The translations under genes were made by a program, and so were the position numbers. The notes under the pieces are model-generated. The model was not told the DNA's origin. It worked only from the letters and a program-made list of their open reading frames with translations, and did not search any database. Below, in pieces: positions 1 to 44,830 of a stretch of 44,830 bases of DNA. Every line of letters starts with the position of its first letter. The stretch's first letter is position 1. The DNA comes from an uncultured Saprospiraceae bacterium (GTDB taxonomy: Bacteria; Bacteroidota; Bacteroidia; Chitinophagales; Saprospiraceae), in NCBI GenBank assembly GCA_938002665.1, contig CALLAE010000076.1, positions 1 to 44,830 on the forward strand. The letters run 5' to 3'.

Positions 1-78
1 AAAGCCAGGTACTAACAGACAGCCCATAATAAGTACACTTACAACAAGCCTTATTGTATAATGATAACTAACTAACAC
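1..78 (-). CDS. Possible N-terminus of a secreted or membrane protein, cut by the window edge
   Basis: A reading frame on the reverse strand opens after an in-frame TGA and runs off the start of the window. From a GTG at 78-76 it reads VLVSYHYTIRLVV then SVLIMGCLLVPGF, a short basic stretch followed by a hydrophobic segment, as in a Bacteroidota signal peptide or lipoprotein leader. Only about 26 codons are visible, there is no ATG ahead of the hydrophobic part, and no domain can be recognised. It may be a chance frame. Confidence 0.25.
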   Translation of the reverse strand, partial: MLVSYHYTIRLVVSVLIMGCLLVPGF

Positions 79-310
79 TACTTCTCAAATATTCTAAATT
101 TCTAACTTCATCTAAGTCTAGAGCCTAAAACATAGACAAGACCACATAATTAGAATGAAAAAGCAAAGATAATTTAATAACGCAAAGCCTAAAACAGGGA
201 AAACTATTGCATTTACTATCACATAACGAAAGATTATATACATAGCTGTCTATTATGTAGCAGCTTTCTTTAAATAATTCCTCGATAGAACCAGGCTAAT
301 AATAAACGAA
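79..310. other. AT-rich intergenic stretch, nothing recognised
   Basis: This stretch separates the edge fragment from the terminator of the SprB-repeat gene. I see no credible gene, RNA or clear palindrome in it. It could hold the promoter of the reverse-strand fragment at 1-78. Confidence 0.4.
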
Positions 311-360
311 AAATGGCCCGCAACATTTTCGTCGCGGACCATTTAGGCTCTCAAAAGAGC
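311..360 (-). terminator. Rho-independent terminator of the SprB-repeat gene
   Basis: Arms at 311-321 (AAATGGCCCGC) and 334-344 pair with one internal mismatch around a 12-nt loop. On the reverse strand the stem is followed by TTTCGTTTATT. A second small hairpin, GCTCT-CAAA-AGAGC at 347-360, lies between it and the stop codon of the gene ending at 383. The position shows that the gene ends here naturally rather than being cut by assembly. Confidence 0.7.
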
Positions 361-382
361 GGAGTTATATTATCATTCTTTA

Positions 383-3349
383 TTACAGATCACAACCATT
401 TGCGTCCGTAACAGTGAATATGTAAGTTTCACCACCTTGGGCGCCAGTGAAGGTTACTGAGCCACCGCTAGTAGTTATCTCTTGCGTAGTCTCATTAAGT
501 GTTCCTCCAGTAGGCGAAGTCCATGTTACTGTGTATGGTCCTACACCACCTTCTGCAGCTACTTCTATCTCTCCTTGGTTAAGTTGACATTCGTCTTCTA
601 CGACACAAGTACCAGCGATAAGTGCAGGTGGTTCAGTAAGTTCGATATCACAAGTAGACTCACAACCATTAGCATCATAAACAGTTACTGTGTACGTTCC
701 AGCTGTTACTGTAAAGGTAGATTCTGTCTGAGTAGTCAGTCCACCATCTAAGCTATAAGTATAAGGTGCAACTCCTCCAGTAGGTGTTACATTAATAGTT
801 CCAGTCTCACCAGCGCAAAGGATATTAGTTCCTCCTACACCTACAACCGGACTATCTAGATCACATTCTACTGCATCTGGCTCTCCTAGTGTCCATGTCT
901 CTGTAGTTGTACATCCATTAGAATCTGTAACCACTACTACATAAGTACCTGCACTCAAGCCTGTCTGATCTGCATCTCCTGCGATAAGACCTGTTCCATC
1001 AGTAGTAGTCCAAGCATAGGTATAATCTCCTTCTGCAAGCCCTTGTCCACCTGAAGCTGTAATATCAATCTCTCCCGTAGGGTCTCCACTAGCAGCATTA
1101 CAAAGCAACTCTGTTACTACTCCTGAGACAACCACTGGATTCGGTTCTGAAAGTGTATAGCTATCAGCTTGTATACAGCCATTGGCATCTGTTACTGTAA
1201 CAGAGTAAGTTCCTGCTGTTAAGCCAGTCTGATCAGCAGCAGTTGCTACGATACCACTTCCACCACCTGAAGCAACCCAGTTGTAAGTATAGTCACCTTC
1301 AGCACTTCCTTGTCCACCACTTACAGTTATATCTATTGCACCAGTAGCTGGTCCACTTGCATTATTACATTCTAGATCAGTTGCAGATGCCAAAATCGAA
1401 ATGATAGGTGGCTCTGTCAGTGTCCATGATCCTGTAGCTGTACATCCATTAGAATCGGTTACTACTACTGTATAAGTACCAGCAGCTAAGCCAGACTGGT
1501 CACCAGCAGTTTCACTCAGTCCAAATCCATCTGTCGTAGTCCATGCGAAAGTATAATCAGCATCAGTACTTCCTTGGCCTCCTGAAGGTATAACGTCTAT
1601 AATACCATCTATTGGACCATTTGCTTCATTACATGATAGATCAGTTGTAGCAGCGACAACATTTACTGCAGTCGGTTCTGTAAGTGTCCATGATCCTTCT
1701 CCTGTACAGCCATTAGCATCTGTTACCGTTACATTATAGGTACCTGCACTTAGGCCTGACTGGTCAGCAGCACTAGCAACTAGTCCTGAACCATCTGGCG
1801 AATTCCAACTATATGTATAGTCACCCTCTACAAGTCCTTGTCCACCACTCGCTGTGATATCTATTCCACCTGAAGGAGCACCGCTACCAGAATTACAATC
1901 TAGGTCGGTCTGCGCTCCAGCCACTACTACTGGATCTGGCTCAGTAAGATCAAATATCTCTTGTGCCGTACAGCCATTTGCATCTGTGACTACTACTGTA
2001 TAACTACCCGCACTTAGGCCAGTCTGATCAGCATCTCCTGCTATCAGTCCACTTCCATCTATCGTAGTCCATGCATAAGTATAGTCTCCCTCTACTGTTC
2101 CCTGTCCACCACCTGCTGTGATATCAATGGCTCCATTAGCCACACCACTTGCATCGTTACAGTCTAGGTCAGTAGTCGTTCCTACTATAGTTACTGGGTT
2201 AGGTTGTGTAAGTGTATAACTATCTAATTGCATACAACCATTATCATCAGTTACTGTCAGGCTATAGGTTCCTGCAGTCAATCCTGTCTGATCATCTGCA
2301 CCAGCAACTAAGCCAGAACCATCAGTTGTTTCCCATGTGTAAGTGTATCCTCCTGTGCCACCTGACACTGTGATATCGATAGCTCCATCTGCTGAACCAC
2401 TAGCATCATTACATGCAAGATCTGTAGCGGATGCTAAGATAGATATGATAGGTGGTTCTACTAATGTAAATGTTTCAGTTGCCGTACAACCATTTGCATC
2501 GGTTACAACTACTGTATATGTACCTGCACTCAAGTCCGTCTGATCAGCACCTGTAGCTGTGAGACCTGATCCATCTACTGTTGTCCAAGCATAAGTAAAA
2601 TCTGTTTCGTCTAGACCTTGACCACCTGAAGGGGTGATGTCTATCTGTCCATCTGCTGGCCCATTGGCTGCATTACAAGATAGATCCACAGTGGTACCAG
2701 TAACTGCAACTGGCGTCGGCTCTGTAAGCGTCCAGCTTCCTGTTGCTGTACAGCCATTAGCATCTGTCACTGTTACATCATAGGTGCCTGCAGATAGATT
2801 TAACTGATCTGCTTGTGAAGCGACTAGACCTGTACCATCTGCGGTAGACCAAGTATAAGTGTAGTCTCCTTCTACAGTTCCTTGACCACCACTAGGTGTA
2901 ATGTCGATTCCCCCAGAAGGTGCTCCACTTCCTGAGTTACAATCCAGATCTGTAGGAACTCCCACTACCTCGACTGGTGTAGGCTCTACAATGACAAATT
3001 GGGCTGTACCAGTACATCCCTTGCTATCTGTAACTGTTACTGAATAAGTTCCTGCTCCTAAGCCTGTCAGATCTTCTATATCTGAAATATTAGGATCAGG
3101 AGTCGGTATGTGATCCCAATCATAAAAATAGGCTGGTGACCCACCTGCTGCTGTAAGATCTACAGCACCTGTCAGTGTCCCGCTCAACTCGTTACAAACT
3201 GGTTGAGTTTCCACCCCTGTTACGTTCAAAGGATTTCCATCAGTAGACCCTTCCACATTGACTGTCAGTGGTCCGGTGCAAATCTGCGAATAGGAAATCG
3301 TAGTAGTAATGCAAAGTAGCACAACTACAAAAAGTAGATGTTTAATCAT
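383..3349 (-). CDS. SprB-repeat surface adhesin-like protein, no visible sorting domain
   Basis: 988-residue secreted protein. Residues 1-21 are a signal peptide (hydrophobic core, then SYSQ). The rest is about eleven SprB-type repeats of roughly 84-88 residues, each with a CN-x-x-SG start, an SGGQG turn, a TYxWTT strand, a GTYTVVVTDANGC core and an EP-x-x-V end. SprB-like proteins are exported by the T9SS and act in gliding or adhesion. Repeats 2-9 (residues about 132-828) are closely alike, while 1, 10 and 11 are divergent. The chain stops right after an ANGC motif, with neither a type A nor a type B T9SS C-terminal domain, which is odd for the family. A terminator follows at once, so this is the real gene end. 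It may be a truncated allele, use another anchor, or be non-functional. Confidence 0.85.
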   Translation of the reverse strand: MIKHLLFVVVLLCITTTISYSQICTGPLTVNVEGSTDGNPLNVTGVETQPVCNELSGTLTGAVDLTAAGGSPAYFYDWDHIPTPDPNISDIEDLTGLGAGTYSVTVTDSKGCTGTAQFVIVEPTPVEVVGVPTDLDCNSGSGAPSGGIDITPSGGQGTVEGDYTYTWSTADGTGLVASQADQLNLSAGTYDVTVTDANGCTATGSWTLTEPTPVAVTGTTVDLSCNAANGPADGQIDITPSGGQGLDETDFTYAWTTVDGSGLTATGADQTDLSAGTYTVVVTDANGCTATETFTLVEPPIISILASATDLACNDASGSADGAIDITVSGGTGGYTYTWETTDGSGLVAGADDQTGLTAGTYSLTVTDDNGCMQLDSYTLTQPNPVTIVGTTTDLDCNDASGVANGAIDITAGGGQGTVEGDYTYAWTTIDGSGLIAGDADQTGLSAGSYTVVVTDANGCTAQEIFDLTEPDPVVVAGAQTDLDCNSGSGAPSGGIDITASGGQGLVEGDYTYSWNSPDGSGLVASAADQSGLSAGTYNVTVTDANGCTGEGSWTLTEPTAVNVVAATTDLSCNEANGPIDGIIDVIPSGGQGSTDADYTFAWTTTDGFGLSETAGDQSGLAAGTYTVVVTDSNGCTATGSWTLTEPPIISILASATDLECNNASGPATGAIDITVSGGQGSAEGDYTYNWVASGGGSGIVATAADQTGLTAGTYSVTVTDANGCIQADSYTLSEPNPVVVSGVVTELLCNAASGDPTGEIDITASGGQGLAEGDYTYAWTTTDGTGLIAGDADQTGLSAGTYVVVVTDSNGCTTTETWTLGEPDAVECDLDSPVVGVGGTNILCAGETGTINVTPTGGVAPYTYSLDGGLTTQTESTFTVTAGTYTVTVYDANGCESTCDIELTEPPALIAGTCVVEDECQLNQGEIEVAAEGGVGPYTVTWTSPTGGTLNETTQEITTSGGSVTFTGAQGGETYIFTVTDANGCDL
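866..2956 (-). repeat. Two tandem copies of a four-repeat SprB block (about 1,044 bp each)
   Basis: Within the SprB-repeat gene, units 2-5 (residues 132-479, bases 2956-1913) and 6-9 (residues 480-828, bases 1912-866) match in order. Units 2 and 6 share CNSGSGAPSGGIDIT. Units 3 and 7 share an ANGP-x-DG start and an EPPIISILAS end. Units 4 and 8 share ATDL-x-CN and a PNPV end. Units 5 and 9 share an IDITA-x-GGQG core and an EPD end. This is a higher-order duplication layered on the basic 264-bp repeat. Confidence 0.8.
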
Positions 3350-3525
3350 TTTAAGCTAAATTATTGGTATGTTTTGTAAGAAAGGGTGGGTTACTGTTAT
3401 GACAATGTGGAAATACAACATCCCTACCATTTATCTAGTCAGGCAAGATTTTGAATGGCATTTGCAAACTAGCTGCTAAAAATGAGGGCACCTTTATATT
3501 CTGATACGCTTAGCTATATTCGCGT

Positions 3526-4428
3526 ATGCTTAAAGTCGCTTTCTCAGATATATATAAGTACAACCTGCCCGAAGGTCACCGCTTTCCCATGATGAAATAC
3601 GAGCTACTACCTCAGCAATTACTATATGAAGGCACACTGAATGATGAAAACTTTTTCCACCCACTTAAGCTATCTGATGACCAAATATTACTGACTCATA
3701 CTGAATCATATCTGAATAAGCTAAAGTCTTTAACCTTATCCACTAAAGAAGTAAGAAAGATTGGTTTTCCAGTTACAACTAACCTTATCGAAAGAGGTAG
3801 ATACATTTCACATGGTACATATGAATGTGCGCTTTTTGCTATAAAACATGGAGTAAGCATGAATATAGCTGGAGGGACACATCATGCATACAGTGATCAT
3901 GGTGAGGGCTTTTGTGTGCTGAATGATATGGCGATCGCGACACAGCTATTACTCAAGGCAGGGGAAGTATCCAAAGTATTATTTATAGATTTAGATGTAC
4001 ATCAAGGCAATGGCAATGCTTTTATCTTTAGAGACAATCCAGCTGTTTTTACCTTCAGTATGCACGGCGCAAAGAACTATCCTGTAAGAAAAGAGACATC
4101 TGATCTAGACCTAGGGGTGCCAGATAGAATAGAAGACCAGTCTTATCTCAGTCTGCTCAGACAACACCTTAGCCCTCTTATAGATAGAGTACAACCTGAT
4201 ATAATCTTCTACCAAGCTGGTGTAGATATACTTGATACGGATAAACTTGGTCGGTTATCTGTTACACAAAAGGGTTGTAAAGAAAGAGATGAGATGGTGT
4301 TAGGACTAGCAAAACGGCACACCATACCCATCGTTATAGTTATGGGTGGGGGCTATTCTGAGAAGATAAGTGACATTATAGATGCGCATGCTAATACCTT
4401 TCGTACTGCTCAATCCATATTTTTTTAA
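3526..4428 (+). CDS. Histone deacetylase-family (AcuC-like) amidohydrolase
   Basis: 300-residue cytoplasmic zinc hydrolase of the class I/II histone deacetylase fold. In bacteria such proteins remove acyl groups from lysines, as AcuC does, or act on acetylated polyamines. Seen in the sequence: GGTHHA (residues 116-121, the two active-site His), DLDVHQGNGNA (155-165, with D157 and H159 as zinc ligands), a third zinc Asp in the DTDKLGRLS loop, and the late GGGYS turn. Length and order fit a complete enzyme, starting at ATG 3526. It lies 64 bp ahead of priA on the same strand. The substrate cannot be inferred. Confidence 0.9.
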   Translation: MLKVAFSDIYKYNLPEGHRFPMMKYELLPQQLLYEGTLNDENFFHPLKLSDDQILLTHTESYLNKLKSLTLSTKEVRKIGFPVTTNLIERGRYISHGTYECALFAIKHGVSMNIAGGTHHAYSDHGEGFCVLNDMAIATQLLLKAGEVSKVLFIDLDVHQGNGNAFIFRDNPAVFTFSMHGAKNYPVRKETSDLDLGVPDRIEDQSYLSLLRQHLSPLIDRVQPDIIFYQAGVDILDTDKLGRLSVTQKGCKERDEMVLGLAKRHTIPIVIVMGGGYSEKISDIIDAHANTFRTAQSIFF

Positions 4429-4492
4429 TATCATGCAGCTAGATTACACAGAGAATTATAGTTTGAAGCATATACCAGTTCGCTAAGGAAAA

Positions 4493-6943
4493 TTGAAGCA
4501 AGAATTTAAAGTCATACAAGTATTACTACCCTTAGCTATACCTAGAGTATATAGCTACAAGGTAGAAAAATCGTTATGGTCTGGATTACAATTTGGAGTC
4601 AGAGTAGAAGTGCCATTGAGAAACAAACTCTATTCTGGGATCTTTATAGAAGAAACTGAAGAAGAAACTGGCACCCTGAGAAAGCTGAGATATATCAGAG
4701 CTATTCTTGATGCGAAACCTATTATTACTCCTATTCAGTTCGCTCTGTGGCAATGGATGGCCGATTACTACATGTGCACTATAGGGGAGGTCATGAATGT
4801 AGCCCTTCCGACGGGACTTAAACTTAATAGTGAAACAAAATTAATAGCAAGGTCCCACATAGATGATTACATGGGAGAGCTGAATGAGCAGGAGTACTTA
4901 TTAGCAGAGGCTGTTTCTATTCAGAATGAACTTACCATAAGTCAGGTCCAAGATATACTAGAGAAAAAGACCGTCTACCCTATCATCAAGTCACTCCTAG
5001 ATAAAGAGATTATTCTTATCAAGGAAGAATTGAAAACTGGATTTAAGGCCAAGATGGAGGATTTTGTTCGTATAGCAGAACCTTACTCAGAGACCAATGG
5101 ATCACAGAAAGCTTTCGAATTAACTTCTAGAAGCGAAAAACAAACTAGAGCTATACTGAGCTATGCCCAGTTATCCAGAAACTCAGAATGGGTCAATAAA
5201 AAGAAGATATACAATCATGCTCAAGTAGATAATACTGTCATAAAAGCCCTAGTATCCAAAGGCATATTTTTACTAGAATCCAAAGAGGTCAGCAGACTGA
5301 GTAATGAACTTATTACCCATACGGAACCTCCTCCCCTCAATGAGCATCAGGTAACTGCTCTTGCTGAAGTCAAAGAACATTTTCTGACTAAAGATAAAGT
5401 TCTGCTTTTTGGTATCACGGGTAGTGGTAAGACTAGGATCTACATTGACCTTATAAAAGAGACGCTTTCAAAAGGTGAACAGGTTCTATACTTGTTACCA
5501 GAAATAGCCCTAACTACTCAGATCGTAGATAGACTTATGACTCTCTTTGCTAATGACATAGGCGTTTATCATAGTAAGATGAGCAATAACCAAAGAGTGG
5601 AGCTGTGGAATGCTTCTCTTAATGGCAAAGGACTCATCATGGGTGCTCGTTCTAGCATTTTCTTGCCCTTTAAAAAACTAGGCCTCATAATAATAGATGA
5701 AGAACATGACCCATCTTACAAACAATCTGACCCAGCCCCGCGATACAATGCACGTGACACCGCCATCTATATGTCTAATTATTACAAGTGCAAAGTTCTT
5801 CTAGGTACGGCCACTCCTGCGCTAGAAACTTACCTTAATACACAGCGCTCTAAATATGGACTTGTCAAACTCCTAGAAAGACACGGAGGCTCTGTACTAC
5901 CAGATATAGAAATAGTAGACCTCAGAGAAAAGTACAAGAAGAAAGAAATGACTTCTATGTTTTCCAAGGATATAAAAGATGCGATTAACCAGGCGCTTGC
6001 TAACAAAGAGCAAGTCCTCATATTCCAAAATAGAAGAGGTTACTCCCCCACTCTCCAATGTAAGGTATGTGACTTTCATGCGGAATGCCCTAACTGTGAT
6101 GTCAGCCTGACAGTACATCAGTTCTATAAAGAACTCAGATGTCATTACTGTGGATATCGTCATAAGACGCCACATATCTGCCCGCAATGTGGTTTTGACC
6201 AGCTAGATAAGTTAGGCTTTGGTACCGAGAAAATAGAAAATGAAATTAAGACGATCTTCCCTAAGGCTAAATGCGCAAGGATGGACTTCGATACAGCTAA
6301 GACAAAAAATGCCTATGACCGCATACTGACCTCATTTAGACAACATGAGATAGATATACTAGTAGGAACACAAATGGTAACTAAGGGTCTAGACTTCGAT
6401 AACATCTCCGTGGTAGGAGTACTGGCAGCTGACAAAATCTTATACTTCCCAGATTACAAAGCTAACGAGAGAGCTTTCCAACTCTTTACCCAAGTAGCAG
6501 GAAGGGCAGGAAGAAGAAAGAAAAAAGGCCGAGTCATAATACAAACCTATAATCCCACACATCCAGTTATCCTGGAAACCCAGAGTTATAATCATAGTGC
6601 ATTTTACAAAAGAGAACAGCTAGAACGAAAGCAGTTTGCTTATCCCCCATTTTTTAGGCTTATCCAGATTACTTTAAAACACAAAAAAGCAGACGTCGTA
6701 GAAACTACTGCGCAGGTATTTGCTAAAAAACTGAAAGCCAAGTTAGCGAATAGGGTGATAGGTCCTTCTGTCCCTGGCATCTCCAGAATCAGAGGCTTCT
6801 ACATCCAGAATATCCTTATAAAAATGGAGAAGAATACTGAAAGTATTAGCACCATAAAAAAGCTAGTAAGAGAACTGAAATCAGAAATTCTTTCAATGAA
6901 TGGCAGGAAATCGGTCCGTATACTATTAGATGTAGACCCTTAG
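4493..6943 (+). CDS. priA: Primosomal protein N' (PriA replication-restart helicase)
   Basis: 816-residue superfamily 2 DNA helicase that recognises stalled forks and reloads the replisome. Residues 1-100 form the fork-binding domain. Walker A is GITGSGKT (307-314), Walker B is DEEH (402-405), and a zinc-binding region runs from C523 to C566 with four CxxC pairs between the helicase lobes. Motif VI is QVAGRAGRR. I use the TTG at 4493 as start: it is preceded by AAGGAA, and the next residues (KQEFKVIQVLLPLA) match the usual PriA opening strand. Nothing looks damaged. Confidence 0.95.
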   Translation: MKQEFKVIQVLLPLAIPRVYSYKVEKSLWSGLQFGVRVEVPLRNKLYSGIFIEETEEETGTLRKLRYIRAILDAKPIITPIQFALWQWMADYYMCTIGEVMNVALPTGLKLNSETKLIARSHIDDYMGELNEQEYLLAEAVSIQNELTISQVQDILEKKTVYPIIKSLLDKEIILIKEELKTGFKAKMEDFVRIAEPYSETNGSQKAFELTSRSEKQTRAILSYAQLSRNSEWVNKKKIYNHAQVDNTVIKALVSKGIFLLESKEVSRLSNELITHTEPPPLNEHQVTALAEVKEHFLTKDKVLLFGITGSGKTRIYIDLIKETLSKGEQVLYLLPEIALTTQIVDRLMTLFANDIGVYHSKMSNNQRVELWNASLNGKGLIMGARSSIFLPFKKLGLIIIDEEHDPSYKQSDPAPRYNARDTAIYMSNYYKCKVLLGTATPALETYLNTQRSKYGLVKLLERHGGSVLPDIEIVDLREKYKKKEMTSMFSKDIKDAINQALANKEQVLIFQNRRGYSPTLQCKVCDFHAECPNCDVSLTVHQFYKELRCHYCGYRHKTPHICPQCGFDQLDKLGFGTEKIENEIKTIFPKAKCARMDFDTAKTKNAYDRILTSFRQHEIDILVGTQMVTKGLDFDNISVVGVLAADKILYFPDYKANERAFQLFTQVAGRAGRRKKKGRVIIQTYNPTHPVILETQSYNHSAFYKREQLERKQFAYPPFFRLIQITLKHKKADVVETTAQVFAKKLKAKLANRVIGPSVPGISRIRGFYIQNILIKMEKNTESISTIKKLVRELKSEILSMNGRKSVRILLDVDP

Positions 6944-7042
6944 CAGATATTCCATATTGTAAGCTGTTTGTCATATTTCCAACTATCGTGTCACGGTAAT
7001 TGTATAAACACTAATGTTGTTTTATTACCCAGATAGAAAGCC

Positions 7043-9205
7043 ATGTGTTTTAGTCAAAAGTTAATTGTTCTGCTATTTTGCTGTATGGTAGGTACTCTTA
7101 GTGCCGAAAAACCTATAGTATCCGTCGATGTTATCAAAGAAAAACTGAAACGATCTACAGTCCAGTCAGATAAAGAAAAATTCTTAGAGCAGATAATTGC
7201 TTCATACTTAACTACCGATATCGACAGTGCCCTCTATTATTCTGATATCTATAGATCCACTTTTGTAGAGACCGAAGCTGGCATCTACGAATGCAATTAT
7301 TATAATCTACTTAGTCGCATTTATAAAGAACAACATAATCTGATCCTCTTTCAAGAACAAAGTTCCAAAGCCTTAGAGTGCTATACTAGTCACAATGATT
7401 CTGAAAACATAGCAAAATCGCATGTTGAGCTGGGTATAGCATATGCTTATCAAGGAAAGATAAAAGAGGCTGTAAAGAATTTCGAGGAAGCTAAGTCAAT
7501 GTTTATAGATCAGAAAGATTCCCTCTCTGCAGCCGAATGTGCAATGCACCTAGGTACAACTAATATTATGCAAGGTGAAAAAGACAACGGGCTGGCAGAC
7601 TACTTTGAAGTCTTAAACTATTACGAGAAAATAGGTCACGAGGAGGAACTAGGAAAACTATGCAACAATATAGGACTAGTATATCTCAGTCTTAACCAAC
7701 CAACCGATGCTTTACACTATTTCCAAAAAGGTCTTGCTTACTCTGAAAAATCCGAAGATCTATTTGTGACCTCTCAAATATTAGCAAACATAGCTGGCTG
7801 CTACAAAGAGAATAAGGAATACAATATTGCACTTGGCTATTTATCCAAAGGACTGACCATAGCTGAAGAGATAAATTCTGCCTACTCCCAAGCTGTTTTC
7901 TATCAAGAAATAGCCGCAACAAAATTCCACTTAGACCAAGATTATGAATCTCTAGATGCGGTCAACAACTCCTTAGAGTTATTTGAAAAAATGAATAACA
8001 TCGATGAGATTGCTAATACCTTAGTACTAAAATCTAACATACTACTAGACCTAAGCAACTATCAAGCAGCTCATGAAAGTTGTAAGAAGTGCTATCAGAT
8101 AAGTAAAAAAACCCAAACCTTAGAAGTACAAAAAAGAGCACTGGACTGCATTAGTAAAACCTCAAATGCACTAAAGATATACCGCGAAGCTTATGAGTAT
8201 CAGAAGGAGTACATCACAGTAAGTGACTCGTTACAGAGGATAAGCTCTCGTGAAAAGCTAGCTGCAACCGAGAAAAGAAATCAGTACCAGAAAGAAAAAG
8301 CACTCTTAGAACAGAAAAACCTACTAAACGAATCTTTACTAAGAGAAGAAAAAAACAACACAAAGATTTTTGCTCTACTGAGTATAGTATCCTTGCTAGG
8401 GCTTGGCTTTCTAGCGTTTGTTTACAGAAGTGGAAAAAAATATACTTCTAGGATAAAAGAGAAAACAGTAGTGATAGAGAAAAATAATCAGGAATTATCT
8501 AAGCTAAACAAAGAGTTAGGTAATGCTAATACCAAACTAAACAACTTCACCTCTGTAGCCGCACATGATCTAAAGTCTCCTATCAGAACCATAGCTAGTT
8601 ACTCTGGCCTGCTGATGATGCGGAACAAAGATAAGATGGATCCTAAGGATCTGGAAATGCTCGGTTTCGTATCTCAGAATGCAAAGCAGTTGACAGAGAT
8701 GATAGATGACTTACTAGCTTTCTCTAAAATCAATGACGATCTCGGCCCAGCTGAGGTAGTAGATGTGAACAAAGTAGTTCAGATTGTAACAAATAATCTA
8801 GGAGCGAAGATAGCAGAAGAGAAAGTGATGATCCAGACTAATGGAGATTTACTAAAAGTAAGAGCACATACTAACCTTCTTACTCAGTTATTCCAGAATC
8901 TGATTTCTAATGGTATCAAATTCAGAAAAGTAGATCAGCTTTCTAAGATTGTAATAAGAAGAGAAAGCGTAGAAGAAGATAGGATAACGTACTCTATTTC
9001 TGATAATGGCATCGGTATAGAACCGAAATATTTCGAAAAAATATTTACCATCTTCCAGCGCTTACATAACAAAGACAGCTACGAAGGTAGTGGCATCGGT
9101 CTGGCTACTTGTAAGAGTATCATTGATTATTATGACCAAAAGATCTGGTTAGAATCTGAGGTGGGCAAAGGCACAAGCTTTTTCTTTAGCTTACCTAAAG
9201 CCTAA
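7043..9205 (+). CDS. TPR-domain sensor histidine kinase
   Basis: 720 residues. An N-terminal signal peptide (about 1-21) is followed by a long periplasmic array of tetratricopeptide repeats (about 90-390), a coiled coil, one membrane helix (about 441-459) and a cytoplasmic kinase. The H-box is AAHDLKSPIR with phosphoacceptor H508. The N-box is NLISNGIKF, and DNGIGI and GSGIGLA form the ATP lid. No receiver domain or adjacent response regulator is seen, so it is an orphan kinase. TPR kinases of this layout are common in Bacteroidota. The signal is unknown. The gene meets the Nudix gene end to end with 1 nt between stops. Confidence 0.9.
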   Translation: MCFSQKLIVLLFCCMVGTLSAEKPIVSVDVIKEKLKRSTVQSDKEKFLEQIIASYLTTDIDSALYYSDIYRSTFVETEAGIYECNYYNLLSRIYKEQHNLILFQEQSSKALECYTSHNDSENIAKSHVELGIAYAYQGKIKEAVKNFEEAKSMFIDQKDSLSAAECAMHLGTTNIMQGEKDNGLADYFEVLNYYEKIGHEEELGKLCNNIGLVYLSLNQPTDALHYFQKGLAYSEKSEDLFVTSQILANIAGCYKENKEYNIALGYLSKGLTIAEEINSAYSQAVFYQEIAATKFHLDQDYESLDAVNNSLELFEKMNNIDEIANTLVLKSNILLDLSNYQAAHESCKKCYQISKKTQTLEVQKRALDCISKTSNALKIYREAYEYQKEYITVSDSLQRISSREKLAATEKRNQYQKEKALLEQKNLLNESLLREEKNNTKIFALLSIVSLLGLGFLAFVYRSGKKYTSRIKEKTVVIEKNNQELSKLNKELGNANTKLNNFTSVAAHDLKSPIRTIASYSGLLMMRNKDKMDPKDLEMLGFVSQNAKQLTEMIDDLLAFSKINDDLGPAEVVDVNKVVQIVTNNLGAKIAEEKVMIQTNGDLLKVRAHTNLLTQLFQNLISNGIKFRKVDQLSKIVIRRESVEEDRITYSISDNGIGIEPKYFEKIFTIFQRLHNKDSYEGSGIGLATCKSIIDYYDQKIWLESEVGKGTSFFFSLPKA

Positions 9206-9206
9206 G

Positions 9207-9764
9207 CTACTTTTGGAATAGCTCTGGAAAAACCAACTGGGCTTTGAGAATAAATGAGACGCTATCTGATACCCATAGCTCCCCTCTCTTTATCATTTGT
9301 AATACTGCTGTAGGTTTCTTCACTAGGACTTCTATGTCTTCCAGCTCATCTAGATTCTGTTCTGAATTAAAACTTAGATTCTTAGCTAGATAGCCATAAA
9401 CGATCTGGGTAGATTTTGTAGGAATATGAGATATTCTCCCTAGCGAAATGAGTTGTTCTTCTGTTACCAGGATACCTGTCTCTTCTTCTAGTTCTGCTAT
9501 AGCTGATTCTATGGGGGATTTACCTTTTTGAAGAAAACCTGCGGGCAGCTCTATCATGATCTCCCTCTGGCCATGCTTATATTGCTGGACTAAGACAATA
9601 TCTCCTTCTGTAGTGAAAGGCAAGACCATGGCGACATCTTGCAAGGTGGTCAGATAATAATCATCTACTAGTGTTCCATCAGGCAACTCTACCTCATGCT
9701 TTTCTATAGGAAACCAAGGACTCGGCGAAACATCTATGACTTTCTTGGTCGTCCATTTTTTCAT
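9207..9764 (-). CDS. Nudix hydrolase, ADP-ribose pyrophosphatase-like
   Basis: 185 residues, cytoplasmic. The length and the ELPAGFLQKG lead-in to the Nudix helix match the ADP-ribose pyrophosphatase group, which cleaves nucleoside diphosphates linked to another moiety. The helix reads GKSPIESAIAELEEETG. The metal-binding ELEEE core is kept, but the usual GE pair is GK and the Arg of REL is Ala (AEL), so the Nudix box is degenerate. It lies 3 nt downstream of the GlsB-type gene and is probably co-transcribed with it. Activity may be altered. Confidence 0.85.
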   Translation of the reverse strand: MKKWTTKKVIDVSPSPWFPIEKHEVELPDGTLVDDYYLTTLQDVAMVLPFTTEGDIVLVQQYKHGQREIMIELPAGFLQKGKSPIESAIAELEEETGILVTEEQLISLGRISHIPTKSTQIVYGYLAKNLSFNSEQNLDELEDIEVLVKKPTAVLQMIKRGELWVSDSVSFILKAQLVFPELFQK

Positions 9765-9767
9765 CGA

Positions 9768-10094
9768 TTACCTTCTCTTTCCTAACCCTAATATCCTAGA
9801 AACCCATAGTATCAAAATGGCTCCCACTGTAGCTGATAGAACCATACCTACTATATTCTGTGGTAAGGTAACACCAAACTGGTTCTCCACAACCTTCACA
9901 ATTCCAGAGCCAGCGTTAATACCTAACAAACCAAAGAGATAACCTCCCACAACACCGCCTGCTATACCTAAGAGTGCATTGACAGCAAAGCCAAAACTGT
10001 CTCCTTTCATTATTCTAGCTGCCAGCGTTCCCGCCAAAGCACCAACTAAAATCATTATTATCCATTGCAATACATCTCCTTGAAGAACGTCCAT
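9768..10094 (-). CDS. GlsB/YeaQ/YmgE-family (transglycosylase-associated) membrane protein
   Basis: 108-residue Gly-rich inner-membrane protein with three predicted helices (about 8-25, 36-60, 80-100). The GTLAARIMKGDSFG and LLGIAGGVVGGYLFGLLG patterns are typical of this small stress-associated family, whose biochemical role is not established. It begins at ATG 10094. A later ATG at residue 14 would remove part of the first helix. It is the first gene of a likely two-gene unit with the Nudix gene. Confidence 0.85.
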   Translation of the reverse strand: MDVLQGDVLQWIIMILVGALAGTLAARIMKGDSFGFAVNALLGIAGGVVGGYLFGLLGINAGSGIVKVVENQFGVTLPQNIVGMVLSATVGAILILWVSRILGLGKRR

Positions 10095-10182
10095 CTATCT
10101 ATTTTTTTGGCAAATATAAACTAAGTCTATAATAATGAACTAAAGCATTAAGCATTGCAAGCTACCAACCTAAGTTAGGCTA

Positions 10183-11472
10183 TTACTGAAAAGTAACTTC
10201 CTTTTCCATCATCATATCCCCTTCTCTTATTATGGTGATAGTAATGGTTTCTCCTGGCTCAAAAGCACTTAAGGCTTTCATATAAGTCATCATATCTACT
10301 ATTTGGAGATCACCCATTTTGCGGACTATATCTCCTTTCTTAAGTCCAGCCACAAAAGCTGTCTTGCCTTCTCTGACCCCATCTATGCGCATACCCTTCC
10401 CATCATAGAGATAATCTGGTATGACTCCTAGGGTCACCTTCCATTTCGGAACACTTTGGGTTTCGTCTTTAGTCTTGGTAAATTTCAGTTTGCCTGACTC
10501 ATCTGCATTCATCACTATGATAGATATGAACTTGATAATTTCTTTTAGTCCCTTGAAATTGATCTTATGTGTATCGTCTGTAGGTCTGTGATAATCTTCG
10601 TGCTGTCCTGTAAAGAAATGTAGCACAGGTATATCCTCAAGATAAAAACAGCTGTGATCAGAAGGGCCTAGCCCAGACTCATTCAGAGTGAACTTAAAAA
10701 CTGGTGACCGTACACCATGCAGCAGGTCATTCCATACTGGAGAAGTTCCTGTGCCGTAGATAGCTAGTTGTCGCTCATCATTTAGTCTACCCACCATATC
10801 CATATTCACCATAAAATTGATATCGGCTAATTCTAGAGGGCTATTGTCCACAAAGAAATTTGAACCCCATAGTCCTTTTTCCTCACCAGAAAAAGCAACA
10901 AAGAGTAAATTGTTTTTCATTGGTATATCCTTAAAGTACTCTGCGAGGGCAAGCATCGCCGCTACTCCAGAGGCATTATCATCAGCGCCATTGTGGATAG
11001 CAGGTGGGCCAGTATATAAGGAGCCTTCTTTCCCATAACCTAGATGATCATAATGAGCTCCGATGATGACTGTCTGAGCAGCCCCCTTATCCATATAAGC
11101 AACTACATTTTTACCCCTCACAACGGGGTCATTAGGATTAGGTTCGTCGGCATGCGGGTTAGATCTTATTGTCTTTTTAAAGTACTGGTAATAAGGCTCA
11201 TCTCCGTCAAATAATCCTTTCAGACCCATCTGGATAAAACGTCCAGATATATATTCCGCAGCCAGTGCCTCCCCTTTTGTACCAGTTTCCCTACCCTCTA
11301 GTTTGTCATCAGCTAGATAACTCACATCTGCTTCTACCTTCGGCGCGAATGAGGAAGCTATAGTAGCCGGCTCAGTCTGTGGAATGACTTTATCTAGTTG
11401 CTTAGTAGATTTGCAAGATCCTAAGAAGACCAAAAACGCTAAGAATGAAAGCTTAAATATGTTTATTTGCAT
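10183..11472 (-). CDS. M28-family metallopeptidase lipoprotein with C-terminal PDZ domain
   Basis: 429 residues. A lipoprotein signal ends at FLGSC (Cys20). The M28 aminopeptidase-type zinc site is seen as GAHYDHLG, NGADDNASG, FSGEEKGLWGS, NMDMVGR and a late SDH. These residues bind two zinc ions in the family. The last 85 or so residues form a PDZ-like domain (GVREGKTAFVAGLKKGD), which may hold or position peptide substrates. It is likely anchored to a membrane in the periplasm. It is divergent from the propeller lipoprotein, with only 47 bp between the start codons. Confidence 0.9.
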   Translation of the reverse strand: MQINIFKLSFLAFLVFLGSCKSTKQLDKVIPQTEPATIASSFAPKVEADVSYLADDKLEGRETGTKGEALAAEYISGRFIQMGLKGLFDGDEPYYQYFKKTIRSNPHADEPNPNDPVVRGKNVVAYMDKGAAQTVIIGAHYDHLGYGKEGSLYTGPPAIHNGADDNASGVAAMLALAEYFKDIPMKNNLLFVAFSGEEKGLWGSNFFVDNSPLELADINFMVNMDMVGRLNDERQLAIYGTGTSPVWNDLLHGVRSPVFKFTLNESGLGPSDHSCFYLEDIPVLHFFTGQHEDYHRPTDDTHKINFKGLKEIIKFISIIVMNADESGKLKFTKTKDETQSVPKWKVTLGVIPDYLYDGKGMRIDGVREGKTAFVAGLKKGDIVRKMGDLQIVDMMTYMKALSAFEPGETITITIIREGDMMMEKEVTFQ

Positions 11473-11519
11473 TGATTTTAGAATCTAATTATCAAATACG
11501 GTATTCAAGCATAAAGAAA

Positions 11520-12788
11520 ATGAAATATCCTTACTTCTTCTTAGTTATAGCCTGCTGCTTAATCCTAAGCTGCAAAACCAACAAAACCCCACCAGGCTCA
11601 CATGATGCAAATTCTCAGCATGAACATTATTCAGAAAACGAACCTCATGACGAACACAAAGTGCATAGTCATAAAGAAGCACCGAAAGTGAATGAAGCGA
11701 CAAAAGAGCATAATCATGATGAAGCGAACAGAAGCAAAAAAAGAGATAGTGGCCACGGGCATGGCTCTATAGATCCGGGAGTACAGACTGTGCACTATGA
11801 GAAAGAAGTACACTTGACTAATATTCGTCAGTTGACCTTTGGAGGAGATAATGCGGAAGCTTATTGGAGCTTTGATGACAAGAACTTAGTTTTTCAGGCA
11901 AAGAATGAAGCCTGGGGAGTAGAATGTGATCAGATCTATTACTTGGATCCATATAGCGATGCCATTTCTAAAGCGTTCAGGCCAAGTCTACTGAGCACAG
12001 GAAAAGGCAGAACGACTTGTTCTTATTTTATGCCAGGAGACAAGTCCGTCATATATGCCTCTACTCATCTAGATAATGATGCTTGCCCTCCTGAACCTCA
12101 AAGAAGAGCAGATGGAAAGTATGTATGGCCTATATACGAGAGCTTTGACATATTCACAGCGGACCTTGACGGTAATATTCTACAGCAGTTAACTGATACG
12201 CCAGGCTATGATGCGGAAGCCACTCTAAGCCCAGATGGCAGCCTCATCGTTTTTACTTCTATCAGGTCAGGAGACCTAGAATTATACACCATGAAAACTG
12301 ATGGCTCAGATGTGAAGCAGGTCACCAGCGGCCTTGGCTATGATGGAGGTGCTTTCTTTTCACCTGACGGGAAAGAACTGATCTTCAGATCCTCCAGACC
12401 ACAAACTGAAGAGGAAATTACAGAATACAAAGAGCTCCTAGCTGAAGGCCTAGTCAAGCCAACTGAAATGGAATTATACATCTGCAACGTGGATGGATCT
12501 AATCTGAGACAGATTACTAAGCTGGGTAATGCAAACTGGGCACCTTTCTTCCATCCTAGCGGAAAGAAAGTAATCTTCGCCTCTAATCATAATTCTAAGA
12601 GAGGCTTTCCTTTCAATCTTTTTATGATCAATGTAGATGGCACAGGGCTGGAGCAAATTACCTTTGATAAGACCTTTGACAGCTTCCCTATGTTTTCTTA
12701 CGATGGGACCAAGTTAGTTTTCGCTTCTAATAGAAACAATGGTGGTACTAGGGATACTAATTTGTTTTTGGCAGATTGGGTGGAGTGA
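11520..12788 (+). CDS. TolB-like (PD40) beta-propeller lipoprotein with His-rich N-terminal linker
   Basis: 422 residues from ATG 11520, chosen over an upstream TTG (11472) because it opens directly on a lipoprotein signal (MKYPYFFLVIACCLILSC). The mature start is a linker with about a dozen His residues in roughly 65, many as HxH or HxxH, followed by at least five PD40 blades marked by LSPDGS, FSPDGKELIF, FHPSGKKVIFAS and FSYDGTKLVFAS. PD40 propellers in lipoproteins are usually protein-binding or scaffold modules. The His-rich run suggests metal binding. It is divergent from the M28-PDZ gene and ends at a strong terminator. Confidence 0.85.
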   Translation: MKYPYFFLVIACCLILSCKTNKTPPGSHDANSQHEHYSENEPHDEHKVHSHKEAPKVNEATKEHNHDEANRSKKRDSGHGHGSIDPGVQTVHYEKEVHLTNIRQLTFGGDNAEAYWSFDDKNLVFQAKNEAWGVECDQIYYLDPYSDAISKAFRPSLLSTGKGRTTCSYFMPGDKSVIYASTHLDNDACPPEPQRRADGKYVWPIYESFDIFTADLDGNILQQLTDTPGYDAEATLSPDGSLIVFTSIRSGDLELYTMKTDGSDVKQVTSGLGYDGGAFFSPDGKELIFRSSRPQTEEEITEYKELLAEGLVKPTEMELYICNVDGSNLRQITKLGNANWAPFFHPSGKKVIFASNHNSKRGFPFNLFMINVDGTGLEQITFDKTFDSFPMFSYDGTKLVFASNRNNGGTRDTNLFLADWVE

Positions 12789-12838
12789 TGACAATAAGTG
12801 AAAGTCAAATTTCACCGATGACATTCCCATAGGAATAA

Positions 12839-12880
12839 AAAAAAGAGGCTGAAATCATCTTATGACTCAGCCTCTTTTTT
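12839..12880. terminator. Bidirectional rho-independent terminator
   Basis: A perfect 14-bp inverted repeat (AAAAAAGAGGCTGA at 12839-12852 and its complement at 12867-12880) with a 14-nt loop, flanked by A and T runs on both sides. It sits between two converging genes and can stop transcription in both directions. Confidence 0.92.
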
Positions 12881-12898
12881 ATTTTATTTTTCTATCTC

Positions 12899-14068
12899 TT
12901 ATGACCTGAATGGATTACTATATCTGGCATCCGTCGTCAAAGTCCTACTAGTGAGAGTTCTTAAGAAAGCTTCCATAGCATCTAAATCAAACTCTGTCAA
13001 ATCCATCTTAACTGGGGCACCGTTTCTCTTCAGCTTTGTATCCAAATCCGTATGATTTTGCACACCATCATTATAGTGCTCTAGCACTTCGCGTAGCGTC
13101 TCGAATCTTCCATCATGCATGTAAGGGGCTGTAAGCTCTATGTTTCTTAGAGAAGGAATACTGAACTTTCCACTGGCAAAACCCTTATCCTCATACTCCA
13201 TATCTAAACCGATGTTAGTTGTACCAGCAGTAACAGCATAGGGATTATTAAATGTACTAGTAGGCGAAGCAAAGTTGACTCCATTATGACATGATGAGCA
13301 GTTTGTCTCTGCACTAAAAAATAGAGCCATCCCGTGCTTTTCAGTTTCTGTCATATCAGCAAATCCATTTTCTAAGCCTTCATCAAATTTAGAATCTCTC
13401 TTAAAGATAGACCCTACGAACTGCGAGAGAGCTCTCTCTATCTTGTCCTGAGTTATAGAAGCTGTTCCATAAGCTGCTGTAAACAATTCTTTATAATAAG
13501 CTTCTGCTCTTAATTTTTGGATAAGATCCTCAGAAGATTCCATACCCATTTCTATGTGGTTAAATACAGGCTCTAAGGCTAGCTGATGTAAAGACCCTGC
13601 TCTTCCATCCCAAAAGAAATTTCTTTTAGCAATAGGATTAGCAATAGACATGGAGTTTCTTATTGTCTTCTGACCTCCAAAACCTTCACTTTTTGCAAAA
13701 GAATCCGCAAAACCTTTTTCTTGCTGATGACAACTGGCACAAGCAATAGAATTATTGGCAGACATTCTATTATCATAGAATAAGACCCTACCAAGAGTTA
13801 CAATCTCATCGCTTTCTAACAATAAATCTACATTTTCAGCCCCCGGAAGGACGACTTGGCTATTGGCATTGGTCTCTATTTCATTATTACCTACAGTCAC
13901 GACCTGTGGTAGTACAAATGATTCCAACTCGTCCATGACAGACATATAGTTGTATGGCTCATCTGGAAGTACTGGACTGTGATCCGTAGAAGAAACAGGG
14001 TCATCTTGACAAGAAAAAGCAAGAATACCTATGAAAGTGAGACTAATGAAAAGTTTTAGTTTGTTCAT
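12899..14068 (-). CDS. Di-haem cytochrome c peroxidase / MauG-family lipoprotein
   Basis: 389 residues from ATG 14068; an in-frame TTG nine bases upstream is less likely. The lipoprotein signal ends at LAFSC. Two c-type haem motifs are seen, CASCH (residues 110-114) and CSSCH (257-261), spaced as in bacterial di-haem peroxidases. The family's FFWDGRA and APYMHDGRF signatures are also present. Such enzymes reduce hydrogen peroxide in the periplasm or oxidise protein or small-molecule substrates. It converges on the propeller gene. Which family branch it belongs to cannot be settled by eye. Confidence 0.9.
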   Translation of the reverse strand: MNKLKLFISLTFIGILAFSCQDDPVSSTDHSPVLPDEPYNYMSVMDELESFVLPQVVTVGNNEIETNANSQVVLPGAENVDLLLESDEIVTLGRVLFYDNRMSANNSIACASCHQQEKGFADSFAKSEGFGGQKTIRNSMSIANPIAKRNFFWDGRAGSLHQLALEPVFNHIEMGMESSEDLIQKLRAEAYYKELFTAAYGTASITQDKIERALSQFVGSIFKRDSKFDEGLENGFADMTETEKHGMALFFSAETNCSSCHNGVNFASPTSTFNNPYAVTAGTTNIGLDMEYEDKGFASGKFSIPSLRNIELTAPYMHDGRFETLREVLEHYNDGVQNHTDLDTKLKRNGAPVKMDLTEFDLDAMEAFLRTLTSRTLTTDARYSNPFRS

Positions 14069-14157
14069 CTTAATCAATTATAAAGTCTATTTAAGATTCT
14101 ATGATTTAGTATTAACGCTTTAAGTTATTACAAATTATTCAAACCCTACAAGTTTAA

Positions 14158-14757
14158 CTATAGATGTGTCACCAAAAACAAGCCTATTGGGGGTATAAAC
14201 TCCACTATGCTCTGATCACCAGATACGCCTCCTAGTGCAAAAACGAATTGGATTTCAGTGCATAAAGACACCTGTGGAGTCAGCTTATAACCTACCCCCC
14301 AGCCAGCATTGAAGGCTATATAGGCTTCCTGAAAAAAGGGGATGTCTTCATCTGGCTTGTTTAGAAATCCTGACGAAAACATCATATTCTGAGAAAAATA
14401 ATGATAGAACTTTTCGTTTACTTCCTTATATCTGGCATACCCAAAGACCAAATTCGTATAAAATTCATCCCGGCTAAACCCAAAAGGATCATCATTTCCT
14501 TGGTCTATTTTTCCAGCTCCTAATTGCATATTGAATAAATGGCCTGCACCACCACCCATAAACTTAAACTGAAACGGTCCAGTCTGATCTATCCTCTGCG
14601 AGAAAGGCATAAACTGAGAAACCATGCCAGTAATATTGAATCCAAGCATGCGGATTTTATTTTTACCAAAATCAGTATCTCCTATATAATTTTCTTCTTG
14701 AGCTGATAACAGAACAATGAGAAAACAACTCAATACCACAATAACCAATCTCCTCAT
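14158..14757 (-). CDS. Predicted outer-membrane beta-barrel protein, unknown function
   Basis: 199 residues with a signal peptide (about 1-19, ending LLSAQ). The rest alternates aromatic and hydrophobic residues with Gly in a strand-like way (MLGFNITGMVSQF, FQFKFMGGG, NAGWGVGYKL) and ends in VTHL. It lies 1 nt after the preceding gene, so the two are surely one unit. Short matching patterns (GxNxTxxxSxF near the start, FxF soon after) suggest the two are distant paralogues. No known family is recognised. Confidence 0.7.
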   Translation of the reverse strand: MRRLVIVVLSCFLIVLLSAQEENYIGDTDFGKNKIRMLGFNITGMVSQFMPFSQRIDQTGPFQFKFMGGGAGHLFNMQLGAGKIDQGNDDPFGFSRDEFYTNLVFGYARYKEVNEKFYHYFSQNMMFSSGFLNKPDEDIPFFQEAYIAFNAGWGVGYKLTPQVSLCTEIQFVFALGGVSGDQSIVEFIPPIGLFLVTHL

Positions 14758-14758
14758 C

Positions 14759-15430
14759 TTACTTCAGTTTATAGTTTACATATAGTTGTAAGGGCGGAGA
14801 TATGCTAAACTCTGAAGCTTGACTGTCAGTGGTCCTTTCATCAGGAAAACCGTTGATATCAGAAAATCTCTCAGTTGTATCAAATAACTTATAGATATAG
14901 GTCAGATTAGATTCTGTAGACAAGTAGAACCTTTCTCCTATAAATAGTCGAATGCCTAAAAAGGGACTAGCTCCAAGACCTATCACTCTTTGATCTATAG
15001 TAGAATCGAAGCCGTTACTAAAAACTGTTACATCTGCTTTCAATAAACTTCCTACAGCATCTATCCCATAATAGAACTGCCATTTGTTATCCAATGGTGC
15101 ATGAATCTCGATTCCCAATTTAGTGAAGTAAGACTGCTGTGTGGTCTGTCTCTCAGCAAAACTAACATTGTCAAAGAAAGAATTAGAAGTCCCCTTAACT
15201 CCAATGCCAACCCTAAAAGCAGATTTCTGCTGAGTAAATCTGAAAAAAATCGGTAAATCTTCAGCATCTAAACTGGAGCCATTCCCAGAAAAACTAGAAA
15301 GAACGGAGGTAACATTTATACCAATATCAAAACCTTTGGAAGAAGTGACGTAAGGCTCAGACTCTTGACTCAAAAGGATAGAAAAACTCATGCTCAGTAA
15401 AAGCACAAGACCTAGGAATGGTGTTCTCAT
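14759..15430 (-). CDS. Predicted outer-membrane beta-barrel protein, unknown function
   Basis: 223 residues with a signal peptide (about 1-21, SILLSQ). The body has amphipathic strands (FDIGINVTSVLSSF, FRVGIGVKG, QFYYGIDAVG, YLSTESNLTYIYKL) and ends with LQLYVNYKLK, consistent with a small beta-barrel. It is the first gene of a two-gene unit with the similar 199-residue protein. The 193 bp ahead of it is the only room for a promoter. No specific function can be named. Confidence 0.7.
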   Translation of the reverse strand: MRTPFLGLVLLLSMSFSILLSQESEPYVTSSKGFDIGINVTSVLSSFSGNGSSLDAEDLPIFFRFTQQKSAFRVGIGVKGTSNSFFDNVSFAERQTTQQSYFTKLGIEIHAPLDNKWQFYYGIDAVGSLLKADVTVFSNGFDSTIDQRVIGLGASPFLGIRLFIGERFYLSTESNLTYIYKLFDTTERFSDINGFPDERTTDSQASEFSISPPLQLYVNYKLK

Positions 15431-15623
15431 AAATTAATCCTTTAATTAATACAACAACAAAGTAGTAAATTATATTAAACACTAAAATAGCCGTTGGAGA
15501 ATTGCGAAAAAACATCCCGTCCTTTAACTGCATATTCACTCATTAATAAACGCGTTATTCATAAAGTTAGTACAGCAAGCAGGATTCAAGTATGCAAGAT
15601 GAATTAAAGCAGAGCTCTCTCTA

Positions 15624-16751
15624 TCATCCTATAAAGTCAACATAATTTTCCAAAGTAATGACCTCGGTTGTATGTTCAGGATAAGCAGTCAAAAATGATT
15701 TCGGAAAACGCTTTTTACTTTTTTTCCATTTGAATTCATAAGCTGCTAAAATGCCATCTAGCTCCTCGATATAATCTATTTCGGCTTGATCATGCGTGCG
15801 CCAAAAGTATCTAAGGACATGCCTACCCGCTTCACTATTCTTTTTCCATCGCTCTACAAGCAAATGATTCTCCCACAAGGCCCCTTTGTCCTGCCTGAAT
15901 TCTAGATAGTTAAAATTATTGATGAGTATGTTTCTGATGCCATTATCATAGAAGTAATACTTCTTTCCTTTCTTCAATTCATTTCTCAGATTTCTACTAA
16001 AAGCTGGCAACCTGTAGATCACAAACATCTTCTCTAAGATGTCTAAATATTTTTCAACAGTTGCTGGATCTATGTTACCTATTTTCTGCGCTAGCTCATG
16101 ATATCGCACTTCACTACCTAATTGTAACGCGAGTGCGATGAGCAACTTCTGTACAAAACTAGATTTCTTAATCCCGTCAAAAATCAAAATATCTTTATAC
16201 AAGTAGCTATTACTTAGTTCTAGCAATACCTCTCTTTCTCGACCTGGATTATTGATTACCTCTGGATAACTGCCATAGATAAGTCTTGTCTCCAGTAATC
16301 GTTTTTCTTCTATAGTAGAGCTATGTACGACGAGTTCTTTATGGCTAATAGGAAAAAGCTTAAATTCCACTTTCCGTCCAGTAAGTGGCTCATCTAAGGC
16401 ATTATGTAGATCCATAGAAGACGAGCCAGAAAGTATCACTTGCAAGTCTGAATAAGTATCATATAGCAGCTTTATCTTGTGGCCTATTCCTGCTATTTGC
16501 TGGGCTTCGTCTATTATTACTAACTTAGCTTTGACACCTATTATGGATCGCAGTTCAGTACTTGTCTTCGCTCGTTCTATAGCAGCTTTTATATCTCCTT
16601 CATCTGCATTGAGCCATTGTCCATTCTTATGTTTAGCTAAAAGAGATTGTAGCAATGTCGTCTTACCCACTTGTCTGGGACCAAGCAAAACAATAACCTT
16701 CGCTTTAAAGAGCTGGCTTTCGATTCTATGGTATAATAGTCTAGTAATCAC
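15624..16751 (-). CDS. AAA-family ATPase with DUF4143 C-terminal domain
   Basis: 375 residues, cytoplasmic. Walker A is GPRQVGKT (24-31), Walker B is LVIIDEAQ (D81, E82), and LSGSSS is the sensor region. The C-terminal half matches DUF4143, with a PD-(D/E)XK-like set of acidic residues (ALWENHLLVE, AEIDYIEE, YEFKWKK). The family is widespread, often mobile, and has no firm function; nucleic-acid processing or defence has been suggested. The start is GTG 16751: MITRLLYHRI is the usual opening and no ATG precedes it. Four 32-bp tandem repeats lie just upstream. Confidence 0.88.
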   Translation of the reverse strand: MITRLLYHRIESQLFKAKVIVLLGPRQVGKTTLLQSLLAKHKNGQWLNADEGDIKAAIERAKTSTELRSIIGVKAKLVIIDEAQQIAGIGHKIKLLYDTYSDLQVILSGSSSMDLHNALDEPLTGRKVEFKLFPISHKELVVHSSTIEEKRLLETRLIYGSYPEVINNPGREREVLLELSNSYLYKDILIFDGIKKSSFVQKLLIALALQLGSEVRYHELAQKIGNIDPATVEKYLDILEKMFVIYRLPAFSRNLRNELKKGKKYYFYDNGIRNILINNFNYLEFRQDKGALWENHLLVERWKKNSEAGRHVLRYFWRTHDQAEIDYIEELDGILAAYEFKWKKSKKRFPKSFLTAYPEHTTEVITLENYVDFIG

Positions 16752-16782
16752 AGTGGTCTAAATTTATAGCTTAATCAAGCTA

Positions 16783-16910
16783 AATCATAATTTTAGGCGT
16801 AGTATTCTGATTATAATCATAATTTTAGGCGTAATATTCAGAATATAATCCTAATATTAGGCAAAATATTTAGAGTACAATGCTAACATTAGGCGGAATA
16901 TTCAGATTCT
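16783..16910. repeat. Four tandem 32-bp repeats upstream of the DUF4143 ATPase gene
   Basis: Four contiguous units at 16783-16814, 16815-16846, 16847-16878 and 16879-16910 share the pattern AATCATAATTTTAGGCGTAA then TATTCAG. All are exactly 32 bp, with units 1 and 2 most alike and unit 4 most changed. Unit 3 contains the palindrome CCTAATATTAGG, and a hairpin TAGCTT-AATC-AAGCTA precedes the array at 16767-16782. The array fills much of the 307-bp gap between divergent genes (starts at 16751 and 17059). A period close to three helical turns suggests repeated protein binding on one DNA face. Confidence 0.85.
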
Positions 16911-17058
16911 TTATCCAAATTATAAGCCTACTTTCTCTCTTACGACCCTATTCTTTCCCGTATTAGCAAGTAGATAATTCTGAGTAGATAATACCCCATC
17001 CGAGTCCTTATTCCTAAACTTGACTAAATTTACTATCTCACAAGCCAGCCCTCAGAAT

Positions 17059-18066
17059 ATGAATAAGCTCCTACCAACTATAGTTATTTTCCTACTTACC
17101 CTCAACCCGACCTATAGCCAACATACCTTTTCTATAATTGCAGTAGATACCCTGACTAAGGAAGTCGGTTCTGCAGGCGCAACCTGCATACAGGGTAGCG
17201 CTCAGTGGGGCGGCATAGATACTATTATCAATAAACTCATCCCAGGCAGAGGTGGTATCAATTCACAAGCCTGGGTCTGTATCCCTAACATAAACATGAA
17301 CAATGGCATAGAACAGCTGCGCTCTGGATCTAGCCCAGAAGAAGTGCTAGGATGGCTGCTTGCTAATGACCAATGCAGCGCTGCAGGTTTCAGCCCACAG
17401 TCTAGGCAATACGGAATAGTAGATTTTGATACTAATGGCAGTCCTCGAGCTACTGCTTTTACAGGAGATAACGCGGATGACTACAAAGGTCATATCACAG
17501 GACCTAACTATGCCATACAAGGAAATATCCTCTTAGGCCCAGAAGTTCTAGAAGGTATGGAAGCTGGCTTCAATTCCATAGATGGTCCTCTGCACGCCAA
17601 ACTGATGGCCGCTATGCAAGGTGCTAAGATACAGGGCGCAGACTCTCGCTGCCTACCCTTCGGCACCTCCTCTACCACAAGTTATCTTAAGGTCACTAAG
17701 CCTACAGACGAAGAAGGCAAACCCTACCTGTCGCTTAACATTGCAGAGTCTCTACCAGGAATAGAACCCATAGATGAATTGCAGCAGCTCTATGATACCT
17801 TCTTAGAAACAACCAGTACTAATACCATACCTACAGATCTGGTAACAATATACCCTAACCCAGCTCAAGGCAAAATTTATATCAAAGGACTAGATAAAAA
17901 AGCAATCAGGAAAAAATCGCTATACGACTTAGCTGGACAGCTCCTAGATTCATCTAGTACAAAAGATAAGTTTATGGATATTTCAGCATATGTTTCAGGT
18001 GCTTATTTACTAAAGGTAGAACTTGCAGATGGCCACACTGAGAGCATCCAATTTCAGATAAAATAG
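17059..18066 (+). CDS. Secreted DUF1028 (Ntn-hydrolase-like) protein with T9SS type A sorting domain
   Basis: 335 residues from ATG 17059, preferred over a TTG at 17020 because it opens directly on a signal peptide (MNKLLPTIVIFLLTLNPTYSQ). Residues up to about 220 match DUF1028: the mature chain begins HTFSIIAVD, then EVGSAGATC, GGINSQAW, NYAIQGNIL and a GPLHAKLMAAM helix. The family resembles N-terminal nucleophile hydrolases, with no settled substrate. The last 75 or so residues are a T9SS type A domain (VTIYPNPAQGKIYIKG then SGAYLLKVELADG). The M28 gene follows after 10 bp. Confidence 0.9.
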   Translation: MNKLLPTIVIFLLTLNPTYSQHTFSIIAVDTLTKEVGSAGATCIQGSAQWGGIDTIINKLIPGRGGINSQAWVCIPNINMNNGIEQLRSGSSPEEVLGWLLANDQCSAAGFSPQSRQYGIVDFDTNGSPRATAFTGDNADDYKGHITGPNYAIQGNILLGPEVLEGMEAGFNSIDGPLHAKLMAAMQGAKIQGADSRCLPFGTSSTTSYLKVTKPTDEEGKPYLSLNIAESLPGIEPIDELQQLYDTFLETTSTNTIPTDLVTIYPNPAQGKIYIKGLDKKAIRKKSLYDLAGQLLDSSSTKDKFMDISAYVSGAYLLKVELADGHTESIQFQIK

Positions 18067-18076
18067 CACCAACTTT

Positions 18077-19732
18077 ATGAAAAAGATATCCCTACTCTTA
18101 TTCCTCATCATATGCTTAAGCTCTTGCAAAGAGGAAAAAGCATCTACTGTCACAAGCAATAAAGAAAAGCTAAGTTTCTCAGAGAGTGAGACCATCAGTG
18201 GCGAGACTATAAAAGCTCATATGGCTGAACTTGCTTCAGATAGGTATGAAGGAAGAATGCCTTGCATGAAAGGTGGTAAAATGGCAGTACAGTATCTAGA
18301 AGATCAGGTCAAGAAAATGGGCTTAAAACCAGGTAACAAGGCCTCTTACCTACAAGATGTTCCTCTACTCACCTTAGAAGCTGACATAGAAGAAAAGATG
18401 TACATCAAGGGTGGCACGAAAGACCTCATCTGGAACAAAGGGACAGACTTTGTTCTGCATTCAGAAAGAAAAGAAGATAAAATCTCCTTGGATAATTCAG
18501 AGCTGGTTTTTTGCGGTTATGGCATTATAGATGAAAAGAAAGGCTGGAACGATTACGCTGGTATAGACATGAAAGGTAAGACCGCTGTCATCCTTATCAA
18601 TGATCCTGGCTATGGTGGTGATGATCCTGAATTTTTCAAAGGAGATATAATGACCTATTCCGGAAGATGGGATTATAAATATGACATGGCGGACAAAGCA
18701 GGCGCAGACGGCCTACTCATCATACATACCACCCCGACTGCAGGCTACCCTTGGTTTGTGGTAGAGAGTTCGTGGACAGGACCGCAACAAGGCTTATCTG
18801 GCATAGACAGGTCTAAGGATTGTAGTCTGAAGGGCTGGATACACTTGACAAAAGCCAGAGCACTTTTTGAGAATAGTGGATTAGATTTTACTGAGCAGAT
18901 GAAAGCTGCCCGCAAGCCTGGCTTCAAACCCGTCCCACTTAATGCAACAGTAAGTGCAGGTATAATGAATAGCTACAAAGAATGCATTTCGCAAAATGTC
19001 ATCGCCCATATACCGGGCTCCAAATATCCAGAAGAATATATCGTCTACACCGCCCACTGGGACCACATCGGTATCGGTAAGGTAGTCAATGGCGACTCTA
19101 TCTACAATGGAGCACTAGATAATGCCAGTGGAGTAGCTACTCTGCTTGCCATCGCCGAAGCCTTCCAAGAGCCTGAGAATAAACCCGAACGCAGTGTGGT
19201 CTTTCTCTTTGTAACAGCTGAAGAGCAAGGCCTACTAGGCTCAGAATATTATGTAGAAAATCCTACCTTCCCACTCTCCAAGACCGTCTGCAATCTTAAT
19301 ATGGATGGGGTTAATCCTGCTGGCCTAATGAAAGACCTGACCATCACTGGGAAAGGACATTCCAATATGGATGAATATGCTGAAGCGGCTGCCAAAGCAC
19401 AAGGCAGGTATGTCATGGCAGAACAAGAGCCAGAAAAAGGTTACTTCTTTCGTTCAGATCATTTCAACTTTGCTCGTAAAGGTGTTCCTGCACTCTATGC
19501 AGAAGGTGGCTATGACCATAAGGAAAAAGGCAAAGCTTACGCAAAAGAACTCAAGGATGAATTTGTAGCAACAAAATATCATGCACCTGCTGATGAATTT
19601 GATCCAGAGACCTGGGATATGGATGGCATGATACAAGATGGCAGCCTTTATCTAAAAATAGGTAAAACCTTAGCCAACTCTAGAGCTTGGCCGAGCTGGT
19701 ATGAAGACTCAGAATTTTCTCGTAAGCCCTAA
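18077..19732 (+). CDS. M28-family metallopeptidase lipoprotein
   Basis: 551 residues. The lipoprotein signal ends at ICLSSC. Residues about 125-260 look like an inserted PA domain (VFCGYGI, GKTAVILINDPG). The di-zinc M28 site follows as TAHWDHIG (H327), GALDNASG, FVTAEEQGLLGSEY, NLNMDG and FRSDHF. Such enzymes are aminopeptidases or carboxypeptidases in the periplasm. It is larger than, and different in layout from, the M28-PDZ protein encoded at 10183-11472. It lies 10 bp downstream of the DUF1028 gene and 9 bp upstream of the VOC gene, suggesting one transcript. Confidence 0.92.
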   Translation: MKKISLLLFLIICLSSCKEEKASTVTSNKEKLSFSESETISGETIKAHMAELASDRYEGRMPCMKGGKMAVQYLEDQVKKMGLKPGNKASYLQDVPLLTLEADIEEKMYIKGGTKDLIWNKGTDFVLHSERKEDKISLDNSELVFCGYGIIDEKKGWNDYAGIDMKGKTAVILINDPGYGGDDPEFFKGDIMTYSGRWDYKYDMADKAGADGLLIIHTTPTAGYPWFVVESSWTGPQQGLSGIDRSKDCSLKGWIHLTKARALFENSGLDFTEQMKAARKPGFKPVPLNATVSAGIMNSYKECISQNVIAHIPGSKYPEEYIVYTAHWDHIGIGKVVNGDSIYNGALDNASGVATLLAIAEAFQEPENKPERSVVFLFVTAEEQGLLGSEYYVENPTFPLSKTVCNLNMDGVNPAGLMKDLTITGKGHSNMDEYAEAAAKAQGRYVMAEQEPEKGYFFRSDHFNFARKGVPALYAEGGYDHKEKGKAYAKELKDEFVATKYHAPADEFDPETWDMDGMIQDGSLYLKIGKTLANSRAWPSWYEDSEFSRKP

Positions 19733-19741
19733 ATCTTATCT

Positions 19742-20164
19742 ATGAAAAAGATACCACCATTTCATGTTGCCATACCGGTACATGACATCCCACTAGCACG
19801 TGCTTTCTACAGAGATGTACTTGGTTGCCCTGAGGGTAGATCAGATGAAAAATGGGTAGATTTTGATCTCTATGGTCACCAGTTTGTCATTCATTACAAG
19901 CCTGCAACAGGAGCCATTATACATACCAATAAAGTAGATGGTCACGCAGTACCGGTTCCTCATTATGGTGTGGTACTAGAATGGGCGGACTGGGAAGAAC
20001 TGGTTGCTAGATTAAAAGCACATGGCCAAGAATTTGTCATAGAACCTTATATCCGTTTTGAAGGCCAAGCTGGTGAGCAGGCCACCATGTTTTTTCTAGA
20101 CCCTTGTGGCAATGCCCTAGAATTCAAAGCTTTCAAAGACCTCAGTCAAATGTTTGCCAAATAA
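19742..20164 (+). CDS. VOC-superfamily (glyoxalase/dioxygenase-like) protein
   Basis: 140 residues, cytoplasmic. It has the paired beta-alpha-beta-beta-beta modules of the vicinal oxygen chelate fold: [23 protein letters not shown] opens the first, and HYGVVLEW leads to a second that ends [15 protein letters not shown], with likely metal-ligand His and Glu in the usual places. The fold covers glyoxalases, dioxygenases and antibiotic-binding proteins, and the exact reaction cannot be told. It sits between an M28 gene and a quinone oxidoreductase gene, both within 10 bp. Confidence 0.88.
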
Positions 20165-20172
20165 CCTATACC

Positions 20173-21204
20173 ATGAAGACAATCTATCTCAAAAAGTACG
20201 GAGCTGCTGAAAAGGCATTCGAAATAAAAGACAGTGCCATCCCTACTCCTGCACCGAGTGAAGTGGTTATCAAGAACCACTGCTTTGGACTCAACTTTGC
20301 AGATGTGGTAGCCAGAAGAGGCCTCTACCCTGATGCCCCTAAGAATCCGGCAGTCTTAGGTTATGATGTAGCAGGTCATATATCAGCAATAGGTTCTGAG
20401 GTCCAAGGACTCAAGGTGGGTGATCGTGTGGCTGCTCTGACTAGATTTGGTGGTTATGCTGAATATTCTAAGACGATGTCAGAAGGTGTTGCGGTACTAC
20501 CAGCTTCTATTTCTTATGAGCTAGGGACGGCACTTGCGACCCAGGCTTGCACTGCCTATTACAGTGCTGTACATTGTATCAATCTGGTAGAAGGAGATAA
20601 GGTCCTCATACAAGCAGCTGCAGGAGGTGTAGGTAGTATCCTCACACAGATCGCTAAGCACAAGGGCTGTATCGTCTACGGCACTGCATCCTCCCGGAAG
20701 CAAGAGCTTATGAAAAATAATGGCGTCGACCATCCCATAGATTATACTACTGAAAATTTTGCTGAAGTTATCCATAAGCACTTGGGTGGCAATGAGCTAG
20801 ATGTGGTTTTTGATAGTATCGGGGGAAAGGCCTTTATGCAAGGCTGGAAACTCCTCAAGCCAGGTGGCGTAATGGTCAATTATGGTGCGGCTGCGCAGGT
20901 GGCTGGTAATAATAAGCTCAAAAGCTTGGGAGTGGTGGCTGGCTTTGGCATCTTCTCTCCCTTACAGTTACTTATGAGCTCTAAATCTATGGTCGCAGTG
21001 AATATGCTCCGCATAGCTGACCACAAGCCTAGCTTGTTTAAAAAGATTTTTGAAGGAGTGATGAGTATGGCTGAAGAGGGCATCATTCAGCCTATCCTAG
21101 ACAGCACCCATGATGCTAGCGAAATAGCTGCTGCTCATCAGCATCTAGAGAGCAGAAAGTCTGCAGGTAAAGTAGTGATGAAGTGGCAAGAGCTTTCTCT
21201 CTAA
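20173..21204 (+). CDS. Quinone oxidoreductase-type MDR dehydrogenase
   Basis: 343 residues from ATG 20173 (MKTIYLKKYGAAE). Longer frames would overlap the VOC gene and have no matching sequence. The N-terminal GroES-like half carries GLNFADVVARRGLYP and VLGYDVAGHI, and the Rossmann half carries AAAGGVGSILTQIAKHKG for NADPH. Structural zinc Cys residues are absent, as in the quinone oxidoreductase / VAT-1-like branch. Such enzymes reduce quinones or enones using NADPH. It meets the next reverse-strand gene with no base between the two stop codons. Confidence 0.92.
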   Translation: MKTIYLKKYGAAEKAFEIKDSAIPTPAPSEVVIKNHCFGLNFADVVARRGLYPDAPKNPAVLGYDVAGHISAIGSEVQGLKVGDRVAALTRFGGYAEYSKTMSEGVAVLPASISYELGTALATQACTAYYSAVHCINLVEGDKVLIQAAAGGVGSILTQIAKHKGCIVYGTASSRKQELMKNNGVDHPIDYTTENFAEVIHKHLGGNELDVVFDSIGGKAFMQGWKLLKPGGVMVNYGAAAQVAGNNKLKSLGVVAGFGIFSPLQLLMSSKSMVAVNMLRIADHKPSLFKKIFEGVMSMAEEGIIQPILDSTHDASEIAAAHQHLESRKSAGKVVMKWQELSL

Positions 21205-21714
21205 TTAGTAGTTTAGATAAGATTCTACTTCTTCTTTAGTAACATAAGGGTCATCTAGCTTATAAGCTTTGGCTTGACTGAATAAAGTATCCAGCAGTAC
21301 TTTTTTCTTACCAAGAAAGTTCAATTCTGCTTTTCTAACAGAGCTATCTTTCGCCAAGCTGTTCAGCCTGCCTTTTAGCTTTTCGATCCTCTGTTCATAT
21401 TCTCTCAACTCAGACTCCCAGCTCTTTTTCTTGTAATAAAATTGCTTGGTCAAAAACTTATACTCCTCTTTGGGAAGACTGATTTTCCTCTGCAACAGAC
21501 TATCTAGGCATAGAAACTCTAGCTTTGACAGATTATACACAAGACGCTGCTCCAGCTGATGTACATCATGCAAAGCAACAAGAGGAGCTATTAAGATATC
21601 ATAGATCGTATCTTGCTCAAGTTCCGCTTTAACTTCTGAAATCTCCAACCTCTCCTTCGAGCTACAACTTAACCCAAGTAGCAGCAATAAAAGACAACCA
21701 AAATTTTGAATCAT
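21205..21714 (-). CDS. Small coiled-coil lipoprotein, unknown function
   Basis: 169 residues. The lipoprotein signal ends at LLLGLSC. The mature protein is charged and helical, with a likely coiled coil around residues 100-150 (KKKSWESELREYEQRIEKL). No family is recognised. It follows the delta-60-repeat gene on the same strand after 42 bp and may be co-transcribed. Confidence 0.7.
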   Translation of the reverse strand: MIQNFGCLLLLLLGLSCSSKERLEISEVKAELEQDTIYDILIAPLVALHDVHQLEQRLVYNLSKLEFLCLDSLLQRKISLPKEEYKFLTKQFYYKKKSWESELREYEQRIEKLKGRLNSLAKDSSVRKAELNFLGKKKVLLDTLFSQAKAYKLDDPYVTKEEVESYLNY

Positions 21715-21756
21715 AGTATTTTTAATGGAGGGGATTATCCAATAAGTCTGAAGCTA

Positions 21757-23343
21757 TTACTTCAGCACGATTACTTTCTCATTGAAAACAGAAGCGCCAT
21801 TAGCGTTTCTGACTTTTACAAAATAAGTTCCAGCGGCTAAGGTATTGTGACTAAGGCTGATTCTGTCTTTATCACTAAGACTAGCAATATAGTCTGTAGA
21901 TACAAGCCGTCCTTGGAGGTCAAAGAGCAAGACCTTAACGTCATCCATTTGGTCTCCAGAGTAACTTAAGCCGACTTGATCGCTAGTAGGATTTGGCGTG
22001 ATGGTGAAATTACTATGAGGATTGTTTATAGATCTCTTATCCCAAAGCATATCTCCATCAAATTTCGTAAGATAATAGGGTAAAGGAGCTACAGTATCAC
22101 TGTTTGGAAAATGGAGAATAAAAATATTATCGTCATCATCCATAACCACTTCAGCAATCCTGCCATCATCAAGAACATCTAAGGGCAGATATCCTGCTTC
22201 TGCAAAACTAGTATCTATGTGCCCGTTCTGATCAAATTTTAAAAATCGATAATTCTCCCCATCATGCTGCTGGGTAGACTCATTAAAGTCGTACATCACA
22301 TTAATGCATATGACTTCATCTGAGGGACCTACTTGAAACCACCAATAGTTAGACTCATAACAATCATCAGCTTTATTTCGCAATCTGCCATTGTCTCCAT
22401 AACCCACTAGTGGTTCTCCGTTTTTATCCAATACAATTGCATCTGCCTCAAAATTTAAACAGCTGTCTGATAAAATCTTATATCCTTCTACAAGATAACC
22501 ATCCCTAAATCCTTGTACTTCCCAAATAATATTGTAATCCTCAAATTCGATAAGGCCATCTACACCAAAGCTTCTATCAACGACACCTGACTCGTCATAC
22601 TTTATTAATTTTTGAAAATTAACTTCAGATGAATCTCTTTCCTCAGCAGTATAGAATATAGCCAAGAGGGAATTATCAGATGATTCAAAAAGAAAATTAT
22701 AGAGGAAATAAAAATTTAAGCTAGGGATGGTATCCTGATCAAATAAAAAAGATGAAAAGCCATTATCGCCAAAATCATAGTCCAGATCCCCTTGCGCGGT
22801 ATATCTTTTTAAGCCTTCCATATTAAGTTTTACAAATCTATTCTGTTCATCTATTAAAAATCTGCGATTGTAATAGAAATAATCAATAATGGATTCATAA
22901 GGAGATAAGTCATCAAATTGCTTTTCTAGATTCCATTCTAAATCATAAAAAGTATAAAGAGTAGAAAACCCCTCTGTCAGAGTATCTGGTGTAATGTTTG
23001 TAGTGATGATCTTTCCATTTTCGCAATAATAACTAAACCAGTTATTTGAAAAAAAATCAAACTGTTTTTCTCTTCCCCAGTCCATTAGCCTCCCTGACTT
23101 AGTCAATCTTCGAATCCCATTTTCCCTCAGGTTATTCTCTAATGGAATATCGTACGAAAAATAAATTCTCCCGAATCTATCAAAAGAGATATTTCTCATC
23201 GTGGCATTGATACTATCTGATACGACGAGCTTAGTAGTACCATCTAGACCAAATGACTGGTCTATGTAGTCGCTCTGACAAAAAAGAAAAAATGGCAGAA
23301 ATAGCAAAGAGATAAAGCCAAAAAAAGAAGCAAATGAGGGCAT
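21757..23343 (-). CDS. Secreted delta-60-repeat (DUF5122-like) protein with T9SS type A sorting domain
   Basis: 528 residues. A signal peptide (about 1-22, FLFCQ) precedes a propeller-like body with repeated D-x-SFG-x-DG or GDNG motifs (DQSFGLDGTTKL, DYDFGDNGFSSF, DRSFGVDGLIEF, VGYGDNGRLRN, DTSFAEAGYLPL), matching the delta-60 repeat type. The last 80 or so residues are a T9SS type A domain (FTITPNPTSDQVGLSYSG then AAGTYFVKVRNANG). It is exported through the outer membrane and either anchored or released. Its role is unknown. Confidence 0.88.
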   Translation of the reverse strand: MPSFASFFGFISLLFLPFFLFCQSDYIDQSFGLDGTTKLVVSDSINATMRNISFDRFGRIYFSYDIPLENNLRENGIRRLTKSGRLMDWGREKQFDFFSNNWFSYYCENGKIITTNITPDTLTEGFSTLYTFYDLEWNLEKQFDDLSPYESIIDYFYYNRRFLIDEQNRFVKLNMEGLKRYTAQGDLDYDFGDNGFSSFLFDQDTIPSLNFYFLYNFLFESSDNSLLAIFYTAEERDSSEVNFQKLIKYDESGVVDRSFGVDGLIEFEDYNIIWEVQGFRDGYLVEGYKILSDSCLNFEADAIVLDKNGEPLVGYGDNGRLRNKADDCYESNYWWFQVGPSDEVICINVMYDFNESTQQHDGENYRFLKFDQNGHIDTSFAEAGYLPLDVLDDGRIAEVVMDDDDNIFILHFPNSDTVAPLPYYLTKFDGDMLWDKRSINNPHSNFTITPNPTSDQVGLSYSGDQMDDVKVLLFDLQGRLVSTDYIASLSDKDRISLSHNTLAAGTYFVKVRNANGASVFNEKVIVLK

Positions 23344-23519
23344 ACCTTATGATTTTGTAGACTTATGCAAGATCAAGAGGCTAGAATGAGGTGTTATAAA
23401 TATACGAAAAACGGCTTATTGTAGGTCACGATATCTCTCGTATCGCCCACTTCTTGTATATTGTGGGTGCTTAAGAAAACGTAATCCTTAAGAAAATCAA
23501 ATTAACAAGAAATAGTATT

Positions 23520-24098
23520 ATGAGACTTTCTATTGTATGTCTAGCACTTGCCTTCCTCTTCATCTCAGCTTGTAAAGAAGCACCTGAAAGACCAGGCGCT
23601 ATATTAGATGAGAATTATGAGCCTATAGTCCCTACAAATACAAATACACCTGATCGAAATGCACCTAATGCAGCAGGTGAGCCAGCTCAGAATGCCGCTG
23701 GTGTATGGCATTATACCTGTACTAATGGTTGTGCTGGAGGAGCAGGATCTGCTTTACCTTGTGCAAGTTGTGGTACTACGCTGGTACATAATACTGTCTA
23801 TCATAATAACAACGGTACTACTGCACCTACAGGTACCGTCAACCCTTCCGCTACTCTCAATCCCACCGTAGCAGGAAGCAATACTAATAAAGGAAGTATT
23901 ACCAATCCCATAATACAAGGTATAGATCCTCCTGCTGGAGCACCTATGACACCTCCTAAAACACCTGAGCCAGCTCAGAATGCTGCTGGTGTATGGCATT
24001 ATACCTGCAGCGCAGGATGTGCAGGAGGTGCAGGCTCAGCAGTTGCTTGCGCAAGCTGTGGTGCTACCCTAGTCCACAATACAGCTTATCACAACTAG
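23520..24098 (+). CDS. Lipoprotein with two copies of a Cys/His-rich WHYTC domain
   Basis: 192 residues. The lipoprotein signal ends at FLFISAC. After a Pro/Asn-rich linker comes a 43-residue domain at 54-96 and a second at 150-192, 37 of 43 residues identical. Each has WHYTC-x2-GC-AGGAGSA-x2-CASCG-x-TLVHN-x2-YHN, that is four Cys in a CxxxC...CxxC arrangement plus His residues, which suggests a zinc-ribbon or other metal site. The 53-residue stretch between the copies is Thr/Asn/Pro-rich. No named family is recognised. A 176-bp gap precedes the gene, so it has its own promoter. The chain ends exactly at the end of the second domain. Confidence 0.8.
   Translation: MRLSIVCLALAFLFISACKEAPERPGAILDENYEPIVPTNTNTPDRNAPNAAGEPAQNAAGVWHYTCTNGCAGGAGSALPCASCGTTLVHNTVYHNNNGTTAPTGTVNPSATLNPTVAGSNTNKGSITNPIIQGIDPPAGAPMTPPKTPEPAQNAAGVWHYTCSAGCAGGAGSAVACASCGATLVHNTAYHN
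23679..24095 (+). repeat. Direct repeat encoding the duplicated WHYTC domain
   Basis: Two 129-bp copies, 23679-23807 and 23967-24095, are separated by 159 bp of linker. The first 41 bases of the copies differ at a single third-codon position, so the duplication is recent or kept alike by gene conversion. Confidence 0.85.
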
Positions 24099-24263
24099 TA
24101 GTTTATAACTAGTAGTTCTCGATAGTATACAGTTGTTCGTCTAATTTTTATGTGATTCTTAACTTAGGTTAAGCATAATCAGTCTAGACCTTTATAATTT
24201 TACATTTAGTTGAACATTTTGATTCTGAGGTGTTCTGTATTTATTTGTAGACTTAATCAATGT

Positions 24264-26642
24264 ATGAAATACCTTCTAACGACTACCCTCCTACTCTTAT
24301 CCCTGTCTGTTACTATAGCCCAGAATAAAGCAGAAAGATCCACACTGAGTGGATATATTAAAGATGCCAGCAATGGTGAAACTCTGATAGGAGCGACCGC
24401 TTTTATTAAAGAAAATGCTGCAGGAGCAACCAGTAATGAATATGGCTACTATTCTATTTCTGTACCGCCTGGACAGTATACAGTAGAGTTTGCTTACTTG
24501 GGATTCAATTCTGAAGCGATGCAGGTGGACCTTAGCCAAGACAAAAAGCTTGACATAGAACTGTCAGAAGAAGCGGCACAAATAGAGGAGGTCGTCATAA
24601 CAGCAGAACCAGAAGATGAAAATGTCACTCAAGTAGAGATGTCTGTCAATAAACTGGACATAGGCGTTATCAAGAAAATGCCCTCGCTCTTAGGAGAGGT
24701 AGAAATAATCAGAAGCATACAACTCCTTCCTGGTGTCACGACAGTGGGGGAAGGGGCTACAGGCTTCAATGTGAGAGGAGGTGCCATAGATCAGAATCTA
24801 GTATTACTAGATGAAGCACCTGTATTCAATTCTTCCCACCTCTTCGGTTTCTTTTCTGTATTCAACCCCGACGCCGTAAAAGATGTCAAGCTTATCAAAG
24901 GAGGTATCCCTTCACGATATGGAGGCCGTCTGGCTTCTATACTAGATGTCAGAATGAAGGAAGGTAATAACAAGTCCCTCTCAGTAGATGGTGGTATAGG
25001 ACTTATCTTCAGTAGGTTATCAGTGGAGGCGCCTATCGTCAAGGATAAATCATCTTTTATCATAGCTGGCAGAAGGTCCTATATAGATGTCCTGGCAAAA
25101 CCTTTCTTGGATGATGACCTAGGTGATACGGGACTGAGTTTTTATGATCTGACAATGAAGACTAATTACAAGTTCAGTGACAAGGATAGAATCTTCTTAT
25201 CTGGCTACTTAGGTAGAGATAACTTCTCTTTTGGAGCAGCAGCTGGATTTAACTGGGGAAATCAGACAGGCACACTTAGATGGAACCACTTGTTCAGTGA
25301 CAGACTCTTTTCAAACTTCACAGTTTACTACAGTGACTATGATTACCAGATTAGTTTTGGTGACGATGCTGTGGACAGATTTGACTGGGATGCCAGCATT
25401 ATCAATTATAGTGCTAAGCCAGAATTCACCTATTTTCTCAATCCCCAAAATCTTATAAAATTCGGAGGACAGTTTATCATCTATACTTTCCTTCCTGGAA
25501 ATGCAGTAGGTGTTTCAGAAGGTATCTCTACCGACATCAGTCTTCCTAAAAAATATGCGATGGAAAGCGCTTTGTTTATCGAAAACGAACAAGACTTTAC
25601 AGATAGACTATCCATCAACTATGGACTGAGATGGTCTTATTTTAACTACACTGGGGAAGGTACGGCTTATACTTATGGAGAGTCAGAATTAGGTAAAAGA
25701 AGACCCGTCATTTCTACAGAATTTTTTGATCAGTGGGAATCCATTAAAACTTACTCTAACTGGGAACCAAGAGCCTCTGTAAAGTATCAACTCAATGAAA
25801 GCAGTTCTGTCAAGGCCAGCTACAACCGTATGGCACAGTACATACAACTAGTCTCTAATACGACCGCTTCTACGCCTGTAGATGTATGGACACCTGCAAG
25901 TAACAACGTCCAGCCTTTACTTGCTGACCAAGTGGCGCTAGGCTATTTTAAAAACCTAAAGGATAACGCTTACGAACTGAGTGGAGAGGTCTATTACAAA
26001 GCAGTCCAGAACACCGTGGACTATATAGATGGCGCTGACCTCTTGCTAAATCCTGCTATAGAAGGAGATCTGATAGAAGGAGAAAATAGAGCCTATGGCC
26101 TGGAATTTATGGCTAAGAAAAACAAAGGCGCTGTAACAGGTTGGCTCAGCTATACACTGGCTAGAACAGAAAATAAGGTACCTGGAGTCGCAAAGAACGA
26201 CTGGTACCCTACCCGTTATGACCAGACTCACAATCTGAGTTTGACAGGATTCTATGAGCTGAGTCCTAAATGGAGTTTCTCAGCTAATTTTGCTTACATC
26301 ACAGGAACTCCCACCACTTTCCCTACTTCTAGATACGAGCAACAAGGATATGTCGTCCCGCATAATGCTAATGACACAAGAAACAATGTAAGGATTCCGG
26401 CTTACCATAGATTAGACCTAGGAGCTACCAGAAAAGGTAAAGTTGTCCCCGGTAGAAAATGGAAAGGAGAGTGGGTCTTTTCTATCTACAATGTCTACAG
26501 TAGAAGAAATGCCTTCTCTATTTTCTTTGCGCCAGAAGAAGGAAGATTACCTGCTGGAGAACCGGTGACTACAAACGCCATCAGACTCTCAGTAGTCGGT
26601 AATTTCATTCCTTCCATTTCTTACAATTTTAAGTTTAACTAA
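24264..26642 (+). CDS. TonB-dependent outer-membrane receptor with N-terminal carboxypeptidase-like domain
   Basis: 792 residues from ATG 24264, preferred over TTG 24210 because it starts on a signal peptide (MKYLLTTTLLLLSLSVTIAQ). Next come a CarboxypepD_reg-like domain (about 27-110, STLSGYIKDASNGETLIGAT), a plug (about 120-240, with GFNVRGGAIDQNLVLLDEAP and IKGGIPSRYGGRLASILDV) and a 22-strand-type barrel. It takes up an unknown ligand using TonB energy. The gene is followed after 18 bp by a DUF4249 lipoprotein, a pairing seen often in Bacteroidota. Confidence 0.92.
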   Translation: MKYLLTTTLLLLSLSVTIAQNKAERSTLSGYIKDASNGETLIGATAFIKENAAGATSNEYGYYSISVPPGQYTVEFAYLGFNSEAMQVDLSQDKKLDIELSEEAAQIEEVVITAEPEDENVTQVEMSVNKLDIGVIKKMPSLLGEVEIIRSIQLLPGVTTVGEGATGFNVRGGAIDQNLVLLDEAPVFNSSHLFGFFSVFNPDAVKDVKLIKGGIPSRYGGRLASILDVRMKEGNNKSLSVDGGIGLIFSRLSVEAPIVKDKSSFIIAGRRSYIDVLAKPFLDDDLGDTGLSFYDLTMKTNYKFSDKDRIFLSGYLGRDNFSFGAAAGFNWGNQTGTLRWNHLFSDRLFSNFTVYYSDYDYQISFGDDAVDRFDWDASIINYSAKPEFTYFLNPQNLIKFGGQFIIYTFLPGNAVGVSEGISTDISLPKKYAMESALFIENEQDFTDRLSINYGLRWSYFNYTGEGTAYTYGESELGKRRPVISTEFFDQWESIKTYSNWEPRASVKYQLNESSSVKASYNRMAQYIQLVSNTTASTPVDVWTPASNNVQPLLADQVALGYFKNLKDNAYELSGEVYYKAVQNTVDYIDGADLLLNPAIEGDLIEGENRAYGLEFMAKKNKGAVTGWLSYTLARTENKVPGVAKNDWYPTRYDQTHNLSLTGFYELSPKWSFSANFAYITGTPTTFPTSRYEQQGYVVPHNANDTRNNVRIPAYHRLDLGATRKGKVVPGRKWKGEWVFSIYNVYSRRNAFSIFFAPEEGRLPAGEPVTTNAIRLSVVGNFIPSISYNFKFN

Positions 26643-26660
26643 GTACAGACCTCCACAGCT

Positions 26661-27545
26661 ATGAAAAATATATTATACCTCAGCGTCATATTATTTTTTC
26701 TCTTTACAGCTTGCGAAGACCCTATAGATGTAAATCTAGATGAAGCTCCAGCTCTTCTTGTCGTCGACGCGTGGCTCAATGACATCGAGGACCGAGATCA
26801 AGTTATAAAGCTTAATTACTCTCACTCCTATTTCGATTCTTTAGAATATGTAAGTCCAGATGCAGCTATAGTAACAGTGACAACTGGTGATGGTACAGTC
26901 TATGACTTTCAGAAGACAGGTGATGATGGTACCTTCAGTATGCCCGCTACGGCAGAATGGCTACAAGAACCTGTAGGGCAAAGCTATACACTGAATATAG
27001 AAATAGGAGAAGATAGCTATACCGCTACCACAGAAAAGTATAGGGTGCCGCAAATAGATTCTATCAAGCAAGAAGAACGAATCGGAGAAGTATTTACTGA
27101 TGACGGTATCTATTGTAATTTCTTTGCGACAGATCTGCCTGGACTAGGAGATACTTACTGGGTGAAAACTTACAAAAATGGGGAGTATCTCAATAGAGCC
27201 TCAGAAATCAATATTGCCTTTGATGCGGGCTTCAATGCAGGAGGAGAGGTAGATAATCTGGTTTTTATACAACCGATTCAAGAACTTAATAATCCGGTAG
27301 ATGAAAATTTTGCTCCTATACCTTATGAGCCTGGAGATGAGATAAGAGTGGAGCTCCACTCTATTTCTAATGCTGCTTTCTTCTATATGGAAGTGCTAAG
27401 AGATCAATTACTGAATAGTAGCAACAGCATTTTTGCAGAGCCACAAGCCAATACAACTGGAAATATAAGTAGTAGCAATGGAGAAGTGGTGCTTGGTTTC
27501 TTTAACGTAGCTAGTGTGGCGAGCATGACCGAGACTATTAGATAA
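26661..27545 (+). CDS. DUF4249-family lipoprotein, partner of the TonB-dependent receptor
   Basis: 294 residues. The lipoprotein signal ends at LFTAC and is followed by EDPIDVNLDEAPALLVVDAW, the usual opening of DUF4249. Beta-rich segments follow and there is no enzymatic motif. By analogy with SusD-like partners it is likely a surface-exposed or periplasmic subunit of the receptor encoded just upstream, but this is inference. The ligand is unknown. Confidence 0.85.
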   Translation: MKNILYLSVILFFLFTACEDPIDVNLDEAPALLVVDAWLNDIEDRDQVIKLNYSHSYFDSLEYVSPDAAIVTVTTGDGTVYDFQKTGDDGTFSMPATAEWLQEPVGQSYTLNIEIGEDSYTATTEKYRVPQIDSIKQEERIGEVFTDDGIYCNFFATDLPGLGDTYWVKTYKNGEYLNRASEINIAFDAGFNAGGEVDNLVFIQPIQELNNPVDENFAPIPYEPGDEIRVELHSISNAAFFYMEVLRDQLLNSSNSIFAEPQANTTGNISSSNGEVVLGFFNVASVASMTETIR

Positions 27546-27619
27546 TTATTAGCTGCTTATATATTAGTTATCAGCTTAGCCGAACTCGAAAACTAGCTAT
27601 TATCTGACAACAACAGCAT

Positions 27620-28015
27620 CTATTTTACTTCAAACCATAGTTTTATTCCTTCGTCCTTGGAGGCAATATAATCTATCGTTATTTCTTCTCCTGCGGGGAT
27701 ATCCCTGAGCGCAAAGAAGCGTATCTCTTCGGTCTCTGGAAGTATATCGAAATCCGCATTAGGATCTTCCGAGTGGTTGTATAGTGAACCATATCCGAGG
27801 GCAATAGCAGAAGTATTCTGTTCTATATCCCAGACGAAATAGTAATCATGTAATCCTGTCTTATGAATAGCTTCTGTATCAGCTGTATTCAAAATAATCG
27901 CTGGACAGATTTCTATAATACTTCCTTCTAGAATATCTCTCACACAAAAGACTGATCGCCCCTTCAGATCTGTAGGTACAATATATAAGCCTGGCAACTG
28001 TGTTTTCAAAGTCAC
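27620..28015 (-). CDS. Small SET-domain protein (putative lysine methyltransferase)
   Basis: 131 residues made almost wholly of a SET domain. It shows the GSLYNHSEDPNAD motif (the NHS that binds S-adenosylmethionine) and the AGEEITIDY motif (the catalytic Tyr region), with a GRSVFCVRDILEG opening strand. SET proteins methylate lysines; in bacteria the targets are mostly unknown. The usual post-SET Cys cluster is absent, as in other small bacterial forms. It converges on the DUF4249 gene and is divergent from the PorP/SprF operon. Confidence 0.85.
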   Translation of the reverse strand: MTLKTQLPGLYIVPTDLKGRSVFCVRDILEGSIIEICPAIILNTADTEAIHKTGLHDYYFVWDIEQNTSAIALGYGSLYNHSEDPNADFDILPETEEIRFFALRDIPAGEEITIDYIASKDEGIKLWFEVK

Positions 28016-28180
28016 TACTAAGTAATTCTCTTGGTATAAAATTAATTGGTAAAGTGGAATTTATTAGTAGGAAAGGTAAATTTCTATCTGGTCTAAGGTA
28101 CTAACTTATGGTCAGTCCAGCTTATTTTCAATTATTAGTGTCTATATTTAGTAACCATTAGTAGACTCAAGAAATAGAAC

Positions 28181-29194
28181 ATGCAGAGACCTCTATCTAT
28201 GTTGGCCCAGTACTTAGCTATATTCCTAATTTTATTATCCCCTCTATTTCTCTGTTCTCAAGATCTTCATTTTACAAATTATACTGCCTCTCCACAGAAT
28301 CTAAATCCAGCACTGACTGGCAATTTCAGTGGAACTTTCAAGATAGGCGGCATCTACAGAGACCAGTTTAGCAGATTCTTCAGTAATGGCTATCAGTCAC
28401 AAGGAGGATTTATAGAGTATAACTTACCCTTGAAAGTGGGTGGGCAAAACTGGTTGGCTGCGGGCGCATTTCTGGACAATGATGTTTCTGGTGATCTGGC
28501 CTTTGGTAGTGCAAGAATGGGAATGAATCTAGCCTACCACTTACAGCTAAACAAAAAGAACACCTTCACTCTAGGACTACAAGGCGCTTTTATAAACAGA
28601 AAAACTGACAACCAAGGTTTCAGAACTGAAGAAACTTTACTAGCAAGCTCAGGCATAGAAAATGTAGCCTCCCTACTGGACAACTATAATGCTAGGCAAT
28701 TTGACTTTAGTGCAGGAATCCTCTATAGTACTCAAATCAATAGAACTACCAGTTCAAAATTTGGGCTTAGCATCTATCACCTTACGGGCAGCTCGATCAG
28801 TAGTGGTAGCAATGCTCAAGATTACATACCCCTAAGAATAAATGCTCACGGAGAAATGAGTTTTGGCTTAGCCAATAATTTCACCCTTACACCTAGAATC
28901 TACTTCACCTCTTCTGAGGAAGCAAAAGAATTGGCAGCTCAGTTATTGCTAGGAATACCCTTTGCAAAAAATAATCTAGAGCTAGGAATTGGTCATAGGT
29001 TCCAAGATGCTATTCAGTTCATTCTGGGTTTTGATTTGAGAGGCTGGGTCATACAAGGGAGTTTTGACCTGACGGTATCCAGCGCTAGTGCTTACAATGA
29101 TAACATCGGAGGCTTTGAGATAGGAGCCTATAAGATCATCACCACCTATCCCAAAACTAAGATCAAAAACTTACTTATCTGTCCTAGATTATAA
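28181..29194 (+). CDS. PorP/SprF-family type IX secretion outer-membrane protein
   Basis: 337 residues with a signal peptide ending LFLCSQ. The opening QDLHFTNYTASPQNLNPALTG is the hallmark of the family, followed by the IGGIYRDQFS strand and a long beta-barrel. PorP/SprF proteins help deliver or anchor specific large T9SS substrates at the outer membrane. It is the first gene of an operon with the M43-like and PKD proteins (gaps of 4 and 1 bp), so the 1295-residue protein is the probable client. Confidence 0.93.
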   Translation: MQRPLSMLAQYLAIFLILLSPLFLCSQDLHFTNYTASPQNLNPALTGNFSGTFKIGGIYRDQFSRFFSNGYQSQGGFIEYNLPLKVGGQNWLAAGAFLDNDVSGDLAFGSARMGMNLAYHLQLNKKNTFTLGLQGAFINRKTDNQGFRTEETLLASSGIENVASLLDNYNARQFDFSAGILYSTQINRTTSSKFGLSIYHLTGSSISSGSNAQDYIPLRINAHGEMSFGLANNFTLTPRIYFTSSEEAKELAAQLLLGIPFAKNNLELGIGHRFQDAIQFILGFDLRGWVIQGSFDLTVSSASAYNDNIGGFEIGAYKIITTYPKTKIKNLLICPRL

Positions 29195-29198
29195 TTGC

Positions 29199-30026
29199 AT
29201 GAAACAGCTAGCACCATTATTTATTCTTCTCGTTTGTATCTGCACAGTGCCTGCCACCAGCCAGCTGCATAGCTTGGATGAAAACCACCCTTGCCTAGAA
29301 AAAACTTTTCCAGTACTGATTCACTTGACTGTGGATTCTACTGATAGACAACAATTTTTGGGAGATATGCAGGTTACAGATATGATGAATAAAGTCTCTT
29401 CATTTTTTGAGCCTATCTGTATGGCCTTTGAAGCTTGCGAGATAAACGTGATCGAGAATTATACCTTTCACAATATTGTAGACCCTCTACGATTGGAGGA
29501 GCTGAAGATACTCTTTGGTAAGCCAAGAAGACTGAATGTATACATCCTTGGAGATATACCGAATGCCAGCTGTGGAGTCAGCACGACCTATGGGATAAAC
29601 GAGAAGGGCGGAGAATATATCTTTTTAGAAACTGAGGATTGTGAAGATGAGTTAGCAGGGCAGCTCGCCCATCATCTAGGACATTATTTTGGACTACAAG
29701 ATACTTATCATGGTAGTACTTTAGAAATTGTAAATGATGCCAACTGCGCTGTGGTCGCTGATAGTATCTGTGATACACCGTCTGATCCATTTGGAAAATA
29801 TAGGGACGTGGGAGATTATGAGGATGTACAACCAGGTCTGATAGAGATGATAGAGTTTGTACAAGACTGTGAATTTATCCATGAAAACCTGGATCCTAAT
29901 GGTAACTACTATCAGCCAGATGTCGGAAACATTATGTCTGCTTATCCTTGTAGATGTGGATTTACAAATGAGCAGTTTAGGAAGATGAGTAGCAATTATT
30001 TATTGTCATCACATAAGCCTTACTAA
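29199..30026 (+). CDS. M43-like secreted protein with a broken zinc-protease active site (pseudo-peptidase)
   Basis: 275 residues with a signal peptide (about 1-21). The fold markers of pappalysin-type (M43) metallopeptidases are present: LNVYILGDI, the helix QLAHHLGHYFGLQDTY, a late ICDTPSDP and NIMSAYPCRCGFTNEQFRKM (Met-turn). The zinc motif HExxHxxGxxH, however, reads H158-H159-LG-H162-YFG-LQ-D168: the catalytic Glu is His and the third His ligand is Asp. Both changes need more than one base substitution, so sequencing error is unlikely. It is probably inactive or repurposed as a binding or assembly factor. It lies between a PorP/SprF and a PKD giant. Confidence 0.85.
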   Translation: MKQLAPLFILLVCICTVPATSQLHSLDENHPCLEKTFPVLIHLTVDSTDRQQFLGDMQVTDMMNKVSSFFEPICMAFEACEINVIENYTFHNIVDPLRLEELKILFGKPRRLNVYILGDIPNASCGVSTTYGINEKGGEYIFLETEDCEDELAGQLAHHLGHYFGLQDTYHGSTLEIVNDANCAVVADSICDTPSDPFGKYRDVGDYEDVQPGLIEMIEFVQDCEFIHENLDPNGNYYQPDVGNIMSAYPCRCGFTNEQFRKMSSNYLLSSHKPY

Positions 30027-30027
30027 G

Positions 30028-33000
30028 ATGCAGAAAAGAATTCTACTAAGCCTCTGTATACTTTTTAGTGCTCTGCATCTCAATCTGCTCGCACAAGAAG
30101 CCGATGCAACTGAAGGTTGTGCACCATTGACTGTAAAATTTACAGGACCTGACCAGAGTAGTTATTTCTGGGACTTTGATGATGCTACCAGTTCTACTGA
30201 ACAAAATCCAGAAAACATCTTTACAGTGCCTGACACTTACAGAGTCACACTTTCAGAAACACAAAATGGGCCAGTCATCGGAGAAATAATCATTACAGTA
30301 TATCCTGATATTTCGATAGATATAGAGGCAGATAAGGTCTTTGGTTGCATAGATTTAGAGGTCGGATTTACGAGTGATATAGTTGCTAATTCTAATATAG
30401 ATCTAACGGAGATAAAATGGACATTCGGTGATGGCAAGACTGCGCTTGGCCCTCGCCCGACAAATGTCTATACTTTTGCAGACGTTTTTGATGTATCTGT
30501 ACAACTGACAACCAATCTCATTCAGTGCAACAAAACAGAGATCTTCCCTGAGCTAATAGAGGCCGAAGATCTCAAGGCAGAAATTAGTTCAGTGGGAGAT
30601 ATCCCTTGCGTAGAGCCTGCTATTATTACCTTACAATCAGATTTAAAATTTGATTCACGTTACACTTACCGATGGGATTTTGGAAATGGAGACACCTTTA
30701 CAGGCTTTAATCCTGATCCTGTGACCTATGACAACTTTGATAAATATATAGTCTCTCTTATCGTCAGCTCTCCATCAGGATGCATAGATACCTCTTATGC
30801 TAACATCAGCATAGGACCACCTGAAATAGAACTTTCCTATCCAGATACAGTCTGCGTAGGTGAGCCATTTGTAATTAAGAATGCTACAAGCGGCAATAGA
30901 TTTGATTGGAGATATGGAGACCCGCAAGTCAGAATTTTCGAAAGAAATCTAGAAGTAGAATTTACTGAATCAGGCCCAGTCAATTTCAGATTGCTAGCAT
31001 CAAGAATCACGGGATGTGAAAGTGACACCTCCTTTATCATCTATGTCCAGAAGCCAAATCCCTCTTTTCGTCTAGAGCCTTTACATTTCTGCTCTGATGC
31101 GGATCCTAAATCATTAATAGCAACAAACACCAGTTATACAACCTATATATGGAATGACGAAATAACCACTTCGCCCATTCTAAACCTTCCCTCTATCACT
31201 GCCCCGAGAGACTCTTTATATATCAATGTGCCTGATTCAGTCAAGGCCAGCTTAACTGTTATTACACCATTTGGATGTATGGCAGACACCACGATAAGAA
31301 TAGACTATAGGCTTACAGAAGCCTATTTTATTCCCAATGCTGTAATCGGACTGAAAGAACTGAATGTCACTTTTACTGACTATAGCACGAGTAATGAAGA
31401 GATTGTGAGCAGAAAATGGATTTATGGAGATGGACAAGAGATGGAAATAGATCCAGCTACTGTCAATCATAGTCATAGATACGAAACTTGCGGTATATTC
31501 TACCCAAGACTAATTGTAGAAGATGCAAAAGGCTGTATAGACACATCTAAAAGCGTCAAGATAGAAATCATCTGCTGTGATGATGATGGCACTATCACAG
31601 GCGGTCCTGGCGAAGGTACTGATGGCGGTACTGTAGAAGTGGAAACAGTTCCTGGCAGAAAATACTGTGTAGATGATATTATTCCTTTTGGCTACTCAGG
31701 AGTAGACCAAGAGTACCATACTTACACAGATAATAATAGAATAAATCATTGCTGGTCAGACCAGCTCAGCTCTCATCAATATAAGTTTCCAGGCACCTTT
31801 CCGATCATTACTACTTGGGAATACAAAGGCTTTATTATAGATACAATAGACACAAGAGAGATTGAGATCTGTGGTGCTCGTGCAGAAATTCTGTATGAAA
31901 AAAACTGTGAAGATATCTACAAGGTAGAATTTAGCAGTAATAGTCTTAATGCTACTGAACTCATCTGGACTTATGAAGGGGATGAAATTTCTAGAGCTAA
32001 TAACTTTAGCTATACATTTTCAGATTTAGGTGCACATATCGTCACACTTTCAGCTGAAAATACCACTGATGAATGTGGACCAAATCTAGACCAAGTAACC
32101 ATTTATGTAACCGAGCCTAAGGCAGACTTCGAACTGCCAGATCTTATGTGCGACTCACAAGCCTACCCTCTTAATGCCACCGCAGCCAAAGATTGCAAAG
32201 CATCCTGCCACGGAGGTTACAATTGGATATTTGATTTCCAAAGACCAAGAGAGACAAGCAACCCTATTCTCGAGCACCAGTTTGCAAGAGGTACACAAGA
32301 TGTCACCTTAGTTGTAGAAGATGTCAATGGCTGCAAGGATACCCTGACTAAGTCTACGCGTATCTATGGTATAGAGGCAGAAATGAATATGGATACAACG
32401 ACTTGTCTACCGAATGAGAAAAACTTACAGGACCTCTCTATAGCAGATACGACCTTAGTGAGTTGGGAGTGGAGTTTTGGATCTACAGAGCAAAATCCTA
32501 CTTACACTTTTGATGTCTCTGATTTAGACCCAGAGAGAAAAGATACTATCATCGTTTCTTTAGCCCTAGAAGATGTGCTTGGTTGTGTGGATACCATAGA
32601 ACGTATTGTCACGGTATTATATCCTAACTTTATTATCAATGCCTCCGAAGGATCAGATGTCTGTGTGGGGCAAGAAATGACTTTTAATGTTGTGGATACT
32701 GCTGATATAAAAGAGTTCTATGATTTTTCGTGGGAAGTGGACGGTGTGACAATAGGCACAGGTGAAGAAGCTACGATAAGCTTTGATGAGCCTGGTACCT
32801 ACGATATTAATCTCAATTATATCCATAAAAACGGAAGCTGTGACGAATTTGAGAACAGACAAATAGATGTAATAGCTTCACCAGTATCTGGCTTCAGTTC
32901 AGATGTGGATAGCTTAGATATAATTTGTTACCCTGCACAGATTTCCTTCATGAGTGATCCTGATCTTTTGCAGAATGACTATGATTACTTCTGGCAATTT

Positions 33001-33915
33001 GGCGATCAAGACTTTTCTGAAATACCTAATCCTACGTTAGAGTTTGAGAGAGGGACCCATGAGATCTTGCAGATAGTCACGAACTCTGAAGGCTGTAGTG
33101 ATACCAGCTCACAGTTGGTAACGCTGGTAGGCCCTACTGGTAACTTTGAACTAGATAGAGATGTCATCTGTCTTAATGAAACGATAGAGTTCACCATAGT
33201 AGACACGTCTAGTGTTAATAATTACATCTGGAACTTTGGAGATGGCACAGTTGCTGAAAACATCAGTCCTATCAGTCATGAATACACATTCCGTCCTATA
33301 GGTGATTCTACTATTGTTACACTAACCTTGGAGTCTAATGAGACAGGATGCGAAGTTGTGAATGAGATACCGATATTCATTAATGACGTGACTGCTGAGA
33401 TAGAAGCACAAGACCAATTATGTGCCGGTATTGTCAGCTTTGATAATTTCTCCACCGGTGCGGAAATATTTGAATGGGACTTTGGGGATGGGACTAGTTC
33501 TTCAGAATTCAATCCTACAATCACTTATGAGAACCCAGGAGAATACCAAGTAATCTTATTAGCTACTGATACAGAAGCAGGTTGTTCTGCGCTAGACACC
33601 TTAGCCTTACAGGTAGAAGAAATGCCTGAGATTTACCAAGGCATGCCTAACCTCTTCACCCCTAATGGGAACAGTGCGAACGATTTTTTCAGACCAGCAA
33701 TAACACCAGGTTTTGAAGACTTTCTGGATATCAGGACCTTCAGAATCTATAACCGTTATGGAGAGCTGGTATATGATAATCAAAGTACTAATGGCTGGGA
33801 TGGTAATTTCAATGGGGGCACTGCGCCTCCTGAAGTCTATGCCTACTATATAGAGATAGATATAGATGGTTGCATCCAGATTGTAGAAAAAGGAAATGTT
33901 ACCTTAGTTCGCTAG
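30028..33915 (+). CDS. Large PKD-repeat surface protein with T9SS type B (CHU_C) sorting domain
   Basis: 1295 residues. A signal peptide (about 1-22) is followed by about ten PKD-like domains, each marked by a W-x-FGDG turn or variant (WDFDDATS, WTFGDGKT, WDFGNGDT, WIYGDGQE, WSFGSTEQNP, WQFGDQDF, WNFGDGTV, WDFGDGTSS). A Gly/Asp-rich stretch near residue 525 divides two halves. The C-terminus (NLFTPNGNSANDFF then IYNRYGELVYDN and GWDGNFNGG) is the gliding-motility-associated type B sorting domain. It is exported by the T9SS and likely attached to the surface with help from the PorP/SprF encoded upstream. The role is probably adhesion or motility. Confidence 0.92.
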   Translation: MQKRILLSLCILFSALHLNLLAQEADATEGCAPLTVKFTGPDQSSYFWDFDDATSSTEQNPENIFTVPDTYRVTLSETQNGPVIGEIIITVYPDISIDIEADKVFGCIDLEVGFTSDIVANSNIDLTEIKWTFGDGKTALGPRPTNVYTFADVFDVSVQLTTNLIQCNKTEIFPELIEAEDLKAEISSVGDIPCVEPAIITLQSDLKFDSRYTYRWDFGNGDTFTGFNPDPVTYDNFDKYIVSLIVSSPSGCIDTSYANISIGPPEIELSYPDTVCVGEPFVIKNATSGNRFDWRYGDPQVRIFERNLEVEFTESGPVNFRLLASRITGCESDTSFIIYVQKPNPSFRLEPLHFCSDADPKSLIATNTSYTTYIWNDEITTSPILNLPSITAPRDSLYINVPDSVKASLTVITPFGCMADTTIRIDYRLTEAYFIPNAVIGLKELNVTFTDYSTSNEEIVSRKWIYGDGQEMEIDPATVNHSHRYETCGIFYPRLIVEDAKGCIDTSKSVKIEIICCDDDGTITGGPGEGTDGGTVEVETVPGRKYCVDDIIPFGYSGVDQEYHTYTDNNRINHCWSDQLSSHQYKFPGTFPIITTWEYKGFIIDTIDTREIEICGARAEILYEKNCEDIYKVEFSSNSLNATELIWTYEGDEISRANNFSYTFSDLGAHIVTLSAENTTDECGPNLDQVTIYVTEPKADFELPDLMCDSQAYPLNATAAKDCKASCHGGYNWIFDFQRPRETSNPILEHQFARGTQDVTLVVEDVNGCKDTLTKSTRIYGIEAEMNMDTTTCLPNEKNLQDLSIADTTLVSWEWSFGSTEQNPTYTFDVSDLDPERKDTIIVSLALEDVLGCVDTIERIVTVLYPNFIINASEGSDVCVGQEMTFNVVDTADIKEFYDFSWEVDGVTIGTGEEATISFDEPGTYDINLNYIHKNGSCDEFENRQIDVIASPVSGFSSDVDSLDIICYPAQISFMSDPDLLQNDYDYFWQFGDQDFSEIPNPTLEFERGTHEILQIVTNSEGCSDTSSQLVTLVGPTGNFELDRDVICLNETIEFTIVDTSSVNNYIWNFGDGTVAENISPISHEYTFRPIGDSTIVTLTLESNETGCEVVNEIPIFINDVTAEIEAQDQLCAGIVSFDNFSTGAEIFEWDFGDGTSSSEFNPTITYENPGEYQVILLATDTEAGCSALDTLALQVEEMPEIYQGMPNLFTPNGNSANDFFRPAITPGFEDFLDIRTFRIYNRYGELVYDNQSTNGWDGNFNGGTAPPEVYAYYIEIDIDGCIQIVEKGNVTLVR

Positions 33916-33926
33916 AACTGAGGAAG

Positions 33927-34604
33927 ATGTCTGATAAGAATATTGAAGTAGAAACTAATTATATAGAGGTCACAAAGACTGCTCGGTATGTCACTTATGG
34001 TAAACTAAGTTCTGAGACTCGCTATTTCTGGTTTGCTTTACATGGCTCGAAGATGCGAGCAGAGCAGTTAGTCTATAAGTTTAGCGACTTTGACCCCACG
34101 ACACATTTTGTGGTTGCTCCTGAAGGACTGAATAGGTTCTACCTTAAAGGTTTTGGAGGCGAGGTGGTGGCAAGTTGGATGACGAGCCGAGATAGGCTGA
34201 AAGAAATACATGACTTCAGTAATTATCTCACTCAACTATATCACAAGTATACTCAGCAGCTCAGCGCAGATGCTCAGAAAACAATACTTGGCTTTTCTCA
34301 GGGTGGCACTACTGCCTTTAGGTGGCTGCACAATACGGCGATAGAAGCAGACAATTTGATAGCTTATTCATGTTGGATTCCAGAAGACATTGACCTGACA
34401 GGAAGTGCCACTGCCCTAAGTCAACTAAAACTTATCTATACTTATGGACTGCAGGATGCGTTTCTTACAGAAGAAAGAGTCCAGCTAATAAGAGCGCTCA
34501 TGGCTAATAATAAGTTGAATATGGAAGAGCTGAGTTATGAGGGCAAGCACAAGGTGGATCGGGAATGGCTGAGATGGTTGTTTGAGGAGAGGGTTATGGG
34601 TTAG
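33927..34604 (+). CDS. Phospholipase/carboxylesterase-type alpha/beta hydrolase
   Basis: 225 residues from ATG 33927 (preceded by GAGGAAG), 11 bp after the PKD gene. The nucleophile elbow is GFSQGG (S124), with LHGSKMRAEQ as oxyanion-hole strand and likely triad partners D177 (GLQDAF) and H208 (EGKHKV). There is no signal peptide, so it is cytoplasmic. The family hydrolyses short acyl esters. Its place at the end of the T9SS operon may be fortuitous. Confidence 0.85.
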   Translation: MSDKNIEVETNYIEVTKTARYVTYGKLSSETRYFWFALHGSKMRAEQLVYKFSDFDPTTHFVVAPEGLNRFYLKGFGGEVVASWMTSRDRLKEIHDFSNYLTQLYHKYTQQLSADAQKTILGFSQGGTTAFRWLHNTAIEADNLIAYSCWIPEDIDLTGSATALSQLKLIYTYGLQDAFLTEERVQLIRALMANNKLNMEELSYEGKHKVDREWLRWLFEERVMG

Positions 34605-34640
34605 TGGATTGGTGATTTGTGGATTGGTGGATTGTGATTA
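34604..34640. repeat. Short imperfect 15-bp tandem repeat
   Basis: Two units, GTGGATTGGTGATTT (34604-34618) and GTGGATTGGTGGATT (34619-34633), and a partial third, directly after the stop codon of the esterase gene. It looks like slippage-derived sequence with no clear role. Confidence 0.6.
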
Positions 34641-34700
34641 GTAGAATTTCATTTAAATTTTATTTAGCTCTGCCATTTTTAATTACCTTGTATTTTCCAA

Positions 34701-34730
34701 ATTTTGGGGCCTTAGCTTCCCTTGGCTCGT
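34701..34730 (+). pseudogene. Partial copy of the tRNA-Ala 5' end
   Basis: Seventeen bases (ATTTTGGGGCCTTAGCT, 34701-34717) match exactly the flank and first 12 bases of the tRNA-Ala gene at 34778-34794, 77 bp further on. The following bases (TTGGCTCG) echo the D-arm. No anticodon stem can be formed after it, so it is a decayed fragment, either from a lost tandem tRNA or from a past recombination at the tRNA. Confidence 0.6.
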
Positions 34731-34782
34731 TTCCTCGCTCGGGACAGGCTAACTTTCGCTGAGACCCCTGCAATGTTATTTT

Positions 34783-34856
34783 GGGGCCTTAGCTCAGTTG
34801 GCTAGAGCGCTTGCCTGGCAGGCAAGAGGTCAGGGGTTCGAATCCCCTAGGCTCCA
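34783..34856 (+). tRNA. tRNA-Ala (anticodon GGC)
   Basis: Full cloverleaf over 74 nt: acceptor GGGGCCT with AGGCTCC, D-arm GCTC-AGTTGGCTA-GAGC, anticodon arm CTTGC-CTGGCAG-GCAAG (anticodon GGC) and T-arm AGGGG-TTCGAAT-CCCCT. The G3:U70 wobble pair, the alanine identity mark, is present. The 3' CCA is not encoded (CTA follows). Confidence 0.97.
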
Positions 34857-34939
34857 CTAAAAACCGAGAACATTCCTTACGGTATATTTGCAAAAGCTAC
34901 AGATATTGCAGGAATGTGACAATCCGTTCCATTACATCT

Positions 34940-35866
34940 CTAACTTCCTAACATCTTATTCAGTAGCCTCTCAAAAATCCCTACAAAAGGAAAAAATATA
35001 AGTACCCCTAGTATATTAAAAAGAATATGTCCATTTGCGATTGTGTTCCCAATACTGCCTCTAGAACCAAAGATCATAACCAACTGCTCAAAAGAATCGA
35101 AAAACAGAAGACCTAAGAAAATGCAGCTTAGATTAAACAACAAATGAAATAAACCAGCCTTCAATGCTTCCTTGGTACCTCTAATAGTAGCAAGCAAAGT
35201 ATCGAAGCACGTACCTAGCTCAGCACCTAACATTACAGCCAAGGCTGTTCCAAGACTTACTAAGTTTTGATTCCCTAGAATAATAGCCATCGCTACCGTT
35301 GCTCCTGAGGATTGTATGACTAAGGTCATCAGCCCACCTAACAATACACCTTTGAATGGACTATCGATTTTCAATATCCACTCATTGAAGTAAGGGCTAT
35401 CTTTTAGCGGGACTACGGCTTCTTGCATGATATATAAGCCAAAGAACAGCATTCCAAAGTATAAGGATATCAATCCCCACCTTAGCCATTTTTCTGACCT
35501 AATAAAGATGTAAGCCATGATACCTATGCCCAGTGGAATGATAGAATAAACACCTAATCCCAAGGCAATGATTTTGCTAGAAAATGTTGTTCCTATGTTG
35601 GCTCCCAGAATAATACCCATCGCAGGTCTTAGACTTAAGGTCCCAGCATTAATCAATACTATGGTCAGTATTATTGTGCCTGAGGAAGAATCCAAAATCA
35701 CTGTGGCTACTACACCGACTATCATCGCCATAAATAAGTTATCCGTATATCTAGAGATAAACTTATTGGCCGTTGTAGAAAAGTAATCCTTTAGTACGAG
35801 TGATAACTGACTGACGCCATAGAGGAACATCACCAGACCTCCTATGACCATTAATATTATTTGCAT
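34940..35866 (-). CDS. Na/Pi-cotransporter-family membrane protein lacking a PhoU domain
   Basis: 308 residues with about eight or nine membrane helices in two inverted-type repeats. The first holds LDSSSGTIILTIVLINAG and GIILGANIGTT, the second IQSSGATVAMAIILG and VMLGAELGTC, the family's QSSS-type ion-binding signatures. Relatives carry phosphate with sodium. Many bacterial members add a C-terminal PhoU-like domain, which is absent here. It is the last gene of a reverse-strand unit (broken Usp, dehydrogenase, this gene) with a 21-bp gap, so it is probably under the same control as the stress island. Confidence 0.88.
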   Translation of the reverse strand: MQIILMVIGGLVMFLYGVSQLSLVLKDYFSTTANKFISRYTDNLFMAMIVGVVATVILDSSSGTIILTIVLINAGTLSLRPAMGIILGANIGTTFSSKIIALGLGVYSIIPLGIGIMAYIFIRSEKWLRWGLISLYFGMLFFGLYIMQEAVVPLKDSPYFNEWILKIDSPFKGVLLGGLMTLVIQSSGATVAMAIILGNQNLVSLGTALAVMLGAELGTCFDTLLATIRGTKEALKAGLFHLLFNLSCIFLGLLFFDSFEQLVMIFGSRGSIGNTIANGHILFNILGVLIFFPFVGIFERLLNKMLGS

Positions 35867-35887
35867 TCTTAGTCTTGGAGATTTAGA

Positions 35888-36916
35888 TTAGCTGCCCATC
35901 ATGGTAATACGCTTTTCTATGTCAGCATATATCTGAGGATTGATATCATTATCACAGCGCCCTAAGCGCTCCCACTGATCGACATTATGAAATGTCGTTT
36001 CGGCAATACCTTGTAAAGCTTCTCTGGTTAAGAAGCCCTGATGAGCGGTCATTATCACATTGCCCAACTGGCTGAGTCTATGGAAATATGGAGCAGAAAT
36101 ATCTTTGTTACTATAGTCATTAAAGTACAGACCCTTCTCAAACTCATATACATCTAAGCCTGCACCTCCCAGATGTCCTTGCTCCATCAGCTCCACTAGA
36201 GCGGCTGTATCTATCACCGCACCTCTTGCAGTATTAATGATAATAGCATCCCTTTTCATTTCTCGCAGCTCATCCCTTCCTATGAGATGATGGGTACTTA
36301 TATCGAGAGGACAGCTAAGATAAAGTACATCAGATTCTCTCAGTACTTTGGTAAATGAAACATATTCTACCGCGCTAGCTTCTGCATCATTAGGCTTACA
36401 ATCATAGGCCATCACTTCACATCCAAATCCCTTCATTATCTTACCAAAATTCGACCCTATCTTCCCATAGCCTATAATGCCGACTTTCTTTCCATATAGA
36501 TCAAACCCTACTAACTGATCAAGTCGAAAATCTTGAGCTGTAAATAATTTTTGTGCCAACACAATTTTCCTCACCAGAGCTAACAGCAGAGCTACGGCAT
36601 GCTCAGAAACTGAATATGGCGAATAGGCTGGCACATTCGCAACAGATATTCCATGCGCATCTGCCGCCACTAAATCAATATGATCTACGCCTACTGATCT
36701 TGTCGTCAGGTACATTACACCGTTTTGAGCCAGTTCTCCGATCAGCTCTTCATCTATTTTACTTGAAGAAAATACAGCGACTGCCTTGTATCCTTTCGCA
36801 AGGCCCACCGTCTTTTTTGTTAGATGTTCGTCTGTAAATGTTACTTCATGTGTTCCAGAATACGACTCTAATATTTCACGATCAAAAGAATGGACGCTGT
36901 AGACTAATACCTTCAT
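35888..36916 (-). CDS. D-2-hydroxyacid dehydrogenase (D-lactate dehydrogenase-like)
   Basis: 342 residues, cytoplasmic. The NAD-binding GYGKIG is at 149-154. The catalytic set is R231 (TARGAVID), E258 or E260 (DVYEFE) and H292 (TAHQGF). Length and the TTRSVGVDHIDL segment match the fermentative D-lactate dehydrogenase group, which reduces pyruvate to D-lactate while regenerating NAD+. It lies 9 bp after the broken Usp gene and 21 bp before the Na/Pi gene. Its presence in a stress-protein unit suggests a role in redox balance under low energy or low oxygen. Confidence 0.9.
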   Translation of the reverse strand: MKVLVYSVHSFDREILESYSGTHEVTFTDEHLTKKTVGLAKGYKAVAVFSSSKIDEELIGELAQNGVMYLTTRSVGVDHIDLVAADAHGISVANVPAYSPYSVSEHAVALLLALVRKIVLAQKLFTAQDFRLDQLVGFDLYGKKVGIIGYGKIGSNFGKIMKGFGCEVMAYDCKPNDAEASAVEYVSFTKVLRESDVLYLSCPLDISTHHLIGRDELREMKRDAIIINTARGAVIDTAALVELMEQGHLGGAGLDVYEFEKGLYFNDYSNKDISAPYFHRLSQLGNVIMTAHQGFLTREALQGIAETTFHNVDQWERLGRCDNDINPQIYADIEKRITMMGS

Positions 36917-36925
36917 AGTTTCCTA

Positions 36926-37592
36926 TTAATTTAAGATCATTAAAGGCACATGCAATCTATTAGTCATGCTTTTAGTATGACTTACTCCAAAGATTCTTTC
37001 AAGAAAAGTTCTCTTAGATTTATGCATAACGATCATTTCTGCATCGTACTTATCAGCATATTGAGCTAATAGTAATTCTACTTCAGAACCTACTTCCACA
37101 TTGAATAAGGTTCTGATGGAAGGTGAATGATCCACCATGTATTTAGCAAATACTTCTATGGAACTATTGTAATTATCCTCGACTGGTCTTCTTACATATA
37201 GCACCCTGACGACGGGGCTGTGTGGCAACAGGATCTGCAGGGACCTATTCAGCTCGAATGGATCCCTATGATCCAGGTTTGTGGAAAATAGGATGTTATC
37301 GATTTTCTGATAATCGTAGTCTTTGGGTATCAAAATAATAGGACAAGGCGCTTCATTTAATACCTTAGTAGAAACGGTTCCTAGTATTTTTTGCAGAAGA
37401 TTATGATTACTGCCTTGAGTTCCCATAATGATAAGATCTGATTTTGATTTTGCTGCTTCTCTTATAATGGTGTCCACTATTCCACCCGCAGTAACCTTAG
37501 TTGTCAGTCTCTCTATCAACAAACTCCAAAGCATAAGCCAGAGCATCTTTGGCATTATCTGAAAAATCAGTAGGTATAAGTATTCTTTTCAT
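36926..37592 (-). pseudogene. Universal stress protein gene broken by an internal deletion and frameshift
   Basis: From ATG 37592 the frame opens as a typical Usp (MKRILIPTDFSDNAKDALAY then ALEFVDRETDN) but stops at TAA 37497-37499 after 31 codons. Usp sequence resumes in another frame at VTAGGIVDTIIREAAK, followed by MGTQG and the ATP-type G-x2-G-x9-GT motif, then a second, complete Usp domain. Compared with the intact neighbour at 37709-38506, about 50 residues of the first domain are missing. An ATG at 37555 could start a 209-residue product with a nonsense N-terminus. It is led by its own operator pair and followed closely by two intact genes. Confidence 0.85.
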
Positions 37593-37609
37593 AATAATTA
37601 GTTGTAATA

Positions 37610-37617
37610 CAAAATTG
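37610..37617 (-). promoter_or_regulatory. Putative -7 box of the broken usp promoter
   Basis: Reads CAATTTTG on the reverse strand, one base off the Bacteroidota -7 pattern TAnnTTTG. Its centre is 33 bp from the centre of the nearer TGA-N6-TCA site. Confidence 0.45.
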
Positions 37618-37640
37618 CAACTGAAACAAAGGAATAATCA

Positions 37641-37674
37641 TGATGACAATCAACCATGGAGATGAGTTTGGTCA
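37641..37674 (-). promoter_or_regulatory. Paired Crp/Fnr-type operator (two TGA-N6-TCA, 22 bp apart)
   Basis: TGA-TGACAA-TCA (37641-37652) and TGA-GTTTGG-TCA (37663-37674). The nearer site is centred 54.5 nt before the broken usp start at 37592. The same paired layout recurs at three other promoters in this island, which makes chance unlikely. Confidence 0.7.
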
Positions 37675-37708
37675 GTCACTAAATTCCAACAGATTGAGGG
37701 TAAGGCTA

Positions 37709-38506
37709 CTATTCAGGCACGATCAGCAAAGGCACAAAGCATCTCTGGATTTCCTCAGAAATATGATCTTTTGTAAAAAGCTTTGCCCAGAAGCCCTTAG
37801 CTCTTTTGACCATCACTAATAATTGATAATCATTACTCCGCACAAAATCCATTAACTTAAAGCCTACATCCTTGCTTTTAACAAGATGTGCCTCACCCAT
37901 ATAATCTTGCAAGAAATTGCCTACAAATGGATCAAAAGGAAAAGCTGTTTCATCTTTATTCGCCACGTGAATCAGATCTATTTTGTTATCCCATTTCTTT
38001 GCTAATTGCAAGGGGATATAAAAAGAAAAGCTATGCTCTAAGGTTTGATTATCCAGAGCTAACAAAATGCTAGATGGTGGATATTGTACAATCTGCTCAG
38101 AAGGCACAACCAGAACAGGCACCATTGCTTTGCTAACAACTTCTTCTGCGATACTGCCCATGAATATATTCTGCAAAGATGAATTCCCTTGTGATCCCAT
38201 TACGATCAAGTCCATTTCCTCTTTACTAGTATAGTCTAGTATCTCAGAAGTAGCCTCTCCATAAATCACACTAGCCTTAGCTTTCCCACTAAAAGACGGA
38301 GGAAGCTTCTTTATAAGTGACCTCACATCTGCGAGGTGCTTCTTATGCAACTCTTCTTTCAACTCCTTAAAGCTTTCTACGACCTGAGAGATTCTGAATA
38401 CATGTAGTACGTGCAAGTCTGCACGCATATCTTCTGCTACCCTTGCTGCATAATGGAGTGCAGATACAGATTGCTTAGAAAAATCTATTGGACATAATAC
38501 TTTCAT
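37709..38506 (-). CDS. Tandem universal stress protein (UspA family)
   Basis: 265 residues, two Usp domains (about 1-140 and 145-265). The first opens MKVLCPIDFSKQSVSALHYA and has the ATP-binding motif MGSQGNSSLQNIFMGS (G-x2-G-x9-GS). In the second domain that motif is lost (VMVKRAKGFWAKLF), a frequent pattern in tandem Usps. The role is stress survival, often under low oxygen or starvation, through ATP-dependent partner binding. It is divergent from the island's forward operon across a 225-bp region holding two operator pairs. Confidence 0.92.
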   Translation of the reverse strand: MKVLCPIDFSKQSVSALHYAARVAEDMRADLHVLHVFRISQVVESFKELKEELHKKHLADVRSLIKKLPPSFSGKAKASVIYGEATSEILDYTSKEEMDLIVMGSQGNSSLQNIFMGSIAEEVVSKAMVPVLVVPSEQIVQYPPSSILLALDNQTLEHSFSFYIPLQLAKKWDNKIDLIHVANKDETAFPFDPFVGNFLQDYMGEAHLVKSKDVGFKLMDFVRSNDYQLLVMVKRAKGFWAKLFTKDHISEEIQRCFVPLLIVPE

Positions 38507-38524
38507 CTGTTAATATATTTTATG

Positions 38525-38532
38525 CAAGTATA
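38525..38532 (-). promoter_or_regulatory. Putative -7 box of the usp (37709-38506) promoter
   Basis: Reads TATACTTG on the reverse strand, one base off TAnnTTTG. It is centred 33 bp from the centre of the palindrome at 38556-38567, which would place that site at about -40 relative to the transcription start. Confidence 0.5.
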
Positions 38533-38555
38533 GCGTAGGATACAAACAGATATAA

Positions 38556-38589
38556 TGACTAGAATCATTAGCGTCGATGATAGTGGACA
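38556..38589 (-). promoter_or_regulatory. Paired Crp/Fnr-type operator of the usp gene
   Basis: The proximal site TAATGA-CTAGAA-TCATTA (38553-38570) is a perfect 6-bp-arm palindrome with a TGA-N6-TCA core, centred 55.5 nt before the usp start. The distal site, 22 bp away, is TGA-TAGTGG-ACA (38578-38589), matching five of six core bases. Confidence 0.72.
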
Positions 38590-38650
38590 GCAGTCCAGCA
38601 CATAATGATAATCACAACATGACAGCTCAGAGGAATCAGAAAGATGAAGA

Positions 38651-38684
38651 TGAGCATTCTCATACCACCTACTGAGATAGATCA
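38651..38684 (+). promoter_or_regulatory. Paired Crp/Fnr-type operator of the forward stress operon
   Basis: TGA-GCATTC-TCA (38651-38662, inside the palindrome ATGAG-CATT-CTCAT) and TGA-GATAGA-TCA (38673-38684), 22 bp centre to centre. The proximal site is centred 53.5 nt before the ATG at 38732. A weaker -7-like AGATCTTG lies at 38707-38714. Confidence 0.72.
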
Positions 38685-38731
38685 TTCATTAAAGCAAGAA
38701 TCAGTCAGATCTTGCACTAAAATTAAATAGG

Positions 38732-38875
38732 ATGAAACATTTAGAAAACATACTAAGCCATACAGAAATAAGCACAATGCCTTATGGGGTACTGATTGTA
38801 ACTCTTCTGCTTTCCTTAGCTGTACTTATCATAAGTGTACTAGTTGTAACTTCTTATGTAACTAGCCAAGACTAA
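38732..38875 (+). CDS. 47-residue single-helix membrane protein, first gene of the stress operon
   Basis: A small frame, ATG 38732 to TAA 38875, that standard gene finding may miss. It has a polar N-terminus (MKHLENILSHTEISTM), one strongly hydrophobic segment (about 20-43, LIVTLLLSLAVLIISVLVV) and a short polar tail. The start is preceded by AAATAGG. It ends 9 bp before the next gene and begins 54 nt after a predicted operator, which supports it being real. The function is unknown. Confidence 0.65.
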   Translation: MKHLENILSHTEISTMPYGVLIVTLLLSLAVLIISVLVVTSYVTSQD

Positions 38876-38884
38876 TATCAAAAA

Positions 38885-39274
38885 ATGAAAATCAAGAAAA
38901 ACAAAACCATCAAGGCCTTCAAAGAAGAGTTCCATAAAATCTTTCCTGGTTTGAAAATAGAATTCTTTAGTACTGCTCATGGTCATCACGAAGGCTCTAA
39001 TAAGCGAACCATTTACGATGAGGATACTTTGTTTGGCGACATTATCCAGCAGGGTAAAGAAGGTGAATTGATCATGGACGCTAACATGAGGGTATCAGAG
39101 ATGGAAGCAAAAATGAAGCAGTTATTTGACTTAAATGTTCAAGTATATCGTAGATCAAATGATCTCTGGCTCCAGACTATTTCTACAGATGACCTGACAC
39201 TAGAAACACAGAATCGAAAAGGACTGCACTCTATTCAAGAAAATACAAAACTCAAGCAATGGATATCAAAATAG
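38885..39274 (+). CDS. Conserved-looking 129-residue protein of unknown function in the stress operon
   Basis: 129 residues, soluble and highly charged. It begins with a basic helix (MKIKKNKTIKAFKEEFHKIF), has a His-rich turn (STAHGHHEGSNKR) and contains a long acidic-basic helical middle. No known family is recognised. Its last 16 bp overlap the start of the HPF-like gene, so the two are translationally linked. Position suggests a role in hibernation or stress, but this is inference. Confidence 0.75.
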   Translation: MKIKKNKTIKAFKEEFHKIFPGLKIEFFSTAHGHHEGSNKRTIYDEDTLFGDIIQQGKEGELIMDANMRVSEMEAKMKQLFDLNVQVYRRSNDLWLQTISTDDLTLETQNRKGLHSIQENTKLKQWISK

Positions 39275-39564
39275 AAGCCCAAGGGCACCCTAATCAAACA
39301 AAGCTGATAGAATACTATGACAAAAGACTTTCTAAGAAGTATGGACAGTATCCGTTCATCAAGACTCTAAAGGTAAAAGTGGATATAGAAAACAAAACGG
39401 ATACAAAAGTGGCTATCAACATGGCTGTAGAAAAAGGCGGAAAATTATACGCCAGTCATTCTGACTCCAATGAAAATAGAGCACTGGAAGAAGTCATCAG
39501 GAAGACAAATGTCCAATTAGAAAAATATAAGCAAAAGCACTATTCCCATTCTACTGACAAATAA
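39259..39564 (+). CDS. hpf: Ribosome hibernation-promoting factor / RaiA-family protein (short form)
   Basis: 101 residues. The pattern of the S30AE fold is present: MDIKIEAQGHPNQTKLIEYY (strand and helix), the LSKKYGQYPFIKTLKVKVD segment, a middle strand with VAINMAVEKGGKLYAS, and a basic C-terminal helix (VIRKTNVQLEKYKQKH). HPF-like proteins bind the decoding centre of idle ribosomes and promote 100S dimers or silence translation in stationary phase. Only the N-terminal domain is present, as in short HPF and RaiA. Its start overlaps the preceding gene by 16 bp. Confidence 0.8.
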   Translation: MDIKIEAQGHPNQTKLIEYYDKRLSKKYGQYPFIKTLKVKVDIENKTDTKVAINMAVEKGGKLYASHSDSNENRALEEVIRKTNVQLEKYKQKHYSHSTDK

Positions 39565-39590
39565 TTATTCACTAAGAAGCACCACTTATT

Positions 39591-40412
39591 ATGCGCATAC
39601 TCGTACCAACTGACTTTTCATCCTATGCCGACTCAGCATTGAATGTAGCTCTGCTCATAGGCAAGGCATATAATGCTCAAGTAGATTTATTTCACTCCAC
39701 GGATAGTTTTCTACCGTGGCAGAAAGACTACTTATCCGACATAAGAGCCTCTTATAAAACCAGCATTGAGGAAAGGCTAGAGTTGCTGAAGAAAGATGTT
39801 CAAAAAGAAGGATTGAAATCTGAATACTATGTGGGGACAGGATCTCTTGTAGATGATCTTAGGAGACAGGTCGACATGCACGATTATGATCTTATCGTCA
39901 TGGGATCTCATGGAGCAAGAGCTAAAGAAGAGTGGTTCTTAGGCACTTATGCACAAAAGGTCATAAGGAAAATCCATGAGAATGTATTAGTGATCAAGAA
40001 GGACTTTAAGAAAATAGATTTCTCAGAAGTGCTATTTGTAACGGGTTTAGAATTAGAAGATCAGGAAGCCTTGAAATACTTTCTGGAATTTATTCAGCCA
40101 TTTGAGGTGAAAAAAGTACATATCATGGCTGTCGACACTTCAGGCTTTTACTCTCAGCCGACTATCCTCATGTTAGAAGCTCTCAAAGATTTCAAGGAAA
40201 TAGCAAGCGCTTTTGATACAGAGACACATTTCTATACTGACTATTCTGTGGATGCTGGTGTCAGGCACTTTTCAAAGGAAAATGGCATAGACCTCATAGC
40301 AATGTCTAACCACTCTAGAAGACCCATCAAGAGAATATTCCAAGGGTCTAATGTAGAAATAGTAGTAAACCACAGCGAGATTCCAGTATTAACTATTGAT
40401 TATAAAAACTAA
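39591..40412 (+). CDS. Tandem universal stress protein (UspA family)
   Basis: 273 residues, two Usp domains. The first opens MRILVPTDFSSYADSALNVA and has the ATP motif MGSHGARAKEEWFLGT (G-x2-G-x9-GT). The second ends with a degenerate version (NHSRRPIKRIFQGSN) and PVLTIDYKN. It follows the HPF-like gene by 26 bp and precedes the next Usp by 2 bp, so all are co-transcribed. Confidence 0.92.
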   Translation: MRILVPTDFSSYADSALNVALLIGKAYNAQVDLFHSTDSFLPWQKDYLSDIRASYKTSIEERLELLKKDVQKEGLKSEYYVGTGSLVDDLRRQVDMHDYDLIVMGSHGARAKEEWFLGTYAQKVIRKIHENVLVIKKDFKKIDFSEVLFVTGLELEDQEALKYFLEFIQPFEVKKVHIMAVDTSGFYSQPTILMLEALKDFKEIASAFDTETHFYTDYSVDAGVRHFSKENGIDLIAMSNHSRRPIKRIFQGSNVEIVVNHSEIPVLTIDYKN

Positions 40413-40414
40413 CT

Positions 40415-41227
40415 ATGAAAAAAATACTTTTTGCAACCGACTTCTCAGAAAACTGCGCTAAGGCTCAAGAATATGTAGCACAACTAGCTGCAGATGCTCT
40501 TGCCCAGGTGGACATCATACATATTTATAAAATTCCAGTTTTCGAACTTGCAGCAATTCCAAGTACTCGGGTAGCAACGGTACTGGAAGCAAGTAAAGCA
40601 AAGGCTCAGATAAAACTGAATCATCATATGGATGAGCTAGAAGAAAAGATCAAAGGTGAAGGACACCTAGTTCTGGGAACAAGTCCAGCCGAGGAAATTA
40701 TATCTGTAGCTAACAAAATAAAGGCAGATTGTATTATCACCGCCCTAGATGAAGAACATGGTTTCCTAGAGAAACTATTAGGCTCCACAACCTACCAGAC
40801 ACTAAGTAGTACAAACGTTCCCATTATAGCATTGCCTAAGAATATTAAGTATTTAGGTCTGGGAGAAATAGTCTTTCCCACAGAAAAGAAAACTTTTTCC
40901 TCCATCCCTGAAAATGAGCATCAAATGTTTGGTTGGCTAGCAGATCTTACGACCTCTAAAGACAATATTCACATCTCTTCCATACATGTAGAATCAGAAA
41001 CAACAGATAGCAATGTAGATGTGGTCTATCATCACGACAACATTGATTACCAGAAAGTTTTTGCTGATAATATAGTACAAGGAATCAGACAGACCATCAA
41101 AGACAAAAAAGCCAATGCACTAGCGCTAAAGTTGTCTGACAGAAATATCCTAACCAGGATATTAAGGCCTCTTAAGAGCAAGAGGCTTATCTATAATTCT
41201 AATGTGCCGCTCATATTGTTTCCCTAA
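40415..41227 (+). CDS. Tandem universal stress protein, ATP-binding motif lost
   Basis: 270 residues. The first Usp domain opens MKKILFATDFSENCAKAQEY but its motif region reads ALDEEHGFLEKLLGST, with the first glycines replaced. The second domain (about 145-270) has no glycine motif at all (KLSDRNILTRILRPLKS). It is therefore likely of the non-ATP-binding Usp class, perhaps a partner for the ATP-type Usp encoded 2 bp upstream. C-terminal NSNVPLILFP is the usual closing strand. Confidence 0.88.
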   Translation: MKKILFATDFSENCAKAQEYVAQLAADALAQVDIIHIYKIPVFELAAIPSTRVATVLEASKAKAQIKLNHHMDELEEKIKGEGHLVLGTSPAEEIISVANKIKADCIITALDEEHGFLEKLLGSTTYQTLSSTNVPIIALPKNIKYLGLGEIVFPTEKKTFSSIPENEHQMFGWLADLTTSKDNIHISSIHVESETTDSNVDVVYHHDNIDYQKVFADNIVQGIRQTIKDKKANALALKLSDRNILTRILRPLKSKRLIYNSNVPLILFP

Positions 41228-41268
41228 ATAAAGTTGCTCATCATCACCACATTCAAAAAAAATAAGTT

Positions 41269-41928
41269 ATGAGATATTTACTTCTACTTTCTATAGCATT
41301 CCTTTTCGCTTGCGAACCAAAGGTCTACTTCGAGAAGGCACAACCTAAGGAACTTAAAGCTCTGACAGAGATTCCTACTGACTTTAGAGGCATCTACATA
41401 TTTGCCAGTGACAGTAGCATCGTAAGGGCCAATAATGATGTTATCGCGATAGATTCTTATTTCGAGTATGAGACCAGACTTTCTAATGCCCAAGAATCAG
41501 AAAGTTGCAAGATAGCAAATGGCGGTATATATCTAAGAGGTGCTAAGAAATGCATTCCATATGAGTCGATAGACGAAGACATTGTCAGAGCTAAAATCTA
41601 TTCCATAGACACCATCTTTACTTTTAATAAATACAACGTCGCCAAGCTTTACAAAGACAAGCTCTTCTTAAGTTATAGAGATAAGGAGGGACGATGGGTA
41701 GTCAATGCATTGACACCACTAAAGAGTGGATCATTTTTGTGGGAACTGATAGATATCCCTGACAGAGTACATACTATAGAAAGCATTTCTCCCAGTTACA
41801 GACGAGTCATGAAGTCAGATTCTACTTTCTTCTATATCGTAGATCCAGACTTAAAAGGATTTCAAAAAATCCTAGACAGGGAATACATGACATACTGTGA
41901 TACACTACATCCCTTCATTATCAACTAA
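41269..41928 (+). CDS. Lipoprotein of unknown function in the stress operon
   Basis: 219 residues. The lipoprotein signal ends at AFLFAC. The mature chain opens EPKVYFEKAQPKELKAL and looks beta-rich (GIYIFASDSSIVR, YKDKLFLSYRD), with two further Cys (KSCK-type at SESCKI and KKCIPY) about 20 residues apart that could form a disulfide. No family is recognised. Gaps of 41 and 17 bp to its neighbours place it in the operon. It is the island's only predicted lipoprotein. Confidence 0.75.
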   Translation: MRYLLLLSIAFLFACEPKVYFEKAQPKELKALTEIPTDFRGIYIFASDSSIVRANNDVIAIDSYFEYETRLSNAQESESCKIANGGIYLRGAKKCIPYESIDEDIVRAKIYSIDTIFTFNKYNVAKLYKDKLFLSYRDKEGRWVVNALTPLKSGSFLWELIDIPDRVHTIESISPSYRRVMKSDSTFFYIVDPDLKGFQKILDREYMTYCDTLHPFIIN

Positions 41929-41945
41929 GACAAAAATCATCCAAA

Positions 41946-42371
41946 ATGACAAGTGCAACTCAGACACAACAGATCAGAAGCATTATGACAGAATATGTAC
42001 TAACTGTCACAGCAGATACTCCCTTTACGGAAGCTTGTAGGATGTTCAATAATTTCAGCATCCATCACCTTCCAGTAGTAGAAAACAACAACGAAATCAT
42101 AGGGTTATTTTCCTTTACTGATGCGATGAGAGCCTTTAATGACAAGGTGTACAATCAAACTACTATCAATGAAAAAGGCATCAATAATGTGGTCAAAATA
42201 GATGAAATAATGACCGCTCACAAGGTATATACCCTAGGCCCCGATGATGATATCAAGCATGCGATAACCTTATTTAAAGAATACAACATTCATTCTATAC
42301 CTATAGCGCAAGAAGGGAAGTTAGTCGGCATCCTCACTACTAATGATATCATCAATAAAGTCTGTGATTAG
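41946..42371 (+). CDS. Two-CBS-domain protein
   Basis: 141 residues made of a CBS pair (about 10-66 and 78-138). The motifs RSIMTEYVLTVTADTPFTEA, HHLPVVENNNEIIGLFSFTD and IHSIPIAQEGKLVGILTTND are typical. CBS pairs bind adenine nucleotides such as AMP or ATP and sense cell energy state. There is no attached enzyme, so it probably acts as a free sensor or regulator. It is the last gene of the long forward operon. Confidence 0.93.
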   Translation: MTSATQTQQIRSIMTEYVLTVTADTPFTEACRMFNNFSIHHLPVVENNNEIIGLFSFTDAMRAFNDKVYNQTTINEKGINNVVKIDEIMTAHKVYTLGPDDDIKHAITLFKEYNIHSIPIAQEGKLVGILTTNDIINKVCD

Positions 42372-42398
42372 CAGAGTCAGAGCAGAACTTTCTGTATG

Positions 42399-42432
42399 TG
42401 ACTAAGATCATAGCACCTAATGACCTCTCTCA
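42399..42432 (+). promoter_or_regulatory. Paired Crp/Fnr-type operator upstream of the 84-residue membrane protein
   Basis: TGTGA-CTAAGA-TCA (core 42399-42410) and TAATGA-CCTCTC-TCAT (core 42421-42432), again exactly 22 bp centre to centre. The nearer site is centred 68.5 nt before ATG 42495. A separate promoter for this gene is therefore likely. Confidence 0.7.
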
Positions 42433-42455
42433 TATAATACACTAAAGAATAGCAT

Positions 42456-42463
42456 GAACTTTA
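42456..42463 (+). promoter_or_regulatory. Putative -7 box of the 84-residue membrane protein gene
   Basis: Reads GAACTTTA, only a loose match to TAnnTTTG, but lies exactly 33 bp from the centre of the nearer TGA-N6-TCA site, as at two other promoters here. Confidence 0.3.
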
Positions 42464-42494
42464 GAGTATTAATGAACTTAAAAACAATTGTAAA

Positions 42495-42749
42495 ATGACA
42501 TACTTTAATCTTTCTTTCGACAAAGTAATAATCAGATACTATCTAATGATGGCTATAGTTCTTGCTGCCTTTTATATAGGACTACCCTATCTAGGTCTTT
42601 TAGCTGTACCAGTTTTCTTAAGTGCAATAATGGGTATTAGCTTTACAAGACATGAGCAGAAAGAAGCAGGAGAGCAAAAAGAGAGCAACCTGGAAGTATA
42701 CCCACCAAGAGCTCAAGGCCAGATCGCACAAGGCAAATTAGTATACTAA
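42495..42749 (+). CDS. Small membrane protein with hydrophilic tail
   Basis: 84 residues. Two adjacent hydrophobic segments (about 14-30 and 31-48) form a likely helical hairpin, followed by a charged 36-residue tail (RHEQKEAGEQKESNLEVYPP). No family is recognised. It has its own operator pair and converges on the response-regulator gene with 2 bp between stops. Confidence 0.72.
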   Translation: MTYFNLSFDKVIIRYYLMMAIVLAAFYIGLPYLGLLAVPVFLSAIMGISFTRHEQKEAGEQKESNLEVYPPRAQGQIAQGKLVY

Positions 42750-42751
42750 AG

Positions 42752-43810
42752 CTAGCCTATTAGAGTCTCTAGCTCTGTCAGATCAGGAATACTTATGGAC
42801 TGGGTAGTAATCTCTATGAGGCCCTCACTTTTAAAATCTGAAAGTGTCCTGATTAAAGTCTCCTTTGCTGTTCCAGCAAGCGCGGCAAGATCATCTCTAG
42901 AGACTTTGAGCTGGTAAGAATTATCATCAATAGGAGTTGTTTTCTTGGCGAACGTACATAGTGCATTCGCCACTTTTTTTCTTACCGAACTATAAGCTAG
43001 ATCGAGCAATTGCATTTCCTTATCCCTATTCTTCTGAGCCAACATTTTTATAAACTGTGCTCCGAAGTCTCTATTATTATAGAGTAAGAGGAAGAAGTCA
43101 TCCTTAGGAATCAATCGTAAAGTTGCATCTGTAGTACAACCGGCTGAATGATTATAAGATTGCTCACCTATCAGCGCATTATAGCCGAAAAAATCTCCTT
43201 CAGAATAAAGCTCAGTTGTGAGTTCCTTGCCATATTCATTTGTTTTGTAAGCCTTGACGCTTCCTGTCACAACAAAGAATAGCCATCTGGCAGTCTGTCC
43301 CTCTTCGTAGATAGTAGCCTTTTTCTTATACTCTCTCAACTCCTTATCTAGAGATAGCTTTTCTAATTCCTGAACGGCTTTTGCTTCAGAAAAGAAAGTC
43401 TGCAGTCCTGACTCACTCTGATCAAAAGATGACTGAATCCGCTCAGCTTTTTTTAGCCTCACTTCTATAGCCTCTAGAAGTTCTACATCATCAAAGGGCT
43501 TAGTAATATAGTCTTCTGCGCCTAGGCCCATACCCTTTCTCATGTCAGATTTTTCTGCTCTGGCAGTAAGAAAGATCAGAGGTATATGATTGAGGTCTGG
43601 ACTTCTATTGAGTATTTTCATCACACCAAAACCATCTAGCTCTGGCATCATTACGTCACAGAGGATTAAGTCTGGCTGATGCTCTCTTGCTGAGGTCACA
43701 CCTTTCTTACCATTCTCAGCAGCGACTACTTCGTAACCTGAAAGCTCTAAAATCTCGCAAAGATTTTCTCTAACCTCTGCAGTATCTTCTATCACTAGAA
43801 TCTTTTTCAT
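42752..43810 (-). CDS. Response regulator fused to a Crp/Fnr-type cNMP-binding and HTH module
   Basis: 352 residues. The receiver domain (1-120) has phosphoacceptor D52, T82 and K104. A cyclic-nucleotide-binding-type beta-roll follows (about 170-285, FFVVTGSVKAYKTNEYG, YSEGDFFGYNALIG). The Crp-type winged helix is at about 295-350. In its recognition helix (GTAKETLIRTL), E317 and R321 match the Glu and Arg that read the GA of the TGA half-site in Crp and Fnr. No Fnr-type Cys cluster is present. The gene overlaps the histidine kinase by 4 bp (ATGA), so the two form a two-component pair. It is the prime candidate to bind the eight TGA-N6-TCA sites in this island. Confidence 0.93.
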   Translation of the reverse strand: MKKILVIEDTAEVRENLCEILELSGYEVVAAENGKKGVTSAREHQPDLILCDVMMPELDGFGVMKILNRSPDLNHIPLIFLTARAEKSDMRKGMGLGAEDYITKPFDDVELLEAIEVRLKKAERIQSSFDQSESGLQTFFSEAKAVQELEKLSLDKELREYKKKATIYEEGQTARWLFFVVTGSVKAYKTNEYGKELTTELYSEGDFFGYNALIGEQSYNHSAGCTTDATLRLIPKDDFFLLLYNNRDFGAQFIKMLAQKNRDKEMQLLDLAYSSVRKKVANALCTFAKKTTPIDDNSYQLKVSRDDLAALAGTAKETLIRTLSDFKSEGLIEITTQSISIPDLTELETLIG

Positions 43811-44830
43811 AAATCAATTTTTTGAGGTAAACTAACAATGAAGGTTGTCCCTTCTCCTTCCTTACTTCTAAATGAGATAGTACCTCTCAGTAATTCCACA
43901 TATCTACTCACTATACTTAAGCCCAATCCAGTTCCTTGTATATTCTCCACATTTGTGGCTCTGAAAAACCTATTGAACATATGCTTCTGGTCTGCCTGTG
44001 GAATGCCCATGCCATTATCTTCCACCTCCACGATCACTGTATCCTCCAGAGTACGGAACTTACACTGTATCTGCCCACTCTCTCCACTATACTTTATAGC
44101 ATTAGAAACTAAGTTGAAGAGGATATTCTTTAGGATTCTTTTGTCAGAGACTATTTCTATATTTTCTGGCGTAGAAACATGTATAATCTTTTGTTCCTTT
44201 TTAAGCAGTCCTTTGACTTCATCGTTCACAGAATTACAAAGCATACCCAAATTAACGACTTCCGGCTTAACTTCTACCTTCCCTTCTTCTATCTTACTTA
44301 GAGAAAGAAAATCATTTAAGATACCAGTAAGATTAACCACTGAAGATTTGATTCTTTCCACATGCTTTTCTCTTTTATCATGCTGGTCCTCCTGCTTATA
44401 TCGAGAGATGAGGGCCGCAGATGAGAGTATAGTACTCAGTGGTGTACGGAATTCATGACTGGCCATAGAAACAAATCTTGACTTCAGTTCATTAAGCTCT
44501 TTTTCTTTTTGTAATGCAGTAGATAGCTCTAGATCCCGTTCTTCCAGCAGCTTGTTTGTACTGAGTAATTTATTCACAACAGATTCTAACTCATCAGTCC
44601 TCTTCTGTACTTTATCTTCTAGCTCTTCATTCAGATCCAACAGTCTCTGTTCGGCATCCTTTACAGCAGATAGATCATGTATGATCCCAGTATAGATGAC
44701 CCTATCGTTAAGTATCACTTCACTGACAGCCAATCTAAATGGAAATTGGGTTCCATCTTCTCTCTTCCCTATCACCTCTCTACCAGTTCCTATTATGCGG
44801 GGTTGTTTCGTTCGTTGATAGCGTTCTAGG
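43807..44830 (-). CDS. PAS-domain sensor histidine kinase, N-terminus beyond the window
   Basis: About 340 residues are visible; the frame stays open to the window end, so an internal GTG at 44775 is not the true start. The first visible part (RIIGTGREVIGKREDGTQFP) is the second half of a PAS domain. A coiled coil leads to the H-box (ASHEFRTPLSTI), the N-box (NLVSNAIKYS) and the ATP lid (DNGMGI, GTGLGLSI). The signal sensed cannot be told from this half. It overlaps the response regulator by 4 bp and should phosphorylate D52 there. Confidence 0.92.
   Translation of the reverse strand, partial: LERYQRTKQPRIIGTGREVIGKREDGTQFPFRLAVSEVILNDRVIYTGIIHDLSAVKDAEQRLLDLNEELEDKVQKRTDELESVVNKLLSTNKLLEERDLELSTALQKEKELNELKSRFVSMASHEFRTPLSTILSSAALISRYKQEDQHDKREKHVERIKSSVVNLTGILNDFLSLSKIEEGKVEVKPEVVNLGMLCNSVNDEVKGLLKKEQKIIHVSTPENIEIVSDKRILKNILFNLVSNAIKYSGESGQIQCKFRTLEDTVIVEVEDNGMGIPQADQKHMFNRFFRATNVENIQGTGLGLSIVSRYVELLRGTISFRSKEGEGTTFIVSLPQKIDL

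Follow-up and report, generated by a model that had tools for sequence, protein, structure and literature searches.

Paired Crp/Fnr-type sites at a fixed 22-bp spacing in a Saprospiraceae stress island and in related Bacteroidota: a putative two-dimer promoter module

Tandem CRP sites in Escherichia coli have been described at individual promoters and with varied spacing, and to our knowledge promoter rules are less well known outside Proteobacteria. In the FixL–FixJ–FixK2 cascade of Bradyrhizobium, a Crp/Fnr-type output acts at sites with the half-site arrangement TTGA/C-N6-T/GCAA, according to the part of the source available to us (PMC9104804), and in the hFixL–FxkR–FixK system of Rhizobium leguminosarum oxygen is sensed via FixL and relayed to a FixK protein (accessible portion of PMC7888657). 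Here we analyze a 44,830-nucleotide stretch of DNA from an uncultured Saprospiraceae bacterium, the whole of which we call the window, in which the palindromic TGA-N6-TCA core of Crp/Fnr-superfamily operators is present in pairs. We think it likely that these pairs are a two-dimer class II, activator-dependent promoter module read by a receiver–Crp fusion protein, probably for oxygen limitation. The pairs, their spacing, the register of the −7 box, the association with the regulator, and the kinds of genes found in relatives were computed, while binding, activation, cooperativity, phosphorylation, and the oxygen signal are inferred.

Paired sites in the window and in related loci

All four pairs that the first-pass annotation had reported were located, with those at 37641, 38651, and 42399 being perfect TGA-N6-TCA doubles and the one at 38556 having one mismatch, in its site at 38578. 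The pair at 37641..37674 (minus strand) serves a usp gene starting at 37592, with a predicted +1 near 37605. We treat this Usp gene (36926..37592, minus strand) as a split ORF because its first codons (37592) and its remainder (ORF 36926–37555) lie in different frames. The pair at 38556..38589 (minus strand), whose distal site carries the mismatch, serves the usp gene starting at 38506 (37709..38506, minus strand; universal stress protein of 265 aa, PF00582, 1e-30), with +1 predicted near 38520. On the plus strand, the pair at 38651..38684 (predicted +1 near 38720) is for a short ORF at 38732 and perhaps for later genes too; a probable operon encoding a 129-aa ORF, an S30AE (HPF-like) protein, and two Usp proteins lies at 38885..41227, and a 219-aa ORF and a two-CBS-domain protein at 41269..42371 (both plus strand). 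The last pair, 42399..42432 (plus strand; predicted +1 near 42468), stands ahead of a small ORF that could begin at 42454, 42472, or 42495, entered here as an 84-aa ORF at 42495..42749 (plus strand).

The nearer site had been placed 53.5–55.5 nt before the start codon in three cases, and we measured 54.5 nt (37592), 55.5 nt (38506), and 53.5 nt (38732) from the proximal centre. The window holds five pair matches with at most one mismatch, whereas 100 dinucleotide shuffles averaged 0.27 and never gave as many as five. The fifth match, at 43587, is within the regulator gene. The earlier count of one other site in intergenic DNA was not reproduced, as two perfect single sites beyond the island (4686 and 16808) were classed as intergenic. 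This ORF-based classing is rough; sites 38556, 38651, and 38673 fell in a spurious ORF.

The window's own genome contains four perfect pairs, three in the window and one at C127:19549. Allowing up to one mismatch gave 23 pairs versus 16 for a control pattern, which is little excess, and the full pattern with up to three mismatches gave 13 matches versus 4. A widespread regulon in this genome is thus ruled out, and the small number of pairs indicates a small regulon rather than a widespread motif.

To extend the analysis to relatives, we used 70 loci whose sole selection criterion was a gene for a relative of the island regulator, plus the window (set A); of the 71 regulator places outside the window, one (G059, broken) was left out. 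Intergenic pairs in set A were spaced by 22 bp 82 times and by 23 bp 9 times, and no further spacing between 3 and 80 bp was seen more than twice. A second locus set (set B) gave 112 pairs at 22 bp, 8 at 23 bp, and no more than 5 at any other spacing. The two sets overlap in genomes, and shared sequence was removed only for this second count (112/8). The first-pass annotation had stated that it would be refuted if pairs were as common inside coding sequence as upstream of genes, or were not conserved upstream of orthologous usp operons. Neither condition was fulfilled. Set A contains 82 pairs at 22 bp in 122 kb of intergenic DNA versus 11 in 1,153 kb of coding DNA, and a pair (at least 11 of 12 core bases, within about 200 nt) lies upstream of 20 of the 35 usp genes that come first in their operon and of 20 of 21 CBS genes, compared to 50 of 495 other genes. 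Of the 6 first-in-operon genes of set A that resemble the 84-aa ORF, the one in the window among them, 5 are preceded by a pair. We conclude that the original observation is confirmed and is general beyond the window. The data suggest that the double-site layout is shared across several Bacteroidota families, as a module possibly used by many.

Promoter geometry

From 205 pairs we removed 31 that lie inside predicted ORFs (some probably spurious), which left 174 intergenic pairs, and omitting 4 convergent ones gave 170 promoters. When these were aligned on the pair alone, the Bacteroidota −7 box TAnnTTTG appeared at one fixed offset: a box matching at least 5 of 6 bases was found at offset 23 in 101 of the 170 promoters, compared to a mean of 1.4 at offsets outside 22–24. 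With the −7 register set by G at −5 (available part of PMC6847099), the fixed offset centres the sites at −41.5 and −63.5. The assignment of the proximal site to the class II position −41.5 is an inference from the −7 register in the 170 aligned promoters, without mapped start sites. These positions, together with the receiver–Crp protein encoded nearby, fit the earlier reading of the pairs as a fixed double-site operator of Crp/Fnr type. In the window, the −7 box matches at 5/6 at the conserved offset for the 37641 promoter (CAATTTTG) and at 5/6 for the 38556 promoter (TATACTTG). The boxes at 38651 (3/6 at the conserved offset) and 42399 (4/6) are poor and count against our explanation.

In the mechanism we propose, two activator dimers of the Crp/Fnr superfamily would occupy neighbouring sites separated by two helical turns, with a TAnnTTTG-type −7 box 23 bp past the pair. 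The proximal dimer at −41.5 would replace the −33 element and could touch RNA polymerase, as in class II activation, while the distal dimer at −63.5 would contribute cooperative binding or a contact with the α subunit. It remains possible, and we would not go further than that, that the sites are bound independently, with the distal one an extra class I-like site for α-subunit contact and no cooperation between dimers, because the E. coli Crp motif is centred at −61.5 (class I) and −41.5 (class II), close to the −63.5 and −41.5 predicted here (available text of PMC5957442). However, a spacing of 22 bp, rarely 23, is far more rigid than helical phasing alone requires, and a distal site (at least 5/6) is present at −22 for 168 of the 206 intergenic sites that are followed at offset 23 by a −7 box. 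In addition, a third site extends the 22-bp step 10 times beside the 205 pairs versus 0–4 times at seven other steps, each triple being counted from both its pairs. None of these observations proves contact.

The proposed regulator and its kinase

The most likely regulator of the two-dimer module in the window's own genome is the adjacent receiver–Crp fusion (42752..43810, minus strand), for which there are no binding data. This 352-aa protein combines a receiver (residues 4–116) with a cNMP-binding-like region and a Crp HTH, and contains a PF00027 domain. The best solved match of its DNA-binding half is the Crp/Fnr protein 2gau of Porphyromonas gingivalis. This match does not extend beyond the Crp half, and the 2gau chain, at 232 residues, is too short to include a receiver domain. 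Residues D52 and K104, and E317 and R321 of the recognition helix, are kept in 41 of 41 aligned copies (40 of the 65 fusion genes of set A and the window copy). The fusion lacks the N-terminal cysteines that hold the 4Fe-4S cluster of Fnr and has the receiver at its N terminus instead; many receiver-less relatives have a CxxC near the N terminus. A homologous kinase gene lies immediately upstream of 42 of 66 fusion copies, and in 20 of 63 cases the regulator operon is itself preceded by a pair.

The window's partner histidine kinase (43807..44829, minus strand) is incomplete at the contig end and lacks part of its sensor; the visible end of its PAS domain reads RIIGTGR, resembling RIIGIxR of FixL. 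Of the 42 neighbouring kinases, the window's cut copy was excluded from the alignment. Among the relatives' kinases 40 were readable, 27 with a FixL-type PAS motif and 13 with a generic one; these 13, like the loss of the window's own sensor, count against our explanation. For the closest relative (L046), the best match of the kinase's PAS domain is FixL (1d06, 1.5e-29). A His is conserved in all 40, including those with the generic motif, and therefore does not establish that heme is bound. Low oxygen is the likely signal because most of the relatives' kinases have a FixL-like PAS domain. Phosphorylation of the fusion by its neighbour kinase would amount to a FixL–FixJ–FixK scheme with the FixJ receiver and FixK joined in one protein. 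In this respect the system departs from FixL–FixJ–FixK, where FixJ and FixK are separate proteins, and with the receiver fused to the Crp/Fnr protein no separate FixJ step is expected.

Judged from sequence, the gene content downstream of the pairs in relatives is similar to that of a FixK regulon (Usp, CBS, Hsp20, cbb3 oxidase, CcoI/FixG, and PFOR). Of 118 far matches in relatives, 86 were scanned, namely those in which a gene begins no more than 250 nt from the predicted start without an intervening gene in the opposite direction. These 86 far genes come from 7 genomes and include COX1 (3), FixO (3), and PF12156 (CcoI-type, 4); the 137 near genes include FixG_C (2).

Across 120 genomes, the window's own included, we counted 470 perfect pairs, whereas a reversed control pattern gave 11. 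Of these pairs, 405 (control 1) are in the 64 genomes with a gene for the fusion and 65 in the 56 without it (control 10; Mann–Whitney test for fusion versus no fusion, p = 1.8e-10). For a 395-genome sample the control counts were not summed, and many single pairs there may therefore be chance. That 14 of the 64 fusion genomes have only 0–1 perfect pairs counts against our explanation. The activator could instead be a receiver-less Fnr-like protein (CxxC near the N terminus, perhaps Fe-S) or another Crp-type protein, with the fusion nearby by coincidence. In fusion-less genomes of other families, pairs do share a contig with a receiver-less Crp/Fnr gene (G089, G100, G104, G108, G112, and G265), some genomes have both kinds of protein, and four genomes with 2–9 pairs (G040 with 9, G010 with 4, G009 and G055 with 2 each) gave neither a fusion nor an Fnr-like match at the thresholds used. 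We nevertheless judge this unlikely: when the window's own genome was searched with the Fnr-like query at E 1e-25, nothing but the fusion itself was matched, and pair number tracks the fusion, with means per genome of 6.3 where it is present, 1.67 with an Fnr-like protein only, and 0.98 with neither.

It is unlikely that the 22-bp spacing is caused by the receiver domain itself. In fusion-less genomes, 11 of the 18 pairs in the loci studied show an identical −7 offset (11 loci, 10 genomes), and the operator therefore does not depend on the receiver. The spacing count in these loci (18 at 22 bp) is biased because several were chosen for holding 22-bp pairs; the −7 offset is free of this bias.

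Gene arrangement and comparison with described systems

The 174 intergenic pairs comprise 86 divergent, 84 tandem, and 4 convergent arrangements, which raises the idea that double sites serve divergent promoters, each site being proximal for one direction. We find this very doubtful. Boxes on both sides were seen at 16 of the 86 divergent pairs, and a minority of such cases is possible, but of the 84 tandem pairs 60 have the −7 box towards the gene and only 3 have it on the opposite side, and the window's divergent region (38507–38731) holds two separate pairs. Divergent transcription is thus largely refuted as a general reason for pairing. A chance or compositional origin, which could point to the 23 versus 16 matches in the window's own genome, is ruled out by the shuffles, the spacing in two locus sets, the 120-genome counts against control, and the fixed −7 register.

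Returning to the two-dimer module read by the fusion, we further postulate, with the odds evenly balanced, that many Bacteroidota families share one rigid, cooperative low-oxygen/stress module (abutting dimers at −41.5 and −63.5 plus the −7 box), which would be read by a phosphorylated FixJ–FixK fusion or by a receiver-less Fnr-like protein. Because two kinds of sensor would read the same operator, the sensor would have been exchanged with no change in the DNA code. The grammar, site-10-site-23-TAnnTTTG, is precise, spans several families of a major phylum, and permits regulon prediction from sequence alone. It suggests how Saprospiraceae and relatives switch on oxygen-limitation genes, and because one operator is found next to either type of sensor, it becomes directly testable how regulatory wiring evolves. 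The first-pass annotation mentions neither the −7 box at a constant offset nor the likeness of the kinase to FixL and of the gene content to a FixK regulon. We found no double Crp/Fnr operator or receiver–Crp regulator in Bacteroidota in the open-licence literature, which is weak evidence of novelty.

Like FixL–FixJ–FixK2 of Bradyrhizobium, the system described here has a Crp/Fnr-type output and a similar half-site, along with a kinase whose PAS domain is FixL-like, by motif, in most of the readable relatives. The relatives also share with that cascade several kinds of putative target, namely cbb3 oxidase, Usp, Hsp20, nitroreductase, and PPDK_N proteins beside ppsA (in the part of PMC9104804 available). 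It differs in that the sites come in fixed pairs at a Bacteroidota-type promoter, and the evidence is computational only. The likeness to hFixL–FxkR–FixK of R. leguminosarum lies in the FixL-to-FixK route, whereas that system has a separate FxkR step and a separate FixK protein, unlike the fusion here (accessible portion of PMC7888657). As at class II promoters of E. coli CRP and FNR, the proximal site is predicted to be centred at −41.5 (available text of PMC5957442). As at tandem CRP-site promoters of E. coli, two dimers of one activator would act per promoter. Unlike the class II promoters, those analyzed here have a near-constant second site at −63.5 regulon-wide and a TAnnTTTG −7 element, and unlike the tandem CRP-site promoters, they repeat one spacing.

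Paired sites and their spacing

The first-pass annotation had described four pairs of TGA-N6-TCA sites in the window, centres 22 bp apart, with three of the proximal (gene-side) sites centred 53.5–55.5 nt before start codons. All four pairs were present, and the distances came out at the same 53.5–55.5 nt. Searching the window for TGA-N6-TCA-N10-TGA-N6-TCA at no more than one mismatch gave five matches, whereas 100 shuffled versions averaged 0.27. The additional match falls within the regulator gene (42752–43810, minus strand), which encodes a receiver–Crp/Fnr fusion of 352 aa. Outside the window, the same 3.76-Mb genome holds a single further perfect pair (C127:19549), some 50 nt before a gene for a protein with two CBS domains.

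We counted pairs in two collections of loci. Set A covered up to 20 kb around 70 of the 71 regulator places outside the window, selected by protein alone, with genes called by a simple longest-ORF rule; with the window it came to 1.27 Mb (two further stretches of the window's own genome were fetched and left out). Its intergenic perfect pairs numbered 82 at 22 bp and 9 at 23 bp; between 3 and 80 bp, none of the remaining spacings had more than 2. Pairs could have been as common in coding DNA, which would have spoken against a promoter element, but 1,153 kb of coding sequence held only 11 at 22 bp. Set B came from a different collection and comprised 80 named loci, for the most part from Saprospiraceae and relatives of Lewinella, with Portibacter, Chryseolinea, and Reichenbachiella also represented; the window's own genome is inferred to belong in or near Saprospiraceae. 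Sequence shared with the first set was removed before counting, which left 112 pairs at 22 and 8 at 23; each of the remaining spacings, up to 120, had 5 or fewer. The pairs are neither chance occurrences nor local to the window. The minor class spaced 23 bp (10 and 8 cases in sets A and B) may be genuine. Arrays of three sites at 22-bp steps were also seen (L077:2991–3046, G089:C9:96410, and G091:C2:2518584); around 205 pairs, the count of third sites at this step was 10.

Promoter geometry

We aligned 170 promoters by the pair alone, and the –7 box of Bacteroidota emerged unprompted (T57 A58 ... T61 T62 T63 G64); one of its two middle positions almost never carries G (2%). This agrees with the Flavobacterium johnsoniae consensus TAHHTTTG, T–12 to G–5 (PMC6847099). 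With G64 set at –5, +1 would fall at position 69, which is A in 59% of the promoters, and the proximal and distal sites would lie at –41.5 and –63.5. At offset 23, 101 of the 170 had a box scoring 5/6 or better, versus a mean of 1.4 at offsets other than 22–24, and no –33 motif was seen in these promoters apart from the proximal site itself. In the reverse test, we began with intergenic single sites followed by a –7 box at offset 23; of 206 collected, 168 had a distal site (at least 5/6) at –22; with coding DNA included (253 sites), 190 did, versus 0–11 at each other distance from 12 to 44. The box stood on the gene side in 60 of 84 tandem arrangements and on the other side in 3; 16 of 86 divergent regions had boxes on both sides. 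The full pattern (pair plus TAnnTTTG at offset 23) at up to two mismatches matched 353 times versus 3 for the control in 16 genomes, 15 of them picked for many pairs.

In the window, the two minus-strand usp promoters each carry a –7 box matching 5/6 (CAATTTTG and TATACTTG), placed precisely at offset 23. Those of the plus-strand promoters score only 3/6 and 4/6, from which we would predict that these promoters are weak or strongly activator-dependent. The usp gene at 36926–37592 has a start (37592) out of frame with its main ORF (36926–37555), meaning either that the ORF is split or that the assembly is wrong here. After this usp gene, on the same strand (34940–36916), come an ORF for a Na/Pi cotransporter (PF02690) and a gene for a D-2-hydroxyacid dehydrogenase (PF02826), which may share its operon.

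The proposed fusion regulator and its neighbouring kinase

A protein search with the adjacent regulator (E 1e-60) found the fusion in 64 of 120 genomes, the window's own included. These 120 genomes held 470 perfect pairs versus 11 for the reversed pattern: 405 (control 1) in genomes with the fusion, 50 of which had two or more, and 65 (control 10) in the 56 without, where 13 had two or more. The p-value for the difference in pair number (1.8e-10) is optimistic because the genomes are related. Among the 13 exceptions, one has a divergent full-length copy (G056), two have fragments that share about 50% identity with the Crp half (G050 and G061), and six have a receiver-less Crp/Fnr match (G089, G100, G104, G108, G110, and G112); the matches offer no explanation for G009, G010, G040, and G055. 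At least one pair occurred in 152 of 395 genomes sampled evenly from the phylum (controls not summed; lone pairs may have arisen by chance). From this sample we picked 22 genomes rich in pairs: 17 encode a full-length fusion and four a receiver-less homologue; G497 has a receiver match only (E 1e-24). One genome, G029, carries three fusion copies (L055, L062, and L077) and 27 perfect pairs.

A tree of DNA-binding halves set 32 of 33 receiver-less proteins apart from the fusions (100/98); the remaining one, at L361 (376–1101), was placed among the fusions and has perhaps lost its receiver. Among 18 pairs in loci from genomes that lack the fusion, 11 are followed at offset 23 by a –7 box scoring 5/6 or better, and three more have one at 24; the operator is therefore independent of the receiver.

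The regulator comprises receiver, cNMP-binding-like, and Crp HTH domains, and its DNA-binding half matches Crp structures; an AlphaFold model gave two domains with a loose linker at 130–140 (mean pLDDT 84.1, pTM 0.50). All 41 aligned copies, the window's included, retain the phosphoacceptor D52, K104, and, in the DNA-binding helix, E317 and R321. The regulator operon is itself preceded by a pair in 20 of 63 set A cases and 32 of 77 set B cases, which suggests autoregulation in part of these operons. In set A, 42 of 66 regulator copies have a homologue of the window's kinase immediately upstream. The PAS domain of the closest relative's kinase (L046) matched FixL at 1.5e-29, the next protein being DosP (9e-13). 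All 40 readable kinases retain the His of the HDxY motif; by reading of the alignment, 27 show the IIGxGR-type motif of FixL and the other 13 a generic MGxx motif. Of these 13, 12 come from other families of the order. The window's kinase gene (43807–44829, minus strand) runs into the contig end (44829–44830) and is cut before the HDxY His, so its sensor start and any upstream operator are not visible.

Genes behind the pairs and known systems

Conservation upstream of related usp genes, on which the first-pass proposal also depended, was borne out: in set A, 20 of 35 first-in-operon Usp genes had a pair, as did 20 of 21 CBS genes and 50 of 495 others (control 1 in all). In all, 137 set A genes had a pair, among them CBS 23, Usp 22, Hsp20 3, and FixG_C 2. 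We also classified 86 first genes from 73 loci of seven genomes, fetched for holding the full pattern (part of the G505 loci are on the regulator's contig, the others mostly elsewhere). They included Usp 8, P-type ATPase with PF12156 4, COX1 3, FixO 3, CBS 3, PFOR 2, and nitroreductase 2, and matched 112 Pfam families in total; thus, the gene set is broad. In G505, from another family of the same order, a stretch of about 50 kb (C21:1–60000, L228–L230) has twenty listed full-pattern matches, some being both directions of one pair; it also carries the fusion regulator itself (C21:49327) and resembles a large stress/low-oxygen island.

We conclude that the double-site promoter module is real, conserved, and rigid. 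In the literature searched, we found no description of the combination or of its regulon-wide rigidity. The arrangement would most likely be a class II activator site for two dimers, read in this genome by the receiver–Crp fusion under a FixL-like kinase. The parts of the module are of known kinds. Usp, Hsp20, nitroreductase, ppsA, and phosphoketolase all appear in a published table for FixK2, whose targets also include fixNOQP (PMC9104804).
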